Positions 1-64,000 of a DNA stretch of 64,000 nucleotides are shown one piece after another. The notes beneath the pieces were generated by a model. The model was given only the letters and a program-made list of their open reading frames with translations, was not told where the DNA came from and searched no databases. The stretch's first letter is position 1; each line of letters starts with the position of its first letter. Location of the stretch: the NCBI RefSeq assembly GCF_000020125.1, contig NC_010676.1:868001-932000 (forward strand). The letters are read 5' to 3'. The translations under genes and the position numbers were made by a program. The stretch is from Paraburkholderia phytofirmans PsJN. GTDB taxonomy: Bacteria; Pseudomonadota; Gammaproteobacteria; Burkholderiales; Burkholderiaceae.

Positions 1-166
1 GCGTGCTGCCTGCATACCAGCGGACTGGATCCGCATGCGTTTCCGCAACGTTGATGCGGTGTTCAAGATCGACCAGATCGACCGACGACGCCAGATAGGC
101 CTCGCGTTCATGGTCCTCGGTGGTGATCAGCAAGGCGCTCAGTTTCTTTGCAAGTTCGGTGAACAT
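1..166 (-). CDS. DUF3563 family small protein (C-terminus cut by window edge)
   Basis: A short reading frame opens with ATG at 166 on the minus strand behind GGAG (ggactggagaaaatc) and runs off the window edge with no stop, giving 55 visible codons. The translation begins MFTELAKKLSALL and contains REAYLASSVDLVDLEHRI, which matches my memory of the DUF3563 family: small Burkholderiales proteins with a conserved YLA.S.D..DLE.R core. The function of the family is unknown to me. The AT-richer stretch up to about 416 on the other side carries the promoters of this gene and its divergent neighbour. Confidence 0.7.
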   Translation of the reverse strand, partial: MFTELAKKLSALLITTEDHEREAYLASSVDLVDLEHRINVAETHADPVRWYAGST

Positions 167-416
167 GATTTTCTCCAGTCCGTGTTGCGACGAGTGCTTC
201 GATCCGGCTGCGGGAGCCGGCGTTGCCCGTCGATGGAATGCAGCTTAGGCGCGAAGAATGAGCCGGAAATGAGCGCTCGAAAGCGGCGAATCACACCTTG
301 ACCCTGTGCGAATTCCGGACTGGTACGCAGCTAATTTCCCCCTCATTCTGCGTGACCACAATGCAGTCATTCGATGCAGCCAACCGACTCGCACCGATCG
401 ACAAGGGGAACAGAAC

Positions 417-695
417 ATGAAAGTCATTCGCCATCTAATAATCGCCGCCGCGCTCGGCGCCGGCCTGGTGAGCTGCGCCCAGGCGCATGTGTTCGTCGGG
501 GTCGGGCTTGGAGTAGGCGGCCCCGTGTTTCCGGTGGTGCCTGCTTACGTGCCGCCGCCGGTCTACTACGCACCGCCGCCACCGCCTCCGCCGCCGGTGT
601 ACACGGCGCCGGTCGTGATCGGGTACTACGGGCATCCGTACTATCCGCGCTATTACGGCGGCTGGGGTTACGGCTATGGCTACTGGCGCCGTTGA
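417..695 (+). CDS. small exported Pro/Tyr/Gly-rich protein
   Basis: The 92-residue product starts with a signal peptide (MKVIRHLIIAAALGAGLVSCAQAH). The cleavage could be after AQA, or LVSC could act as a lipobox. The mature part is low complexity: a run of eight prolines near the middle, many YY/PPP motifs and a GGWGYGYGYW C-terminus. I chose ATG 417 over the upstream open frame because AAGGGGA lies at the right distance and the signal peptide starts there. Similar small Pro/Tyr-rich exported proteins are frequent in Burkholderiales; I cannot assign a function. It lies 73 bp before another small lipoprotein gene on the same strand. Confidence 0.7.
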   Translation: MKVIRHLIIAAALGAGLVSCAQAHVFVGVGLGVGGPVFPVVPAYVPPPVYYAPPPPPPPPVYTAPVVIGYYGHPYYPRYYGGWGYGYGYWRR

Positions 696-768
696 GGCGC
701 CGGCTCGAAACGGCAGTACCCCGAACCAACATCAAATTAACGATTAACGATCAAGAGGATCATCGGTC

Positions 769-1050
769 ATGAAGCAACGTCAAATGGCTTTGGTCGCCGC
801 TACCGCGCTGGCGCTTTCACTCGTATCCGGCTGTGCCGTCGCCGACGATGGCTACGCCTACGGCTACTACATGAGCCGTCATCCGAACATCGAAGCGGCG
901 GATTTCAACGCGCAGCAGGCCATCGGGCGGATGCGCGCCGCGCAGCGCGCCAACGGCTACGACATGGGCGGCCACGCAGGCCGGGCGATCGCCTTGATGC
1001 AGGAAGCCCGCGCCGAAATGCAGGCCTCCGCCGAAATGGCGACGCGTTGA
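769..1050 (+). CDS. small putative lipoprotein
   Basis: The 93-residue protein has a lipoprotein signal peptide with a clear lipobox, LVSGC, at about residues 18-22, so it is probably anchored in the outer membrane. The mature part is short and predicted helical (FNAQQAIGRMRAAQRANG and AIALMQEARAEMQASAEMATR). GAGG precedes the ATG. It follows the proline-rich exported protein on the same strand and may share its transcript. I recognise no domain, so the function is unknown. Confidence 0.7.
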   Translation: MKQRQMALVAATALALSLVSGCAVADDGYAYGYYMSRHPNIEAADFNAQQAIGRMRAAQRANGYDMGGHAGRAIALMQEARAEMQASAEMATR

Positions 1051-1095
1051 GCGCATCGTCCACCTGGACGAGCGCGCTGGCCGGGGCTGGCGGAT

Positions 1096-2091
1096 TTATT
1101 CAGCGCGGCCGGGCGGTCGCGATGTTGCGATGAACGTGTTGATCGCGGCGGCCAGCGCGTGGGGATACTGATACATCATCGCGTGGCCCGCCGAACGCAC
1201 TACGAGCAGTTGCGCGTGCGGAATCTGCCCGGCGAGCGCTTCCGAGTTCTGCTTCGGCAAGACCTGGTCGTCGGCGCCCGTCAGGATCAGGGTGGCGAGG
1301 CGTACGTTTTTCAGCGCTGCTGCCGCGGCCTCGTCGCTGGACCAGTCGTGCAGGAGCACGGACTGGCCTTCGGTCACCGTCGCCGAAATGGCGGGCGGCC
1401 GATAGCTGGCCGGCTGGAACATATTCTGACGGAAGCACCGCTGCGCGGCGTCCACTGCGTTGGGCGGAAACAGGACCCGCATGACATCCATGAAGGTCGT
1501 GCCCGCATTGCCGGACAGCGTGGCTTCGACGTCGGGCGTTACCGGCACGCCGAGCGATCCCGGCGCGGGCGCGCTCATGAGGACGATGCGCCGCACGGCG
1601 AGCGGTGCATCGAGCGCGAGTTGCTGGGCAATCGCGCCGCCCATCGACCAGCCGACGAAGGTGACGTCGGAGAGCCGCAGTGTGTCGATCAGCGCGGCCG
1701 CGTCGAGCGTCATGTCTCGCGCCGTGAAGCTCGACGCCGCCGGCTCGGAGCGGCCGATGCCGCGGTTGTCGAAGACGATCACTTCGTGGCGTTTGGCGAG
1801 ATCGGTTAGAAAGGCCGCGTCCCATTCGGCGAGCGTTGCGCGAAAACCGGTTTGCAGCACGATCGGCGTGCCGTGGCCGAAACGGAAGTACGCGATGTCG
1901 CCGTTCACCGTATGCGCGATCTGTTCGCGAATCCACGGCTTGTGGTCCGGGCGATCGGCAACGACAGGGCAGGCCTTCTCGTTCGCGTAGTGGACGGTTT
2001 TCGCTTCGACGGGCGCGGGCTGCGTGGCGCCGAACAGCGCGGCCAGCGCGGCCAGCGAACCCGCTCCGATGAGAGTCCGCAGGCGCGTCAT
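1096..2091 (-). CDS. exported alpha/beta hydrolase
   Basis: The 331-residue protein has an N-terminal signal sequence (about residues 1-30, ending PAPVEAKT) followed by an alpha/beta-hydrolase fold. Visible landmarks are the oxyanion/strand region (GTPIVLQTGF), the FDNRGIGRSEP strand-turn, the nucleophile elbow GWSMGG (Ser about 147), a late Asp in TGADDQVL and the catalytic His in RSAGHAMM. The substrate cannot be inferred. Its start overlaps the stop of the upstream response-regulator gene by 4 bp (ATGA), so the two are translationally coupled and the hydrolase is probably made together with that regulator. Confidence 0.85.
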   Translation of the reverse strand: MTRLRTLIGAGSLAALAALFGATQPAPVEAKTVHYANEKACPVVADRPDHKPWIREQIAHTVNGDIAYFRFGHGTPIVLQTGFRATLAEWDAAFLTDLAKRHEVIVFDNRGIGRSEPAASSFTARDMTLDAAALIDTLRLSDVTFVGWSMGGAIAQQLALDAPLAVRRIVLMSAPAPGSLGVPVTPDVEATLSGNAGTTFMDVMRVLFPPNAVDAAQRCFRQNMFQPASYRPPAISATVTEGQSVLLHDWSSDEAAAAALKNVRLATLILTGADDQVLPKQNSEALAGQIPHAQLLVVRSAGHAMMYQYPHALAAAINTFIATSRPPGRAE

Positions 2092-2771
2092 GACGCCGGT
2101 CCCTTGCCGGCTTCGCCGAGCATGACGGTCCAGCCGAGCCCGCGCACATTGCGAATCACCGAGAGGCCGAATTTCTTGCGCACCGAATGAATCAGCACGT
2201 CCACCGCGTTGCTTTCCACCTCTTTGCCCCAGCCGTACAAACGGTCTTCGAGTTGTTCGCGCGACAGGATCGTGCCGGGGCGTTCGAGAAACGCGAGCAT
2301 CAGCGCGAATTCGCGTGCGGACAGTACGGTCGTTGCGCCGTTGCAGGTCAGCGTGCGCTTGTCGAGATCGAGGCTGAGCGATTCGTCGCCGAGACGCGAC
2401 GACGCGTAGCCCGCTTTGCGCCGCAGTACGGCGCGGATGCGGGCGAGCAGTTCGGGGACGTCGAACGGTTTCAGGAGGTAGTCGTCGGCGCCGACATCGA
2501 GGCCTTGTACGCGCGAATCGAGATCGTCGCGGGCGGTCAGGATCAGCACCGGGACCGCGTTGCCCGCCGCGCGCGACGACTTCAGCAACTCGATGCCGCT
2601 CAAGCCGGGCAAGCCCAGATCGAGCAGCACGACGGTGTATTCGGCATTGGCCATCGCGTCGCGCCCGGCTACGCCGTCCCTCACCCAGTCGACGCTGTAG
2701 TCGGCGTCCTTGAGGGCGCGCAGCAGACTTTGACCGATCTGCAGGTCGTCTTCAACGAGGAGAATTCTCAT
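2088..2771 (-). CDS. OmpR/PhoB-family response regulator (QseB/PmrA-like)
   Basis: The 227-residue protein starts MRILLVEDDLQIG. It has a receiver domain with the acidic pocket (EDD at residues 7-9), the phospho-accepting Asp in VLLDLGLPG (about 51), the conserved Thr in LTARDD and Lys in LLKPFD. A C-terminal winged-helix DNA-binding domain follows (LSAREFALMLAFLERPGTILSR, RNVRGLGWTV). I set the start at 2771 because the receiver begins there; the longer open frame upstream is low-quality. No histidine kinase gene is adjacent in the window, so it is an orphan regulator here, coupled to an exported hydrolase. Confidence 0.9.
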   Translation of the reverse strand: MRILLVEDDLQIGQSLLRALKDADYSVDWVRDGVAGRDAMANAEYTVVLLDLGLPGLSGIELLKSSRAAGNAVPVLILTARDDLDSRVQGLDVGADDYLLKPFDVPELLARIRAVLRRKAGYASSRLGDESLSLDLDKRTLTCNGATTVLSAREFALMLAFLERPGTILSREQLEDRLYGWGKEVESNAVDVLIHSVRKKFGLSVIRNVRGLGWTVMLGEAGKGPAS

Positions 2772-2838
2772 GATCGTCCTGTCGGCAACAGTCGGGTTGC
2801 GCCTGACTCGCGGCTCGCGGGCGCCTGGCCAAGCCACG

Positions 2839-3030
2839 CTAAGCGAGCGTTTGAATGATAACCGACGCACGCGCGGCGGCATGATCCGGCGTGCCGATCT
2901 GGTCGAACGGATGAGAGGTCTTGTGCGTGCCGACGCAAGCGTGGACGCGGAACAGTTCGAGAACTTCGCTGCGCGCGAAGCGCTGGGTGGTGGCCGGGAC
3001 TTGCGGCGTGCCGGCATCCCGCTGGCGCAT
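2839..3030 (-). CDS. possible small protein, unknown function
   Basis: A 63-residue frame (MRQRDAGTPQVPATTQRF, ending ASVIIQTLA) shows the strong G/C preference at third codon positions seen in real genes of this window. Its sequence is balanced and protein-like (SEVLELFRVHACVGTHKT). No clear Shine-Dalgarno is visible and the in-frame TGA just upstream limits the start. It lies between the response-regulator start and another small frame, all on the minus strand. I do not recognise the family; treat it as a candidate. Confidence 0.4.
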   Translation of the reverse strand: MRQRDAGTPQVPATTQRFARSEVLELFRVHACVGTHKTSHPFDQIGTPDHAAARASVIIQTLA

Positions 3031-3080
3031 GGGGCGGATCGGGCCGCCACGTCACGCGATGCGGGCGGTTCGCGGTGCCG

Positions 3081-3224
3081 TCAATAGGCGCCGGCCATGG
3101 CGAGCAGATAGAACGGCAGCAGATCCTCGTCCGATGGCGGCGGCTCCAGCGCTGCTGCGGACGCGCCGGCGGTTGCGTCGGCTGTGTCATCGAGCTCGGT
3201 GGAGAGGGCGGTTTGCGTGTCCAT
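3081..3224 (-). CDS. small acidic protein, unknown function
   Basis: A 47-residue frame starts at ATG 3224 behind GAGGA (gcgaggattagcatc). The product is acidic and Ala-rich (MDTQTALSTELDDTAD), followed by LEPPPSDEDLLPFYLLAMAGAY. The good Shine-Dalgarno, the GC3-rich codons and the same orientation as the downstream regulator support a real gene. No domain is recognised. The next frame downstream begins about 50 bp after its stop. Confidence 0.5.
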   Translation of the reverse strand: MDTQTALSTELDDTADATAGASAAALEPPPSDEDLLPFYLLAMAGAY

Positions 3225-3381
3225 GATGCTAATCCTCGCGATGATCGGACCGCATCTGCGGAGATCCCGGAGGGTCTTTCCGTGCGGTACAGAGTCATCG
3301 TGATCCTCGTGAATTAGCGCGAAATTAGCCGGTATTCCGAACCCTGCGATGGCCAGGGCGCAGGGTTCCGAAACACGATTG

Positions 3382-3936
3382 TTAGCGCGATGACTGCGCC
3401 ACCGCGTGCTGCTCGGAATACCACGCCGTGAACTTCACCGCGGCGACCAGCGCGGCCACGGTCGCCATCACACCCACCGAATGAGGCAGCGCGGGCGCAT
3501 AAACCATCGCGATGTCGGCCAGCACCAGCATCCCGAACGCGAGTGCCCAGGCTGCGCTGATCACGTAGTTGACGTGGATGAAGCGCGCGCTGTTCCAATG
3601 CTCGCGGCCGACGCTCTCGCGTGCGTATTGCAGGGTGAACGGCCGGCGCAAGGCGATCGATGTCAGCACGATCAGCGCAAGCCCTGCATCGACACGCAGC
3701 CGCACTGCGGCGATCGACCAGTGCACGTCACTGGTCAGCGCATAAACGGCCAGCGCCCCGAATAGCAGGACGGTGCCGGCTTCCAGCAGCTTGACGTGGC
3801 GAGCCGGGCTCACGATATCGCGCGCGAGCAGCGCGGCGGCGACGAGCGCACCGGCCATCAGTCCGGTCTGCGCACCGGCGAGGCGCTCGATCACGGCAAA
3901 GGCCAGAAATGGGGCAAAGCTCAGCAAGAGATTCAT
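3382..3936 (-). CDS. integral membrane protein, unknown function
   Basis: The 184-residue product is almost entirely hydrophobic with about six predicted membrane segments (LLLSFAPFLAFAVIERLAG at the N-terminus, then a segment pair around residues 30-65, 85-95, 125-145 and 150-165). It has no signal-peptide cleavage site. The shape resembles small septation-protein-A-like or DUF-type inner-membrane proteins, but I cannot name the family. It is transcribed away from the small exported-protein gene at 4222. Confidence 0.7.
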   Translation of the reverse strand: MNLLLSFAPFLAFAVIERLAGAQTGLMAGALVAAALLARDIVSPARHVKLLEAGTVLLFGALAVYALTSDVHWSIAAVRLRVDAGLALIVLTSIALRRPFTLQYARESVGREHWNSARFIHVNYVISAAWALAFGMLVLADIAMVYAPALPHSVGVMATVAALVAAVKFTAWYSEQHAVAQSSR

Positions 3937-4221
3937 GGTGGACTCCAGAGTATCGGCTGATTCGCGTGATGGCGGCCGGCCGTGTGTTTCGCGAAACGCA
4001 GACTATGGACGGCGGCCGATGCGAAGCCGGGTGCCAAAATGTTTACAGTGGAAAGATATTGCCTATATTTTCAGCGCGAGTCAAGAGAAACGATGGGGAG
4101 TCAATGCAATTCGAGCGTCGTCGCCATGCTCACTTCCAGCTAACTGTCGGAGCCGATCATATGGACTGCAGCACACGAAACGGCTCTTAATCGACAACAA
4201 CCAAGGTGAAGGAGAATCATC

Positions 4222-4503
4222 ATGTCGACACTTCGTACAGCTTTGGCCGGCGCCGTGATGGCCGCGTCCGCTCTTACGGTGAGTACTGCTCACGCCGCCG
4301 ACGGTTGTGGCCCGAACGGCTGGCGCGGGACCTGGGGCCATTGCCATTACGCGCCGCCGGTCTATGTCGCGCCGCGTCCGGTGATTTACGCACCGCCGCC
4401 GGTCTCGACCTATGCGTGCCCGCCGGGCTACTGGCTGGGCCCGTGGGGCCATTGCCGCGACACGCCGTATCACGGCCGCCTGCCGAACGGCGGATGGCAA
4501 TGA
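4222..4503 (+). CDS. exported GCG/WGHC-repeat small protein
   Basis: The 93-residue protein has a cleavable signal peptide (ending STAHA, cleaved before ADGCGP). It carries two similar Cys-containing motifs, GWRGTWGHCHYAPPVYVAP and YWLGPWGHCRDTPYHG. This is the layout of small exported GCG_CRPN-like proteins, where a GCG prefix precedes W.G.WGHC units. AAGGAGA precedes the ATG. Function unknown; disulfide-stabilised envelope peptides are one possibility. Confidence 0.75.
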   Translation: MSTLRTALAGAVMAASALTVSTAHAADGCGPNGWRGTWGHCHYAPPVYVAPRPVIYAPPPVSTYACPPGYWLGPWGHCRDTPYHGRLPNGGWQ

Positions 4504-4680
4504 GCGGGGCAAAGCCTGATCTTTCGCCGGCGATGGTTCCGGCGGCAGGTCGTGCCGAGGGCCCGTCGCGTGTGCCCACCTTATCCACAGAAATTGTTCA
4601 CATCCCTGTGGACAACTCCTGGCCAAGCGGCATAACTGATTGAGCGCAGTAGGAATTCTTCACTGGAGCAGCGAACGCGC

Positions 4681-6687
4681 TCACTCCGTCGGCGAGGCGA
4701 GCAACGACACCGGCACACCACGGCAACTGACCCGGGCGACGAGCTCCGCCCCCAGGCCCGCGCTCGATTTCTCGTGCGCATCGAACGACGTCATCTCCCT
4801 GTCGACCCGCAGAATATTGATCGGCCACGACGCACGGGACAGCCGTTCGTGCGCGAAAGCGCCGACCCACAGCGGCGTGACGGACGTGCCGTTGCCCACC
4901 GCGTAACCGCTGGGCCAGAACCGCAGCACGTCGCGTTCGTCGCGCGTATCGCCTGGACGCATGAACACCACCGAGGACGGCACGCCGTTGTTGAGCTTCG
5001 GCAAGACCGGCAGCGACACCGCCGCCACATTGGGCGACGCTAGGGAGAGCAGGCTGTGCGCCGAGACGTCCGTGCCTTCCACCCAGCCTTGGGCGCGCAA
5101 CTGTCCGCGAATCGAATCGAGGTTCGAGACCCACTGCAGAGTGAGCGGCTCCTGGCGGTCGCCGCCCATGTCCGAGCGATAGCACGGCAGGCGTTTCCAC
5201 ACGGAGAGCGTCCACTGCGATTGCGAGACCAGCACGGGAGGCGGGCGCAATGCGCTGTCCGGCGGCGGGGTGGGCATGTTGAAGCCGACCTGCACGCCCA
5301 CGCTGACCAGCACGACCACCAGCACCACGACGGGCATGAACGCGCGTTCGGGGGGCGTCTCCGGGTGCCGCCACATCGCTGTCAAACTAACGATCGCCAC
5401 CCAGATGTACGCGAGCGCGGCGCCCCCGATCGCGTCGGACACCCAGTACCTGCCGAAGTACAGCCCGGCGAGCGCGACCAGGATCACCACGATCGCACTC
5501 GCGGTTGCGACCAGCACCCCTTCCAGTCTGCCGACCCGGCGCGCCAGCAGAAATGCCAGGAAACCGTACACGATGACGGTTGCGGCGACGTGATTGCTCG
5601 GAAACACGTAGGCGCCGATCATCGACGTATTGGGTGGCGCGCGGCGCATCGCGAACTGCAGCACGTAGATCAGCAATTGGGAAAACAACACTGCTGCGAG
5701 CCAGTAGCCGACGGTGCGCCAGCGCCGCTCCAGCAGCATCCAAACCGTGACCGTCACGACCAGCACCCCGAGTGTGAGGCTGCTGCCGAGCGTCGAGAGA
5801 CCGGCGAGAACGGTATCGCTCCAGGGCGTGCGCACCGATTGCAGGAAGTGATAGACGGAGGCGTCCACGCGCGTCAGCGGATCGCCGCTGGCGACGTCGT
5901 CGAGCACGCCGAAAAACAGCGCGCCCGACACGAGCACCGCCAGCGACGTCAGCAAGAGACTGCCGGCGTCCGGTGTATTGGGGTCGAGCATCTTGCGCGC
6001 GAAACGGCCGAACGGGCCCGGATGCCGGCAGGCCCAACTTCCCAATTGCTGACCCGCCGCGCTCGACCACGCATTGGCATGGGAGAGCAGAAAGCGCGCG
6101 GCGCGAAAGCTGAGCCAGACGATGCCCACCAGCAGCGCGATGATCACGACGAGCCGGAACGACACCGCGCCGGCCAGCAGCACCGAGGCGCCGAAGATCA
6201 TGCCCGGCAGGATATGGGCGGGCGCCCAGATCAGCGCCGACAGCACGTTCATCGCGTAAAAGCGCAGCGGCGGCATGCCCAGCATGCCCGCCACCACCGG
6301 CACGATCGCCCGCAAGGGGCCGATGAAGCGCGCCAGCACGACGCTCTTCGCGCCATGTTTGCGGAAGAAGCGGTGGCCTGCCTCGAGCACCTCGGGATGT
6401 TTGGAGAACGGCCAGAACTGGACGATCCGGTCCTTGTAGCGGCTGCCGATCCAGAAGCTCATGCCGTCGCCGGCGATGGCGCCGGCGATCGCCCACACGA
6501 GCGCCCAGCCGAGGCTCAGCGAACCCGTGCCGATCAGCGCGCCGGCGAGGAACATGGCGGTGCTGCCCGGAACGAAAGTGCCGATGACGGCGAGGGACTC
6601 CAGAAACGCCGCCAGGAAGATGACCGTGAGCGTCCAGCCGGGATGGCCGGCTAACTGGTGCAATAGGTGGATGTAGGCGTGCTCCAT
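4681..6687 (-). CDS. DedA-PAP2-LssY three-domain membrane protein
   Basis: The 668-residue protein fuses three parts. Residues about 1-200 are a DedA/SNARE-associated domain (FLESLAVIGTFVPGSTAMFLAG; GRFFRKHG-type loop; FIGPLRAIVPVVAGM). Residues about 240-460 are a PAP2-like phosphatase domain. Residues about 490-668 form a soluble LssY C-terminal domain (WKRLPCYRSDMGGD, GYAVGNGTSVTPLWVG). DedA proteins flip or move phospholipids and undecaprenyl phosphate; PAP2 enzymes dephosphorylate lipid phosphates. Here the PAP2 motifs are altered: PSNH (363-366) replaces PSGH, and the GRYWVSD motif has Tyr414 where the second catalytic His is expected. The known relative is Legionella LssY. It stands alone, convergent with the gene at 4222. 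Confidence 0.85.
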   Translation of the reverse strand: MEHAYIHLLHQLAGHPGWTLTVIFLAAFLESLAVIGTFVPGSTAMFLAGALIGTGSLSLGWALVWAIAGAIAGDGMSFWIGSRYKDRIVQFWPFSKHPEVLEAGHRFFRKHGAKSVVLARFIGPLRAIVPVVAGMLGMPPLRFYAMNVLSALIWAPAHILPGMIFGASVLLAGAVSFRLVVIIALLVGIVWLSFRAARFLLSHANAWSSAAGQQLGSWACRHPGPFGRFARKMLDPNTPDAGSLLLTSLAVLVSGALFFGVLDDVASGDPLTRVDASVYHFLQSVRTPWSDTVLAGLSTLGSSLTLGVLVVTVTVWMLLERRWRTVGYWLAAVLFSQLLIYVLQFAMRRAPPNTSMIGAYVFPSNHVAATVIVYGFLAFLLARRVGRLEGVLVATASAIVVILVALAGLYFGRYWVSDAIGGAALAYIWVAIVSLTAMWRHPETPPERAFMPVVVLVVVLVSVGVQVGFNMPTPPPDSALRPPPVLVSQSQWTLSVWKRLPCYRSDMGGDRQEPLTLQWVSNLDSIRGQLRAQGWVEGTDVSAHSLLSLASPNVAAVSLPVLPKLNNGVPSSVVFMRPGDTRDERDVLRFWPSGYAVGNGTSVTPLWVGAFAHERLSRASWPINILRVDREMTSFDAHEKSSAGLGAELVARVSCRGVPVSLLASPTE

Positions 6688-6773
6688 CGTGCGCGATCAG
6701 CCGTTCTGGCGTAACGATTGATCATAACGCGCGAGGGAGCAGTCTTATTCCTTTTTGGACGCCGGCCGCGGGT

Positions 6774-7472
6774 TCACGAAGCGCTAAGCGAATCGCCGGA
6801 CACGTGAACGCGTTCGCCGATCTGCACGGCCGGTTGCGTCGGATAGCTGAAGTTGCGGTAGCTGCCGTCCTGCATGCGGACCTGAACCTGGTAGGTGGTC
6901 TGCTTGCGCACCGCGTGCTCGATGCCGTTACCGGCGAGGCCGCCGCCGACGGCGCCCGCGATCGTCGTGAGAATCTTGCCGCGGCCGCCGCCGATCTGAT
7001 TGCCGACCAGCCCGCCCGCCACCGCTCCACCCAGCGCGCCGAGCCCCGTGGTCGGCTCGGGAGCCTGCACCGTATTGATGGCGACGACTTCGCCCGCGTA
7101 CGGGTCGGCGGCGACCGGCCTCGGCGTCGCGGCTTCATAAGGTGCCTGGTAGCCCTGATTGTTCGCGTAGTTCGGCGCGGCCGCCGGGGTTGCACGGTGC
7201 GGATGATGTACCGGCGGCCGGGCGGGAGCGGCTTGCTGTGCCGTCTGCTGAACCGGAGCCGGTTGCGGCGCCGCGACTGGCGCGTTGGCGACCGGCGCCG
7301 CCGTTGCCGTAACCGGCGGCGCGGGTTCCGTGACGGCATGCGAAACCGGCAGCAGACCGGTCATCGCGGCGATGCCGGTTGCGCTCGCCAGGATGACGGC
7401 GACAGCCGCGCCGGCAACCAGCGGATGAATACGGCTGCGTTGCGGTTGGCTGGAGGTGAGGTTCGTGTTCAT
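6774..7472 (-). CDS. glycine-zipper 2TM domain envelope protein
   Basis: The 232-residue protein has an N-terminal membrane anchor (about residues 16-42), a long Ala/Pro/Gln-rich linker (about 45-120) and a glycine-zipper domain (LGALGGAVAGGLVGNQIGGG, then TIAGAVGGGLAGNGIEHAV). It ends in a small beta domain that looks like the SlyB/17-kDa antigen C-terminus (TYQVQVRMQDGSYRNFSY). It probably spans or lines the cell envelope. The gene stands alone; its ATG at 7472 follows a weak purine-rich stretch. Confidence 0.85.
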   Translation of the reverse strand: MNTNLTSSQPQRSRIHPLVAGAAVAVILASATGIAAMTGLLPVSHAVTEPAPPVTATAAPVANAPVAAPQPAPVQQTAQQAAPARPPVHHPHRATPAAAPNYANNQGYQAPYEAATPRPVAADPYAGEVVAINTVQAPEPTTGLGALGGAVAGGLVGNQIGGGRGKILTTIAGAVGGGLAGNGIEHAVRKQTTYQVQVRMQDGSYRNFSYPTQPAVQIGERVHVSGDSLSAS

Positions 7473-7585
7473 GGCGGACTCCGCGGGTAGATGCCTGCAA
7501 TAACGCCGCCAGACTGCGCCCGGTGGACACGGATCGCTCGCTGCTTTGTAAGGATTTGTACGACTTAGCGCGGGCGGTTACACGT

Positions 7586-8230
7586 TCAGATTTCGTCGCT
7601 GAATTCGTCGAGGAAACGTTGCAGGCGCTCGTGGCGGCTGCTGGCCAGACGTGCGCCGGCCGTCGTTTGAAAACCCGCGGATAGCTTCAGCAGCTTGGTG
7701 CGGAAATGATCGAGCGTGTAGCGCGTGTCATCCAATGGACGCCGGGTTGCGTGCGGATCGGCCGGATCGTACAAGGCGCGTCCCATGCGTCCGGCGACGT
7801 AGAAGCCGCGCGCCACGCCCAGCATGCCGAGCGCGTCGAGCCGGTCGGCGTCCTGCAGCGTTTTCGCTTCGAGCGTGGTCGGCGTGATGTTGGCGGAAAA
7901 ACTGTGCGCCTCGATTGCGTGCGCGGTGGCGTCGACTTGCGCTTGTGTCCAGCCAAGCGAGGTCAGCACGCGTGCCGCTTTTTCCGCCGACAACCGCGAC
8001 GCCTGCGCGCGCAGCGGCGAATTTTTTTCGACCGCTACGCAGTCGTGCAGCAGCGTGGCCGCGAACAGCACCTGCGCGTCGCCGCCTTCCTGCGCCTGAA
8101 TGGCCGCGGCGTTTTTCCAGACGCGTTGCAGATGCGAGGTGTCGTGCGAACCGTCGCCGTTGTCGTCGTACGCGTGCGGCAGGAGGGTGTGGGCCAAATC
8201 CTGAAAGGGGGCGAATGCGGCTTCGGTCAT
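7586..8230 (-). CDS. HD-domain phosphohydrolase (YedJ-like)
   Basis: The 214-residue protein starts MTEAAFAPFQDLAHTLL. It contains the HD metal-site pattern: His in HDTSHLQRVW, the HD pair in LLHDCVAVEK, a later His (IEAHSF) and Asp (LQDADRLDALG). Length and order fit the YedJ/YpgQ group of predicted nucleotide or phosphate-ester hydrolases; the substrate is not inferable. I put the start at 8230, where homology-like sequence begins, rather than at the long upstream extension, which is low complexity. Confidence 0.85.
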   Translation of the reverse strand: MTEAAFAPFQDLAHTLLPHAYDDNGDGSHDTSHLQRVWKNAAAIQAQEGGDAQVLFAATLLHDCVAVEKNSPLRAQASRLSAEKAARVLTSLGWTQAQVDATAHAIEAHSFSANITPTTLEAKTLQDADRLDALGMLGVARGFYVAGRMGRALYDPADPHATRRPLDDTRYTLDHFRTKLLKLSAGFQTTAGARLASSRHERLQRFLDEFSDEI

Positions 8231-8390
8231 CGGTGCGGCCTGTGAAGAAAGCCGTCGATTATCGCGCATCGTTAGTCGAGCTTCGGTCCGGCGGCGGCGA
8301 ACGAAGCGGGCCGGACGTCGTCTTACTATGTGAGCGGCCGGCAGATCGGACCTCGCGGTCGCGCAATTCGACGATGTAACGGAGTGGGCT

Positions 8391-8729
8391 ATGAAGATCG
8401 TAAGGGGCAGTATCGTGGCGTCGGCACTGATGATCGGTACCGTCGCCATAGCGAATGGGCAGTTGGTCACGCAGCGGGGCGCCACCGGTGCGGCTGCCGT
8501 CAATGGCGCGCCTTCCGCTATGACCAACAACGCGGGCGCTACAGCGGGAACGGGCCCTGGAACGGCCGCCGGCATGAGCCCGATGTCGCCGGGCGCGGGA
8601 ACCGTGGGCGGCCTAAGGGCCGGTCCCGCGCTCAATACCATGCGGGCGAACGGCACGAGCCTGAACGCGAACCCAGACCCGCGCGTGCCCAATTTCGCGG
8701 GCAAAGGCACGGCGGCGCCGCGGAATTAG
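8391..8729 (+). CDS. exported Gly/Ala-rich protein, unknown function
   Basis: The 112-residue product has a signal sequence (MKIVRGSIVASALMIGTVAIANGQ). Its mature part is dominated by Gly, Ala, Thr and Asn (TAGTGPGTAAGMSPMSPGAG), probably disordered. GGAG lies 6 nt before the ATG. No domain is recognised. It is divergent from the HD hydrolase gene and lies about 90 bp before the OsmC gene. Confidence 0.65.
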   Translation: MKIVRGSIVASALMIGTVAIANGQLVTQRGATGAAAVNGAPSAMTNNAGATAGTGPGTAAGMSPMSPGAGTVGGLRAGPALNTMRANGTSLNANPDPRVPNFAGKGTAAPRN

Positions 8730-8819
8730 TCAGCAAGATAGACGCGTCCATTGCGTGAACGCCGCGGATAAAATGCACGCCTCGGTGAGTAGATCCGATT
8801 CGACAGCAAGGAGATGGGC

Positions 8820-9296
8820 ATGGCGTACGGCGAGCATAAATACAAGATATCGGTGCAATGGACCGGCAATCGCGGTAGCGGCACCTCCGGCTATCGGGAT
8901 TACGGACGCGATCATGTGATAGCGGCGGGCAACAAGCCCGAAATTCCAGGTTCATCGGACGCGGCCTTTCTCGGCGACGCCAACCGCTGGAATCCCGAAG
9001 ATCTGCTGGTCGCGTCGGCCAGCGCCTGCCACAAACTCTGGTATCTGCATCTATGCGCCGACGCCGGCATCACGGTGACGGCGTATCGCGACGACGCCGA
9101 AGGCACCATGCTCGACGATCCGAAGCAAGGCCGTTTTTCACAAATCGTGCTGCGCCCGCGCGTCGTGATTCGGGCGGGCGGCGATGTCGAACTCGCCGCG
9201 CACTTGCATCATGTGGCGCATGAGAAGTGCTATATCGCGAACTCGGTTAACTTTCCGATTCTCTGCGAGCCGGTCATCGAAACACTCACTGATTGA
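8820..9296 (+). CDS. OsmC-family peroxiredoxin
   Basis: The 158-residue protein has the OsmC fold landmarks: N-terminal YGEHKYKISVQW, the NRWNPEDLLVASASACHKL motif with the first catalytic Cys, and HEKCYIANSVNFP with the second Cys. OsmC/Ohr proteins reduce organic or fatty-acid hydroperoxides in the cytoplasm. The start is 8820, not 8814: AAGGAG (8808-8813) abuts the first ATG but sits 6 nt before the second. No regulator of the OhrR type is adjacent. Confidence 0.9.
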   Translation: MAYGEHKYKISVQWTGNRGSGTSGYRDYGRDHVIAAGNKPEIPGSSDAAFLGDANRWNPEDLLVASASACHKLWYLHLCADAGITVTAYRDDAEGTMLDDPKQGRFSQIVLRPRVVIRAGGDVELAAHLHHVAHEKCYIANSVNFPILCEPVIETLTD

Positions 9297-9356
9297 ACGA
9301 GGCACGCCCCGCTCGCCGCTCGCCCTGGGCGCGTGCGGCGACGTGGCGCCATCGCT

Positions 9357-11015
9357 TCAATGCAGCAGCGTCATCTGCACGACCTTCACGATCACCAGCG
9401 CGACCGCCACGATCAGATAACCGCGTAGCACGCCCATCCAGACCCGCTTGGACATCGTCAGTTGCGGGGCCGGCAGTTCGTCCAGAGGCGGCATGCGCCA
9501 GGCCGCGCGCGTTTCCTTCGACCACCTGAGCTCGCTGTCGTGATTCGACGCGGTCCCTGTTTCCCGCCGCAGCTTGCGGACCACGACGGTCGCCGCATAG
9601 CCTGCCACGGCCATCAGCGTGCCGCCTGCGAGCACTTCGAGCATCGCTTCGCCGGTGATATCCGGATACATGACGGAAGCCGTGAGAATGATGGATAGCA
9701 TGACGAGCACCCAGACCACTGCGCCTGTGAAGACGTTGAGCTTCTTCGAGTTCACCCACGGTCCGAGCACCGCGCGGTCGTTGCACAACAGCAGCAGAAA
9801 CACGGTCGCGCTCGGCAGCAGCACGCCGGCGAGCGTCTGCACCGCTTCCGTCAGAAGGCCGAGCGGGCTGCCCGGAATCAGCACCAGCGTCGCCGCGGCC
9901 GCCACGATGCCGAAGTAGACGAGATAGAAGCCCTTCGCATCCGACACGCCGCGATGCAGCGAGTGGCGAATCTTGAAGACGTCGCCGATCGCGTAGGCGG
10001 TGGACAGCGACACCGCCGCCGCGCCGATGATGCACGCGTCGAGCAGCGCCACGGCGAACAGCACGGCGGGCGTGCGGCCGGCGTAGCTTTCGAGGTCGGC
10101 GATCACGCCGCCCGCGTCGGTGAAATGGCCGGATTCGGGCTTGCCCGCGTAGAGCGCCGCGCAGAACGAGATCATGGCCACGGCGCCGATCATCACGAAG
10201 ACGATCCCGATCCAGAGATCGGCCTTTTCGTACTTCATGAAGCGAGGCGTGATGCGTTTATCGACGATGTAGCTCTGCTGGAAGAACAACTGCCACGGCG
10301 CGACGGTCGTGCCGACAATGCCGATCACGAGCAGCATCACGTCGCTGAGTTTTGAGTGCGCGGGCCAGCCCGGAATCAGAAAATCGTGCGCCATCTGGCT
10401 AACCAGCGGGTGAATCGACACCAGCACGGGCACCAGCAACAGGCTCATCAGGCACAGCACCACGGCGAAGCGTTCGAAGCGCCGGAAATTGCCCGTGCTG
10501 ACCGCGGCCATGGTCACCGCCGCGGCAATGCAGACGCCGGCCACTTTCGAAATGCCGAAGAACTGCAACACGAACGTTATACCGATGAACTCGGTCAAGA
10601 TCGTCAATGCGTTCAGGATGAACAGATCCACGACGCTGAAGGCACCCCAGAACTTGCCGAAGCGCTCGAAGATCAGCCGCGCATGACCCACGCCGGTCAC
10701 CGCGCCAAGACGCAGCACCATCTCCTGATTGACGAACAGCACGGGTACGAGCAGCAGCATGGTCCACAGCAAAGTGGTGCCGTAGTTCTGTCCCGCTTGC
10801 GTGTAGGTGCCGAAGGCGCCGGCATCGTTATCGCCGACCATCACGATGAGGCCGGGCCCGAGAATCGCGAGCAGCGTGCGCACGCGGGCCCACCAGCTGT
10901 TGCGCGCCCCCGTGTCGTGATGGGCGATGGTGCCGAGCGCGCCCTTGATGTCGCCGAGGTGCGCGTCGTCGAGAACGGCGCTGCGGGGTGGTGAGACGTT
11001 GATTGGAGTGGACAT
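9357..11015 (-). CDS. Nramp-related divalent-cation transporter, non-canonical metal site
   Basis: The 552-residue protein is a LeuT-fold Nramp-superfamily transporter with about 11-12 membrane segments. Canonical Nramps (MntH) carry DPGN in TM1 and MPH in TM6 for Mn2+/Fe2+. Here TM1 reads GDNDAGAF (61-68) and TM6 reads TVAPWQ (237-242), so the TM1 Pro, the Asn and the TM6 Met are absent. Loss of these residues is known from the Nramp-related Mg2+ transporter group, so Mg2+ uptake is a better guess than Mn2+, but this is inference. The gene has a leader of about 800 nt with a promoter at 11826-11855 that resembles that of the MgtC-family gene. The N-terminus (about 45 residues) is hydrophilic. 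Confidence 0.85.
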   Translation of the reverse strand: MSTPINVSPPRSAVLDDAHLGDIKGALGTIAHHDTGARNSWWARVRTLLAILGPGLIVMVGDNDAGAFGTYTQAGQNYGTTLLWTMLLLVPVLFVNQEMVLRLGAVTGVGHARLIFERFGKFWGAFSVVDLFILNALTILTEFIGITFVLQFFGISKVAGVCIAAAVTMAAVSTGNFRRFERFAVVLCLMSLLLVPVLVSIHPLVSQMAHDFLIPGWPAHSKLSDVMLLVIGIVGTTVAPWQLFFQQSYIVDKRITPRFMKYEKADLWIGIVFVMIGAVAMISFCAALYAGKPESGHFTDAGGVIADLESYAGRTPAVLFAVALLDACIIGAAAVSLSTAYAIGDVFKIRHSLHRGVSDAKGFYLVYFGIVAAAATLVLIPGSPLGLLTEAVQTLAGVLLPSATVFLLLLCNDRAVLGPWVNSKKLNVFTGAVVWVLVMLSIILTASVMYPDITGEAMLEVLAGGTLMAVAGYAATVVVRKLRRETGTASNHDSELRWSKETRAAWRMPPLDELPAPQLTMSKRVWMGVLRGYLIVAVALVIVKVVQMTLLH

Positions 11016-11135
11016 GCTAGCCGCCTGAGTAGGTTTGATTGGATTGAGCGGGGCATCTTCAGGATCCGCCGATGTGCGCGGCCGAACAGGGCGGCGCTGC
11101 CGGCGGACACGCGAAGACGCGCTGAGCGTGTGTGA

Positions 11136-11291
11136 TTACGAAGCGGCTCGCGAGACAGGACGCGAAGCGAGCGCCCTGACGCGGTGCCAGGCAACGGTGA
11201 GCCAATGCGGCTTGATGCCGTGCAATGCGAGAGCGGCGTCGCTGTGGGTGTGGGTTTGCTGCAGTGTCGGTACGAGGATAGCGAGGTACAT
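11136..11291 (-). CDS. leader ORF 3 of the Nramp-like gene (51 aa)
   Basis: A 51-residue frame starts at ATG 11291 with GGAG 8 nt upstream (cccggagaaaaaaac). It reads MYLAILVPTLQQTHTHSDAA and ends SRPVSRAAS. Its stop lies 120 nt before the transporter start. It could encode a small protein or act as an upstream ORF in the transporter leader. It has a hydrophobic start and no recognisable domain. Confidence 0.45.
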   Translation of the reverse strand: MYLAILVPTLQQTHTHSDAALALHGIKPHWLTVAWHRVRALASRPVSRAAS

Positions 11292-11358
11292 GTTTTTTTC
11301 TCCGGGCGTATGGCTTGACGCGGATTGCGGAAAGCCGGCAGACGCGGAGCGCGGCGCA

Positions 11359-11487
11359 TCAGGCGCGCGGCGAATCAGGTCTACTTGCTTTCCTTGGGCA
11401 AATGATTGTTTGCCGGCCCGCTCGGTCGTGACTGAGCGGCAATTGAACGGCAACCAGGCGGCGTATGGGATAACTGTCACTGTCCAT
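11359..11487 (-). CDS. leader ORF 2 of the Nramp-like gene (42 aa)
   Basis: A 42-residue frame begins at ATG 11487 behind a perfect AAGGAG with 6-nt spacing. It starts MDSDSYPIRRLVAVQLPLSH and ends PDSPRA. The acidic opening followed by Pro and Arg pairs recalls the general style of regulatory leader peptides of Mg2+ genes, but I see no direct homology. It lies inside the presumed leader, 67 nt upstream of leader ORF 3. It may be a regulatory leader peptide rather than a functional protein. Confidence 0.45.
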   Translation of the reverse strand: MDSDSYPIRRLVAVQLPLSHDRAGRQTIICPRKASRPDSPRA

Positions 11488-11694
11488 GGTGGCTCCTTAT
11501 CGGCGTTCAGTACGCACGTGTTTGTCCACGCGGTCGGACGCGCCGCGTTTCGAACGGATCGAATCGGCGCGAGCGAGCGCTGCCGCGAGCGGAGGCTCGC
11601 GACGCGATGCCATTCGGCGAGACGCACGTGCGCAAGCACGGCGCGGGCGAATGGCGCTAATCAGGGTGCACGGAGAGAGTTACTGCGGCGCGCA

Positions 11695-11717
11695 CCGTCT
11701 GCCTGCTGGCAAGACGG
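11695..11717 (-). promoter_or_regulatory. conserved leader hairpin upstream of the Nramp-like gene
   Basis: On the minus strand CCGTCTTGCC (11717-11708) pairs across the loop AGCA with GGCAGACGG (11703-11695), giving 9 bp with one bulged T. The MgtC-family leader has the identical 5' strand, a different loop (TTCG) and a changed but still pairing 3' strand. In both leaders the hairpin starts 35 nt after the TGA of the short TTG ORF. Confidence 0.5.
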
Positions 11718-11751
11718 CGGCTAGAAAAAGGGAGCGCGGGCGTCGGGCCGG

Positions 11752-11796
11752 TCAGGCAGTGAAACTGTTCGAAAGTCGACTACTGGTGGTGTCCAA
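11752..11796 (-). CDS. leader ORF 1 of the Nramp-like gene (14 aa, TTG start)
   Basis: TTG at 11796 opens a 14-codon frame, MDTTSSRLSNSFTA, ending in TGA, about 30 nt after the -10 box at 11826. The MgtC-family leader has a matching TTG frame (MDSSSSTRRASIRPIA) at the same place. The two differ by an in-frame 6-nt insertion and share the stop. A second overlapping frame, ATG 11801 (MPWTPPVVDFRTV...), also shows amino-acid similarity to the MgtC leader but has no normal start there. No strong Shine-Dalgarno is visible for either. Confidence 0.3.
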   Translation of the reverse strand: MDTTSSRLSNSFTA

Positions 11797-11825
11797 GGCA
11801 TGGGCCCCGTTTGTGAAGACGGCGA

Positions 11826-11855
11826 ATTTTAGGCACTGCCGCAAGCGGAAGTCAA
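11826..11855 (-). promoter_or_regulatory. sigma70-type promoter of the Nramp-like gene leader
   Basis: TTGACT (11855-11850) and TAAAAT (11831-11826) are separated by 18 bp, followed by TCGCC. The block GCCTAAAATTCGCC differs by one base from the corresponding block upstream of the MgtC-family gene, which has the same TTGACTT box and the same 18-bp spacing. Transcription would start near 11819, leaving a leader of about 800 nt. Confidence 0.55.
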
Positions 11856-11858
11856 CAT

Positions 11859-11875
11859 GCTTCGTTAAACGAAGC
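11859..11875. promoter_or_regulatory. perfect palindrome next to the Nramp-like gene promoter
   Basis: GCTTCGTTAAACGAAGC is a perfect 8-1-8 dyad. It ends 3 bp upstream of the -35 box at 11850-11855. Its position suits an operator for an activator or repressor. The MgtC-family promoter does not carry the same palindrome. Confidence 0.4.
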
Positions 11876-12189
11876 AAATATTCTTTGATAGGGCGTGGGT
11901 TAGACCACGTTGTGGTCGCGGAAGGCGTCTTGTCTTTCAGATGCGACAGGAAAGAAAGGCTAATGAAGGGTGCTTTTTGCCACCTGATGAAGAGAGCGGC
12001 TTGGGCAGAATCTTGCGGCTGCGAGTGCATGTGCAACTTGCCTCGATGGCATGCCCGCACTGACGAAAACACGAGGCGCCTGGCGCGCGTTGGTGATTCG
12101 CGACTACACGCGAGTGAGCCTCGGCGATGGCGTCGATTTTCGGGCGCGCTTCGCTGTCCGCGGCACCGCGAAGCACGCTCAGAGACGTC
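11876..12189. other. intergenic stretch without a supportable gene
   Basis: Between the promoter/palindrome of the Nramp-like gene and the stop of the small helical protein gene lies about 310 bp. Open frames here have poor codon usage and no Shine-Dalgarno; I see no gene, RNA or repeat that I can support. Confidence 0.5.
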
Positions 12190-12423
12190 TCAACGATTGC
12201 CGTCGAGCAGATCGCCGAGCAGTTCGTCGAATGCGGCTTGCGCGTCTTCGAGCTCCTGCAGCGCGGCGTCGAACGTTTGCAGCGCGAACTGCGAAGGCTT
12301 GCCGCTGCCGGCCGGCGGGAATTGCGATTGCAGCGACGCGAACGCCGACTGCACGCGCTGCGTCGCGGTCAAGACGCGCTGCATTGCCGCGGTTTCTTCG
12401 GCTCGCGCCTGTTCGTGATCCAT
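12190..12423 (-). CDS. small helical protein, unknown function
   Basis: The 77-residue product starts MDHEQARAEETAAMQRVL at ATG 12423, behind GGAG. It is predicted to be largely alpha-helical and acidic, with a heptad-like C-terminal half (FALQTFDAALQELEDAQAAFDELLGDLLDG). No membrane segment or signal peptide is visible and no family is recognised. It lies downstream of the Lrp-type regulator gene on the same strand, with a gap of about 60 bp. Confidence 0.7.
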   Translation of the reverse strand: MDHEQARAEETAAMQRVLTATQRVQSAFASLQSQFPPAGSGKPSQFALQTFDAALQELEDAQAAFDELLGDLLDGNR

Positions 12424-12487
12424 GAGAACTCCGTATTCAACTGTCGGCTGGCGCCGTTTCAAAGGGGTGACTATGCCACGTTAGCGT

Positions 12488-12955
12488 TCAGGACAGCGGC
12501 AAGCCGCCGTTGGCCTTCACTTCGCGCAACGACAGCGCCGATTCTACCGACGTCACGCCCGGCAGGCTGCGCATCTCGTCGCGCATGAACGTGCCGTAGT
12601 CGTCGAGGTCGCGGGCCACCACCTGCAGGATGTAATCGGCGCTGCCCGATACGTTGTGACACGCCAGGATGCGCGGAATGGCCTGCACCTCGCGCTCGAA
12701 ACGTGTCGCCACCGCCCGGTCGTGCACTGCAAAGCGCACGTAGACGAAGGCGACCACGCCGAAGCCGAGCGCGGAACGCGACAGCATCGCGCGGTACTGG
12801 TCGATGTAGCCGTCGTTTTCGAGGCGCTTGAGGCGACGCGCGCAGGGCGTTTCGCTCAGGCCGACCGTTTCGGCCAGCCGCGCGTTGGACATGCGGCCAT
12901 CTTTCTGCAGCGCGGCGAGGATCGCGCGGTCTGTTTTATCGAGGTCGGTTGTCAT
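12488..12955 (-). CDS. Lrp/AsnC-family transcriptional regulator
   Basis: The 155-residue protein starts MTTDLDKTDRAILAALQKDG. It has the Lrp helix-turn-helix (NARLAETVGLSETPCARRLKRLENDGYI, about 23-50) and a RAM/AsnC effector domain (VAFVYVRF, CHNVSGSADYILQVVA, GVTSVESALSLREVKANGGLPL). It is divergent from a LysE-type exporter gene 150 bp away. This is a common arrangement in which an Lrp protein controls amino-acid efflux in response to the amino acid. Confidence 0.92.
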   Translation of the reverse strand: MTTDLDKTDRAILAALQKDGRMSNARLAETVGLSETPCARRLKRLENDGYIDQYRAMLSRSALGFGVVAFVYVRFAVHDRAVATRFEREVQAIPRILACHNVSGSADYILQVVARDLDDYGTFMRDEMRSLPGVTSVESALSLREVKANGGLPLS

Positions 12956-13108
12956 GGCTAAGTATGCTGATGACGGGTTGGAGGAAAGCCCATGCGTGGG
13001 CCGCAATATTAGCGCATTCCTCCAAGGGTGCGGTCTCCTGCTCCGCAATTCGCCAGCAAACCCTCCGCCGACGATAGCAAGATAGAGCCTTGAAAACAGG
13101 AGAATTCG

Positions 13109-13762
13109 ATGATTTCCGCACATCTGCTGGCCGTGTATATCGCAGCGCTTTTCGTCGTCTATGCCGTGCCTGGACCGGACATGGCGCTGGTGCTGCAAAC
13201 CAGTATCGGACGCGGCGCGCGCAGCGGCTTTGCGGCTGCCGGCGGCCTCGGTGTCGCGCGCGCGACGCACGTGACGCTCTCGGCATGCGGCGTGGCCGCG
13301 CTGTTGCGCAGCGCGCCGTGGTTGTACGAAGTGGTGCGCTATGGCGGCGCGGTTTATCTCGCGTGGGTGGGGATTCAGGTTTTTCGTTCGCCGGTGTTTG
13401 CGCTGCCCGGCGGTACTGCCGCGGGTGCCAACGCGGATGCTGCGGCAAGCGTCGAGTCACGCCCGCTGCGGGCCGCTTTTGTCAAAGGCCTGCTGACCAA
13501 CTTGCTGAACCCGAAAGCGCTGCTGTTCTGCTCAGTGCTGCTGCCGCAATTCGTGCGTCCGGAGGCGGGGCCGGTGGCCGTGCAGATGGTCGAGCTCGGT
13601 CTGGTGCTGCTCGCGATCGGCGCCTGTTTCGACGTGCTGTACGCGATCGGCGCCGCGCGGATCGCCGGCTGGATGCGCGCCCATCCGCTCGCACAGACGC
13701 TGCAGCGTTGGACCTTCTCGGCGGCGCTGATCGGCTTTGCGTTGCGGCTTTCGCTGGACTGA
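13109..13762 (+). CDS. LysE-family amino-acid exporter
   Basis: The 217-residue inner-membrane protein has six predicted segments and the LysE/RhtB N-terminal signature (VVYAVPGPDMALVLQTSIGRGARSGFAAAGGLGVA). A second half follows with the conserved FVKGLLTNLLNPKALLFCSVLLPQFV motif. It probably exports an amino acid or analogue. AGGAG precedes the ATG. The divergent Lrp-type gene is the likely regulator. Confidence 0.9.
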   Translation: MISAHLLAVYIAALFVVYAVPGPDMALVLQTSIGRGARSGFAAAGGLGVARATHVTLSACGVAALLRSAPWLYEVVRYGGAVYLAWVGIQVFRSPVFALPGGTAAGANADAAASVESRPLRAAFVKGLLTNLLNPKALLFCSVLLPQFVRPEAGPVAVQMVELGLVLLAIGACFDVLYAIGAARIAGWMRAHPLAQTLQRWTFSAALIGFALRLSLD

Positions 13763-13833
13763 CTCTGGCTGATGACGGCGCGTCAGCAGCGCGTCTTCAC
13801 ACCGCCGCGCCAAGACCGCGCAGGAACGGCCGC

Positions 13834-14007
13834 TTACTTGCCCAGCTTGTGCTCGCGCCGCGAGCGGTCTTCGATGATTTTCCGGCGATGCTTGTCTTTC
13901 ATCTTCTTCCAGCTTTTGCATTCGTCGCGCGTGCGCATGCAGCCGATGCAGAAGCCGGTTTTACTGTCGAACTTGCAGATGTCGATGCAGGGTGACGCAA
14001 TGCTCAT
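13834..14007 (-). CDS. DUF1289 Cys-rich small protein
   Basis: The 57-residue protein starts MSIASPCIDICKFDSKTGFC and continues IGCMRTRDECKSWKKM, the four-Cys DUF1289 pattern (probably metal binding). A basic C-terminal tail (DKHRRKIIEDRSRREHKLGK) follows. Role unknown. I start at 14007, where the family normally begins; the longer frame adds unrelated residues. Confidence 0.85.
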   Translation of the reverse strand: MSIASPCIDICKFDSKTGFCIGCMRTRDECKSWKKMKDKHRRKIIEDRSRREHKLGK

Positions 14008-14072
14008 GACGATTGGCAATTGGGGATTAAGGTAAGTGCGAAGACTCTCGCATGCGCCGTGCCCGCACGCCA

Positions 14073-14132
14073 AGTGATTGTGTTAATAAAGCCAATAGAG
14101 CGCCACGCCTTATTCGTGGCAACACAATCACT
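14073..14132. repeat. nested inverted repeat upstream of ynfA-like gene
   Basis: AGTGATTGTGTT (14073-14084) is repeated as its exact reverse complement AACACAATCACT (14121-14132). Directly inside the right arm is a second hairpin, GCCACG (14102-14107) with CGTGGC (14115-14120). The 60-bp structure ends 14 bp before the ATG of the YnfA-family gene, so it may act in its leader or promoter. Confidence 0.7.
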
Positions 14133-14146
14133 CGCTTTCCCTCTCA

Positions 14147-14467
14147 ATGAAAACTTTTCTGCTCTATGCCGTGACCGCCGTTGCCGAAGTCGTCGGTTGC
14201 TACTTGCCGTGGCGCTGGTTGAAAGAGGGCGGTTCCATCTGGCTGCTGGTGCCGGGCGCGCTCAGCCTCGCGCTGTTCGCCTGGCTGCTGACCTTGCACG
14301 GCACCGCCGCAGGCCGCGTCTATGCGGCTTACGGCGGCGTGTACGTGGCGGTGGCGATTGCCTGGCTATGGTGCGTCGACAAGGTGCGGCCCACGCTGTG
14401 GGACGCCGCCGGCGTGGCCTTCACGCTGGCCGGCATGGCGATCATCGCGTTCCAGCCGCGCGTTTGA
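14147..14467 (+). CDS. YnfA/UPF0060 family membrane protein
   Basis: The 106-residue protein has four predicted membrane segments and the characteristic YnfA/UPF0060 sequence ([55 protein letters not shown] end). It is a small inner-membrane protein related to drug/metabolite transporter halves; its substrate is unknown. A striking nested inverted repeat lies immediately upstream. Confidence 0.9.
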
Positions 14468-14563
14468 GCCGGCCGGGGAGCGGATCTTGCCGCTCCCAAA
14501 GCATCTCTTGTTGATGCGCTCATTGCGCTGCGCGCCAACCTCGAGTCCGCGCGGGCTCACGCT

Positions 14564-15073
14564 TTACTTGATGCCGCCGAGATAGTCGAGCTTGCCGAGA
14601 TCGACGCCGTTGTGACGCAGAATGTCATACGCCGTCGTGACGTGAAAATAGAAGTTCGGCAGCACGAAACCGAGCAGATACGACTGCCCGGTGAACTCGA
14701 CCGGGCCCGAGCGCAGCTTCAGCGTGATCGCGCGTTCTTCCGAGCCGTCGATCTGTTCCGCATTGAATTCCTTCAGATAATCGATCGTCTTTTGAAGGCG
14801 GGCAATCAGTTCTTCAAAAGTCTGCTCGACGTCTTCGTACTTCGGCGCTTCGACGCCGGCAAGACGCGCGGCGCAGCCCTTCGCGGTGTCGCTCGCGATA
14901 TAGACCTGACGCGTCAGCGGCAGCATGTCCGGTGCGAGCCGGCCGGTGGTGAACACGGTGGGCTCGATCTGTTTCGCGGCGGCATGCGCCTCCGCTTTGC
15001 CCAGAATAACCTGCAGGTTCGTCAGGCCGCGGATCAACACGGGCAGTGATGCTTGATACATCGAAATTGGCAT
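14564..15073 (-). CDS. DUF1993 family protein
   Basis: The 169-residue protein starts MPISMYQASLPVLIRGLTNL and has the DUF1993 pattern: an N-terminal helix with LxxLxxIL, a central DMLPLTRQVYIASDTAKGCAARL segment and a C-terminal LPNFYFHVTTAYDILRHNGVDLGKLDYLG. The fold resembles DinB-like four-helix bundles. Cytoplasmic, function unknown. ATG 15073 follows GAGGAAG, which supports this start over the longer upstream frame. Confidence 0.88.
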   Translation of the reverse strand: MPISMYQASLPVLIRGLTNLQVILGKAEAHAAAKQIEPTVFTTGRLAPDMLPLTRQVYIASDTAKGCAARLAGVEAPKYEDVEQTFEELIARLQKTIDYLKEFNAEQIDGSEERAITLKLRSGPVEFTGQSYLLGFVLPNFYFHVTTAYDILRHNGVDLGKLDYLGGIK

Positions 15074-15375
15074 GAGGCTTCCTCTGATTCTTTGATCGTG
15101 CGCGCGGACGGCGCGCGAGGCAACGTAACGGCTGGATTGCCGCTGCAGCATCATAGCGCGAGCGGCGAGAGATGCGCATCGAGGCGACGCGGCGTTAGCC
15201 ATTCGGACAACTGCCGCGCACGCCGGAACTGTGATTGAATGGATTGGTCGGACCGATTGACGTTGTTGAAACAGCAAACTTGCCGCCGCCTTCAGGCGCT
15301 GAGGTTGTGAGAGGCGCGTGGCGCGTGGATCCAGCTCGTGGAATCCGCCGTCACGCTAACTGGAGAGTCGACACC

Positions 15376-16935
15376 ATGGTCAATAAGCACCCGCTGCCAG
15401 GCAGTGAGCGAACAGTGGAACAGGGTTCGAAAGTCGTGGGGCAATGCGATCCGGCGGAGCGGATCGAAGTATTCGTCATGTTGCGCCGTCAGCAGCAGGC
15501 GCAGTTCGACGCGTTGATGAGCAAGATCGAAGCGGGCGATCCCAGTGTCAAGCCGCTGTCGCGCGAGACGCTCGCGAAGGACTACGGCGCCGCGCCGGAC
15601 GACATCGCCAAGGTCAAGGCCTTCGCCGCCGCACACGGTTTGACCGTGGTGCGCGAAGATCCGGCTGCGCGCACGGTCCTGCTGAGCGGCACGATTGCCC
15701 AATTCCAGGACGCGTTCGCCGTCAAGCTCGAACATTACGAACATCACACGTCCGGCCAGTTCCGCGGCCGCACCGGCACGATCAGCGTGCCCGACGATCT
15801 GCACGGCGTGGTGCAGGCCGTGCTCGGCCTCGACGACCGCCCGCAGGCGCGGCCGCACTTTCGCATCCGGCCGCCGTTCCAGGCGGCTCGCGGTCATCAG
15901 GTTTCGTTCACGCCGCCGCAACTCGCCTCGCTCTACCATTTTCCGCAAGGCGACGGCGGCGGTCAGTGCGTCGGCATCATCGAGCTGGGCGGCGGGTATA
16001 ACGCCAGCGATCTCAAGTCCTATTTCGCGAGCCTCGGCGTCGCCTCGCCCAAGGTAAAGTCGGTCGGCGTCGATCAGGGCAGCAACCAGCCCACTGGCGA
16101 CCCGAACGGGCCGGACGGCGAAGTCACGCTCGACATCGAAATTGTCGGCGCGATCGCCCCCGGGGCGGAGATCGCCGTGTATTTCACGCAGAACAGCGAC
16201 GCCGGCTTTATCGACGCGGTGAGCCGCGCGGTGCACGACACGACCAACAAGCCCTCGGTGATTTCGATCAGTTGGGGCGGGCCGGAGTCGAACTGGACCA
16301 GCCAGTCGTTGCAGGCCTTCAACAGCGTGCTGCAGTCGGCGGCAACGCTTGGCGTGACGGTCTGCGCGGCCTCGGGCGACAGCGGTTCGAGCGACGGCTC
16401 GGGCAGCGGCGATCAGGTCGACTTCCCGGCGTCGAGCCCCTATGTGCTGGCCTGCGGCGGCACGAGTCTCACCGCGTCGGGCACCTCGATCTCGCACGAG
16501 GCGGTCTGGAACGACGGCGCGCAAGGCGGCGCGACCGGCGGCGGCGTGAGCCAGGCTTTCCCGGTGCCGGTGTGGCAGAAAGGCTTGTCCGCCACGTCGA
16601 CGAAGGGCGGCAAGAAAGCGCTCGGCGGGCGCGGTGTGCCGGACGTGGCGGGCGACGCATCGCCGGTGACCGGCTACAGTGTCCTGATCGACGGCACGCA
16701 GACGGTGGTCGGCGGCACCAGCGCGGTTGCGCCGCTGTGGGCCGCGCTGATCGCGCGCATCAACGCGGCGAAAGGGCAGCCGGCCGGCTTCATCAACCCC
16801 AAGCTGTATAAGGCGACGGGCGCGTGCAACGACATCACGCAAGGCAACAACGGCAGTTTCGCGGCGTCCCCGGGTTGGGATGCCTGCACGGGGCTCGGCA
16901 GTCCCAATGGTCAGAAGGTGGCGGCCGCACTATAG
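15376..16935 (+). CDS. sedolisin-family (S53) serine peptidase, kumamolisin-like
   Basis: The 519-residue protein has an N-terminal activation domain (about residues 20-170, including VVREDPAARTVLLSGT) and an S53 catalytic domain. Catalytic residues are visible: Glu249 and Asp253 (GEVTLDIE), Asp335 (ASGDSGSS) and Ser449 in GGTSAVAPLWAA. Sedolisins are acid-active endopeptidases. No classical signal peptide is present at ATG 15376 (MVNKHPLPG), as in kumamolisins. GGAG precedes this start. It lies 70 bp before an S10 carboxypeptidase gene, which suggests that the two degrade protein together. Confidence 0.9.
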   Translation: MVNKHPLPGSERTVEQGSKVVGQCDPAERIEVFVMLRRQQQAQFDALMSKIEAGDPSVKPLSRETLAKDYGAAPDDIAKVKAFAAAHGLTVVREDPAARTVLLSGTIAQFQDAFAVKLEHYEHHTSGQFRGRTGTISVPDDLHGVVQAVLGLDDRPQARPHFRIRPPFQAARGHQVSFTPPQLASLYHFPQGDGGGQCVGIIELGGGYNASDLKSYFASLGVASPKVKSVGVDQGSNQPTGDPNGPDGEVTLDIEIVGAIAPGAEIAVYFTQNSDAGFIDAVSRAVHDTTNKPSVISISWGGPESNWTSQSLQAFNSVLQSAATLGVTVCAASGDSGSSDGSGSGDQVDFPASSPYVLACGGTSLTASGTSISHEAVWNDGAQGGATGGGVSQAFPVPVWQKGLSATSTKGGKKALGGRGVPDVAGDASPVTGYSVLIDGTQTVVGGTSAVAPLWAALIARINAAKGQPAGFINPKLYKATGACNDITQGNNGSFAASPGWDACTGLGSPNGQKVAAAL

Positions 16936-17005
16936 TCTGCAAACGCGCCCCGCAGGAAATCCTTCGGGGCGCCACAAAAGACGTGAACGAACCCATGGAG
17001 CGATC

Positions 17006-18667
17006 ATGACGAATACCGAGTCAGCTTCTGTTAGTCCGCAGCCGTCGCACAATTCGCATGCTTCAGGCGCGCCCGCGCCCGCGCCGGCCAGCGCGCCGCA
17101 CAAGGCCAAAGATCAGCCGTTCTTCGACCCGGTTGCTTACGGCAACGGGCCGGATGATTCCGTGACCGAAACCGATGAAAGCGCGGCGATCACGCACCAC
17201 TCGGTCACCATCGGCGGGCACAAGATCGACTACACGGCGACGGCGGGCCACCTCGTCATCGTCGACCCGAGTAGTTCAAAGGCGGAAGCCCGCATGTTCT
17301 ACGTGGCGTTCACGCAGGACAATCAGAAGGAAGAAGCCCGGCCGGTCACGTTCTTCTATAACGGCGGGCCTGGGTCGTCGTCCGTTTTCGTGCTGCTGGG
17401 CTCGTTCGCGCCGCGCCGCATCAAGACGTCGATGCCGAGCTTCACGCCACCCGCGCCGTATTCGATGGAAGACAACCCGGACAGCCTGCTCGACAAGAGC
17501 GACCTCGTCTTCATCAACCCGGTCGGCACCGGCTACTCGGCGGCGATCGCGCCGAAGAAGAACCGCGACTTCTGGGGCGTCGACCAGGACGCGGACTCGA
17601 TCAAGCAGTTCATCAAGCGTTTTCTGACCAAGAACAACCGCTGGAATTCGCCGAAGTACCTGTTCGGCGAGTCGTATGGCACGGCGCGCAGTTGCGTGCT
17701 GGCGTACCGTTTGCACGAAGATGGCGTGGATCTGAACGGCATCACGCTGCAATCGTCGATTCTCGATTACACGCAGGCCGGCAACCCGGTGGGCGCGCTG
17801 CCCACCGCGGCCGCGGACGCGTGGTATCACAAGAAGCTCGGCATCGCGCCGCGGCCGACCGACCTCGGCACGTTCGCCGAAGAAGTCGCGCAGTTCGCGC
17901 GCACGGACTATCTGGCCGCGCTGCGTAAGTTTCCGACCACCGACGCGGCAACGGTCGAAAAGCTCAGCGAATACACGGGCATCGACAAAACGACCTTGCT
18001 CGCGTGGAGTCTGGATGTCGCCTCGTACGACAGCCGGGGCAATTCGTTGTTCCTCACCACCCTGCTGAAATCCAAGGGTCTTGCGCTCGGCGAGTACGAC
18101 GGCCGTGTGACGGCGATAGGCACGGGCATTGCCGGCAAGATCGACCCGAATTCCGGCGGCAACGACCCGACCATGACGGCGGTGACCGGCGTCTACACGA
18201 CGATGTGGAACGTCTATCTGAACGAGCAACTGAAGTACACGTCGAATTCGTCGTTCACGGATCTGAACGACCAGGCCTTCAAGTACTGGGACTTCAGTCA
18301 CATCGATCCGACCGGCGCGCAGAAGGGCGTCGACTCGAAGGGCAACATCATTCTGTACACCGCCGGGGACCTGGCTGCCGTGATGGCGCTCAATCCCGAC
18401 CTGAAGGTGCTGTCGGCCAACGGCTTCTTCGATTTCGTCACGCCGTTTTATCAGACCGTGCTCGATTTACAGCAAATGCCGCTGCTCAGCCAGCAGGTCC
18501 GGCAGAATCTGTCGGCGCGCTTTTATCCGTCGGGGCATATGGTTTATCTCGACGGCGGATCGCGCACCGCGCTGAAGGCCGATCTCGCGAAGATGTACGA
18601 CACGACGGTGTCCAATACGCAGGCGCTGCTTCGTATCCGCGCATTGCAGGCGCGTGTGGCGCAGTAG
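17006..18667 (+). CDS. S10-family serine carboxypeptidase
   Basis: The 553-residue protein has the carboxypeptidase Y-type fold: the substrate/oxyanion motif FFYNGGPGSSSVFVLLGS, nucleophile Ser223 in FGESYGTAR, Asp476 in NGFFDFVTPF and His511 in YPSGHMVYLD. S10 enzymes remove C-terminal residues at acidic pH. The first ~60 residues are low complexity (APAPAPASAPHK), and no signal peptide is obvious. GGAG precedes ATG 17006. It follows the sedolisin gene; a strong hairpin after the stop probably ends the transcript. Confidence 0.9.
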   Translation: MTNTESASVSPQPSHNSHASGAPAPAPASAPHKAKDQPFFDPVAYGNGPDDSVTETDESAAITHHSVTIGGHKIDYTATAGHLVIVDPSSSKAEARMFYVAFTQDNQKEEARPVTFFYNGGPGSSSVFVLLGSFAPRRIKTSMPSFTPPAPYSMEDNPDSLLDKSDLVFINPVGTGYSAAIAPKKNRDFWGVDQDADSIKQFIKRFLTKNNRWNSPKYLFGESYGTARSCVLAYRLHEDGVDLNGITLQSSILDYTQAGNPVGALPTAAADAWYHKKLGIAPRPTDLGTFAEEVAQFARTDYLAALRKFPTTDAATVEKLSEYTGIDKTTLLAWSLDVASYDSRGNSLFLTTLLKSKGLALGEYDGRVTAIGTGIAGKIDPNSGGNDPTMTAVTGVYTTMWNVYLNEQLKYTSNSSFTDLNDQAFKYWDFSHIDPTGAQKGVDSKGNIILYTAGDLAAVMALNPDLKVLSANGFFDFVTPFYQTVLDLQQMPLLSQQVRQNLSARFYPSGHMVYLDGGSRTALKADLAKMYDTTVSNTQALLRIRALQARVAQ

Positions 18668-18689
18668 CTGCGGGTTGACGGATCGGATC

Positions 18690-18722
18690 GCATTGCGCCG
18701 CGTCGCAGACGCGGCGCAATGC
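18690..18722 (+). terminator. GC-rich hairpin after the peptidase pair
   Basis: GCATTGCGCCGCGTC (18690-18704) pairs perfectly over 15 bp with GACGCGGCGCAATGC (18708-18722), with loop GCA. It begins 23 bp after the carboxypeptidase stop. No T-run follows, so it may act as an mRNA 3' stabiliser or a weak terminator. Confidence 0.6.
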
Positions 18723-18928
18723 GGGATGCCTTTGCATCGCGACAATCAGGCGTTTGCGACTGGCGAAGCGTGACGGTAGCGCCGCCGGTCTCCTCAGCCC
18801 GCGAAATCCGCTAAGCGCGGCCTATGCACGCACCGCGCATAGGCAGGCTTTTTTACTTATCCATATTGAATGTGTTTTAATTAGTCTGCGAATTGAACTA
18901 TTGCGTGCCGCTCCCGGCGCGCCGACGA

Positions 18929-19582
18929 ATGAACGCAGGCATTGCAGACAGGCGTCGCGCCAGCTATTCCAGCGACGCGACCAGCAGTACGTACGACACG
19001 GCTTTGCCGGCGCTTGCGCGCCGGCGCGGCGTTGCGCGTCATCTCGGCAGGATACGTTTTGCGCTTGCGCTCGGCTTCACCGCGCTGGTGATGCTACGCA
19101 TGGGCGACGCTCGCGCGCAGAACGCCGGCATGCTCGACGAACGCGTCACGCAGCAATCGGTCGGCGACACGATTTGCCGTCCCGGTTACGCGGACACGGT
19201 CGCGCCGCCGTTCGACGAACTGATGGCGCACAAAGACCGCATGCTTGCCGCGCGCGGCATCGATACGGACAACGGCGCCACCTTCGCGCTCGACCGCCGC
19301 GTGCCGATCGTGCTCGGCGGCTCGCCGGACGCGCCCGCCAATCTCGATCTTCTGCCGTGGGCAGGCCACCAGGGCGAGCGCCGCAAGGCGCGCGCGGCGG
19401 TCATGCTCAAGCGCTGCGTCTGCGAAGGCAAACTGAGCCTCGCCGAAGCACAAGCCGCGATTATCGGCAACTGGTCGGTGGTTTATTCGGGCTTCAGTCA
19501 AACGTCTTGCGACGTGAGCCGGCTCGACGTGGCGACCGGCGGCAACGACGGTCGCGGCGCCGGCCGCGACAGCCCGCCGTGA
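18929..19582 (+). CDS. exported protein with degenerate HNH-like domain
   Basis: The product (217 residues from ATG 18929; the start is uncertain and TTG 18893 is also open) has a basic N-terminus and a signal-like segment (RIRFALALGFTALVML...ARAQ). The C-terminal half follows the layout of small exported HNH-type proteins: TICRPGY, FALDRRVPIVLGGSPDAPANLDLLPW, KARAAVMLKRCVCEGKLSLAEAQAAI. In active relatives the motif reads LDHL(I/V)PLELGG. Here Asp122 is followed by Arg123 instead of the metal-binding His, so nuclease activity is doubtful. It stands alone. Confidence 0.6.
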   Translation: MNAGIADRRRASYSSDATSSTYDTALPALARRRGVARHLGRIRFALALGFTALVMLRMGDARAQNAGMLDERVTQQSVGDTICRPGYADTVAPPFDELMAHKDRMLAARGIDTDNGATFALDRRVPIVLGGSPDAPANLDLLPWAGHQGERRKARAAVMLKRCVCEGKLSLAEAQAAIIGNWSVVYSGFSQTSCDVSRLDVATGGNDGRGAGRDSPP

Positions 19583-19695
19583 AGCCGGTCGGCTTGTGTG
19601 CGGCGCCTGCTTCGTTCACGCGCATTTAACAGCTATTCAGCCGCGCGGCTTGCAACTCGCAGGCCGCGGCCCCATCTAGTTTTCGGAGAATCATC

Positions 19696-20046
19696 ATGAT
19701 CCATTTACGTCTTGCCGCCATGGCGCTTTCTATCGGCTGCGTGTTCGGCAGCACTGCCGTGCTCGCCGCCGAGCCGGTGCATTGCGGCCAGGCCGACACG
19801 CTGAAGATTCGCGGCGATGTGCCCGCGGCCATCAGCTTCGACGTGTACCGCCAACTGCGGCCGTTGAGCGCGCAACGTGTTGCGCTGTTCCAGTCGGCCG
19901 GCGAGGTGAAGCGCCTGCCTGACGGCCTGGCCGTATGCGAAGTCGCTGACGACGGCGTCGACGATCCGTCCGCGGTGCTGGTTCAACTGCCGCAGGGCAG
20001 GAATGCATGGTGGGTGAGCTCGGCCAACGTGCAAGCGGCGGACTGA
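19696..20046 (+). CDS. exported protein, unknown function
   Basis: The 116-residue protein has a signal peptide (ALSIGCVFGSTAVLAA, cleaved before EPVHCG). The mature part has two Cys (EPVHCGQ and LAVCEVAD), likely disulfide-bonded, and a beta-rich C-terminus (VLVQLPQGRNAWWVSSANVQAAD). CGGAGAA precedes the ATG. No family recognised. Confidence 0.7.
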   Translation: MIHLRLAAMALSIGCVFGSTAVLAAEPVHCGQADTLKIRGDVPAAISFDVYRQLRPLSAQRVALFQSAGEVKRLPDGLAVCEVADDGVDDPSAVLVQLPQGRNAWWVSSANVQAAD

Positions 20047-20244
20047 TCGCGACAACCAGTCCGCCTTTTGCGCAGGTCCCTCGCAGGATGCCGTGGCGAT
20101 GCGCGGCGCGGCCCGGTTTTCGCGCTCAGTGTCCGCATTCGATGCGTTTGCCGGGTCTGTAGCGGGAAATGAACAGCTGTTTTGCTATTTTTGACGCCGC
20201 TTATTCAGGTACAGTGCATTAACGGCAAGATTTAAGCCCGTTTT

Positions 20245-20273
20245 TTGACGACACTGTGTTGCATCGCTTTTAC
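20245..20273 (+). promoter_or_regulatory. possible promoter for the small membrane protein/RRM pair
   Basis: TTGACG (20245-20250) and TTTACT (20268-20273) are 17 bp apart, about 50 bp upstream of ATG 20326. The -35 matches sigma70 in 5 of 6 positions, the -10 in 4 of 6. Confidence 0.3.
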
Positions 20274-20325
20274 TGTCGATTGTGGCTATCCTGAGTACAG
20301 GACGAAACTCGCAGGGGAGAATTAA

Positions 20326-20484
20326 ATGATCGCCTTCTATCTGTCATTGGCCGCTTTGGGCGCCGCCGGCGCTGCGTTGATCCGCCAACTCGCTGCCGTG
20401 CAGGCGAAACAGCGTGCCGCATTGCGCCCCGTGCGCGTGCAGTCCGCGGATCGCGGCGCTGGCCGCAACGCGCGCAGAGGGTAG
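20326..20484 (+). CDS. small membrane-anchored protein (52 aa)
   Basis: A 52-residue frame starts at ATG 20326 behind AGGGGAG. It has one hydrophobic segment (MIAFYLSLAALGAAGAALI) and a strongly basic tail (AVQAKQRAALRPVRVQ... and GRNARRG). The stop is 5 bp before the RRM-like gene start, so the two form a tight pair. The basic cytoplasmic tail beside an RNA-binding protein gene is suggestive, but no function is known. Confidence 0.6.
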   Translation: MIAFYLSLAALGAAGAALIRQLAAVQAKQRAALRPVRVQSADRGAGRNARRG

Positions 20485-20489
20485 AGCGC

Positions 20490-20756
20490 ATGAACCTGAT
20501 CGTGCGCAACATCGCGCAATCGTGCAGCGAGCAGGAAGTGCGGGATTTCCTCAAGCACGAACTTGGGCATTACGCGAAGAACATCGAGGTCGTCGACGCA
20601 GGTAAGCCCGGCGCGTACGCCACGGTCGAACTGGACGCCGAAGTGCCCTATGTCGGCGAAGTGATCGCGCGGCAGATTCACGGCAAGCAGTTGGGCGGCC
20701 AGACGCTTGAAGCCAGCGCCGATCTGTTCACCGACGAACCGCCGGCGCCTCAGTAA
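20490..20756 (+). CDS. RRM-like RNA-binding protein
   Basis: The 88-residue protein fits a single RNA-recognition-motif fold: RNP2-like MNLIVRNIA at the N-terminus, helix SEQEVRDFLKHELG, strand NIEVVD, RNP1-like KPGAYATVELD, then helix VGEVIARQIHGKQLGGQTLEAS. Bacterial RRM proteins bind single-stranded RNA; here the RNP1 aromatic positions are only partly kept (AYATVEL). It follows a 52-residue membrane protein gene by 5 bp. Confidence 0.75.
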   Translation: MNLIVRNIAQSCSEQEVRDFLKHELGHYAKNIEVVDAGKPGAYATVELDAEVPYVGEVIARQIHGKQLGGQTLEASADLFTDEPPAPQ

Positions 20757-20847
20757 CCCAGCGCGATCGATTCACCTGAATGCGTTGCGCGACAAGAGCG
20801 CACGTAAGCCGGCGTGCCGGCGCGTCGTCCGCACACCCATCCCTTTC

Positions 20848-21708
20848 TCAATCTCCGCTTGTCTGCACCGGCCAATCGAACGGCGTGTACGGCAACGCGC
20901 GCTTGTGACGCGTGACTTCGTGGAAGCGCAAGATGGTCTCGCGTGCCGCATCGCTCACGGGTTTGCGCTCCAGAAAGTCGTCGATTGCGTCGTACGGAAT
21001 GCCATAGGCGTCCTCGTCGGGTCGTTGCGGCCGCAACATTTCGAGGTCGGCGGTCGGCACCTTGTGCGCTAATGCTTCCGGCGCGCCCAGCGCTTTGGAC
21101 ACCGCGCGCACACGCCGCTTGTTGAGCCCGGTGAGCGGCAATACATCGGCGCCGCCGTCGCCGAACTTCGTGAAGAAGCCCATCACCGATTCGGCCGCGT
21201 GATCCGTGCCGATGACCACCCCGGCCCGCGCACTGGCCACCGCGTATTGCGCGATCATGCGCTGCCGCGCCTTGATATTGCCGTGCACGAAGTCCTGTTG
21301 CGATTCGTCCTTATAGAGCAGGCCGCTTTGATCCAGCGCGGCGAGCATGGCGTCGGCCGCAGGTTTGATATCGATGGTGAGATTTTCGTCCGCGCGAATG
21401 AAACGCAATGCCTGCTGCGCGTCGGCTTCGTCTTTCTGTTCGCCGTAAGGCAGACGTATTGCGACGAAGTGCGCGTCGTAATGTTCGGCGCGCAATCGCT
21501 CGACCGCGAGTTGCGCGAGCCGCCCCGCAGTTGTCGAGTCGACGCCGCCGCTGATCCCGAGCACATACGTTTTCAGGCCGCTGCTACGCAGATAATTCGC
21601 GAGGAAAGCAACCCGGCGCTCGATTTCATATTCAGCATCGAACTCGGCGCTGATGTGCATTTCTTCAGAGATGCTTGCCTGGCGTGCGACTGGATCGTGT
21701 TGCGTCAT
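20848..21708 (-). CDS. nadE: NH3-dependent NAD+ synthetase
   Basis: The 286-residue enzyme adenylates and amidates deamido-NAD to NAD+ using ammonia. The ATP-pyrophosphatase P-loop SGGVDSTTAGRLAQLA lies at about 54-69. Other family segments are visible (IRLPYGEQKDEADAQQAL, GNIKARQRMIAQY, VIGTDHAAESVMGFFTKFGDGGADVLPL, LNKRRVRAVSKALGAP, LEMLRPQRPDEDAYGIPYDAID). The length fits the short bacterial form without a glutaminase domain. Monocistronic here. Confidence 0.95.
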   Translation of the reverse strand: MTQHDPVARQASISEEMHISAEFDAEYEIERRVAFLANYLRSSGLKTYVLGISGGVDSTTAGRLAQLAVERLRAEHYDAHFVAIRLPYGEQKDEADAQQALRFIRADENLTIDIKPAADAMLAALDQSGLLYKDESQQDFVHGNIKARQRMIAQYAVASARAGVVIGTDHAAESVMGFFTKFGDGGADVLPLTGLNKRRVRAVSKALGAPEALAHKVPTADLEMLRPQRPDEDAYGIPYDAIDDFLERKPVSDAARETILRFHEVTRHKRALPYTPFDWPVQTSGD

Positions 21709-21953
21709 GATTCTTCTTTGCTCCTTGCGCGCTTGCGCACATGTCGAACCGTAACCGGCCCGGGTTCAATTCACCTTCGCACCGCTTTGAATCCGCCGCA
21801 TTGATTTGCAAAGATGTCCAGTTATTACAGCGGTATCAATCATTCGACGAATCTTCATCGACAGATCGCAGTGTGCTTAGTAACATCCTCGTTCTGAGAG
21901 CGCCGCGTGAGCCGGCGAGCAGTCAATAATAATCAGGTTTGCTCAAACACGCG

Positions 21954-23024
21954 ATGAACCACACCAACCGGCCTGGCCAGCCTGTAATGGACCGTCTGTT
22001 TTTCGCGTCGGTCAATCGTCCGCCCGACGTGTCGTGTATGTCGTATCGACTTTCCGTGCGGGGCATCGCGCGCGCATTGCCTTCTTTGCGCCGGTGGGCG
22101 CGTGCGCTGAGCGCCGCGTTATGCATGGCGTCATGCGGCGCGGCGATGGCAGCTTCGGCGCCCGTCGCGGTGTCGGCGCCAAAGCCGGTGAATCGTCCGG
22201 TGGCTGCCGTCAATGCGTCGGCTGTCGCCGCGCCCGATGCCGCCGGCGTGGTCGATCCGCGTCGCGCGTTCATGCTGCGGGAGGTGTTCGCGCAGAACGT
22301 CACGCGTACGCTGAATGTGCCGGCAGCGGAGCAGCGAGCCTATGCCAACCGGCTGCAAGCCGTGCTCGGCGCGCACATGCTCGGCGATCTGTCGGGCGAG
22401 TATGTCGTGCTGGTCGATCGCAATGCCAACGTGCAGGCGCTCTTCATCTATTTTCGCGCCGCGCCGGCCGACGCCTGGCAGATGATCGGGGCGTCGCCGG
22501 TTTCGACCGGGCTGCCGGGCGAGTACGACCACTTCATCACGCCGCTCGGCGTATTCGAGCACACGCCGGCCAACATGGATTTCCGTTCGGAAGGCACGCA
22601 GAACGAAAACCATATTCGCGGCTACGGCAAGCGTGATATGCGGATCTTCGACCTCGGCTGGGCCCAGGGTGAGCGCGGCTGGGGCAAGGGCGGCGTGTCG
22701 CAGATGCGCTTCCAGATGCACGCCACCGACCCCGACCATCTCGAATCGCTGCTGGGCATGCGTCACTCGAAAGGTTGCGTGCGCATTCCCGCGTCGCTCA
22801 ATTCGTTTATCGATCACTATGGCATTCTCGATGCCGAGTATGTCGCGCTCGTCGAATCGGGTAAATCGCTGTGGGTGTTGAAAAGCGACCGACAGGTGAC
22901 GCCGTGGGCTGGGCGTTACATCGCCGTGGTGGATTCGGCGCGCAAGAGCCGCCCAGCGTGGGCGCCGGCGCCGGGCAGCAAGGCGCGCGCTAAATTGCCG
23001 GCAGGAGCGGACACGGCGGATTGA
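21954..23024 (+). CDS. exported L,D-transpeptidase (YkuD-type)
   Basis: The protein (356 residues from ATG 21954; later ATGs at 21987 and 22038 are possible) has an N-terminal export signal around residues 45-70 (ALSAALCMASCGAAMAAS). A catalytic domain follows with the L,D-transpeptidase signature: His in MRFQMHATDPDH, then RHSKGCVRIP with the nucleophile Cys and the Arg. These enzymes cross-link or modify peptidoglycan in the periplasm. The C-terminal tail is basic and Pro/Ala-rich. A degenerate repeat begins right after the stop. Confidence 0.85.
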   Translation: MNHTNRPGQPVMDRLFFASVNRPPDVSCMSYRLSVRGIARALPSLRRWARALSAALCMASCGAAMAASAPVAVSAPKPVNRPVAAVNASAVAAPDAAGVVDPRRAFMLREVFAQNVTRTLNVPAAEQRAYANRLQAVLGAHMLGDLSGEYVVLVDRNANVQALFIYFRAAPADAWQMIGASPVSTGLPGEYDHFITPLGVFEHTPANMDFRSEGTQNENHIRGYGKRDMRIFDLGWAQGERGWGKGGVSQMRFQMHATDPDHLESLLGMRHSKGCVRIPASLNSFIDHYGILDAEYVALVESGKSLWVLKSDRQVTPWAGRYIAVVDSARKSRPAWAPAPGSKARAKLPAGADTAD

Positions 23025-23041
23025 TTCGCGGCGGGGGCGTC

Positions 23042-23200
23042 GCGACTGCGCCGCGCATTGCGATTGCGCTGTGCATTGCGACTGCGCTGCATTGCGGCTG
23101 CGCCACGCATCGCTGTGCGCCGCCCACTGCGACTGTGCCGCGCACAGCGACCGCGCCACACGCAGCAAACAAGGCGCGCACAGCGACCGCCGCGCACCGC
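23042..23200. repeat. degenerate ~18-bp tandem repeat
   Basis: About eight imperfect copies of a unit like GCGACTGCGCCGCGCATT run from just after the L,D-transpeptidase stop. The first two, at 23042 and 23060, are exactly 18 bp apart and differ at three positions. Later copies are 15-18 bp long. The period is a multiple of three, so all frames stay open, but no Shine-Dalgarno or conserved start supports a gene. Confidence 0.65.
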
Positions 23201-23285
23201 GACTTTCCAGTGCATCGCACCCACGCCACGCATCGCGACAACGCCGCACACCACCCCCGCCTCGCCCATATCGAGCACGCACCCA

Positions 23286-24158
23286 TCACGACCGCGCCAG
23301 CAACACCCCCACCAACGCAACCGCAAACCCCACAATCTGCATCGGCAGCAGCGTCTCGCCGAAGCCGACATAGCCTTCGAGGGCAGCAAGCGGCGGCGCG
23401 AGAAACATCAGCGCAGTCGCGCGCGCCGCGTCGCCGCGTCTGACCATCCACACCAGCAACGTCACGCTAACGCCGGAGAGCATCACGATTCCCCACGCGA
23501 GCGATCCCCACAGCGTGGCGGACGCAATCCAGCGATGTTCACCGAGCGCAAGCACAAGCACGCCCGCGACGAGCGCGGCGCCGAAGTTCTGCACTGCGCT
23601 CGCGCTGCGAATATCGGCCTTGGCGAGCGAAGTCTTCTGGAACAGCGTGCCCGCCGTAATCGCGCCGATCGCGGCGATCGAGATCAGCACGACCAGCCAG
23701 GTGGGCGCGCTGCCGTGCGGCGTCGGCGCCGTGGCCGCCGTCAGCTTCGGTTCGAGCACCAGCACGACGCCGGCGAGACCGAGCGCCATGCCCGTCCAGC
23801 CGCGCCGCGATAACCGCTCGCCGAAGAGCGGCGCGGCGACCGCGGCCGTCGCGAGCGGTTGCAGCGCGCCGAGCAAAGCCATCACGCCGGCGCTCAAGCC
23901 TTGTGCGACGGCCCAGTAACCCGCGCCGAGATAGACACCTTGCAGCAGCGCACCCGCTACCAGATGTTTGCCGAAGTCGCGCCCGCGCGGCCACGTGGCG
24001 CGTGCAAACAGCGAGGCCAGCGCGAATATCAGCGCCGTGCCGCCGAAGCGGGCAAGCAGGAACAGATTGGGATCCGCGTACGGCGTGATCGCGCGGGCGA
24101 CCACGAAACCGGTCGACCACAACACGACGAAAACAGTGGCGATAAAGGAGGCGGGCAT
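23286..24158 (-). CDS. EamA/DMT-family transporter
   Basis: The 290-residue protein has ten predicted membrane segments in two EamA repeats (WSTGFVVARAITPYADPNLFLLARF; MALLGALQPLATAAVAAPLFGERL; second repeat ending LFLAPPLAALEGYVGFGETL). It is an inner-membrane drug/metabolite transporter; the substrate is unknown. ATG 24158 is the first ATG. The gene stands alone, convergent with the L,D-transpeptidase gene across a repeat region. Confidence 0.85.
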   Translation of the reverse strand: MPASFIATVFVVLWSTGFVVARAITPYADPNLFLLARFGGTALIFALASLFARATWPRGRDFGKHLVAGALLQGVYLGAGYWAVAQGLSAGVMALLGALQPLATAAVAAPLFGERLSRRGWTGMALGLAGVVLVLEPKLTAATAPTPHGSAPTWLVVLISIAAIGAITAGTLFQKTSLAKADIRSASAVQNFGAALVAGVLVLALGEHRWIASATLWGSLAWGIVMLSGVSVTLLVWMVRRGDAARATALMFLAPPLAALEGYVGFGETLLPMQIVGFAVALVGVLLARS

Positions 24159-24291
24159 CGGCAAGCGTTAAGAGAAAAGCCGCCATCTTGCCGGGAGACG
24201 CAACGCGCGTCTTGCTCGAAACTGCAATTGGCCAAACGCGTTGGCAGAGTCAGAGTGTGGTTTGAACCGCGCACCACCGCACATCACACCA

Positions 24292-25851
24292 TCACCACAT
24301 CAGCAGCACCGTCCCCGCGCCGAGCACGCCGCCGCACACCGCGCACGCCCACAGCAGCACACGCGTGCGCCGGTATTCGCGGCCGATCTCGACCATCAGT
24401 TGCGCATTCTGCTGCGGCGTACGCGCTCGATCGTGCTCGTGTTGCAGATAGCGAACCGCCAGTTGCGGCACGCGCGGGAGCATATGCGCGAGATGCGGCA
24501 ATTCGCGTCCAATCCGTTTGAGCCAGCCGCGGTGATCGACGTCGCGCCGCGCGATATCCGCCAGTACGTCGCGCGTGATATTCCATGTATCGACGCCCGG
24601 ATGCAGCGCGCGCGCCAGCATTTCCGCTTGATGAAACGAACGCTGCGCGGTCGCGAGCCGCTCGGGCACCCCGCCCTCGAACGGCTGCACCGCATGCAGC
24701 AGATGATGAAACAGCGAACCCGCTGAACGGTCTTCCGGCTCGGCCGCGAAATGCGCTTCGGCGCGCGAGCGCAACTCGGCTTCGAGCACCTCGGCGCGCG
24801 TGTCGTGCGGCACGTGTCCGGCATCGCGATGCATTTCGGCGAGCCGCCCGTAGTCCTGGTCGAAGAGCGCGGTCGCGCCATGCACGAAGAATTCGCGCTC
24901 GCCCGTCGAGAGACTCGACATGATCGAAAATTCCGCCAGCACGAGACGCCCCAGCGTGTCCGGTTCGATGCTCACGCGTACGCGGCGCGCGTCGAGCGTG
25001 GCGTGAAAGAAGCCGTGCTCAAAGGCCTGCTCGGTCACCACTTCGACGATATGCGCGGCGAGCGGCGCAAGTTTGATGTGACGCGCGTGCAAGCCGGGCA
25101 GATCGCTCGCCGACAAGGTGCTGACGCGCTGCACGGTCAGCGTGTAAGCGGTGCAGAGATCCCAGATCACGTCCGGCACGACGATGCGCTTGTCGCCGTC
25201 GAAATGATGGCCGGTTTGGCTGAGATTGGCGGCTTCCGCGCGCAGGTCGAAGCGGCGCAGGATGTCGTCCGTGAAGGTCTGCGCCAGCGTGCGCAATTGC
25301 AGGCGGCGCGCGGTGCCGGAGAGCTTCTCCAGCCAGCGCGCGACCCAGCGCAGCAGCGCGAGTTCATCGCCGATCTGTTGCAACTGGTCGGCGCGCACCA
25401 GTTTGATCGCCACTTCGTGATGGCCGTTCACCGGCGTGAGCAGCCGCGCGAGATGCGTCTGCTCGGCGAAGCCGCCGCGCACCGGCACCAGATCCACCGC
25501 GCTGAACAGCGCGGCGAGCGGCCTGCCGAAAGCGCGCGCGAGCGCCTGTTCGGACTCGTGCGACGGCAGCGGGGCTTCCATGTGATCGATCGCGTCGATG
25601 GCGTCGTGCAAGGTGCCGGCCGCGAGTTCGGGTCGTGCGGCCAGCGTTTGCGCGAACCGGGCCGCCAGTGGTCCGAGTGCCGGCAGCACGCCGCTCAGGC
25701 TTTTGTCGCTACGTTCGGCCGTATGCAAGCGGCCGATCAGCTCGATCATCCAGTGCAGTTTGTGGTCTTGCGGCGCGGCAAGCCAGATCAGGCGCGCGCC
25801 GTAACGCAGCGCGTGGAACAGCAACAGTAGACGGCGAAACAGTGGCGGCAT
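24292..25851 (-). CDS. UbiB/ABC1-like protein with eroded kinase motifs
   Basis: The 519-residue protein resembles the UbiB/ABC1 atypical kinase family over residues about 50-330 and ends in a hydrophobic membrane anchor (LLWACAVCGGVLGAGTVLLMW). The VAIK-type Lys150 (HHEVAIKLVR) and the Glu in LRAEAANLSQ remain. The Ala-rich nucleotide loop is not recognisable, the catalytic HADxHPGN motif reads HATLDARRV (His283-Val291), and the DFG motif reads AEFS (Glu307). It is therefore probably a pseudokinase or a strongly diverged ATPase. It stands alone, so a role in quinone synthesis is not supported by context. Confidence 0.75.
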   Translation of the reverse strand: MPPLFRRLLLLFHALRYGARLIWLAAPQDHKLHWMIELIGRLHTAERSDKSLSGVLPALGPLAARFAQTLAARPELAAGTLHDAIDAIDHMEAPLPSHESEQALARAFGRPLAALFSAVDLVPVRGGFAEQTHLARLLTPVNGHHEVAIKLVRADQLQQIGDELALLRWVARWLEKLSGTARRLQLRTLAQTFTDDILRRFDLRAEAANLSQTGHHFDGDKRIVVPDVIWDLCTAYTLTVQRVSTLSASDLPGLHARHIKLAPLAAHIVEVVTEQAFEHGFFHATLDARRVRVSIEPDTLGRLVLAEFSIMSSLSTGEREFFVHGATALFDQDYGRLAEMHRDAGHVPHDTRAEVLEAELRSRAEAHFAAEPEDRSAGSLFHHLLHAVQPFEGGVPERLATAQRSFHQAEMLARALHPGVDTWNITRDVLADIARRDVDHRGWLKRIGRELPHLAHMLPRVPQLAVRYLQHEHDRARTPQQNAQLMVEIGREYRRTRVLLWACAVCGGVLGAGTVLLMW

Positions 25852-26036
25852 CGGCAGTTCGGTTGACGGACCACGCGGCGTCCACCTCTATCGAGGGACA
25901 TTCGCGCACGGCCAGGGCGTTCAGGTTAGCAGGTAAGCGCGGCAAGGGGAGCATCGCCGCGTCACGCGTAATACAATACGCCGGCCTTCTCCAACCGTGG
26001 CGAAACCCAAGCGTGCCGGCTTCCGGCCTTTTATAG

Positions 26037-26792
26037 ATGCTCGCAGAACAACGTCACCAATACATCCTGGCGCAAGTCGCCAAAACCGGCGCGCTCTCGG
26101 TCGCGGAGCTGGTGCGCGAACTGAACGTGTCGCGCGAGACCATTCGCCGTGACCTGAACGCGCTGGCCGGGCGCGGCCTGCTGGTCACGACTCACGGCGG
26201 CGCGTTGTCGAGCGACCGGCGCGAGCCCGACCTCGATACACGCGAAGCCGCCAATGCCGGCGCGAAGCGCGCCATCGGCGAGCGCGCGGCGGAGTTCGTG
26301 CCGGACGGCGCGTCGCTGATCATCGATTCGGGCAGCACCACGCAGGCGGTGGCGCGGGCGTTGCTCGACCGGCACCGTTTGTCCGTGTACACGAACGACT
26401 GGCGGATCGCGCTGCTGCTCGGCCGCCGCAACGACAACCGCATCACGCTGCTGGGCGGCGAGTTGTCCGACATAGAAGACGCCACCTTCGGGCTCGATAC
26501 CGTCCACCAACTGACGCAGTATCACGCGGACTTCGCCTTCATCGGCGCGGGCGGGATTTCGCCGGACGGCTATCTGACCGACTACAGCCGCATGGCCGCC
26601 GAGGTGCGCAGCCGCATGATCGCCGCGGCGGACATGGTGGTGGTGGTCGCCGATCATTCGAAGTTCGGCCGTGTGACGCCGGTGCGCATCAACGGTATCG
26701 AGTCGACACGTTATCTGGTGACGGAGCTCGCGCCCGAACGCGCGCTCGGCAAGGCGATTGCGGCGCATGGCCCGGAAATCCTGATCGCCTGA
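26037..26792 (+). CDS. DeoR/GlpR-family transcriptional regulator
   Basis: The 251-residue protein has the DeoR winged HTH (MLAEQRHQYILAQVAKTG, VAELVRELNVSRETIRRDLNAL, GRGLLVTTHGGAL) and the C-terminal sugar-phosphate-binding DeoRC domain (SLIIDSGSTTQAVARAL, DFAFIGAGGISPDGYLTDY, VVVADHSKFGR). The family senses phosphorylated sugars. It stands on the same strand upstream of the phosphonate genes but 700 bp away, so control of that cluster is possible but unproven. Confidence 0.88.
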   Translation: MLAEQRHQYILAQVAKTGALSVAELVRELNVSRETIRRDLNALAGRGLLVTTHGGALSSDRREPDLDTREAANAGAKRAIGERAAEFVPDGASLIIDSGSTTQAVARALLDRHRLSVYTNDWRIALLLGRRNDNRITLLGGELSDIEDATFGLDTVHQLTQYHADFAFIGAGGISPDGYLTDYSRMAAEVRSRMIAAADMVVVVADHSKFGRVTPVRINGIESTRYLVTELAPERALGKAIAAHGPEILIA

Positions 26793-27508
26793 GCGCCGCT
26801 CATTGACTGCCTGTCAGGGCAGGGCGCGCCATTTACATGCATCGAATGCCGAGCCACTTGAAGGTGCGGCCGATCCGCGGCTCGCGATGTGCGAACGTCA
26901 ACCTCGATCGCGTCGATGCAGCACACGCGCCGCGTTTCACTATCCCCATCCGCTGCAATATTCCGCTTGGCCGGGCACAATACGCGCCGTCGATCGGAAC
27001 CAGCCCACAGACGCAGCGCTACCGCGAAGCGTTACGCATACATCGTCATTTTCGCCATGTAGGATCGCGGTGACTCGGCACACAGGCTGTGAGGCGTGGC
27101 AGGACCGGCGCGGTTCCCGCCATCGCGCGAGCCTTCGTCGCTATCTGAACGAGCGCCGCGCACGCCGGGCGATCGAAAGCGATTTGGATATTATTGGCGA
27201 ATTGTGTCATTTTTTGGAAATCGGCAGAATCGTCATGGCGTTGTCATGGAAACCTGTGATCCTTGCCGTGCCCATTCAGGCATGGCCGGCGGCGCGAGTG
27301 TCGTAGCAGGGCTGTGAGTCAGGCTGGAAAGAGGCGACAAGAAGGCAGCAAAGTTGTTGGCAATCTGCAATCCGCATGAATCTGCACAACAGCTTGATGC
27401 GGGCAACACGCAAGCGGCGCGGCGCTACCGCCGCTCAGTCACAATTCAATCACAACAGGTATCGGGATCTCCCGACCGTCTGGTTTTTTGCCTTTCGGAG
27501 AAAGCGAC
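26793..27508. other. long intergenic stretch before the phosphonate transporter
   Basis: About 715 bp separate the DeoR-type gene from phnS. Open frames here lack Shine-Dalgarno sites and typical codon use. The only element I can propose is a possible Pho box at 27230-27247; otherwise I see nothing. Confidence 0.5.
27230..27247 (+). promoter_or_regulatory. possible Pho box upstream of phnS
   Basis: TCGTCAT and TTGTCAT are separated by 4 bp (GGCG), the 7-4-7 layout of PhoB sites (consensus CTGTCAT). They match 5 and 6 of 7 positions. The spacer is not AT-rich as it usually is. PhoB control would fit a phosphonate-scavenging operon. Confidence 0.25.
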
Positions 27509-28597
27509 ATGACAAAGACGAATTCCCTTCACGCCACGGCCGGCCTCGCACGCAAACTGCTGCCGGCGCTGGTCGCCGCGGCAGCCTTCGGCGCCACGGC
27601 CATGCAGGCGCACGCGGCCGACGCCGTGGTGCTGTACACCGCTGACGGCCTCGAGAACCTCTACAAGGACGTGCTGCCGGCCTTCGAAAAGAAGGAAGGC
27701 GTGAAGGTCAACATCGTCACGGCGGGTAGTGGCGAAGTGGTGAACCGCGCCACCATCGAAAAGGATCAGCCGAAGGCCGACGTGCTCGTCACGCTGCCGC
27801 CGTTCATCCAGCAAGCCGACCAGAGCGGCCTGCTGCAGGCTTATCAGAGCGCCAACTACAAGAACGTGCCGGCGATCGCCAAGGCGCCGAACGGCGCATG
27901 GGCGACCTTCGTGAACAACTACTTCTCGTTCGCGATCAACCCGGAAGTCACCAAGACCCAGCCGAAGACCTTCGCCGACCTGCTGCACCCGGACTTCAGC
28001 GGCAAGATCGCTTATTCGAACCCGGCCACGGCCGGCGACGGCATGGCGGTGATCATCCTGACCTCGTCGCTGATGGGCGAAGACAAGGCGTTCGATTATC
28101 TGAAGAAGCTCGAAAACAGCGCCAAGTTCCACACCAAGGGCACGGGCTACCTCGACGTGCTGCTCTCGCGTAACGAAATCGCGGTCGCCAACGGCGACCT
28201 GCAAATGGATCTGGACGACGCGGCCAATGGCGGCCTGTCGCTCAAGCCGATCTTCCTCGCACATGAAGGCGGCCAGCCGACCACGTTCCAGTTGCCGTAC
28301 GCGATCGGCCTGATCAAGAACGGTCCGAACCAGGCGGAAGGCAAGAAGCTGATCGATTACCTGATGTCGACGGAAGTGCAGGCGAAAGTGCCGGACATCT
28401 TCGGCATTCCGGGCCGTACCGACGTGCCGCTCACCGGCAAGAACGGCGAAGCCGTCAAGAAGGCCATCGCCGGCGTGAAGCTGATTCCGGTGGACTGGAA
28501 TCAGGTTATGACGAAGAAGGCCGACTGGACCGCGCGCTGGAAGAGCGACGTGATCGGTTCGTCGGGCAAGCAGATCGAAGTGGTCAAACCGAAGTAA
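27509..28597 (+). CDS. phnS: 2-aminoethylphosphonate ABC transporter, substrate-binding protein
   Basis: The 362-residue periplasmic protein has a signal peptide (LLPALVAAAAFGATAMQAHA, cleaved before ADAVVLYT) and a type-II binding-protein fold similar to iron/AEP binders (YTADGLENLYKDVLPAFEKKEGVKVNIV, SGEVVNRATIEKDQPKADVLVTL, GIPGRTDVPL). The neighbours (ATPase, two permeases, phnA/phnY) identify it as the PhnS-type AEP binder. GGAG lies 8 nt before ATG 27509. A large hairpin follows the stop, probably balancing its excess over the membrane components. Confidence 0.9.
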   Translation: MTKTNSLHATAGLARKLLPALVAAAAFGATAMQAHAADAVVLYTADGLENLYKDVLPAFEKKEGVKVNIVTAGSGEVVNRATIEKDQPKADVLVTLPPFIQQADQSGLLQAYQSANYKNVPAIAKAPNGAWATFVNNYFSFAINPEVTKTQPKTFADLLHPDFSGKIAYSNPATAGDGMAVIILTSSLMGEDKAFDYLKKLENSAKFHTKGTGYLDVLLSRNEIAVANGDLQMDLDDAANGGLSLKPIFLAHEGGQPTTFQLPYAIGLIKNGPNQAEGKKLIDYLMSTEVQAKVPDIFGIPGRTDVPLTGKNGEAVKKAIAGVKLIPVDWNQVMTKKADWTARWKSDVIGSSGKQIEVVKPK

Positions 28598-28617
28598 CCC
28601 GTCGTTCGTCGCGTTAT

Positions 28618-28651
28618 CGACGTCACGGGCGCATCAGGCCGCGTGACGTCG
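28618..28651 (+). terminator. hairpin between phnS and phnT
   Basis: CGACGTCACG (28618-28627) pairs over 10 bp with CGTGACGTCG (28642-28651). There is no T-run. Hairpins behind binding-protein genes often stabilise the upstream mRNA or cut downstream expression. Confidence 0.5.
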
Positions 28652-28722
28652 CAGAATCAGGCGGCGTCCACGGCGAAACCGGGGCGCCGCGTCAGCATTA
28701 ATCCAGTTGGAGGATGAACCCG

Positions 28723-29823
28723 GTGAATACCGCCAGTCTTGCTCAACCCGGCGCGCTCGGCGCCGCACCGGACGCGCTCGACGCCGCGCGTTCGACTACG
28801 CCGGGCGGCGTGCAGATCGATCATCTGACGGTGCGCTTCGGTTCGCGCACGGTGCTCGACGATCTGTCGTTGACCATTCAGCGCGGCGAATTGCTCACCG
28901 TGCTCGGCCGCAGCGGTTGCGGCAAGACGACGTTGTTGCGTTTCATCGCCGGGTTTATCGAAGCGGACGGACTGGCCGGCACGCTGACCGTGGCCGGTCA
29001 CGATCTCACGCACGTGCCGCCGCATAAGCGCAATCTCGGTCTGCTATTCCAGAGCTATGCGCTGTTTCCCCATCTGTCGGTGTTCGAGAACGTGGCCTTC
29101 GGCTTGCGCGCGCGCCGCACGCCGTCCAAAGATGTCGCACGGCGCGTCGCCGACGCGCTGAAACTCGTGCAACTCGGCGACGCCGGCCACGTGATGCCCG
29201 CGCAGTTGTCGGGCGGCATGCAGCAGCGCGTGGCGCTCGCGCGTGCGCTCGTGATCGAGCCCGATGTGCTGCTGCTCGACGAACCGCTTTCCGCACTCGA
29301 CGCCAATCTACGCGCGTCGGTGCGTTCCGAACTCAAGGCACTGCATGAGCGCCTGCCGAATCTGACGATCGTCTGCGTGACGCACGATCAGGACGACGCG
29401 CTGGTGCTCTCCGACCGCACGCTGTTGATGCGCGAAGGCCGCATCGCCCAACTCGGCACGCCGCAGCAGCTGTACGACACGCCGGCCGACGGCTTCGTCG
29501 CGCGTTATCTGGGCGCGGCCAATCTGCTGCCGCCGCAGGTCGCCTTCAGCATGGACGACGCACGCTACAACGAGCGCGATCGCGTGGCCTGTCTGCGTCC
29601 GGAGGCGCTGCGTGTCGTGCCGCTCGGCGAAGGGCAGTTGCACGGCGCGATCACCTCGGTCGAATGGTACGGCGCGGTTTTGTCGGTCTCCGTCGCGCTG
29701 GACGCCATGCCGAATGAGGCGGTGCTCGTCACCATGCAGCGCGGTCACGGCATGATGCCGGAGAAGGGCGCGCGTATTTCCCTGCGTTACGAGGCTGACG
29801 ATGTCGTCCTTATCAACCCCTGA
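28723..29823 (+). CDS. phnT: 2-aminoethylphosphonate ABC transporter, ATP-binding protein
   Basis: This cytoplasmic ATPase (about 366 residues) carries Walker A GRSGCGKTTLLRFIAG, Q-loop LFQSYALFPHLSVFENVAFGL, signature LSGGMQQRVALARAL, Walker B VLLLDEPLSALDANLR and the H-loop CVTHDQDDA. A TOBE-like C-terminal domain (VACLRPEALRVVP) follows. TTGGAGG (28707-28713) abuts ATG 28714 but sits 9 nt before GTG 28723, so I prefer GTG; the ATG would add three residues. It overlaps the next permease gene by 23 bp. Confidence 0.88.
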   Translation: MNTASLAQPGALGAAPDALDAARSTTPGGVQIDHLTVRFGSRTVLDDLSLTIQRGELLTVLGRSGCGKTTLLRFIAGFIEADGLAGTLTVAGHDLTHVPPHKRNLGLLFQSYALFPHLSVFENVAFGLRARRTPSKDVARRVADALKLVQLGDAGHVMPAQLSGGMQQRVALARALVIEPDVLLLDEPLSALDANLRASVRSELKALHERLPNLTIVCVTHDQDDALVLSDRTLLMREGRIAQLGTPQQLYDTPADGFVARYLGAANLLPPQVAFSMDDARYNERDRVACLRPEALRVVPLGEGQLHGAITSVEWYGAVLSVSVALDAMPNEAVLVTMQRGHGMMPEKGARISLRYEADDVVLINP

Positions 29824-30757
29824 TACGCCGAACCCGCTAGGCTCGGCTGCCGCCGATGCCGCAGCCGACGTGCGCCGCAGCGCCAGCGCCGCTTCGCATA
29901 CGGCCGCGGTGAAGCGTCGCGAACGCGCAGCGCAATGGCATTTGCTGTTCATCCTGGTGGTGGTGCTCGGACCGCTGGTCGTCTATCCGCTCGTGCGTCT
30001 CGTGCTGCTGAGCCTGACCGGTCCTCACGGCTTGAGCCTGCATGCTTATTCGGCGTTCTTCAGTAACCCGGAAACGAGCGGCGTGATCGGCACGACGCTG
30101 TGGATCCTGTTCGCCAGCGCCGGGCTCGCGTCGCTGCTCGGCGTCGCGCTGGCGTCGATCCTGTTCTTCAAGCCGTTTCCCGGCGCGCGGATGATCACGC
30201 GCTTTCTCGAACTGTTCGTGGCGTTCCCGTCGTTTCTGGTCGCCTTCACACTGATCTTTCTGTACGGCTCGCAAGGCTCCGTCAGCATCGGCTTGCAGCG
30301 GCTCTTTCATATGCAGGCGCCGCCGCTCGATTTCCTGTTCGGCGTGGGCGGCGTGATTCTCGCGGAGGTCGTGTTCTACGCGCCGTTCGTCGTGCGTCCC
30401 ACGCTCGCTTCGTTCGCCACGCTCGACATGCGTCTGATCGAAGCCGCCCGCAGCCTCGGCGCGAGCGGCTGGATGGTCGCGTTCAAGGTGATCCTGCCGC
30501 TCGCGTGGCCGGGCATCGCCGCCGGCACGATCCTGTGTTTTCTGCTGACGCTCAACGAGTTCGGCATTCTGCTCGTGCTCGGCAGCGCGCATCTGATCAC
30601 GCTGCCGGTGGCGATCTACAGTTCCGCCACCGTCGATCTCGATCTGCCGACCGCCGCCGCCGGCGCGGTCGTGATGCTGATCATGTCTTTGTCGCTGTAC
30701 GCGTTGTACCGCCAGGTCAACCGTCGCAAGGTGAAAGGAGCGGGCCATGGCCGTTGA
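29801..30757 (+). CDS. phnU: 2-aminoethylphosphonate ABC transporter, permease 1
   Basis: The 318-residue permease has a hydrophilic start and six predicted membrane segments, with the EAA loop EAARSLGASGWMVAFKVILPLAWPGIAAG that docks the ATPase. It overlaps phnT by 23 bp and the next permease gene by 11 bp, so the three are coupled. Together they form the inner-membrane AEP importer fed by PhnS. Confidence 0.88.
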   Translation: MSSLSTPDTPNPLGSAAADAAADVRRSASAASHTAAVKRRERAAQWHLLFILVVVLGPLVVYPLVRLVLLSLTGPHGLSLHAYSAFFSNPETSGVIGTTLWILFASAGLASLLGVALASILFFKPFPGARMITRFLELFVAFPSFLVAFTLIFLYGSQGSVSIGLQRLFHMQAPPLDFLFGVGGVILAEVVFYAPFVVRPTLASFATLDMRLIEAARSLGASGWMVAFKVILPLAWPGIAAGTILCFLLTLNEFGILLVLGSAHLITLPVAIYSSATVDLDLPTAAAGAVVMLIMSLSLYALYRQVNRRKVKGAGHGR

Positions 30758-31610
30758 ACTGGACCCGACCGTTTTGCCGGTCATGCATAAGAAAGCGCGG
30801 CCGGTGCGCCGCAGCCTGGTGGTGCGCATGCTCGGCGGCCTGTTTCTCGGCTTTGCCGCGTTGCTGTGCTTCTGGCTGTTCGTGTTGCCGGTGCTGGTCG
30901 TCGCACTGTCGAGCGTGGCCGCGCACTGGTCCGGCACGATCCTGCCCGACGGCTTCAGCATGCGCTGGTTCGAGCGCCTCGGTTCGAGCGACTTCGACGC
31001 GCTCACCACCAGCCTCGAAATCGGCATGGGCGTCGCGGTGCTCGGTACGATTCTCGGCCTGTGGCTCGCGCTGGCGCTCGAAGGGCGCGACCGCCGTGGC
31101 CTCGGCGCGATCGTCGACACCATCGCGATGATGCCCAACGGCGTGCCGAGCGTGGTGCTCGGGCTCGCGGTGCTGATCGCGTATCACAAGCGGCCGTTCG
31201 ATCTGTCGAGTTCGGCGGCGATCGTCGTGTTCGTGCAGTTGGCGCTGGTGCTGCCGTTTTGCTACCGCTGCGCCGCCGCCGCATTGCGCCCGGAGCTGAC
31301 GATTTTGCGCGAAGCCGCGGCAAGCCTCGGTGCGCCGCCTTCGATGGTGTTGCGCCGTGTCGTGCTGCCGCAACTGGTGCCGGCCATCCGCGCCAGTCTT
31401 GCGCTCGGCTTCGCGCTCTCGCTCGGCGAACTCGGCGCCACGCTGACCGTGTATCCACCCGGATTCGCGACGGTGCCGATCGTGGTCGTCGGCCAGGTCG
31501 AGCGCGGTTATTACCTGCCGGCCTCCGCGCTTTCGCTAATTCTTTTGTTGGTCTCGCTCGCTGCGCTGCTGCTGATCGCGGCGCGCGTCCCGCGCCGTCG
31601 GGTCGACTGA
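30747..31610 (+). CDS. phnV: 2-aminoethylphosphonate ABC transporter, permease 2
   Basis: The 287-residue permease has about six membrane segments and the EAA loop REAAASLGAPPSMVLRRVVLPQLVPAIRAS, followed by GFALSLGELGATLTVYPPGFATVPI. AAGGAG lies just before ATG 30747, inside the end of phnU. It pairs with PhnU as the second half of the transmembrane pore. Confidence 0.88.
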   Translation: MAVELDPTVLPVMHKKARPVRRSLVVRMLGGLFLGFAALLCFWLFVLPVLVVALSSVAAHWSGTILPDGFSMRWFERLGSSDFDALTTSLEIGMGVAVLGTILGLWLALALEGRDRRGLGAIVDTIAMMPNGVPSVVLGLAVLIAYHKRPFDLSSSAAIVVFVQLALVLPFCYRCAAAALRPELTILREAAASLGAPPSMVLRRVVLPQLVPAIRASLALGFALSLGELGATLTVYPPGFATVPIVVVGQVERGYYLPASALSLILLLVSLAALLLIAARVPRRRVD

Positions 31611-31692
31611 CGCCCGAATCCTGATCGTTGTGTTTGCGTGCCATGACGGCGCGCAAGCCCATACACATATCGATGTGGCGAAATTTGTCAAA

Positions 31693-35221
<3,529 letters not shown>

Positions 35222-35225
35222 GCGT

Positions 35226-35786
35226 GTGGCATTGGATGTGAAGGATATTCGATCCCTGTTCGAGCAGTACGGCCAGTTGGCTTACAGCGGCGAGCCGGTG
35301 ACGCAACTCGAGCATGCGTTGCAGAGCGGTTTGTTGGCGGAAGAGGCGGGCGCCGACGAGGAACTGGTTGCCGCGGCGTTTCTGCACGACCTCGGCCACC
35401 TGCTCAATCTCCAGGGCGAGACGCCGACAGAGCGGGGCATCGACGATCTGCATCAGTATTTCGCGTTGCCGTTCTTGCGGCCGGTTTTGCCGAACGCGGT
35501 GTTGGAGCCGATCCGTTTGCACGTCGACGCCAAGCGCTGCCTGTGCGCCATCGACGACACGTATTTCGGCCAGCTCTCCGCTGATTCGGTGCGGAGCTTG
35601 GAATTGCAGGGCGGCATCTTTAGTAAGGAGGAAGCTGAGGCATTCCTGCAAAAGCCCTACGCGGAAGACGCATTGCGTCTGCGTAGATGGGACGATCTTG
35701 CCAAGGAAGAGAATCGTGCTACGCCGGATATCGATCACTATTTAGGTGTTGTCGAACGAGTGATGCTTAAGCACGCGGCTGTGTGA
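35226..35786 (+). CDS. PhnZ-like HD-domain protein, phosphonate-operon associated
   Basis: The 186-residue protein starts with GTG 35226 behind GGGAG, 4 bp after the phnY stop. It has the residue pattern of the mixed-valent di-iron oxygenase PhnZ: Tyr20 and Glu23 (AYSGEPVTQLEH), His30, His54-Asp55 (FLHDLGHLL), His58, His76, His99 and Asp157 (RRWDDLAK). All are offset by 4-5 from the PhnZ numbering as I recall it. PhnZ cleaves alpha-hydroxy-AEP. Its usual partner, the 2-oxoglutarate oxygenase PhnY*, is absent here, so the substrate is open. Confidence 0.85.
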   Translation: MALDVKDIRSLFEQYGQLAYSGEPVTQLEHALQSGLLAEEAGADEELVAAAFLHDLGHLLNLQGETPTERGIDDLHQYFALPFLRPVLPNAVLEPIRLHVDAKRCLCAIDDTYFGQLSADSVRSLELQGGIFSKEEAEAFLQKPYAEDALRLRRWDDLAKEENRATPDIDHYLGVVERVMLKHAAV

Positions 35787-35908
35787 TTGTGCTTTTGAGG
35801 CTGTTAGTGGATTGTGGGTTTTTGGTTCTTTTTGCCCGCGCTGGGTGTCCGTTTTTCTCGTCGTCCTCGCGCCGTTTTTGGCGCATTCCATGTCTATCAA
35901 AATAACGC

Positions 35909-35937
35909 TTGCAAGGCGGTGTGCGGGTCGCTAGAAT
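35909..35937 (+). promoter_or_regulatory. rrn promoter 1
   Basis: TTGCAA (35909-35914), 17 bp, TAGAAT (35932-35937), followed by CTCG. The same CTCG discriminator follows the second promoter 132 bp downstream. Confidence 0.55.
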
Positions 35938-36040
35938 CTCGCTCTTTCGTGCTTCGGACAACGAGGCACGGGGAGCGGGAGAGCCAGCAGTGGCAAGGCT
36001 TTCAGCGAAGCGGGCAGGTTCAGGAAGTTGGAAAAACCTG

Positions 36041-36069
36041 TTGACGGCGTAGCGAAAGTTCTCCATAAT
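36041..36069 (+). promoter_or_regulatory. rrn promoter 2
   Basis: TTGACG (36041-36046), 17 bp, CATAAT (36064-36069), then CTCG. It lies about 320 bp upstream of mature 16S and is close to the sigma70 consensus. Confidence 0.65.
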
Positions 36070-36387
36070 CTCGTTTCTCTGCTGCTGATGCAGCGACGCA
36101 GAACGAAGCGGTGCCGGGTAGTTGGAATGCTGATGATTGATGTCAGCGGCGTGCGGTGCCGGTTTGGTAGTGAATGCGGAATCGATCTTTAAAAATTAAC
36201 AGCCGATAAGTGTGGGCGCTTGATGCGCGACGCGCAGTGGATCCTTCGGGGTTTGCTGGAAGCGAAAGTATCAAGTCTCACACAGTAATGAAAGGAAGGT
36301 TTTTCCATTGAAAGATGGAGAGATCATTCGTCAGTACGTTGAGTGAGCGACCGGTTGGTAAAACAACCGAAAAACAGTAACAGGTTT

Positions 36388-37920
<1,533 letters not shown>

Positions 37921-37999
37921 CTCGAGCTCACGTGTCAATCGTGTTGAGCGCTCACGCTTATCGGCTGTGAATTAAAGACAGAAACGCAGACAGACTCAG

Positions 38000-38076
38000 G
38001 GGTCTGTAGCTCAGTCGGTTAGAGCACCGTCTTGATAAGGCGGGGGTCGATGGTTCGAATCCATCCAGACCCACCA
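38000..38076 (+). tRNA. tRNA-Ile (GAT)
   Basis: This 77-nt cloverleaf has acceptor GGGTCTG/CAGACCC, D-arm AGCTCAGTCGGTTAGAGC, anticodon GAT at 38034-38036 in CTTGATAAG, T-arm GGTTCGAATCC and encoded CCA. It sits in the 16S-23S spacer. Confidence 0.97.
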
Positions 38077-38144
38077 TTGTCTTGTCTGCGATGGCTGACC
38101 GGCAAAACCCCTGAGTGGCAACAGATGATGGTCTGTGCATGACT

Positions 38145-38220
38145 GGGGGATTAGCTCAGCTGGGAGAGCACCTGCTTTGCAAGCAGGGGGTCGTCGGTTC
38201 GATCCCGTCATCCTCCACCA
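38145..38220 (+). tRNA. tRNA-Ala (TGC)
   Basis: This 76-nt cloverleaf has acceptor GGGGGAT/ATCCTCC, D-arm AGCTCAGCTGGGAGAGC, anticodon TGC at 38178-38180, T-arm CGGTTCGATCCCG and encoded CCA. It lies 68 bp after tRNA-Ile. Confidence 0.97.
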
Positions 38221-38541
38221 ATCCTCAATGCGTAGCGCTGCTGTGAGAAGCAGAGTGCTGTGCATTGGCGATTGAGCCAGTCAGAGTGATACATGGTTAT
38301 AGCAACCATGATATCGGCTGTCGTTCTTTAACAATCAGGAAGAAGTAGTAAAGAGATTCACGAAAGCATGCTTAGAGATGGGTGTGCGAGTAGGTGAATC
38401 AGGGTTGTGATTGTATCAATGTATGAAAAGGTGATCGAAAGATTGCTTTGGAATACGGCGCAACACGAATACTCAACCTGTAGCGAGTGTGGCAGCCACG
38501 GTCCTTCCCAGTGAAGGGCGTGCGAGACACACCCGTTATAG
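38221..38541 (+). other. 16S-23S spacer after tRNA-Ala
   Basis: Non-coding spacer of about 320 nt. It contains a boxA-like antitermination element TCGTTCTTTAACAATC near 38321-38336 and the sequences that pair with the 23S 3' flank for processing. Confidence 0.75.
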
Positions 38542-41421
<2,880 letters not shown>

Positions 41422-41624
41422 ATAACAGGTGTGTTTCGACATGAGTTAGCGCTTCAGCGCTTACTCAGGTCAACCCCCGAAGGGGGCAGGAACACTCAGG
41501 TTCAGTGATCGTGTTGTGCCAGAATCAACACAACCCCAACGCTTCACCCCTGGTGAGCATCACCAGAAACTACTTCTTCCAGATTGGCTGCAGCGCTCCC
41601 CGAGCGAGGCAGCAACCCGTCAAA

Positions 41625-41739
41625 GCCTGATGACCATAGCGAGTCGGTCCCACCCCTTCCCATCCCGAACAGGACCGTGAAACGACTCCACGCCGATGAT
41701 AGTGCGGATTACCCGTGTGAAAGTAGGTAATCGTCAGGC
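41625..41739 (+). rRNA. rrf: 5S ribosomal RNA
   Basis: The 5' strand GCCTGATGACC pairs with the 3' strand ATCGTCAGGC. Between them are the conserved CCCATCCCGAACAGG-type loop and GTGAAACGACTCC segments. It lies about 200 bp after 23S, and a strong terminator follows. Confidence 0.93.
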
Positions 41740-41753
41740 TCCCCTGCAGCATC

Positions 41754-41791
41754 AGAAACCCCACCCCAACATAGGTGGGGTTTCTGCGTTT
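41754..41791 (+). terminator. rRNA operon terminator
   Basis: AGAAACCCCACC (41754-41765) pairs perfectly over 12 bp with GGTGGGGTTTCT (41774-41785), with loop CCAACATA and a short T-rich tail (GCGTTT). It starts 15 bp after 5S. Confidence 0.85.
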
Positions 41792-41965
41792 ACACCGCAG
41801 AAATACTCAGACAATCCCGCGCGTTAAACTAACTCCAGTTTGCTATCCGCACGCAGCAATCGCTGCACCGCACTCCGTCAGACGGCCATTTACATTGTGC
41901 GGACCCCGCACAGCAGCCGCAGCTACACCCACGCGCAGTCGGCGGCACCGAACCGCACCTGCAAC

Positions 41966-42961
41966 TCACCGCATCGCTACATCCCCACTGCCGCTCGCGC
42001 CCACGGGCACCTCGCCATCGCCAGTCTGCACTGCACTGACTTCCGCAAGCAACGCCTTATCGCGTTCAATGACTTTCGGCAGATGGGTGCGCAGGAACTC
42101 GACCCAAGTCCGCGTCTTCGCATCGACGAACTTACGCGACGGATACAGCGCATAAACATTCATCTTCTGTGCGGTATATTCCGGCAACACGCGCACTAGC
42201 GTGCCGTCACGCAATCCGGAAATGGCCGCGTACAGCGGTAGCATGCCAATGCCCATTCCTTCGCGAATCGCGACAATTAGCGATTCGGCGATGTTCACGT
42301 GCACCGGCCCATTCACCCCCATCATTTCGCTGCCATTCGGCCCGTCGAGGACCCAGTCGTGCGGCGGAAACGCCGGCGTGTGCAGGATCAGACATTCGTG
42401 GTGTGCCAAATCGGCCGGTTGCTGCGGCGCGCCGTGTGCGCGCACATACGCCGGCGATGCGCACATGATGCTAAAAGTCGTCCCCAGTGGAAGCGACACC
42501 AGTTCCGAATCAGGCAAGGTGGAAGCGCCAATCACCGCGACATCCGCGCTACCTTCGAAAAGATCTGGCATGCGCTGCGACAATGTCAGCTCGACCGTTA
42601 CCTCCGGATACAGCGCGCGATAGCGCGAAATGGCCGGCAAAACGTAGTGCTGGCCGATGCTGGCAAAGCTGTGCATCCGCAACGCGCCGCTCGGGCGTTC
42701 GTGCGCACAACTGGCTTCTTCTTCCGCCGTGGCAACATCTGCCAGTATCTGCTTACATCGTGTCAGATAACGCTCGCCCGCCGTGGTGAGCGCAAGTCGT
42801 CGCGTCGAACGGTTGAGCAACCGCGTCCGCAAATGAGCTTCGAGTTCCGAGACCGCACGTGACATCGCGCCGGTCGTTGAGTTGAGCGACTGCGCGGCGG
42901 CGGTAAAACTACCGGCTTCGACCACGCGCACGAACACTCGCATATTTTGTAACGTATCCAT
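41966..42961 (-). CDS. LysR-family transcriptional regulator
   Basis: The 331-residue protein starts MDTLQNMRVFVRVVEAGSFT, the LysR HTH (TTGAMSRAVSELEAHLRTRLLNRSTRRLALT). A PBP2-type effector domain follows (IGQHYVLPAISRYRALYPEVTVELTL, HECLILHTP, ESLIVAIREGMGIGMLPLYAAI). The ATG at 42961 has GAAGG upstream. It is divergent from the FUSC-type efflux gene, which it probably controls in response to an aromatic acid or similar compound. Confidence 0.92.
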   Translation of the reverse strand: MDTLQNMRVFVRVVEAGSFTAAAQSLNSTTGAMSRAVSELEAHLRTRLLNRSTRRLALTTAGERYLTRCKQILADVATAEEEASCAHERPSGALRMHSFASIGQHYVLPAISRYRALYPEVTVELTLSQRMPDLFEGSADVAVIGASTLPDSELVSLPLGTTFSIMCASPAYVRAHGAPQQPADLAHHECLILHTPAFPPHDWVLDGPNGSEMMGVNGPVHVNIAESLIVAIREGMGIGMLPLYAAISGLRDGTLVRVLPEYTAQKMNVYALYPSRKFVDAKTRTWVEFLRTHLPKVIERDKALLAEVSAVQTGDGEVPVGASGSGDVAMR

Positions 42962-43163
42962 CGATCCTTCTATTTCACGGCTGAGGCCGTATTGTCCGCC
43001 TGTCCCGGGTGCGCATTGTTGTTCGTTCTGGAAGAGTCGTTCCGCCCCTGTCCTGTTAATGCGCGCATAGCATGCTCCTACAATCGGCGGCTTGCGTGCC
43101 GGTGTGAGCAGTCTTGTTCGCCGGTGCTTTCTCAAGCGACCAACCGGGGCGCCCAGCTTTCAG

Positions 43164-45332
43164 ATGAAACGCGAACATGCGATCGAACCGACGGCAGATT
43201 CCCGCCGACGGTGGGACGTCGTCTTGCGAATGCTGAGCCCGGCCGTCCGGGACTGGACGGCCAGCGAGGGTCTGATCTGGCTGCATCTGCTGAAAACCGT
43301 CACGGCGGGCTTGCTGGCGCTGGGCATTGCGATGCTGCTGGATTTGCCGCAGCCGCGCATCGCAATGACCACGGTGTTCGTACTGATGCAGCCGTTCAGC
43401 GGCATGGTGCTGGCGAAAAGTTTCTATCGGATCCTCGGGACCGCGGTGGGCACGCTCGCCGCGCTGGTGCTCGGCGCGCTGTTCGTCCAGCAGCCCGAGT
43501 TGTACATGCTCGGTATGATCGGCTGGGTGAGCGCCTGCATTGCGGCAGCGGTCCGGTATCGGCATTTCAGATGGTACGGCTTTGTGCTCGCGGGTTATAC
43601 CGCTGCGCTGATCGGCATCCCGAATGTGACGGCGCCTCACGACCTCTTTCTCGCGGCGCTCACGCGCGCGGCGGAAGTCGCGGTCGGCATCGTATCTTCG
43701 AGCGCGGTGAGCGCGCTGATCGTGCCGCAGCGGTCCAGCCTCGCACTGCGGCGCGCGCTACAAATTCGGTATGGAAATTTTACTGCGTTCGCTGCCGATG
43801 TGTTGACTCACGGCATCAAGCGGGGCCAGTTTGAGCGGCGCTTCGCGGGTCTCGTCGACGAGATCGTCGGTTTCGAGGCGACCCGCACTTTCGCCGCCTT
43901 CGAAGACCCGGCCATGCGTTCACGCAATCAGCATCTCGGCCGTCTGAACGGTGAGTTCATGGATGCCTGTGCGCGTCTGCATGCGCTGCATCAACTTCTC
44001 AAGCGACTGCGCGTGAACGGCTCGGCGCCGATCGTCGCGGCGATCAAACCGTATTTCGACGAACTGGCCGCGCTCATGGCGCCTCAGCTCGACGCCCCGG
44101 TGGATGCATCGCGCACGGCCGCCCGTTTGCAGCATTTCCAGGCGAGCTTGCCACGGCGTGTGCGTGAAACGAGACGGCCGCTGGAAGCCGCGCCCGTCGA
44201 ATCGCTGGCGGACTTCGATACGGCGGCGGAACTGCTGTACCGGTTCGTCGACGAATGGATCCGCTACTCGCTGACCTACGCATCCGTGACGCAGCGCAAG
44301 CGTAACGACAGCCAGCCGCGGACGAAAAGCCGCTACGTCAGCAAAACCAACACCTTTGTCGTTGCGCTGACGTTTATCCGCTCGGCTGTGGTCATGGCAA
44401 TCGCGGGCTGGTTCTGGATCATGACCGACTGGCCGAGCGGCGGCCTCGCGGTAATCGGCGCGGCGCTGGCGTGCGCGCTGACGTCGACCGCGCCGAACCC
44501 GTCGAAGATGGCTGTGCAGATGGCCGTCGGCGCCGTGCTGGCAACCATGACCGGCTACCTGTTCACGTGCTATGTGTATCCGAACATCGACGGCTTTCCG
44601 TTGCTGTGCACGACGCTGGCGCCGGTGCTCGCGCTCGGCGCATTCATCGCAACGCGCAAGCTGGCGGCGGGATATGGGATCGGTTTCTCAGTGTTCTTCT
44701 GCCTGCTCGCCGGACCCGACAACGTCGTCACTTACGCGCCGGATCTGCTGATCAACAACGGCATGGCGCTGACCGCGTCGATGCTGTTGGCAGCGCTCGT
44801 TTTCGCGGTGGTTTTCCCTGCCGACATGCCTTGGCTCATCGGGAAAATCATGGGTGATTTGCGCGCGCAAGTCGTACTCGCGTGCAAGGACGAACTGCCG
44901 GGTCTCAATCAGCGCTTTCAGTCGAGCACGCACGACCTGACTTCACAGTTGCGCATGCTGTTGACGCGACGTTCCCGGCGCCGTCGCGAAGCGCTGCGCT
45001 GGACACTCGCGACCCTCGAAGTGGGCCACGCCGTGATCGACCTGCGCAACGAAACGGCGCGCGCCGGCTACGCGCACGCGCTCCATCCGCGCTGGACCGG
45101 CGCCGTCGAGCTTGCGCGCGACGACCTCGCGCGGCTTTTCGAGCGGCCCGATTCGCGTGCTCTCGAGCAAGCGCTGGTATCCGTGCGCGCGGCCACGTGG
45201 CTTGCGCAAAACATGCTGCAAATGGTTCATCCCGATCGCGACAAGCGTCACGACCTGCAGCGAATCCTGAGTTGCCTGCACTTCATCCGCACGGCGTTGC
45301 TCGACAAGGACGCGCCGTTCAATCCGCATTGA
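43164..45332 (+). CDS. FUSC/AaeB-type efflux membrane protein
   Basis: The 722-residue inner-membrane protein has two blocks of membrane segments (about residues 30-180 and 395-550), each followed by a long cytoplasmic region. This is the FUSC/AaeB layout of aromatic-acid efflux pumps (TVTAGLLALGIAMLLDLPQPRIAMTTVFVLMQPF; SKTNTFVVALTFIRSAVVMAIAGWFWIMTDWPSG). The usual AaeX/AaeA partners are not adjacent. Start ATG 43164; an upstream TTG frame adds 24 poor residues. Divergent LysR gene. Confidence 0.88.
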   Translation: MKREHAIEPTADSRRRWDVVLRMLSPAVRDWTASEGLIWLHLLKTVTAGLLALGIAMLLDLPQPRIAMTTVFVLMQPFSGMVLAKSFYRILGTAVGTLAALVLGALFVQQPELYMLGMIGWVSACIAAAVRYRHFRWYGFVLAGYTAALIGIPNVTAPHDLFLAALTRAAEVAVGIVSSSAVSALIVPQRSSLALRRALQIRYGNFTAFAADVLTHGIKRGQFERRFAGLVDEIVGFEATRTFAAFEDPAMRSRNQHLGRLNGEFMDACARLHALHQLLKRLRVNGSAPIVAAIKPYFDELAALMAPQLDAPVDASRTAARLQHFQASLPRRVRETRRPLEAAPVESLADFDTAAELLYRFVDEWIRYSLTYASVTQRKRNDSQPRTKSRYVSKTNTFVVALTFIRSAVVMAIAGWFWIMTDWPSGGLAVIGAALACALTSTAPNPSKMAVQMAVGAVLATMTGYLFTCYVYPNIDGFPLLCTTLAPVLALGAFIATRKLAAGYGIGFSVFFCLLAGPDNVVTYAPDLLINNGMALTASMLLAALVFAVVFPADMPWLIGKIMGDLRAQVVLACKDELPGLNQRFQSSTHDLTSQLRMLLTRRSRRRREALRWTLATLEVGHAVIDLRNETARAGYAHALHPRWTGAVELARDDLARLFERPDSRALEQALVSVRAATWLAQNMLQMVHPDRDKRHDLQRILSCLHFIRTALLDKDAPFNPH

Positions 45333-45363
45333 CCCATGCGCGCGACGATGGTCTCTGTGCATC

Positions 45364-45388
45364 GATCCTTCTACGGAATGGAAGGATC
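45364..45388 (+). terminator. hairpin after the FUSC gene
   Basis: GATCCTTC (45364-45371) pairs with GAAGGATC (45381-45388), an 8-bp perfect stem 31 bp after the stop. No clear T-run follows. Confidence 0.45.
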
Positions 45389-45502
45389 ACTTCCGGACCG
45401 CCCCATTTATCCGCGGAGCAGGCAGACATATAGTTTTATCACTGCCACGCGGTCCCCAAAAGGGTTTCCTACGGGGCAGCACCGTAAGTCCTGGAGAACG
45501 AA

Positions 45503-45718
45503 ATGAATGTGTTGAAGATTGCCCTGATTGCCTGCTCTTTGTCCGCTGTCGTCGCTCATGCACAAACGGCGCCGGCCGCCCCGGAACAACAGGTCGCCCA
45601 GGCGAATACGTCGCGCGCGAAGAGTGCCGAACCGCAAAGCCGCACCACTACACCGGCAAGCAAAGCTGAAGAGTGCGTCGGACCTGTGAGCTTCTGCAAC
45701 ATTTACTTCGGCAGCTAA
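45503..45718 (+). CDS. small exported protein
   Basis: The 71-residue product has a signal peptide (MNVLKIALIACSLSAVVAHA, cleaved before QTAPAA). A hydrophilic Ala/Ser/Thr/Gln-rich middle follows, and then a C-terminus with two Cys (EECVGPVSFCNIYFGS) that may form a disulfide. CTGGAG precedes the ATG. No family recognised. Confidence 0.65.
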   Translation: MNVLKIALIACSLSAVVAHAQTAPAAPEQQVAQANTSRAKSAEPQSRTTTPASKAEECVGPVSFCNIYFGS

Positions 45719-45908
45719 GCAGCAACGCGAGTCATATTTGAAGTACGTGCAAGACTTGTCGCGAACGTTCCACGCGCGACGAATCACCCGGCCGCGATGC
45801 CGTCCCCTCATGACGCCGCGGCGGGTGCGACAATCCGGCTACTGAGCGAAGCACCGCAGACGTGCGCACCGGTAGTCTGGACTGGTGACTATGGAGAGAC
45901 TCAGTTTC

Positions 45909-47423
45909 ATGTACCAAGACCGGATTCGCTGCGCCGAACTGCGCGCAAAAATCACTTCAGCCGCCGAGGCGGCGCTTCTGATTAAGGACGGCATGTGTGT
46001 CGGCGCCAGCGGCTTCACGCGCGCGGGCGACGCCAAAGCGGTCCCCGTTGCGCTTGCCGAGCGTGCGCGTCAGGAAGGCAAGCCGCTGCGCATCACGTTG
46101 ATGACCGGTGCATCGCTGGGTCACGACGTGGACCGCGCGCTCACCGAGGCGCACGTGCTGGCTCGCCGCTTGCCGTTTCAGGTGGACAAGACGCTGCGCG
46201 ACGCGATCAATCGCGGCGAAGTCATGTTCGTCGATCAGCACCTGTCCGAAACGGTCGAGATGCTGCGCGCGAACCAGCTCGGCAAGCTCGACGTCGCCAT
46301 TATCGAAGCCACCGCGATCACCGAGACCGGCGGCATCGTGCCGACCACGTCGGTGGGCAACTCGGCAAGCTTTGCGATTCTCGCCGAGAAGGTCATCGTC
46401 GAAATCAATCTTGCGCAGCCGCTCGCGCTCGAAGGTCTGCATGACATCTGGATTCCGGGCCGCAGGCCGAATCGCGAGCCGCTGCCGATCGTCCGTCCGC
46501 AAGACCGGGTCGGCACGCAGGCTATCGAAATTCCGCGCGAGAAAATTGCAGCGATCGTCATCACCGATATGGCGGACAGTTCATCCACGGTGCTGCCCGC
46601 GGATGCCGAGACCGAAGCGATCGCGGGTCATCTGATCGAGTTTTTCGAGCACGAAGTATCACGCGGTCGCATGCCGAAGCGCTTGCCGCCGTTGCAGGCG
46701 GGTATCGGCACGATTGCCAATGCCGTGCTGGCCGGTTTCGTCGATTCGCCGTTCGACGCCTTCGAAATTTATTCAGAAGTGCTGCAGGATTCGACCTTCG
46801 ACCTGATGGATGCCGGCAAGGTGACGTTCGCCTCCGGCGCGTCGATCACGTTGTCGGCAGCGCGCCAGGCGCAGGTGTTCGGCGAACTCGAACGGTATCG
46901 CGATCGACTCGTGCTGCGTCCGCAAGAAGTCAGCAACCATCCTGAAGTGATTCGCCGGCTCGGTCTGATTGCGTTGAATACCGCGCTCGAATTCGACATC
47001 TACGGCAACGTGAACTCGACGCACGTGGGCGGCACGCACATGATGAACGGCATCGGCGGCTCGGGCGATTTCGCGCGCAACGCGTCGTGCGCGATCTTCG
47101 CGACCAAGTCGATGGCGAAGGGCGGCCGCATTTCCAGCATTGTGCCGATGGTGCCGCATTGCGATCACAACGAACACGACGTGGACGTGGTCGTGACGGA
47201 GCAAGGACTCGCCGACTTGCGCGGTCTCGCGCCGCGTGAACGCGCAAAGTTGATCATCGACAACTGCGCGCACCCGCTGTATCGCGATCTGTTGCGCGAC
47301 TACTACGCGCAAGCATTGAAGGGCTGCGGGCAAACGCCGCATCAGTTGGATCAGGCTTTCGCCTGGCATACACGGCTGCGCGACACCGGCTCGATGTTGC
47401 CGGCTGAGGAGACAATGCTTTAA
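45909..47423 (+). CDS. acetyl-CoA hydrolase / succinate:acetate CoA-transferase family
   Basis: The 504-residue protein starts MYQDRIRCAELRAKITSAAE, the usual opening of this family. It continues SGFTRAGDAKAVPVALAERA, VDQHLSETVEMLRANQLGKLDVAIIEA, EVSNHPEVIRRLGLIALNTALEFDIYGNVNSTHVGG and GIGGSGDFARNASCAIF. Members move CoA between short-chain acids (succinate, acetate, propionate) or hydrolyse acetyl-CoA. Neighbours do not narrow this. I prefer 45909 over GTG 45885 or ATG 45891, both in frame. Confidence 0.9.
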   Translation: MYQDRIRCAELRAKITSAAEAALLIKDGMCVGASGFTRAGDAKAVPVALAERARQEGKPLRITLMTGASLGHDVDRALTEAHVLARRLPFQVDKTLRDAINRGEVMFVDQHLSETVEMLRANQLGKLDVAIIEATAITETGGIVPTTSVGNSASFAILAEKVIVEINLAQPLALEGLHDIWIPGRRPNREPLPIVRPQDRVGTQAIEIPREKIAAIVITDMADSSSTVLPADAETEAIAGHLIEFFEHEVSRGRMPKRLPPLQAGIGTIANAVLAGFVDSPFDAFEIYSEVLQDSTFDLMDAGKVTFASGASITLSAARQAQVFGELERYRDRLVLRPQEVSNHPEVIRRLGLIALNTALEFDIYGNVNSTHVGGTHMMNGIGGSGDFARNASCAIFATKSMAKGGRISSIVPMVPHCDHNEHDVDVVVTEQGLADLRGLAPRERAKLIIDNCAHPLYRDLLRDYYAQALKGCGQTPHQLDQAFAWHTRLRDTGSMLPAEETML

Positions 47424-47496
47424 ACGCGGGGCGGTCAGTTCAAGCCGGCGTCAGGCGGCGTTCGCCCCTGACGCCGTAAGACATCAGATGCTGCGC

Positions 47497-47751
47497 TCAG
47501 GTGCCTCGTCGGATGAGGCGGATAAGAAACAATAGAATGACCGCGCCGATCACCGCCGTGATGATCGAGCCGATCCAGCCGCCGCCCAGCGAAATGTGCA
47601 GCACGCCGGCGAGCCAGCCGCCGATGAACGCGCCGACAATCCCGACGATGATGTCGACGATCAGGCCGAAGCCGCCGCCCTTGACGAGCACGCCTGCCAG
47701 CCAGCCAGCGATCGCGCCGATGATGAGCCATGCAATGATGCCGTGTTCCAT
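47497..47751 (-). CDS. GlsB/YeaQ/YmgE-family small membrane protein
   Basis: The 84-residue protein has three hydrophobic, glycine-rich segments (MEHGIIAWLIIGAIAGWLAG, IIVGIVGAFIGGWLAGVL, SIITAVIGAVILLFLIRLI), the pattern of the GlsB/YeaQ/YmgE transglycosylase-associated family. It is linked to envelope or general stress in other bacteria. Monocistronic. Confidence 0.92.
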   Translation of the reverse strand: MEHGIIAWLIIGAIAGWLAGVLVKGGGFGLIVDIIVGIVGAFIGGWLAGVLHISLGGGWIGSIITAVIGAVILLFLIRLIRRGT

Positions 47752-47912
47752 AATCGAGACTCCCTAGTTGAGTGTGAAAAATTCACGGTGACAGAGCTTA
47801 GTCGATGGTTATGGGACAGTCCATATTCAGGACGCGGAATTAACATTGTCTAAATCTATTGCAGATCAAGTGTAGACGATGCGCGTGCAGAAAGGGAACT
47901 TGCACGTCACGC

Positions 47913-48620
47913 TTACTCCGGCGTAGGCTCCGCTTCTCTGGCTGTCCAACTGACGCTGGAGACGCTCTTTTCCATGCTGATGCGGCTGGCCATCTGTTCG
48001 AGCTTCGACTGATCCTTGGGATGCATCTTCAACGTCGCCGTAACACGAATGCGTCCTGGGTCGTTTTCGACGTCCTCGCTAGTCAGGCTTTGAAACGACA
48101 GCGGCGTCGAATACATGGAGTTGGAGACGGCGGTACGAATGTGAATCTCGTCGGCTTCCCGGCAGACGATTGTCAACACGTATTCGCGGACCAGGTCGGC
48201 GTTCGATACCGGCGTCGCGTTGATCGTACGGCTGACTTCGCGCAGCACGGTGTTGGTCAATAGCACGACCAGGGTTCCGGCGAGCGCCGGCCCGTAATGG
48301 CCCGCGCCGCACAACACGCCCACGGCGGCCGAGCACCACAAGGTCGCCGCAGTGTTGATCCCCTGAATGGAACCCTTGTCGCGCATGATCACGCCGCCGC
48401 CGAGAAAGCCGACGCCGGAGACGACGTACGCCGCGATCTGGGTGATGCCCGCTGTGCCGTTGCCGGTCAGTACGCCGAGCGTGACGAACAGGCATGCGCC
48501 GCTCGCGACCAGCGTGATGGTGCGCAAACCTGCATTGCGCTGACGCATCTGCCGTTCGAGGCCGATCGCGACGCCGCAAGCGAAGGCGGCGAGAAGCCGC
48601 CAGACGAATTCAATGGTCAT
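47913..48620 (-). CDS. MgtC/SapB-family protein
   Basis: The 235-residue protein has an MgtC membrane domain (GVAIGLERQMRQRNAGLRT, YVVSGVGFLGGGVIMRDKGSIQGINTAATLW, about residues 1-140) and a soluble C-terminal domain resembling the ACT-like tail of MgtC. MgtC proteins are induced by low Mg2+ and aid growth in Mg2+ poverty, in some cases by acting on ATP synthase. The gene has a leader of about 355 nt whose promoter, short ORF and hairpin resemble those of the Nramp-related transporter at 9357-11015. I place the start at ATG 48620 (MTIEFVWRLL), the family's usual N-terminus. Confidence 0.9.
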   Translation of the reverse strand: MTIEFVWRLLAAFACGVAIGLERQMRQRNAGLRTITLVASGACLFVTLGVLTGNGTAGITQIAAYVVSGVGFLGGGVIMRDKGSIQGINTAATLWCSAAVGVLCGAGHYGPALAGTLVVLLTNTVLREVSRTINATPVSNADLVREYVLTIVCREADEIHIRTAVSNSMYSTPLSFQSLTSEDVENDPGRIRVTATLKMHPKDQSKLEQMASRISMEKSVSSVSWTAREAEPTPE

Positions 48621-48845
48621 CGGTAAGCAAGGTTGAGACGCGAATTCGCACAGTGTGAACCGTACGCGTGACAGCGGCACGTCTGTCTCGATGGAGCGCG
48701 GGCGCGTTCACGCGAGGCGCCGAGCTAACGAAAGGCTCACGAGGCCGACAGGCGAGCAAGGTCGGCACGGCATGGAGCCGCGCGGCGCTTCACTGCAACA
48801 TTACCGGCAATTTCGCTGGTGAAAACTGGGTGTCAACGACGTGCA

Positions 48846-48868
48846 CCGCTCGCCCGAAGGCAAGACGG
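48846..48868 (-). promoter_or_regulatory. conserved leader hairpin upstream of the MgtC-family gene
   Basis: CCGTCTTGCC (48868-48859), loop TTCG, GGCGAGCGG (48854-48846) on the minus strand form about 9 bp with one bulge. The 5' strand is identical to that in the Nramp-like leader (11717-11708). The loop and 3' strand differ but pairing is kept. It starts 35 nt after the short leader ORF, as in the other leader. Confidence 0.5.
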
Positions 48869-48902
48869 CGACAGACCAGGACTGGCGCGGAAATCTTGCC
48901 GA

Positions 48903-48953
48903 TCAGGCGATCGGGCGAATCGAAGCTCGACGGGTACTACTGCTACTGTCCAA
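48903..48953 (-). CDS. short leader ORF of the MgtC-family gene (16 aa, TTG start)
   Basis: TTG 48953 opens MDSSSSTRRASIRPIA, ending TGA at 48905-48903, about 31 nt after the -10 box. The matching frame in the Nramp-like leader, MDTTSSRLSNSFTA, is two codons shorter, and both are followed by a CGGC after the stop. No clear Shine-Dalgarno is present, so translation is unproven. Confidence 0.3.
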   Translation of the reverse strand: MDSSSSTRRASIRPIA

Positions 48954-48984
48954 GATCGTGATTCCGGGTAAATGAACTGGGCGG

Positions 48985-49014
48985 ATTTTAGGCGGCTCTG
49001 CAAAGTTAAGTCAA
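48985..49014 (-). promoter_or_regulatory. sigma70-type promoter of the MgtC-family gene leader
   Basis: TTGACT (49014-49009), 18 bp, TAAAAT (48990-48985), then CCGCC. The block GCCTAAAATCCGCC differs by one base from that upstream of the Nramp-like gene. Transcription would start near 48978. Confidence 0.55.
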
Positions 49015-49292
49015 GTCGCGATCGGGCAAGGCGACGAATGAATTGCACACCGTTTTTGGGGAAGTTTCCGCGCGCATGGCGGCGCTATTCCCACATAAAT
49101 ACGGACTCCGAATATTGACGACGTTCATCCCGGAAAACAAACTGTCAGCATCATCCGAAACACGTCGCGCGGCCCTGGCGCCCAAATTCAAGTTTTTATT
49201 TCTTGCGGTTGTGCGAATGCAACGTTCAGCGGTGTTGCGCCGCGATCCGCACGACGTCGTCGTTTCCGCCGTTAATCCGAATTGAGGAATGT
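49015..49292. other. intergenic region between the divergent mgtC-type promoter and the exported-protein gene
   Basis: Together with the leader (48621-49014) this is a 670-bp gene-free stretch. Beyond the elements listed for the leader I see no gene here. Presumably it holds the promoter of the gene at 49293. Confidence 0.5.
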
Positions 49293-49817
49293 ATGAAAGT
49301 TAAAGCTCTTGGCATCGTCGCTGGCGCATTGATCGCTGCCGCTCCGCTCGTGTCGTCTGCCGCAAGTTTGCCGGCGCCGTTTGAAGGCAGCAGCACGTTG
49401 CAGGCAGACGGTGTCGTGAAGTCGGTCGATCAGGCCAACCACTCGTTGACTGTGCTCGACGCACAAGGCGGTGAGGCGTCGTTCACCATGACCGACACGC
49501 GCAATCTCGCGCAGATCAAGCAAGGCGGCAAGGTTCACATCCGCATGATGCGCAGTGCGGTAATCAGTGTCACGCAGGGGGCGAACGGTCAAGCGGCAGC
49601 GGCTCAGATAGCCCAGTCGAACACGGCGCAGAATGTGAACGCCCTTGTCGAGTCCGTCGACCATGCGTCCGGCATCATGGCGCTCAAAGGCCCGAATGGT
49701 TCCGTCTTTCATATCCAGAGCCGCGATCCCGCCAAGGTCACTGGGCTGACGCCGGGCATGCAAGTGGTGGTGGCGTTCGCACCGCAAGTCAGCGTGGCCG
49801 TGGCGCCCATGCAGTAA
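49293..49817 (+). CDS. exported protein with two beta-barrel-like repeats
   Basis: The 174-residue protein has a signal peptide (LGIVAGALIAAAPLVSSAAS). Two similar halves follow, each with a phrase like VVKSVDQANHSLTVLDAQGGEASFTM and VNALVESVDHASGIMALKGPNGSVFHI, which suggests tandem OB-fold-like domains. GAGGA precedes ATG 49293. I do not recognise the family; CusF-like metal binding was considered, but the Met/His ligands are not convincing. Confidence 0.7.
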   Translation: MKVKALGIVAGALIAAAPLVSSAASLPAPFEGSSTLQADGVVKSVDQANHSLTVLDAQGGEASFTMTDTRNLAQIKQGGKVHIRMMRSAVISVTQGANGQAAAAQIAQSNTAQNVNALVESVDHASGIMALKGPNGSVFHIQSRDPAKVTGLTPGMQVVVAFAPQVSVAVAPMQ

Positions 49818-49857
49818 CGGGCGGCCTCATCAAGCGTTCATCAGGTCTTTTTGGGCC

Positions 49858-51021
49858 TTAATCGGGCTCGCCGGGTACGAGGCGCAAGCGGGTGATTTCG
49901 GAAGGTGCGCCCAGACGCTTTGGCGGCCCCCAGTAGCCTGTGCCACGGCTCGTGTACACCCAGAGTCCGTTCAGCCGCGCGAGGCCGGCGGTGAAAGGTT
50001 GCTGAAGGCGCACGAAGAAATTCCACGGGAAGAACTGGCCGCCATGCGTGTGACCAGACAACTGCAGCGTGAAGCCGGCTGCTGCCGCGGCTTCGGCTGA
50101 GCGTGGCTGGTGGGCGAGCAGCACTTTGATCAGTACGTCGCCGGGTGCGCCGGCCAGCGCCGCGACTGGATCGCTGCGGTGCGCCGGGTCGTGATGGCCG
50201 GCTGAATAATCGGTCACGCCGGCGATCACGGCGCGCGCGCCGTCGTGATCGACGATCACGTGCTCGTTCAGCAGGACGTTCAAGCCCAGACGCCGGAATT
50301 CGTCGATCCAGGCGTTGGCGCCGGCGTAATACTCGTGATTGCCGGTCACGAGAAAAGCGCCGTGGCGCGCGCTCAACCGCGACAGCGGCTGCGTATGGTT
50401 GGTCAACTGCGGCACGCTGCCGTCCACGACATCGCCGGTAACAGCGATCAGATCCGGCTTGAGGCGATTCACCGCGTCGACGATTGCATCGACATAGCGT
50501 CGTTTGATGGTCGGACCGACGTGAATATCGCTGATCTGCACGATCGTGAAGCCGTCGAGCGCGGCGGGCAAATCGTCGATCGGCACTTCGATCGTCACCA
50601 CCTTCGCGCGGCGGCGAGCGTTGAACAGGCCGACGAGCGTGGAGAGCAGCGCGAGCAGCGGCACTGCCGCAGCGGAGCCGGTTCGCCAGTGCGGGATGGC
50701 GATGGTGTTCGGCCAGATTGCATCGACGGTGAGAAGCGAAGCGAGCATGAGGTCGCGCGCGAAAGTCAGGACCAGCAACGACGAGAAGAAGCCCATCGCC
50801 AGCAGGCCGACCCATGCGAGCCGGTCGCCGAGCGGTTGCTGTTTGATCGTGCGCGCCAGCATGCCGAGCGGAATCAGAAAGATCGACAGCACGAGCCACA
50901 ACGCACAGAGCCAGCGGCCAGTCATATCGATCGGCATGTCTGGAATCAGACGCAAGCCCACGTAGATATGCAGGAGAATGCCAATCAGGATGAAGCGAAC
51001 GAGAAACGATGAGCGGCGCAT
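49858..51021 (-). CDS. membrane-anchored metallophosphoesterase
   Basis: The 387-residue protein has four predicted N-terminal membrane segments (about residues 5-135) and a calcineurin-like phosphoesterase domain. Metal ligands are visible: ISDIHVG, TGDVVDGS, VTGNHEYY, LAHQPRS and SGHTHGGQ. This matches the YkuE/YaeI type, which act on lipid or nucleotide phosphates at the membrane. Monocistronic; ATG at 51021. Confidence 0.9.
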   Translation of the reverse strand: MRRSSFLVRFILIGILLHIYVGLRLIPDMPIDMTGRWLCALWLVLSIFLIPLGMLARTIKQQPLGDRLAWVGLLAMGFFSSLLVLTFARDLMLASLLTVDAIWPNTIAIPHWRTGSAAAVPLLALLSTLVGLFNARRRAKVVTIEVPIDDLPAALDGFTIVQISDIHVGPTIKRRYVDAIVDAVNRLKPDLIAVTGDVVDGSVPQLTNHTQPLSRLSARHGAFLVTGNHEYYAGANAWIDEFRRLGLNVLLNEHVIVDHDGARAVIAGVTDYSAGHHDPAHRSDPVAALAGAPGDVLIKVLLAHQPRSAEAAAAAGFTLQLSGHTHGGQFFPWNFFVRLQQPFTAGLARLNGLWVYTSRGTGYWGPPKRLGAPSEITRLRLVPGEPD

Positions 51022-51408
51022 AGAGAGGATCAGGGCGGGAAGGGGCCGGCACAGACGGAGGAGCGGCGGCGGCTCGCCGACTGCGGATTGCTAGGGCGAA
51101 CGAGCCGAACCATTCTACCGAGATGTGCAACCGGCTGCCGGCCGCGCCAAATTGAGGTCGCTACAGCGAACCGTCGAAAGCTAAACGGCGCCCGCACGGT
51201 ACTGCACTGCAGCATCCCACGTGGCTGCAGGTAGCCGTCCAGGTTACCGATATGGTTGAATTAAATGGGCTTTGAATTGTGTTCGAGCGTGGACTATTCT
51301 CAAATAGAACCGGCTTGTATCGCAGTCAGGGCAAGGGTCACGGCAAGGGCCCCGTAGTCCGCTAGCGGTTCATTCTGTCGCCGGCAGAAGGCGATGCAGG
51401 AGGCGCAT
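51022..51408. other. intergenic stretch with a possible promoter
   Basis: No gene is supportable here. A candidate promoter for the gene at 51409 is TTGAAT (51272-51277), 17 bp, TATTCT (51295-51300), with 4 of 6 matches in each box. Confidence 0.4.
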
Positions 51409-51738
51409 ATGAAGCTGCTCAGATCAGGCAACCCGCTCCGCCACGCGCACCATGCGCATCACGTCGGCTACGAGGGTAGCCATGTCATGCTGCCGCTCGT
51501 GGTCATTTCCGTGATGGCCATCGGCTTGTACTTCGGCGTGCGCAATATCGACTTTTCTGAGTTGGGCAAAAGCGCGCTGTTCTATGTCGTGATGCTTAGC
51601 GTCGCTCTCGGTATCGCGGGATTGTTCGGCGTCGTCGGGGCGTGGGTGCGGTCCAACGGCGACGACGCCGAAGAGGGCTTCTGCTTCATCGGCGCGTTGA
51701 TCGGCGCCGTGGTCTTCTACGTGGCGATCCTGAGTTGA
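51409..51738 (+). CDS. small membrane protein, unknown function
   Basis: The 109-residue product has a His-rich N-terminus (RHAHHAHHVGYEGSH) and three hydrophobic segments (VMLPLVVISVMAIGLYFGV, LFYVVMLSVALGIAGLFGVVGAWV, FCFIGALIGAVVFYVAILS). AGGAGG lies 5 nt before ATG 51409; an in-frame ATG at 51394 has no such site. The N-terminal His cluster could bind metal, but this is speculation. No family recognised. Confidence 0.7.
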   Translation: MKLLRSGNPLRHAHHAHHVGYEGSHVMLPLVVISVMAIGLYFGVRNIDFSELGKSALFYVVMLSVALGIAGLFGVVGAWVRSNGDDAEEGFCFIGALIGAVVFYVAILS

Positions 51739-51769
51739 CCGTCTGCAACGGCGTGTCAGGCGCCGTGCG

Positions 51770-52354
51770 TCAGACGATCTGCGCGGCCTCGTCGAAAGCG
51801 AAGCGCGGGCTGCGCGGGAACAGTTTCGACGGGTCGCCGTAGCCCAGATTGATCAGGAAGTTCGACTTCACGGTCGTGCCGGCAAAGAATGCTTCGTCGA
51901 CCTTGGCGGCATCGAACCCCGACATAGCGCCCGTGTCCAGGCCGAGCGCGCGCGCGGCAAGAATCAGATAGCCGCCTTGCAGCGTCGAATTGCGAAATGC
52001 CGTGTCGGCGATCGCCTTGTCGTTACCGGCAAACCAGCTGCGCGCATCGGCATGCGGAAACAGCTTCGGCAAGTGCTCGTAAAACGCCATGTCCATGCCG
52101 ACGATCGCCGTAACTGGCGCTGCCATCGTCTTCTCGAGATTGCCTGGCGACAAAGCCGGGCGCAGCTTCTCCTTGCCCTCCGGCGTCCTGACGAAGACGA
52201 AGCGGCCCGGACTCGAATTGGCCGAGGTCGGGCCCAGCAGTACGAGCTCGATGAGTTGCTTGAGCACGGCGTCGTCGACCGGTTTTTGCTGCCAGCCGTT
52301 ATGCGTGCGCGCTTCGCGAAAAAGCTGATCAAGCGCCTGGTCCGAAAGAATCAT
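51770..52354 (-). CDS. nitroreductase-family protein (RutE/malonic-semialdehyde reductase-like)
   Basis: The 194-residue protein starts [20 protein letters not shown] and has the flavin nitroreductase pattern ([57 protein letters not shown]). This is closest to RutE/HadB-type proteins, which reduce malonic semialdehyde or nitro compounds with FMN. No rut genes are nearby, so the physiological role is uncertain. Confidence 0.88.
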
Positions 52355-52510
52355 GTGATTGTTCCTTGAAGGTGACGTGTGTGAAAGGAAAAGGACGGCG
52401 CCGGATCGAACCGCAAGCCACGCGCAGGAGCGTGGTCGTCGTTGCCGCCATAATAGCCAAGGTTCTAATCCGGTCGCGCGTCGTGCGCGCGATTGTACTC
52501 AGGCATTCTC

Positions 52511-53122
52511 ATGACGGATCTTTTTGCGGATTTTACCGATGCTCTGCCGGCGCCCGATGTCGACTGGTATCCCGATTGGCTGTCGCCTGAACAGGCGGCA
52601 CGAGCGTTGACGCAACTCATCGGCGAAGTCGAATGGCGTCAGGACATGATGGGCACGCCTGCCGGGCGTGTGCCGCTGCCGCGCCTGACCGCCTGGCAAG
52701 GCAAGCCTGACGCCGTGTATGTCTACTCGGGTATTCGCAACGTTCCACAAGCGTGGACGCCGACCGTCGCTGAACTGAAGTCCGCCGCGGAGTCGATTTG
52801 CGACGCGCATTTCAATAGCGTGCTGATCAACCGCTACCGCAGCGGCACGGACAGCATGGGCTGGCATGCGGACCGCGAACCCGAACTCGGCATGCAACCG
52901 GTGATCGCCTCGGTGAGCCTGGGCGTCGCACGCACGTTCGATCTGCGGCACAACAAGACCGGCGTCGTGCAGTCTTTTTCGCTGAAGGGCGGCAGCTTGC
53001 TGGTGATGAAGGGCAACACGCAGGCGGATTGGCGGCATCGGGTGCCGAAGGAGCCGCGCGTGGCGGGCGAGCGCATCAATCTGACGTTTCGATGGGTGAC
53101 CCCGCGCGCACGTGTTGGCTGA
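52511..53122 (+). CDS. alkB: AlkB-family 2-oxoglutarate/Fe(II) dioxygenase
   Basis: The 203-residue enzyme removes alkyl lesions from DNA bases (or demethylates nucleic acids). The HxD pair is in MGWHADREPEL, the distal His in DWRHRVPK and the 2-oxoglutarate Arg in RINLTFRWV; the substrate-side NRYRSG motif is also present. It resembles the short AlkB (ALKBH2/3-like) form. The frame runs back to TTG 52493, but ATG 52511 (MTDLFADF) is the likely start. No ada gene is adjacent. Confidence 0.9.
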   Translation: MTDLFADFTDALPAPDVDWYPDWLSPEQAARALTQLIGEVEWRQDMMGTPAGRVPLPRLTAWQGKPDAVYVYSGIRNVPQAWTPTVAELKSAAESICDAHFNSVLINRYRSGTDSMGWHADREPELGMQPVIASVSLGVARTFDLRHNKTGVVQSFSLKGGSLLVMKGNTQADWRHRVPKEPRVAGERINLTFRWVTPRARVG

Positions 53123-53442
53123 TGCGACGTGCGTCGGTCGGCCGCAGCGCTAACAAAGCCAACCAAGCCAACCAAGCCCAAGAACACGTAAGCGCATAAA
53201 AAAGCATTAACCACATCATCACGCCGGGCAACGCGCCCCAGCCACATCAAAACCCCACCCCACGTTCCAGCCAACAACCGCCACCGCCCGCTATACCGAA
53301 ATTGATATCGCCGACGCGAATCATATGATTGGACGGTTAACGCCCTACACACTACGCTACATCACGATCCACGCACCGTGAGGGCCGTAACGGCTGGCCG
53401 GACTCGATGGATCGCCTACACAACAACGATCAGGAGACAGTC
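53123..53442. other. intergenic stretch upstream of the sugar ABC operon
   Basis: No gene is seen. It contains a short direct repeat (CCAAGCCAA repeated near 53157-53180), and AT-rich sequence near 53280-53345 where a promoter for ytfQ is likely. I cannot point to a specific -10/-35 pair. Confidence 0.4.
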
Positions 53443-54429
53443 ATGGCGAATACACGACGCGCCGCATGTCGTGCGTTGGGCGCGCTCGCACTCTGCGCGG
53501 GCTTCGGTGCGCTGACACTGGCCACGCCGGGCGCTTACGCGCAGGATAAACAGATTACGCTGGGTTTTGCGCAAGTCGGCGCGGAAAGCGCATGGCGAAC
53601 CGCCAACACCGAGTCGATCAAGTCAGCAGCGGCCGACGCAAAGATCAAGCTCAAGTTCTCCGACGCCCAGCAGAAGCAGGAAAACCAGATCAAAGCGATC
53701 CGCTCATACATCGCGCAGAAAGTCGACGTGATCGCGTTCTCGCCGGTCGTCGAGTCGGGCTGGGAACCTGTACTGCGCGAGGCTAAAGCCGCGAAGATTC
53801 CGGTGATTCTCACCGACCGCAACATCGATACGAAAGACACCTCGCTCTACGTGACGATGATCGGCTCGGACTTCCTGGAAGAAGGCCGCCGCGGTGGTCA
53901 TTGGCTCGAGGATCACTTCAAAAACGATCAAGGCCCGATCAACATCGCTGAACTTCAGGGAACGGTCGGATCGGCGCCTGCCAACGACCGGCACTCGGGT
54001 CTCGTCGAAGTGATCAAGAGCGATCCCAAGTTCAAGATCATTGCTTCGCAAAGCGGCGACTTCACGCTCGCCGGCGGCAAGCAGGTCATGGAAGCGTTTA
54101 TAAAGACATATGGAAATAAAATAAATGTAGTTTATGCGCATAACGACGATATGGCGCTCGGCGCCATCCAGGCGATGGAAGAGGCCGGCATGCATCCGGG
54201 CAAGGACATCACCGTCGTTTCGTTCGATGCGACCAAGGGCGGCTTCCAGGCCATGGCTGCGGGCAAGATGAACGTCGATGTGGAGTGCAGTCCGCTGCTG
54301 GGGCCGCAACTGATGTCGGCGGTGAAAGATGTCGTGGCCGGCAAGTCGCTGCCCAAGCGCATCCTGACGGAAGAGACGGTATTCCCGATGAGCGTCGCCG
54401 CGCAGACATTGCCGACGCGCAAGTACTGA
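53443..54429 (+). CDS. ytfQ: galactofuranose-type ABC transporter, substrate-binding protein
   Basis: The 328-residue periplasmic sugar-binding protein has a signal peptide (ALGALALCAGFGALTLATPGAYA, cleaved before QDKQITLG). A type-I binding-protein fold follows: QVGAESAWRTANTESIKSAAADA, VDVIAFSPVVESGWEPVLREAKAA, ILTDRNIDTKD and VYAHNDDMALGAIQAMEEAG. The QVGAESxWR opening and the four-gene order match E. coli YtfQ-YtfR-YtfT-YjfF for galactofuranose. AGGAG precedes ATG 53443. One segment (54097-54138) uses unusually AT-rich codons. Confidence 0.9.
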   Translation: MANTRRAACRALGALALCAGFGALTLATPGAYAQDKQITLGFAQVGAESAWRTANTESIKSAAADAKIKLKFSDAQQKQENQIKAIRSYIAQKVDVIAFSPVVESGWEPVLREAKAAKIPVILTDRNIDTKDTSLYVTMIGSDFLEEGRRGGHWLEDHFKNDQGPINIAELQGTVGSAPANDRHSGLVEVIKSDPKFKIIASQSGDFTLAGGKQVMEAFIKTYGNKINVVYAHNDDMALGAIQAMEEAGMHPGKDITVVSFDATKGGFQAMAAGKMNVDVECSPLLGPQLMSAVKDVVAGKSLPKRILTEETVFPMSVAAQTLPTRKY

Positions 54430-54453
54430 GGCCAATTGATGAGGCTTCCTGAT

Positions 54454-54498
54454 TTTCGTGCGCTGAGATAAACACGCGAACATAACGCGCGCACGAAA
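54454..54498 (+). terminator. hairpin between ytfQ and ytfR
   Basis: TTTCGTGCGC (54454-54463) pairs over 10 bp with GCGCACGAAA (54489-54498) across a 25-nt loop, 25 bp after the ytfQ stop. It probably stabilises or separates binding-protein mRNA, as between phnS and phnT. Confidence 0.45.
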
Positions 54499-54664
54499 GC
54501 GCAACCGGGAAGCGCAGTACCGACAGATTGCAAAGGTTTCTCCAGTGGTGCCTGGCCGTCCGACTGCTTGGGCAGCGGGCGGCCTCTTTTCCGCACTGCC
54601 GGCGTGAGACCGCTAGAGGCCGCTGGAGGCCGCCGAACCACGCAACGCCGATCGAGCGAGGCCT

Positions 54665-56314
54665 ATGACGCATCCCGCTTCCGAACCGAATCCGCCAGTT
54701 GGCGGCGCCGGCAACGTCCAAGCGACCACCGGCATGACCGGCGCCGCCGCAACCCAAGCCGGCGGCACCACGAACGCACTCGAACCCATTCTCGCTACCG
54801 CGGGCGTCAGCAAGACATTCCCCGGCGTGAAGGCGCTGCAGCGCGTCGATTTCCGCCTGTTTCCCGGCGAGATTCACACGCTGATGGGGCAGAACGGCGC
54901 AGGCAAATCTACTTTAATCAATGTGCTTACCGGCGTGCTGGCACCGGACGAGGGCACGATCCGCCTCGGTGGCGAGCTGGTGGCGTTCGCCTCGCCGCAG
55001 GAAGCCGAAGGCGCCGGCGTGCGGACGCTATACCAAGAAGTAAACCTGTGCCCGAACCTCTCGGTGGCCGAGAACATTTTCGCGGGCCGGCAACCGAGGC
55101 GCTTCGGCGCGATCGACTGGCCCGACATCAAGCGGCGCGCCCAGGCCGCGCTGGCGCGCCTCGACGTGACACTCGACGTCACCCGTTCGCTCGACGCCTA
55201 TCCGATCGCCGTGCAGCAGATGGTGGCCATCGCGCGGGCGCTCTCGGTGGACGCACGCGTCTTGATCCTCGACGAACCGACCTCGAGTCTCGACGACGGC
55301 GAAGTAAGCCAGCTTTTCAAAATACTTCGGCATCTTAAGCAATCGGGCATTGCAATTCTTTTCGTCACGCACTTCATCGAGCAGACGTATGCCATCTCCG
55401 ATCGTATAACGGTAATGCGCAATGGCGAGCGCGAAGGCGAATATCTCGCGCGCGATCTCCCGGCCGATCAACTCGTGTCGAAGATGGTCGGCCACGAGCG
55501 CATGAGCGCGCGTTTGCGCGAAGCCGCGCACGAAGGGCATCAAGGGCACGAAGCTCACGCAGGGCCGCAAGCCGCGCAGGCTGTCCAGCCGTTCGTCGAG
55601 TTGCGTGGCGTCGGACGGCGCGGCACGATGCAGCCGATCGACCTCGACGTGCAGCCGGGCCAAATCCTCGGTCTGGCCGGTTTGCTCGGTTCGGGCCGCA
55701 CGGAAACCGCGCGGCTGTTGTTCGGCGCGGACCGTGCCGACAGCGGCACGATTCTGGTGGAAGGCCGGCCTGTGCGGCTGCGTTCGCCGCGCGACGCGGT
55801 GCGCCACGGCATCGGCTATTGCGCGGAAGACCGCAAGAAAGAGGGCATCGTCGCCGAACTGTCGATCCGCGACAACATCCTGCTGGCTTTGCAGGCGCGG
55901 CGCGGATGGTGGCGCAAGATCAGCCGGCAGCGCGCGCGCGAGCTGGCCGATCTGTGGATCGAGCGGCTCGGCATCAAGGCCGCCGATGCGGAACAGCCAA
56001 TCGGCCTGCTGTCCGGCGGCAATCAGCAGAAAGCGCTGCTGGCGCGCTGGCTCGCGACCGATCCCAAACTGCTGATTCTCGACGAACCGACGCGCGGCAT
56101 CGATGTCGCGGCCAAGTTCGACATCATGGACCGGCTGCTGGCGTTATGCGCGAGCGGGTTGAGCATCCTGTTCATTTCGTCGGAGATTAGCGAGGTGCTG
56201 CGCGTGAGTCATCGCGTAGCGGTGTTGCGCGACCGTCGCAAGATTGCCGAAGTGGCCGGCAAGGCGTCGAACGAAGACAATATCTATCGACTCATCGCGG
56301 GGAGCGGCGAATGA
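54665..56314 (+). CDS. ytfR: sugar ABC transporter, duplicated ATP-binding protein
   Basis: The 549-residue cytoplasmic protein has two ABC domains. The first (residues about 40-275) has Walker A GQNGAGKSTLINVLTG, Q-loop LYQEVNLCPNLSVAENIF and Walker B RVLILDEPTSSLD. The second (about 315-545) has GLLGSGRTETARLLFG, signature LLSGGNQQKALLARWLA and LLILDEPTRGIDVAAK. This is the carbohydrate CUT2 layout. GAGG precedes ATG 54665. Several short stretches use AT-rich rare codons. Its stop overlaps ytfT by 4 bp. Confidence 0.93.
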   Translation: MTHPASEPNPPVGGAGNVQATTGMTGAAATQAGGTTNALEPILATAGVSKTFPGVKALQRVDFRLFPGEIHTLMGQNGAGKSTLINVLTGVLAPDEGTIRLGGELVAFASPQEAEGAGVRTLYQEVNLCPNLSVAENIFAGRQPRRFGAIDWPDIKRRAQAALARLDVTLDVTRSLDAYPIAVQQMVAIARALSVDARVLILDEPTSSLDDGEVSQLFKILRHLKQSGIAILFVTHFIEQTYAISDRITVMRNGEREGEYLARDLPADQLVSKMVGHERMSARLREAAHEGHQGHEAHAGPQAAQAVQPFVELRGVGRRGTMQPIDLDVQPGQILGLAGLLGSGRTETARLLFGADRADSGTILVEGRPVRLRSPRDAVRHGIGYCAEDRKKEGIVAELSIRDNILLALQARRGWWRKISRQRARELADLWIERLGIKAADAEQPIGLLSGGNQQKALLARWLATDPKLLILDEPTRGIDVAAKFDIMDRLLALCASGLSILFISSEISEVLRVSHRVAVLRDRRKIAEVAGKASNEDNIYRLIAGSGE

Positions 56315-57342
56315 AGCTATCGAACTGGTTCGTACGCGACGGCGCCGAGCGTCCGTTGATCTGGCCGTGCGTCACGTTGGTGTTGTTGTGCGGGCTGAAC
56401 CTGTGGGTCAATCCGCATTTCCTGTCGCTGCGCATGCTCGACGGCCACTTGTTCGGCGCACCGATCGATGTGCTGAATCGCGCAGCGCCGCTCGTGCTCG
56501 TCGCCACCGGCATGACGCTGGTGATCGCGACACGCGGCATCGACATATCGGTCGGCGCGGTGGTGGCGATCGCGGGCGCCGCGGCGGCGACGATCCTGGC
56601 GGCTCAACCGGAACCATCAAGCGCACTGATCGCGCAGGCGCTGATCGCGGCGTTGATCGTCGGCGTGCTGAGCGGCATGTGGAATGGTGTGCTGGTGTCC
56701 TTCGTCGGCATGCAGCCGATCATCGCCACCTTGATCCTGATGGTCGCCGGGCGCGGCATCGCGCAATTGCTGACGGCGGGACAGATCATCCCGATCGGCG
56801 CGCCGGGCTATCTGTTCGTAGGCGGCGGCTACCTGCTCGGCGTGCCGAGTTCGGTGTGGATCGCCACGGTGGCGGTGCTGGCGACCGCCGCGCTCGTCGA
56901 AGGCACCGCGCTCGGGCTGTTCATTCGCGCGATCGGCGTCAATCCGGTCGCCACGCGCCTGGTCGGCTTGCGCTCCAAGGCGCTCGTCTTCGCGGTGTAC
57001 GGCTTCTCGGGGCTGACCGCGGCGATGGCGGGCATTCTCATCAGCTCGAACGTACGCAGCGCGGACGGCAACAATGCCGGCCTGCTGCTCGAACTCGATG
57101 CGATCCTCGCGGTCACGCTCGGCGGCACGTCGCTGCTCGGCGGCCGCTTCAGCCTCGCGGGCACGGTGCTGGGCGCGCTCATCATTCAGACGCTCACGTA
57201 CACCACCTATTCGATCGGCGTGCCGCCGGAAGCGACGCTCGTCGTCAAGGCGGCCGTCGTGCTCGCGGTGAGCGTGATCCAGTCGCCATCGGCGCGCGCG
57301 CTCGGTATGTCGCTCGTCACGCACCGGAGGGTGGCACGATGA
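56311..57342 (+). CDS. ytfT: sugar ABC transporter, permease 1
   Basis: The 343-residue CUT2 permease has about 8-10 membrane segments with the motif LVLVATGMTLVIATRGIDISVGAVVAIAGA near residue 55. The C-terminal conserved region is LLELDAILAVTLGGTSLLGGRFSLAGTVLGALI. It overlaps ytfR and yjfF by 4 bp each (ATGA), so the three are translationally coupled. Confidence 0.92.
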   Translation: MKLSNWFVRDGAERPLIWPCVTLVLLCGLNLWVNPHFLSLRMLDGHLFGAPIDVLNRAAPLVLVATGMTLVIATRGIDISVGAVVAIAGAAAATILAAQPEPSSALIAQALIAALIVGVLSGMWNGVLVSFVGMQPIIATLILMVAGRGIAQLLTAGQIIPIGAPGYLFVGGGYLLGVPSSVWIATVAVLATAALVEGTALGLFIRAIGVNPVATRLVGLRSKALVFAVYGFSGLTAAMAGILISSNVRSADGNNAGLLLELDAILAVTLGGTSLLGGRFSLAGTVLGALIIQTLTYTTYSIGVPPEATLVVKAAVVLAVSVIQSPSARALGMSLVTHRRVAR

Positions 57343-58436
57343 GACGCATCCTCGAAGCCTGGGCTCATATCGTCGATCCGCGCACGCTGCCGATCGCCGT
57401 CACGATCCTGCTGTTCTGCGCGCTGTTCGGATTCGGCTCGGTGATGTACACCGGTTTCTTTTCGTGGCAAGTGCTGCTCGATTTGCTGGTCGACAACGCG
57501 TTCCTGCTGATCGTGGCGATCGGCATGACGTTCGTGATCGTGTCCGGCGGCATCGACCTGTCGGTGGGGTCGGTGGTCGCGCTGACCACTATCGTCGAGG
57601 CGGTGCTGTCCGAACATCTGCATTGGCCGGTCTGGGTGATCCTGCCGACCGTGCTGCTGATGGGCACCGTGTTCGGCGCGGTGCAGGGCGCGTTGATCCA
57701 CTTCTTCCGCTTGCAGGCCTTTATCGTCACGCTGGCCGGCATGTTCTTCGCGCGCGGCTTGTGCTTTCTGATCACGACGCAGTCGATCACCATCACCGAT
57801 CCGACCTTCCAGAAAATTTCGGCGTTTCGTCTGGACATCGGCGTCGGCTCGGTGACGGCGAATGTGCTGATCGCGTTCGTCACGCTGCTGGCGGCCATCT
57901 ACGTGGCGCATTTCACGCGCTTTGGCCGCAACGTCTATGCGATCGGCGGCAACGCGCGCTCGGCTTTGCTGATGGGCTTGCCGGTGGCGCACACGCGCAT
58001 CGGCGTGTATGCGCTGAGCGGCTTCTGTTCGGCGCTAGGCGGCGCGGTCTTTACGTTCTATGTGCTGTCGGGTTACGGCTTGCAAGGGCAGGGCATGGAA
58101 CTCGATGCGATCGCCGCGACCGTGATAGGCGGCACGCTGCTGACGGGTGGCGTCGGCTATGTGATCGGCTCGCTGTTCGGCGTCGGCATTCTCGGCACGA
58201 TCCAGACTCTGATCACGTTCGACGGCACGCTCAGTTCGTGGTGGACCCGCATCGTGATCGGCGCCTTGCTGTGCGCGTTCTGTCTGTTGCAACGGCTGAT
58301 CGAGCGTCACGCGAAGTCAGTGGGTCGTCCGGGCGGCACCGGCGCGGTCGTGACCGCGGGACGCGAACGCGGCCACGCGGACGGACCGGCCGCCTCGGAT
58401 TCGCACGTGATCGGACGCGCGCCTGAACAGGCTTGA
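57339..58436 (+). CDS. yjfF: sugar ABC transporter, permease 2
   Basis: The 365-residue CUT2 permease has LLIVAIGMTFVIVSGGIDLSVGSVVALTT near residue 55, FFRLQAFIVTLAGMFFARGL, and MELDAIAATVIGGTLLTGGVGYVIGSLFGVG. The start is ATG 57339 after CCGGAGGG. The same frame stays open for 1.1 kb upstream, but that part is a shadow of ytfT. The C-terminal 40 residues are hydrophilic and variable. It ends the operon. Confidence 0.92.
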   Translation: MRRILEAWAHIVDPRTLPIAVTILLFCALFGFGSVMYTGFFSWQVLLDLLVDNAFLLIVAIGMTFVIVSGGIDLSVGSVVALTTIVEAVLSEHLHWPVWVILPTVLLMGTVFGAVQGALIHFFRLQAFIVTLAGMFFARGLCFLITTQSITITDPTFQKISAFRLDIGVGSVTANVLIAFVTLLAAIYVAHFTRFGRNVYAIGGNARSALLMGLPVAHTRIGVYALSGFCSALGGAVFTFYVLSGYGLQGQGMELDAIAATVIGGTLLTGGVGYVIGSLFGVGILGTIQTLITFDGTLSSWWTRIVIGALLCAFCLLQRLIERHAKSVGRPGGTGAVVTAGRERGHADGPAASDSHVIGRAPEQA

Positions 58437-58457
58437 ACACGCGCGCGTCGCGGCGGC

Positions 58458-59759
58458 TCAGGCGCTGAGCTGCCGCCCTCTGGTTTCAGGCAGCGTCAAC
58501 GCGGCGAGGATCACGATGCCGTACGCCGCCGCGGCGAACACGCCGATCGCGTGGCCGAGCGTCATCGATTGCGACACGTAGCCGATCAGGAACGGAAACG
58601 TCGCGCCGACCGCTCGCCCGAAGTTGTAGCAGAAGCCTTGGCCGGAGCCGCGAATCCGCGTGGGGAACAGCTCGGTAAGGAACGCGCCCATGCCCGAGAA
58701 AATGCCCGACGCGCAGAAGCCGAGTGGGAAACCGAGCACGAGCATCGAGAGATTGTCGAGCGGCAGTTGCGTGTAGATCAGTGCAATCGCGCACGACGCC
58801 AGGGCGAACGCAATGAAGGCGCGCTTGCGGCCGATCCTGTCGCTGACATAAGCGCCCGTCAGATAGCCGCAATACGAGCCGACGATCACCACGCCGAGAT
58901 AGCTGCCGGTGCCGATCACGCTCAGATGCCGTTCGGTTTTCAGATACGTCGGCAGCCAGGTGGTCACCGCGTAGTAGCCGCCTTGCACGCCGGTAGCCAG
59001 CACGGACGCGCGCAGTGTCGTCCAGACAATCTCGCCGCGGAAAATATCGAACAGCGAAGCGCGCGTTTGCGTGGCGGCCTGCGCCGCTTTCTGCTGCCGA
59101 TGCACTTCGGGCTCGTCGACGAAGCGGCGGATCCAGATCACGAACGGCGCCGGCGCAATGCCGATGGCGAACAGCACGCGCCAGGCGTAATCGGCCGGGA
59201 CCAGCGAGAACACGGCCATGAAGAGCAGCGTCGAAATGCCCCAACCGATCGCCCAACCCGCCTGGACGAGCCCCACCGCCTTGCCGCGATCGCGCGCGCG
59301 GATCACTTCGCCGATCAGTACCGCGCCCGCCGTCCACTCGCCGCCAAAGCCGAGACCCATCAGCCCGCGCGCCCACAGCAACTGCGAGAAATTCTGCGCC
59401 AGCGCGCAAGCCAGCGTGAAGACCGCGAACCAGAGAATCGTGATCTGCAAAGTCTTCACCCGGCCGATACGATCCGACAGCACGCCGGCAGCCCAGCCGC
59501 CAAGCGCTGAACTCAGCAGCGTGACGGTGCCGATCAGACCGGCGTCGCCGCGCGTGATGCTCCAGGTCGCGATCAGCGTCGGAATCACGAAGCTCAGGAA
59601 CTGCGTGTCCATGGCGTCGAGCACGTAGCCGATCTTGCAACTCCAGAAGGCGCGCTTCTCGCTGGCGGAGATCTGCCGATACCACGCGAACGGGCCTTGT
59701 CCTGCACCGGACTCGCCATAAGGCTCGGCGTCGCCGGTCAACTGCGCTTCGGTTTCCAT
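58458..59759 (-). CDS. MFS transporter
   Basis: The 433-residue protein has 12 predicted membrane segments and MFS motifs (GWAAGVLSDRIGRVKTLQITI; second half YVSDRIGRKRAFIAF). The opening WYRQISASEKRAFWSCKIGYVLDAMDTQF resembles the sialate/lactate/aromatic-acid proton symporter groups. It ends LPETRGRQLSA. It is adjacent to a DUF1445 hydro-lyase gene on the same strand, so the transported acid may be the hydro-lyase substrate. Start ATG 59759 with GGAG upstream. Confidence 0.9.
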   Translation of the reverse strand: METEAQLTGDAEPYGESGAGQGPFAWYRQISASEKRAFWSCKIGYVLDAMDTQFLSFVIPTLIATWSITRGDAGLIGTVTLLSSALGGWAAGVLSDRIGRVKTLQITILWFAVFTLACALAQNFSQLLWARGLMGLGFGGEWTAGAVLIGEVIRARDRGKAVGLVQAGWAIGWGISTLLFMAVFSLVPADYAWRVLFAIGIAPAPFVIWIRRFVDEPEVHRQQKAAQAATQTRASLFDIFRGEIVWTTLRASVLATGVQGGYYAVTTWLPTYLKTERHLSVIGTGSYLGVVIVGSYCGYLTGAYVSDRIGRKRAFIAFALASCAIALIYTQLPLDNLSMLVLGFPLGFCASGIFSGMGAFLTELFPTRIRGSGQGFCYNFGRAVGATFPFLIGYVSQSMTLGHAIGVFAAAAYGIVILAALTLPETRGRQLSA

Positions 59760-59824
59760 GCTTGCACTCCGGTCGTCGTTGGCCGCGTCTCGTCGCACGG
59801 CGGGTGAGGGCACAAACGCTGCGG

Positions 59825-60604
59825 CTACAGCACCGCCAGCGTGGTGTTGGGAATATCGGTGACGAGCATGTGCCCCGGCTTGTGCGCGATCGCGAACGGC
59901 AGACGCGCGCTTTCGATGGCGGCTTGCGGTGTCACGCCGCAAGCCCAGAACACGGGCAGCTCGTCGCTGCGTACTTCGACGGCGTCGCCGAAATCGGGAC
60001 TCGCCAGATCGCGAATGCCGATCAGCGACGGATCGCCGATATGAACCGGCGCGCCGTGCACGGCGGGAAAGCGGCTGGTGATCTGGATCGCGCGGATGGC
60101 GTCGGCGGCTTTCATCGGCCGCATCGACACGACGCGATTGCCGCCGAACACGCCGGCAGCCACGTTGCGCTCGCGAGTGCGATACATCGGCACGTTGACC
60201 TGCTGTTCGATATGGCGCAGCGCGATGCCTTCACGCCGCAGCATTTCTTCGAAAGAAAACGAGCAGCCGATCGCGAACACCACCAGGTCGTCGCGCCACA
60301 ATTCGTCGAGACTGCGCACTTCCTCGGCGCGCTCGCCATGCCGGTACACGTAAAACGCGGGCACGTCGTTGCGGATGTCGAGATCGGCGCCGAGCGCGGG
60401 CACGCGCCAGTCGCCCGGTTCGCCGATGCCCAGCAGCGGACACGCTTTCGGATTCAACGTGCAGAAGCGCAGGAAATCGTCGGCGTGCTGTTTGGGCAGG
60501 ATGGCGAGGTTGGCTTGCGCATAGTCGCCGCAATAGCCCGCAGTGGGACCGGACAGACGCCGGCTGCGTATCTGCTGACGAAATTCGGATGGCGTGTAGG
60601 ACAT
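59825..60604 (-). CDS. DUF1445 / UPF0317 putative hydro-lyase
   Basis: The 259-residue protein starts [20 protein letters not shown] and has the UPF0317 pattern ([97 protein letters not shown]). Members include D-glutamate cyclase-like hydro-lyases acting on hydroxy- or amino-acids. The tight link to an MFS acid transporter and a divergent LysR regulator suggests a small catabolic module. Confidence 0.92.
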
Positions 60605-60799
60605 GGACTGCTCGGCTCCAGGTAGATCGCGTGACTGAAATACTTCAGCGATGCAAACCAGATTAGTAACGTCAAAAATATCCATCCAGCGAGTTTTTAT
60701 TGCGTTTCGTTAAATTAAACTTAACGGCGCCGTGGCCCCGCCGTGACCCGTTCACGGCGATGATCGCGTGCAACCCGCCGCTGCTGAGAGAGCTCCGCC

Positions 60800-61738
60800 A
60801 TGAATACCCGCTTTGTCGAAACATTTCTGACGCTCGCCCGCCTGGGCAGTTTTCGCGCGACCGCCGCCGCCATGCACGCGACGCCTGCGGCGATTTCACT
60901 GCGCATCAAGACACTCGAAGCCGAGTTGGGCGTCGAGTTGATCGAGCGCGATGCCGCGGAATTTCAGCTCACGGCGAATGGCGAGCGGCTGCTCGCGCAT
61001 GCGCGCTCGGTAGTGCAGGCCACGCGCTCGCTGCAACTGGCCGCGCAGGACGAGACGCAAGTGGCGACACGTTTGCGCCTCGGCGTGATCGAGACGGTGG
61101 TGCATAGCTGGCTGCCGGACTACATCCGGATGCTGAACCTGGAGTACAACCGCATCGTCGTGGACCTCACGGTCGATTCGAGCGCGATACTCGGCCCGCG
61201 TTTGCGCGCGGGCGAACTGGACCTGGCGATTCAGGTGGAAGAAACGGCGGAGCATGAGGCGTCGATCGTGTCGACCTTGCTGGCGAGCTATCCCGTGCGC
61301 TGGATCGCGCGCAGCGATCTGATTCCTGCCAGCCGCGCGAAACATGTGCAGACGGTGTTGAGCAAACCCGTGCTGACATTTGGCCGGGGCACCGCGCCGC
61401 AAATCGCCGTCGAAGCGATCGTGCAGGCGCTCGCGAAGCGCGCCGGTGTGCCGCTCGCGCAGACTCAGGTGACCTGCATGCCGTCGGTCGCGGTGATCGT
61501 GAAACTGCTGCGCGACGGCTTTGGAATCGCGGCGGTGCCCGCGCTATTCGTCGAGCCTTATCTGAGCAATGGGGAACTGGGACAATTGCAGGTGCGCCCA
61601 CTTCCGCCGCCGATCGACGTCGCGATGTACTACCGCGACGATGCCGACGTCGGCGTGCTCGCGGCATCGCGTGTCGCGCGTAACGCGTGCGATCAGTATG
61701 CGAAGGCGATGGGGCGGCAGTTGATCGAGAAACGCTGA
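60800..61738 (+). CDS. LysR-family transcriptional regulator
   Basis: The 312-residue protein has an N-terminal LysR HTH (MNTRFVETFLTLARLGSFRATAAAMHATPAAISLRIKTLEAELGVELIERD) and a PBP2-type effector domain (RLRLGVIETVVHSWLPDYIRMLNLEY, CMPSVAVIVKLLRDGFGIAAVPALFV). It is divergent from the hydro-lyase/MFS pair (195 bp gap), which it most likely regulates. It is convergent with mdcH, so MdcR is a less likely assignment. Confidence 0.92.
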   Translation: MNTRFVETFLTLARLGSFRATAAAMHATPAAISLRIKTLEAELGVELIERDAAEFQLTANGERLLAHARSVVQATRSLQLAAQDETQVATRLRLGVIETVVHSWLPDYIRMLNLEYNRIVVDLTVDSSAILGPRLRAGELDLAIQVEETAEHEASIVSTLLASYPVRWIARSDLIPASRAKHVQTVLSKPVLTFGRGTAPQIAVEAIVQALAKRAGVPLAQTQVTCMPSVAVIVKLLRDGFGIAAVPALFVEPYLSNGELGQLQVRPLPPPIDVAMYYRDDADVGVLAASRVARNACDQYAKAMGRQLIEKR

Positions 61739-61768
61739 GGCACGCATGACGGACATGCCGCACATCAT

Positions 61769-62701
61769 TCAACGCGCGTCGAGACGCCGCCGCGCGGTGG
61801 CCACGAGTCGATCGAACGGGAAAGTGCTGACGGCGAGCGCGGCGGTCTCCGGCAAGTATTCGCGCGCAATGTCGGTCAAGACCTGGCCCGGCGGCGCTTC
61901 GATCAGCACGTGCGCGCCCATTTCCTGCATCACCGTGAGTGCGTCGAACCAGCGTACCGTGTAGCGGATATTGGTGGCGAGGTCATTGCGGATCGCGTCC
62001 GCCGTATACAACGGACGGCCGCCGCGATTGCCGACGTAGATGCTTTGCGGCGTGTGAAAGGGCACGTCCTTTGCGTAGGCGACCAGTTCGTCCGAGGCTT
62101 GCGCGAGCAATTCGCAATGCGACGGCACGCTCACCGCGAGGCGCGTGGCCTTGCGCGCGCCCGCGGCCAGCGCGCGTTCGATAAAGGCGTCCAGTGCGTC
62201 ATTCGCGCCCGCTATGACAATCTGGCGCGGCGCGTTCACGTTGCCGATAAAGACATGCTGCTGTGTTTCATCGACATGTCGTGCAGCGAGCGTTTCCACT
62301 TGATACTCGGTCAAGCCCGATATCGCTGCGAGACCGTAGCCGGACGGGTACGCGGTTTCCATCAATTCGGCGCGGCGGCGCACCATCTTCAATGCGTCTG
62401 CAAAATGAATCGCACCGCAACTCACGGCCGCGGGGTACGCGCCGACCGAAAGACCCGCGCTGATCCCCGGCATGAACCGTTCGGCGGCCAGCGCGCGCGT
62501 AAGCGCCACGCCTGCAACCGTCAAGCCGATTTGCACGGCGACGGTCGAGCGCAAGGCGTCCGGCGTGTCCAGTGTAAGCACATCGACGCCGAGCATCTGC
62601 GACGCTTCATCGAGCGTGTCGCGCACCGCATCATGCTCCGGCAGACGATGCAGGAACCCATCGGTCTGCGCGCCCTGACCTGGGAAAAGCAGCGCGAGCA
62701 T
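61769..62701 (-). CDS. mdcH: malonate decarboxylase epsilon subunit (malonyltransferase)
   Basis: The 310-residue enzyme transfers malonyl from malonyl-CoA to the thiol of the decarboxylase acyl carrier protein. It has the acyltransferase fold: MLALLFPGQGAQTDGFL, nucleophile Ser in GISAGLSVGAYPAAV, Arg in ALKMVRRRAELME and His in VSVPSHCELLAQA. Its ATG shares one base with the mdcG stop (TGATG). It is the last gene of the operon in the window. Confidence 0.92.
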   Translation of the reverse strand: MLALLFPGQGAQTDGFLHRLPEHDAVRDTLDEASQMLGVDVLTLDTPDALRSTVAVQIGLTVAGVALTRALAAERFMPGISAGLSVGAYPAAVSCGAIHFADALKMVRRRAELMETAYPSGYGLAAISGLTEYQVETLAARHVDETQQHVFIGNVNAPRQIVIAGANDALDAFIERALAAGARKATRLAVSVPSHCELLAQASDELVAYAKDVPFHTPQSIYVGNRGGRPLYTADAIRNDLATNIRYTVRWFDALTVMQEMGAHVLIEAPPGQVLTDIAREYLPETAALAVSTFPFDRLVATARRRLDAR

Positions 62702-63399
62702 CAGGCGTCGTCGCCGTGAGACGCGGGGTCCCACGGATCGGCGATCAGTTGCGGGCCGCGTGCGTGGCGGGCCAGCACACGCGGTTTGCCCGCTGCCCAT
62801 TCGGCCAGCGCCACGCCGCCCGCGGGCGTATCGAGTTGCGCGTCCACGCGAACGCCGATGCGTTGCGCGAGCGCTTGCAGATAGTCGAGCAATTCAATCG
62901 CGAGGTTTCGCGTGAGAGGTTTTTCCTGCGTTCGGATAAGCAGATCGAGATCGCTCGATGCCGTCACCGTTGGTACTTGCGTCGCCAGTTCGAAACCAGC
63001 GCTGCCGGTCGGCCCCCAGACGAATGCATTCAACGGGCCGGTCGCGTTGTTTTGCAATGCAGCGAGTGCGGCGAAGGCGGGCAATGCATGACGGCCGGCG
63101 AGCGGTGCGCGTGAAAGAGCTTCCGGCGACACGGCGCTTACTACATCCGCCGACGATGCCCACGTGCCATAACGCTCCGAGCGCCCGACGCCGCGCATGC
63201 CGATCGCGACGAACCCATCCGCCGCCGGCGCGCGCCGGACGACTGCATACGGCGCGCGCCCGAACGCCTCGCGCACCCACGACGGTTCATTGTGGAATGC
63301 TTGCAGGCGTTGCAGACGCAGCAAGTCGTGCGGCCGCCATCGCGCATCGCACGACACCGCGTGATCGATTGCAAACGGCGGCGCGGCACACACTTGCAT
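62701..63399 (-). CDS. mdcG: malonate decarboxylase holo-ACP synthase (phosphoribosyl-dephospho-CoA transferase)
   Basis: The protein (232 residues from ATG 63399; 63414 is also possible) attaches the phosphoribosyl-dephospho-CoA group to the carrier subunit MdcC. It shows RPHDLLRLQ at the N-terminus, FVAIGMRGVGRSERYGTW, LNAFVWGPTGSAGFELATQ and the nucleotidyltransferase-like SSDLDLLIR acidic pair. I chose 63399 because it gives the same TGATG stop/start overlap with mdcE as seen between mdcG and mdcH, which implies coupling. Confidence 0.9.
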   Translation of the reverse strand: MQVCAAPPFAIDHAVSCDARWRPHDLLRLQRLQAFHNEPSWVREAFGRAPYAVVRRAPAADGFVAIGMRGVGRSERYGTWASSADVVSAVSPEALSRAPLAGRHALPAFAALAALQNNATGPLNAFVWGPTGSAGFELATQVPTVTASSDLDLLIRTQEKPLTRNLAIELLDYLQALAQRIGVRVDAQLDTPAGGVALAEWAAGKPRVLARHARGPQLIADPWDPASHGDDA

Positions 63400-64000
63400 C
63401 ACACGGCGTCCCATTGTTCGGCGAGACGCCGGCGCACTTCGATCGACGCCGCGCGATTCTTCTGCGCCGCCGCGGATTCCAGCCGATGCGCGAGATTGCG
63501 GCGGCCATCGTCGCGCACGCTGCGAATCTGCTCGCTCAACACCTGGCGCACGCGCTCGATCTGCGCGGTGTCCGGCGCATCGGCATCGACGCCTTCGATC
63601 AACTGATCGAGCAGGCCGAGTTTGGCGAATGACGCCATCGAGTACGACATCGGCACGATGGTTTCGCCGAGCGCGTCGAGCGCTTCGACCGTGCGGCGCG
63701 TGACGCGTGCGGCGGCTTCTTTGCCCATCGCATGAACCATGGTGCCGGGCGCGTCGAGCGCGACGATGCGGTTGCCTTGATAGCCGTGCGCGAGAAACGC
63801 GCCCGACATGGCTGGTCCGACGATCAGCGCGATCACCGGATGACCCGCGTCGCGCGCGGCGGCGTAGGCATCGACGGCCGCGGCGCAGGCGAGATGAATG
63901 CCGAGCATTTCCTCGCGATAGCCGTACGCCTGGCTTTTCACATCGACGATCGCGACAATCGGGCGGCGCGTGCCGCTCGCTTCGTCGCGCGCAATGGCGT
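63399..64000 (-). CDS. mdcE: malonate decarboxylase gamma subunit (N-terminus cut by window edge)
   Basis: The C-terminal part of the carboxytransferase-like gamma subunit is visible: AIVDVKSQAYGYREEMLGIHLACAAAVDAYAAAR, VIALIVGPAMSGAFLAHGYQGNRIVALDAPGTMVHAMGKEAAARVTRRTVE, and a helical end. Coding continues without a stop to the window edge, so an internal GTG is not the start. With MdcD it decarboxylates malonyl-ACP to acetyl-ACP and CO2. The upstream operon genes (mdcABCD) should lie beyond the window. Confidence 0.93.
   Translation of the reverse strand, partial: AIARDEASGTRRPIVAIVDVKSQAYGYREEMLGIHLACAAAVDAYAAARDAGHPVIALIVGPAMSGAFLAHGYQGNRIVALDAPGTMVHAMGKEAAARVTRRTVEALDALGETIVPMSYSMASFAKLGLLDQLIEGVDADAPDTAQIERVRQVLSEQIRSVRDDGRRNLAHRLESAAAQKNRAASIEVRRRLAEQWDAV

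Follow-up and report, generated by a model that had tools for sequence, protein, structure and literature searches.

Two leader sequences in the window, i.e., the whole stretch of 64,000 nt from Paraburkholderia phytofirmans PsJN that was analyzed, probably represent a translation-controlled attenuator that sets the expression of Mg2+-related transport genes. A probability of about 0.6 is assigned to this reading, which is based on sequence features and on analogy with known systems. One leader precedes an MgtC-family gene and the other a transporter gene of the Nramp type. Both are on the - strand and consist of a common promoter, a putative TTG ORF (uORF1; 14 or 16 codons) and a hairpin 35 nt past the stop codon. 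The segment directly after the uORF1 stop, or across the stop in MgtA-type leaders, is termed region 1 and is complementary to the 5' arm of the hairpin (region 2). The 1:2 and 2:3 helices are mutually exclusive because regions 1 and 3 (the 3' arm) are both complementary to region 2. As in an attenuator, sequence complementarity predicts two alternative helices that are positioned by the end of an ORF.

In the leader of the MgtC-family gene the promoter is at positions 48985–49014 (-35 TTGACT at 49014–49009, an 18-bp spacer and -10 TAAAAT at 48990–48985). The putative uORF1 (48903–48953) has a TTG start and 16 codons plus TGA, and its peptide is MDSSSSTRRASIRPIA. Region 1 (48892–48900, GGCAAGATT) is directly 3' of the stop and complementary to region 2, and the hairpin (48846–48868) consists of region 2 CCGTCTTGCC, the loop TTCG and region 3 GGCGAGCGG. 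The leader of the transporter gene has the same layout, also on the - strand: a promoter at 11826–11855 (TTGACT, 18 bp, TAAAAT), uORF1 at 11752–11796 (TTG start, 14 codons plus TGA, peptide MDTTSSRLSNSFTA), region 1 directly 3' of the stop at 11741–11749 (GGCCCGACG, with two mismatches to region 2) and a hairpin at 11695–11717 (region 2 CCGTCTTGCC, loop AGCA, region 3 GGCAGACGG). Promoter scans of the two leader regions, in which 0.1 and 0.2 sites were expected, found one site in each, exactly at the leader promoter. With a different spacer the promoter pattern gives chance hits only (15 matches vs 22 in the reversed control).

An earlier note on this DNA had described a block at 48846–49014 shared by the MgtC-family and Nramp-like genes. 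The coordinates are correct, and promoter, spacer, TTG ORF, stop and hairpin spacing agree between the two copies. The 6 nt (two codon) difference in uORF1 length, which keeps the frame, and the 35 nt from the last stop base to the start of CCGTCTTGCC (48903 to 48868 in the mgtC leader; 11717 in the other) were likewise borne out in both. The two window copies do not bear out the assertion of covarying 3' strands: their 5' arms are the same and the differences are confined to the 3' arms (GGCGAGCGG, GGCAGACGG), so that this pair shows no covariation. The outline of promoter, ORF and hairpin was sound, but region 1, two further uORFs in the second leader and the conservation beyond the family had been missed.

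The MgtC-family gene (47913–48620, - strand) encodes a protein of 235 aa with the Pfam domains MgtC and MgtC_SapB_C; it scores 187 bits against NCBIfam PRK15385.1, under the cut-off of 255. The transporter gene (9357–11015, - strand) encodes a protein with a Pfam Nramp domain, and its closest PDB relative is 7qia (E 9.2e-47; the next match has 3.3e-18). The PDB match names 7qia just as a divalent metal cation transporter, and we take it to be EleNRMT. In NRMTs the binding-site Met of Mn/Fe transporters is replaced by Ala, and EleNRMT has an additional Asn to Gly change (PMC8806188, in excerpt). A comparison of the window protein with 7qia shows VAPWQLFF vs IAPWMMFF and NDAGAF vs NDAGGI; the selectivity Met is Ala, as in 7qia, and an Ala is present at the Gly of 7qia. 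The gene formerly called Nramp-like thus looks like an NRMT gene, of the Mg2+ branch of SLC11. Given the MgtC and NRMT families, both window genes would be part of Mg2+ physiology.

A covariance model was built from 36 same-genus leaders. In the strain's own 8.2 Mb genome the window leaders score 131.3 and 105.5 bits and are the only two strong copies, the next-best place having 17.6 bits; both window copies are among the 36, so that their scores are partly by construction and the independent support comes from the other 34 members. A genome search with such a model had been proposed in the earlier note, and it finds the element across the family and beyond. At E<=0.01, 193 of the 398 family genomes sampled have matches, in 11 of 25 genera and with up to six copies per genome, the weakest matches being doubtful. 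At E<=0.001 it is found in 22 of 399 genomes of the order, 4 from the same family and 18 from other families. Paraburkholderia-heavy samples inflate these counts, and motif conservation is partly built in since the relatives were found by a sequence model. Weak model matches resemble the scores of L062 and L038 (15–18 bits), so that such scores alone prove nothing. Two candidate copies, L221 and L224, look false and were rejected. Scanning genome contigs with a motif-only pattern yielded 87 stretches, of which the 80 listed belong to Paraburkholderia, Burkholderia, Ralstonia, Cupriavidus, Pandoraea, Trinickia, Robbsia, Pararobbsia, Duganella, Curvibacter, Chitinimonas, Sulfuriferula, Rhodocyclaceae, and MAGs called Burkholderiaceae or Proteobacteria.

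Conservation upstream of orthologues, which had been set beforehand as a test of the element, differs between the two genes. The ORF, its spacing and the hairpin precede all 23 close same-genus NRMT loci fetched (L039–L061, 77–100% identical; further NRMT paralogues are outside this count), but uORF1 and hairpin were found at only 13 of 30 same-genus MgtC loci fetched (L009–L038) and are absent from 17. The distance from the hairpin to the NRMT start is approximately 585–775 nt in the same-genus loci. Among 200 genomes of the order, the present one included, uORF1 precedes 7 of 7 NRMT orthologues (E<=1e-100; L062, L318 and L319 judged by eye). Of 30 MgtA loci retrieved from the order sample, 24 show no clear uORF1. 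Individual loci show variations: the TTGAC promoter is lost in L047 with ORF and hairpin kept, uORF1 of L022 has a GTG start codon in the position of the TTG, and the stop in L023 is TAA.

The main genes downstream of the leader are NRMT, MgtA, a duplicated-permease ABC transporter and MgtC. The scan of the order gave 20 places outside the family: an Nramp-type gene follows at 11 (one 2.2 kb off, two just 38–39% identical to the query and one from a 69-aa match), MgtA at 5, the ABC transporter at 1 and no reference gene at 3, one of which has an OprB porin. From the motif-only scan, 81 matches in the listed stretches were examined, and for 63 the room exceeded 1.2 kb. These are followed by the ABC transporter (30, two of them untrusted 25% matches), MgtA (10), NRMT (9, plus 5 at about 2.1–2.2 kb), MgtC (3, 39–40% identical) or none of the reference genes (6). 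The reference set was chosen by us from genes seen, and several downstream-gene entries are the same place twice. One MgtA target that was checked matches TIGR01524 with 1278 bits. The occurrence of the same block before many unrelated genes had been named in the earlier note as a point against it. The block does precede other genes, but these mostly encode transporters (NRMT, MgtA, ABC) and MgtC, with a DUF6697-like gene after a variant leader. Together, the same-genus leaders, the distribution in family and order, and the target genes support the original proposal of a cis-regulatory leader for at least two cation-related genes. Some copies precede genes for MntH, a DUF6697-like protein, a TonB receptor or an HlyD/CusB-type protein, so that Mg2+ is perhaps not the only, or not the true, signal. 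MntH is a single case at 1.4 kb, and no claim is made for it as a target.

Several other arrangements were observed. The gene for the DUF6697-like small protein is found behind a variant leader (18 entries, some of them duplicated places) that lacks the TTGAC promoter pattern but is similar in its post-stop segment and hairpin, and whose ORF often reads M-x-IR-x-x-RPPS-x-F-x-A (L197, L182, L181 and others); no paper on DUF6697 was found in the open-access literature. L226 and L213 have an OprB-type porin gene interposed between element and NRMT gene, and in L222 an OprB porin gene is directly behind the element. In L223 two near-identical copies face each other around mgtA, one before the gene and one past its 3' end on the opposite strand. 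A conjugative plasmid of Burkholderia contaminans (L353, 4001–6360) has a leader match and an NRAMP-family gene beside mercury and cobalt/nickel resistance genes. A TonB-dependent receptor gene is behind the motif in L245. Inspection by eye shows a similar one in L265 and an HlyD-like gene behind the motif in L275, as in G094a.

The short upstream ORF of an attenuator would be the putative uORF1, whose predicted peptide is conserved and starts with MDSCSSRS or a near variant. The length is 10–17 codons, and 14 in 85 of 110 non-redundant ORFs, a count that leaves the DUF6697-type ORFs aside. Among the 110, Ser occupies codon 5 in 101 and Arg occupies codon 7 in 97; codon 4 is Cys in 69 and Ser in 25, and codon 6 is Ser in 80 and Cys in 18. 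The starts are TTG (93), GTG (10) and ATG (7). The search pattern demanded GAC or GAT directly after the start codon, with one exceptional start (two ORFs) written in, and Asp2 (108/110) and the start codon are therefore not independent evidence. Ser is encoded by both AGY and TCN at the same codons. These swaps, together with the alternation of TTG, GTG and ATG starts, point to a translated ORF under amino-acid constraint. The presence of CGA as codon 7 in 93 of the 110 suggests an extra constraint at the codon or RNA level. Beyond the family the C-terminal half of the peptide differs and the start is alike (MDSSSSRSCIGHTRAR, MDSCPSRSCSR); a divergent genus of the family has MDSCSSRSSIAL. For a candidate hairpin inside uORF1 (GTCGAT...ATCGAC), the individual base pairs are formed in between 12 and 21 of 24 sequences.

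Pairing between regions 1 and 2 was assessed in the 36 same-genus leaders. In 33 of these, 5% or fewer of the shuffles of the 14 nt past the stop pair with the arm as well as the real sequence does, and in 30 no rival 14-mer in the tested upstream stretch pairs equally with region 2; the 36 include L046, a row that is meaningless as its start is misplaced. The window NRMT leader, with its two mismatches, has a shuffle fraction of 0.060. The 25 divergent entries comprise 19 from outside the family and 6 from divergent genera within it, some of them near-duplicates. A first, narrower test using the arm without the loop gave p<0.05 for 1:2 in just 9 of them, and 18 of 25 were obtained after widening to a longer stretch with the loop. 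Lineage-specific arms keep the 1:2 helix with at most one mismatch (GGCAGGACG / CGTCCTGCC; GGCGGAACG / CGTTTCGCC), and the same limit applies to further region 1 / region 2 pairs (GGCAAGGTA / TACCTTGCC; CGGCTAGACA / TGCCTAGCCG). When arms are swapped between leaders, the leader's own arm is better for 23 of the 29 distinct arms of 10 nt (mean of 13.0 vs 10.8), and 0 of 2000 permutations reach the observed mean; relatedness among the 29 arms is uncorrected, 15 of 44 arms (9 nt long) were left out, and the divergent-leader set contains the doubtful hairpins G140b, G186d and G381a. Within the genus, covariation in the 1:2 helix is not above shuffles (253 of 500 reach the double changes).

The 2:3 helix is paired in 97.9% of the cells of the 36-leader alignment. 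One pair changes from C-G to U-A in 7 of the 36 leaders; 428 of 500 shuffles likewise have a single pair changed on both sides, and none has as many such cells. A consensus fold from a MAFFT alignment of 24 divergent leaders was set aside, as the arms were misplaced because some hairpins are without the bulged base. A later table of 2:3 pairs in divergent leaders was not used because the hairpins had been chosen for pairing.

In the proposed mechanism a ribosome that finishes uORF1 would cover region 1 and allow the 2:3 hairpin to form, and a ribosome that stalls or leaves uORF1 early would free region 1 for pairing with region 2. If MgtL is a guide, complete translation under Mg2+-replete conditions would be the OFF state and poor translation at low Mg2+ the ON state, i.e., low Mg2+ would favor the state that lets RNA polymerase through. 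No terminator-like site is present on the leader strand in either window copy and no T-run follows the hairpin, so that the OFF state may be reached by Rho-dependent termination or a pause, rather than by an intrinsic terminator. We infer the signal, its sign and the exit step from the downstream genes, with MgtL and mgtP as models.

The 1:2 / 2:3 helices are arranged as in a classic attenuator, and the richness of uORF1 in Ser, Cys and Arg codons raises the alternative that these codons sense starvation for one of these amino acids, with the transport genes answering that amino acid or general translation stress. There is a precedent in Salmonella, where mgtP mediates the response to low charged tRNA-Pro in the mgtC leader (PMC3641672, in excerpt). 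Such a starvation response is unlikely here, however. The commonest targets are membrane transport genes and not biosynthetic genes, Ser, Cys, Pro and Thr replace one another at several such codons of uORF1, and the terminator-like site is absent from both window copies.

Mutual exclusion of the two helices would also be expected of a direct RNA sensor, or riboswitch, in which the binding of an ion and not translation selects 1:2 or 2:3 and the ORF is incidental. M-box riboswitches control NrmT genes in other bacteria (PMC4072509, in excerpt), and for mgtA the Mg2+-dependent folding of the RNA alone has been reported as sufficient (PMC11552253, in excerpt). An incidental ORF is difficult to reconcile with conserved residues and an ORF that is kept despite varied start codons and an in-frame length change, and the leaders have no Rfam match. 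We consider the direct sensor improbable, somewhat more so than the starvation response.

The promoter pattern is common to most leaders. In 10 of 101 leaders (L080, L085, L103, L174 and six more), compared with 4 of 2020 shuffled stretches, the -35 is preceded by a CTGCTTAACGAA-like box (2 or fewer mismatches) that starts at a distance of exactly 17 bp from it and is perhaps a regulator site; TCGTTTAACGAA in the window has 3 mismatches to this box and is outside the count. Both features would fit shared descent of a promoter and 5' end by duplication, with regulation by a transcription factor and passive RNA features, but this explanation has very little probability, as 4 of 6 MgtA and 10 of 10 DUF6697 copies have kept ORF and hairpin without the promoter pattern, and the arms change with pairing kept. 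In L030, upstream of an MgtC gene, a promoter of the same type is followed by a different leader with GGCAAGACC...GGTCTTGAC repeats, possibly a derived form.

The NRMT leader in the window has two additional ORFs on the - strand. uORF2 (11359–11487, MDSDSYPIRRL...; relatives read MPDSDSYP...) has the ribosome-binding site AAGGAG. A script finds uORF2, as M(P)D-S/C-DS with a ribosome-binding site, in 17 of the 23 same-genus NRMT leaders, with a tail that varies in length and sequence; the motif was not found by the script in L050 and L057–L061, although one of these six places, also present as L086 in the wider scan, reads MPDPEPC there. In a scan of 70 leaders, with the window mgtC leader outside and near misses such as MPDCDSYP uncounted, the strict acidic motif is present in 27 of 49 NRMT, 5 of 10 ABC, 2 of 6 MgtA and 1 of 5 MgtC leaders. 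Variants are MPDPEPCP, MPEPEPCS, MSDPDPSR and MPDPDSCP. An early acidic/Pro motif of the MgtL type is found in uORF2 of NRMT and some other leaders and not in uORF1. In MgtL the EPDP motif causes ribosome drop-off at low Mg2+ that leads to mgtA transcription (PMC11282234, in excerpt), and the drop-off is described in a second source as well (PMC11552253, in excerpt). uORF2 could add an MgtL-like test by Mg2+-dependent ribosome drop-off.

uORF3 (11136–11291, 51 aa, MYLAILVPTLQQ...) is downstream of uORF2 and has relatives in other NRMT leaders (MNFGLLLSQLPHVQESRVHYDAMLALH...). These ORFs have approximately 46–67 codons and typically read M-x-FGLLLSQLPHVQES-R-x-HYDAMLALH. There was no credible Pfam or NCBIfam match in the three members tested, the window copy having only a chance-level Pfam match (E 0.15). 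The annotation of the Burkholderia contaminans plasmid has a hypothetical protein of 46 aa in the interval that separates the leader match from the NRAMP-family gene.

A broader reading is offered tentatively, with the odds somewhat against it. The three-uORF cassette may be a composite sensor of cytoplasmic Mg2+ through the state of the ribosome, in which MDSCSSRS would be a new Mg2+-sensitive nascent-chain or codon motif coupled to the attenuator and followed by an MgtL-like drop-off. It would be a movable module before at least four unrelated families (NRMT, MgtA, MgtC and ABC) across Burkholderiales, and would mark the ABC transporter and the OprB-type porins as candidates for Mg2+ uptake.

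With Rfam 15 (4227 models) the whole window yields rRNA and tRNA only at gathering cut-offs. At E<=1 the NRMT leader stretch has two microRNA-type matches (19–21 bits vs a cut-off of 83) and the mgtC leader no match; five relatives gave one tRNA and two sub-threshold matches at L205 1161–1360, upstream of its element. The Rfam check suggested in the earlier note therefore reaches no existing family for the leaders. A description of the leader was not found in the open-access literature, subscription papers and preprints being outside the scope. The leader looks undescribed so far, although uORF control of Mg2+ genes is itself already known. If the attenuator reading is true, Mg2+ sensing by leader-peptide translation would not be an enterobacterial peculiarity, and a single regulatory code would be common to Mg2+-related genes of several families in a large order that comprises soil, plant and opportunistic bacteria. 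Studies of ribosome stalling would gain a new conserved leader peptide, and testable guesses would follow on the cargo of the associated ABC transporter and OprB-like porins.

Three known systems can be compared. The M-box riboswitch is also a leader RNA before the same kind of transporter gene, NrmT, mostly in Clostridia and Deltaproteobacteria (PMC4072509, in excerpt), but the leader described here is short, contains an ORF and is without an Rfam match. The Salmonella mgtCBR leader (mgtM, mgtP; Lee and Groisman 2012, PMC3641672, in excerpt) is similar in being a long leader before mgtC that has two short ORFs, alternative stem-loops and control by ribosome progress. It differs in that mgtP has Pro codons, whereas uORF1 is rich in Ser, Cys and Arg, and in that one leader type here serves several gene families in another bacterial order; the sequences were compared via Rfam only. 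The mgtL-mgtA system of E. coli and Salmonella differs in the place of the motif ORF, which in the present leaders comes second among up to three ORFs, behind uORF1 and its proposed attenuator. The two systems have in common a Mg2+ transporter gene downstream, mutually exclusive RNA structures and, as far as sequence alone can indicate, an early acidic/Pro motif in a uORF, which is EPDP in MgtL and PDSDSYP or PDPEPCP in uORF2 (PMC11282234 and PMC11552253, in excerpt).
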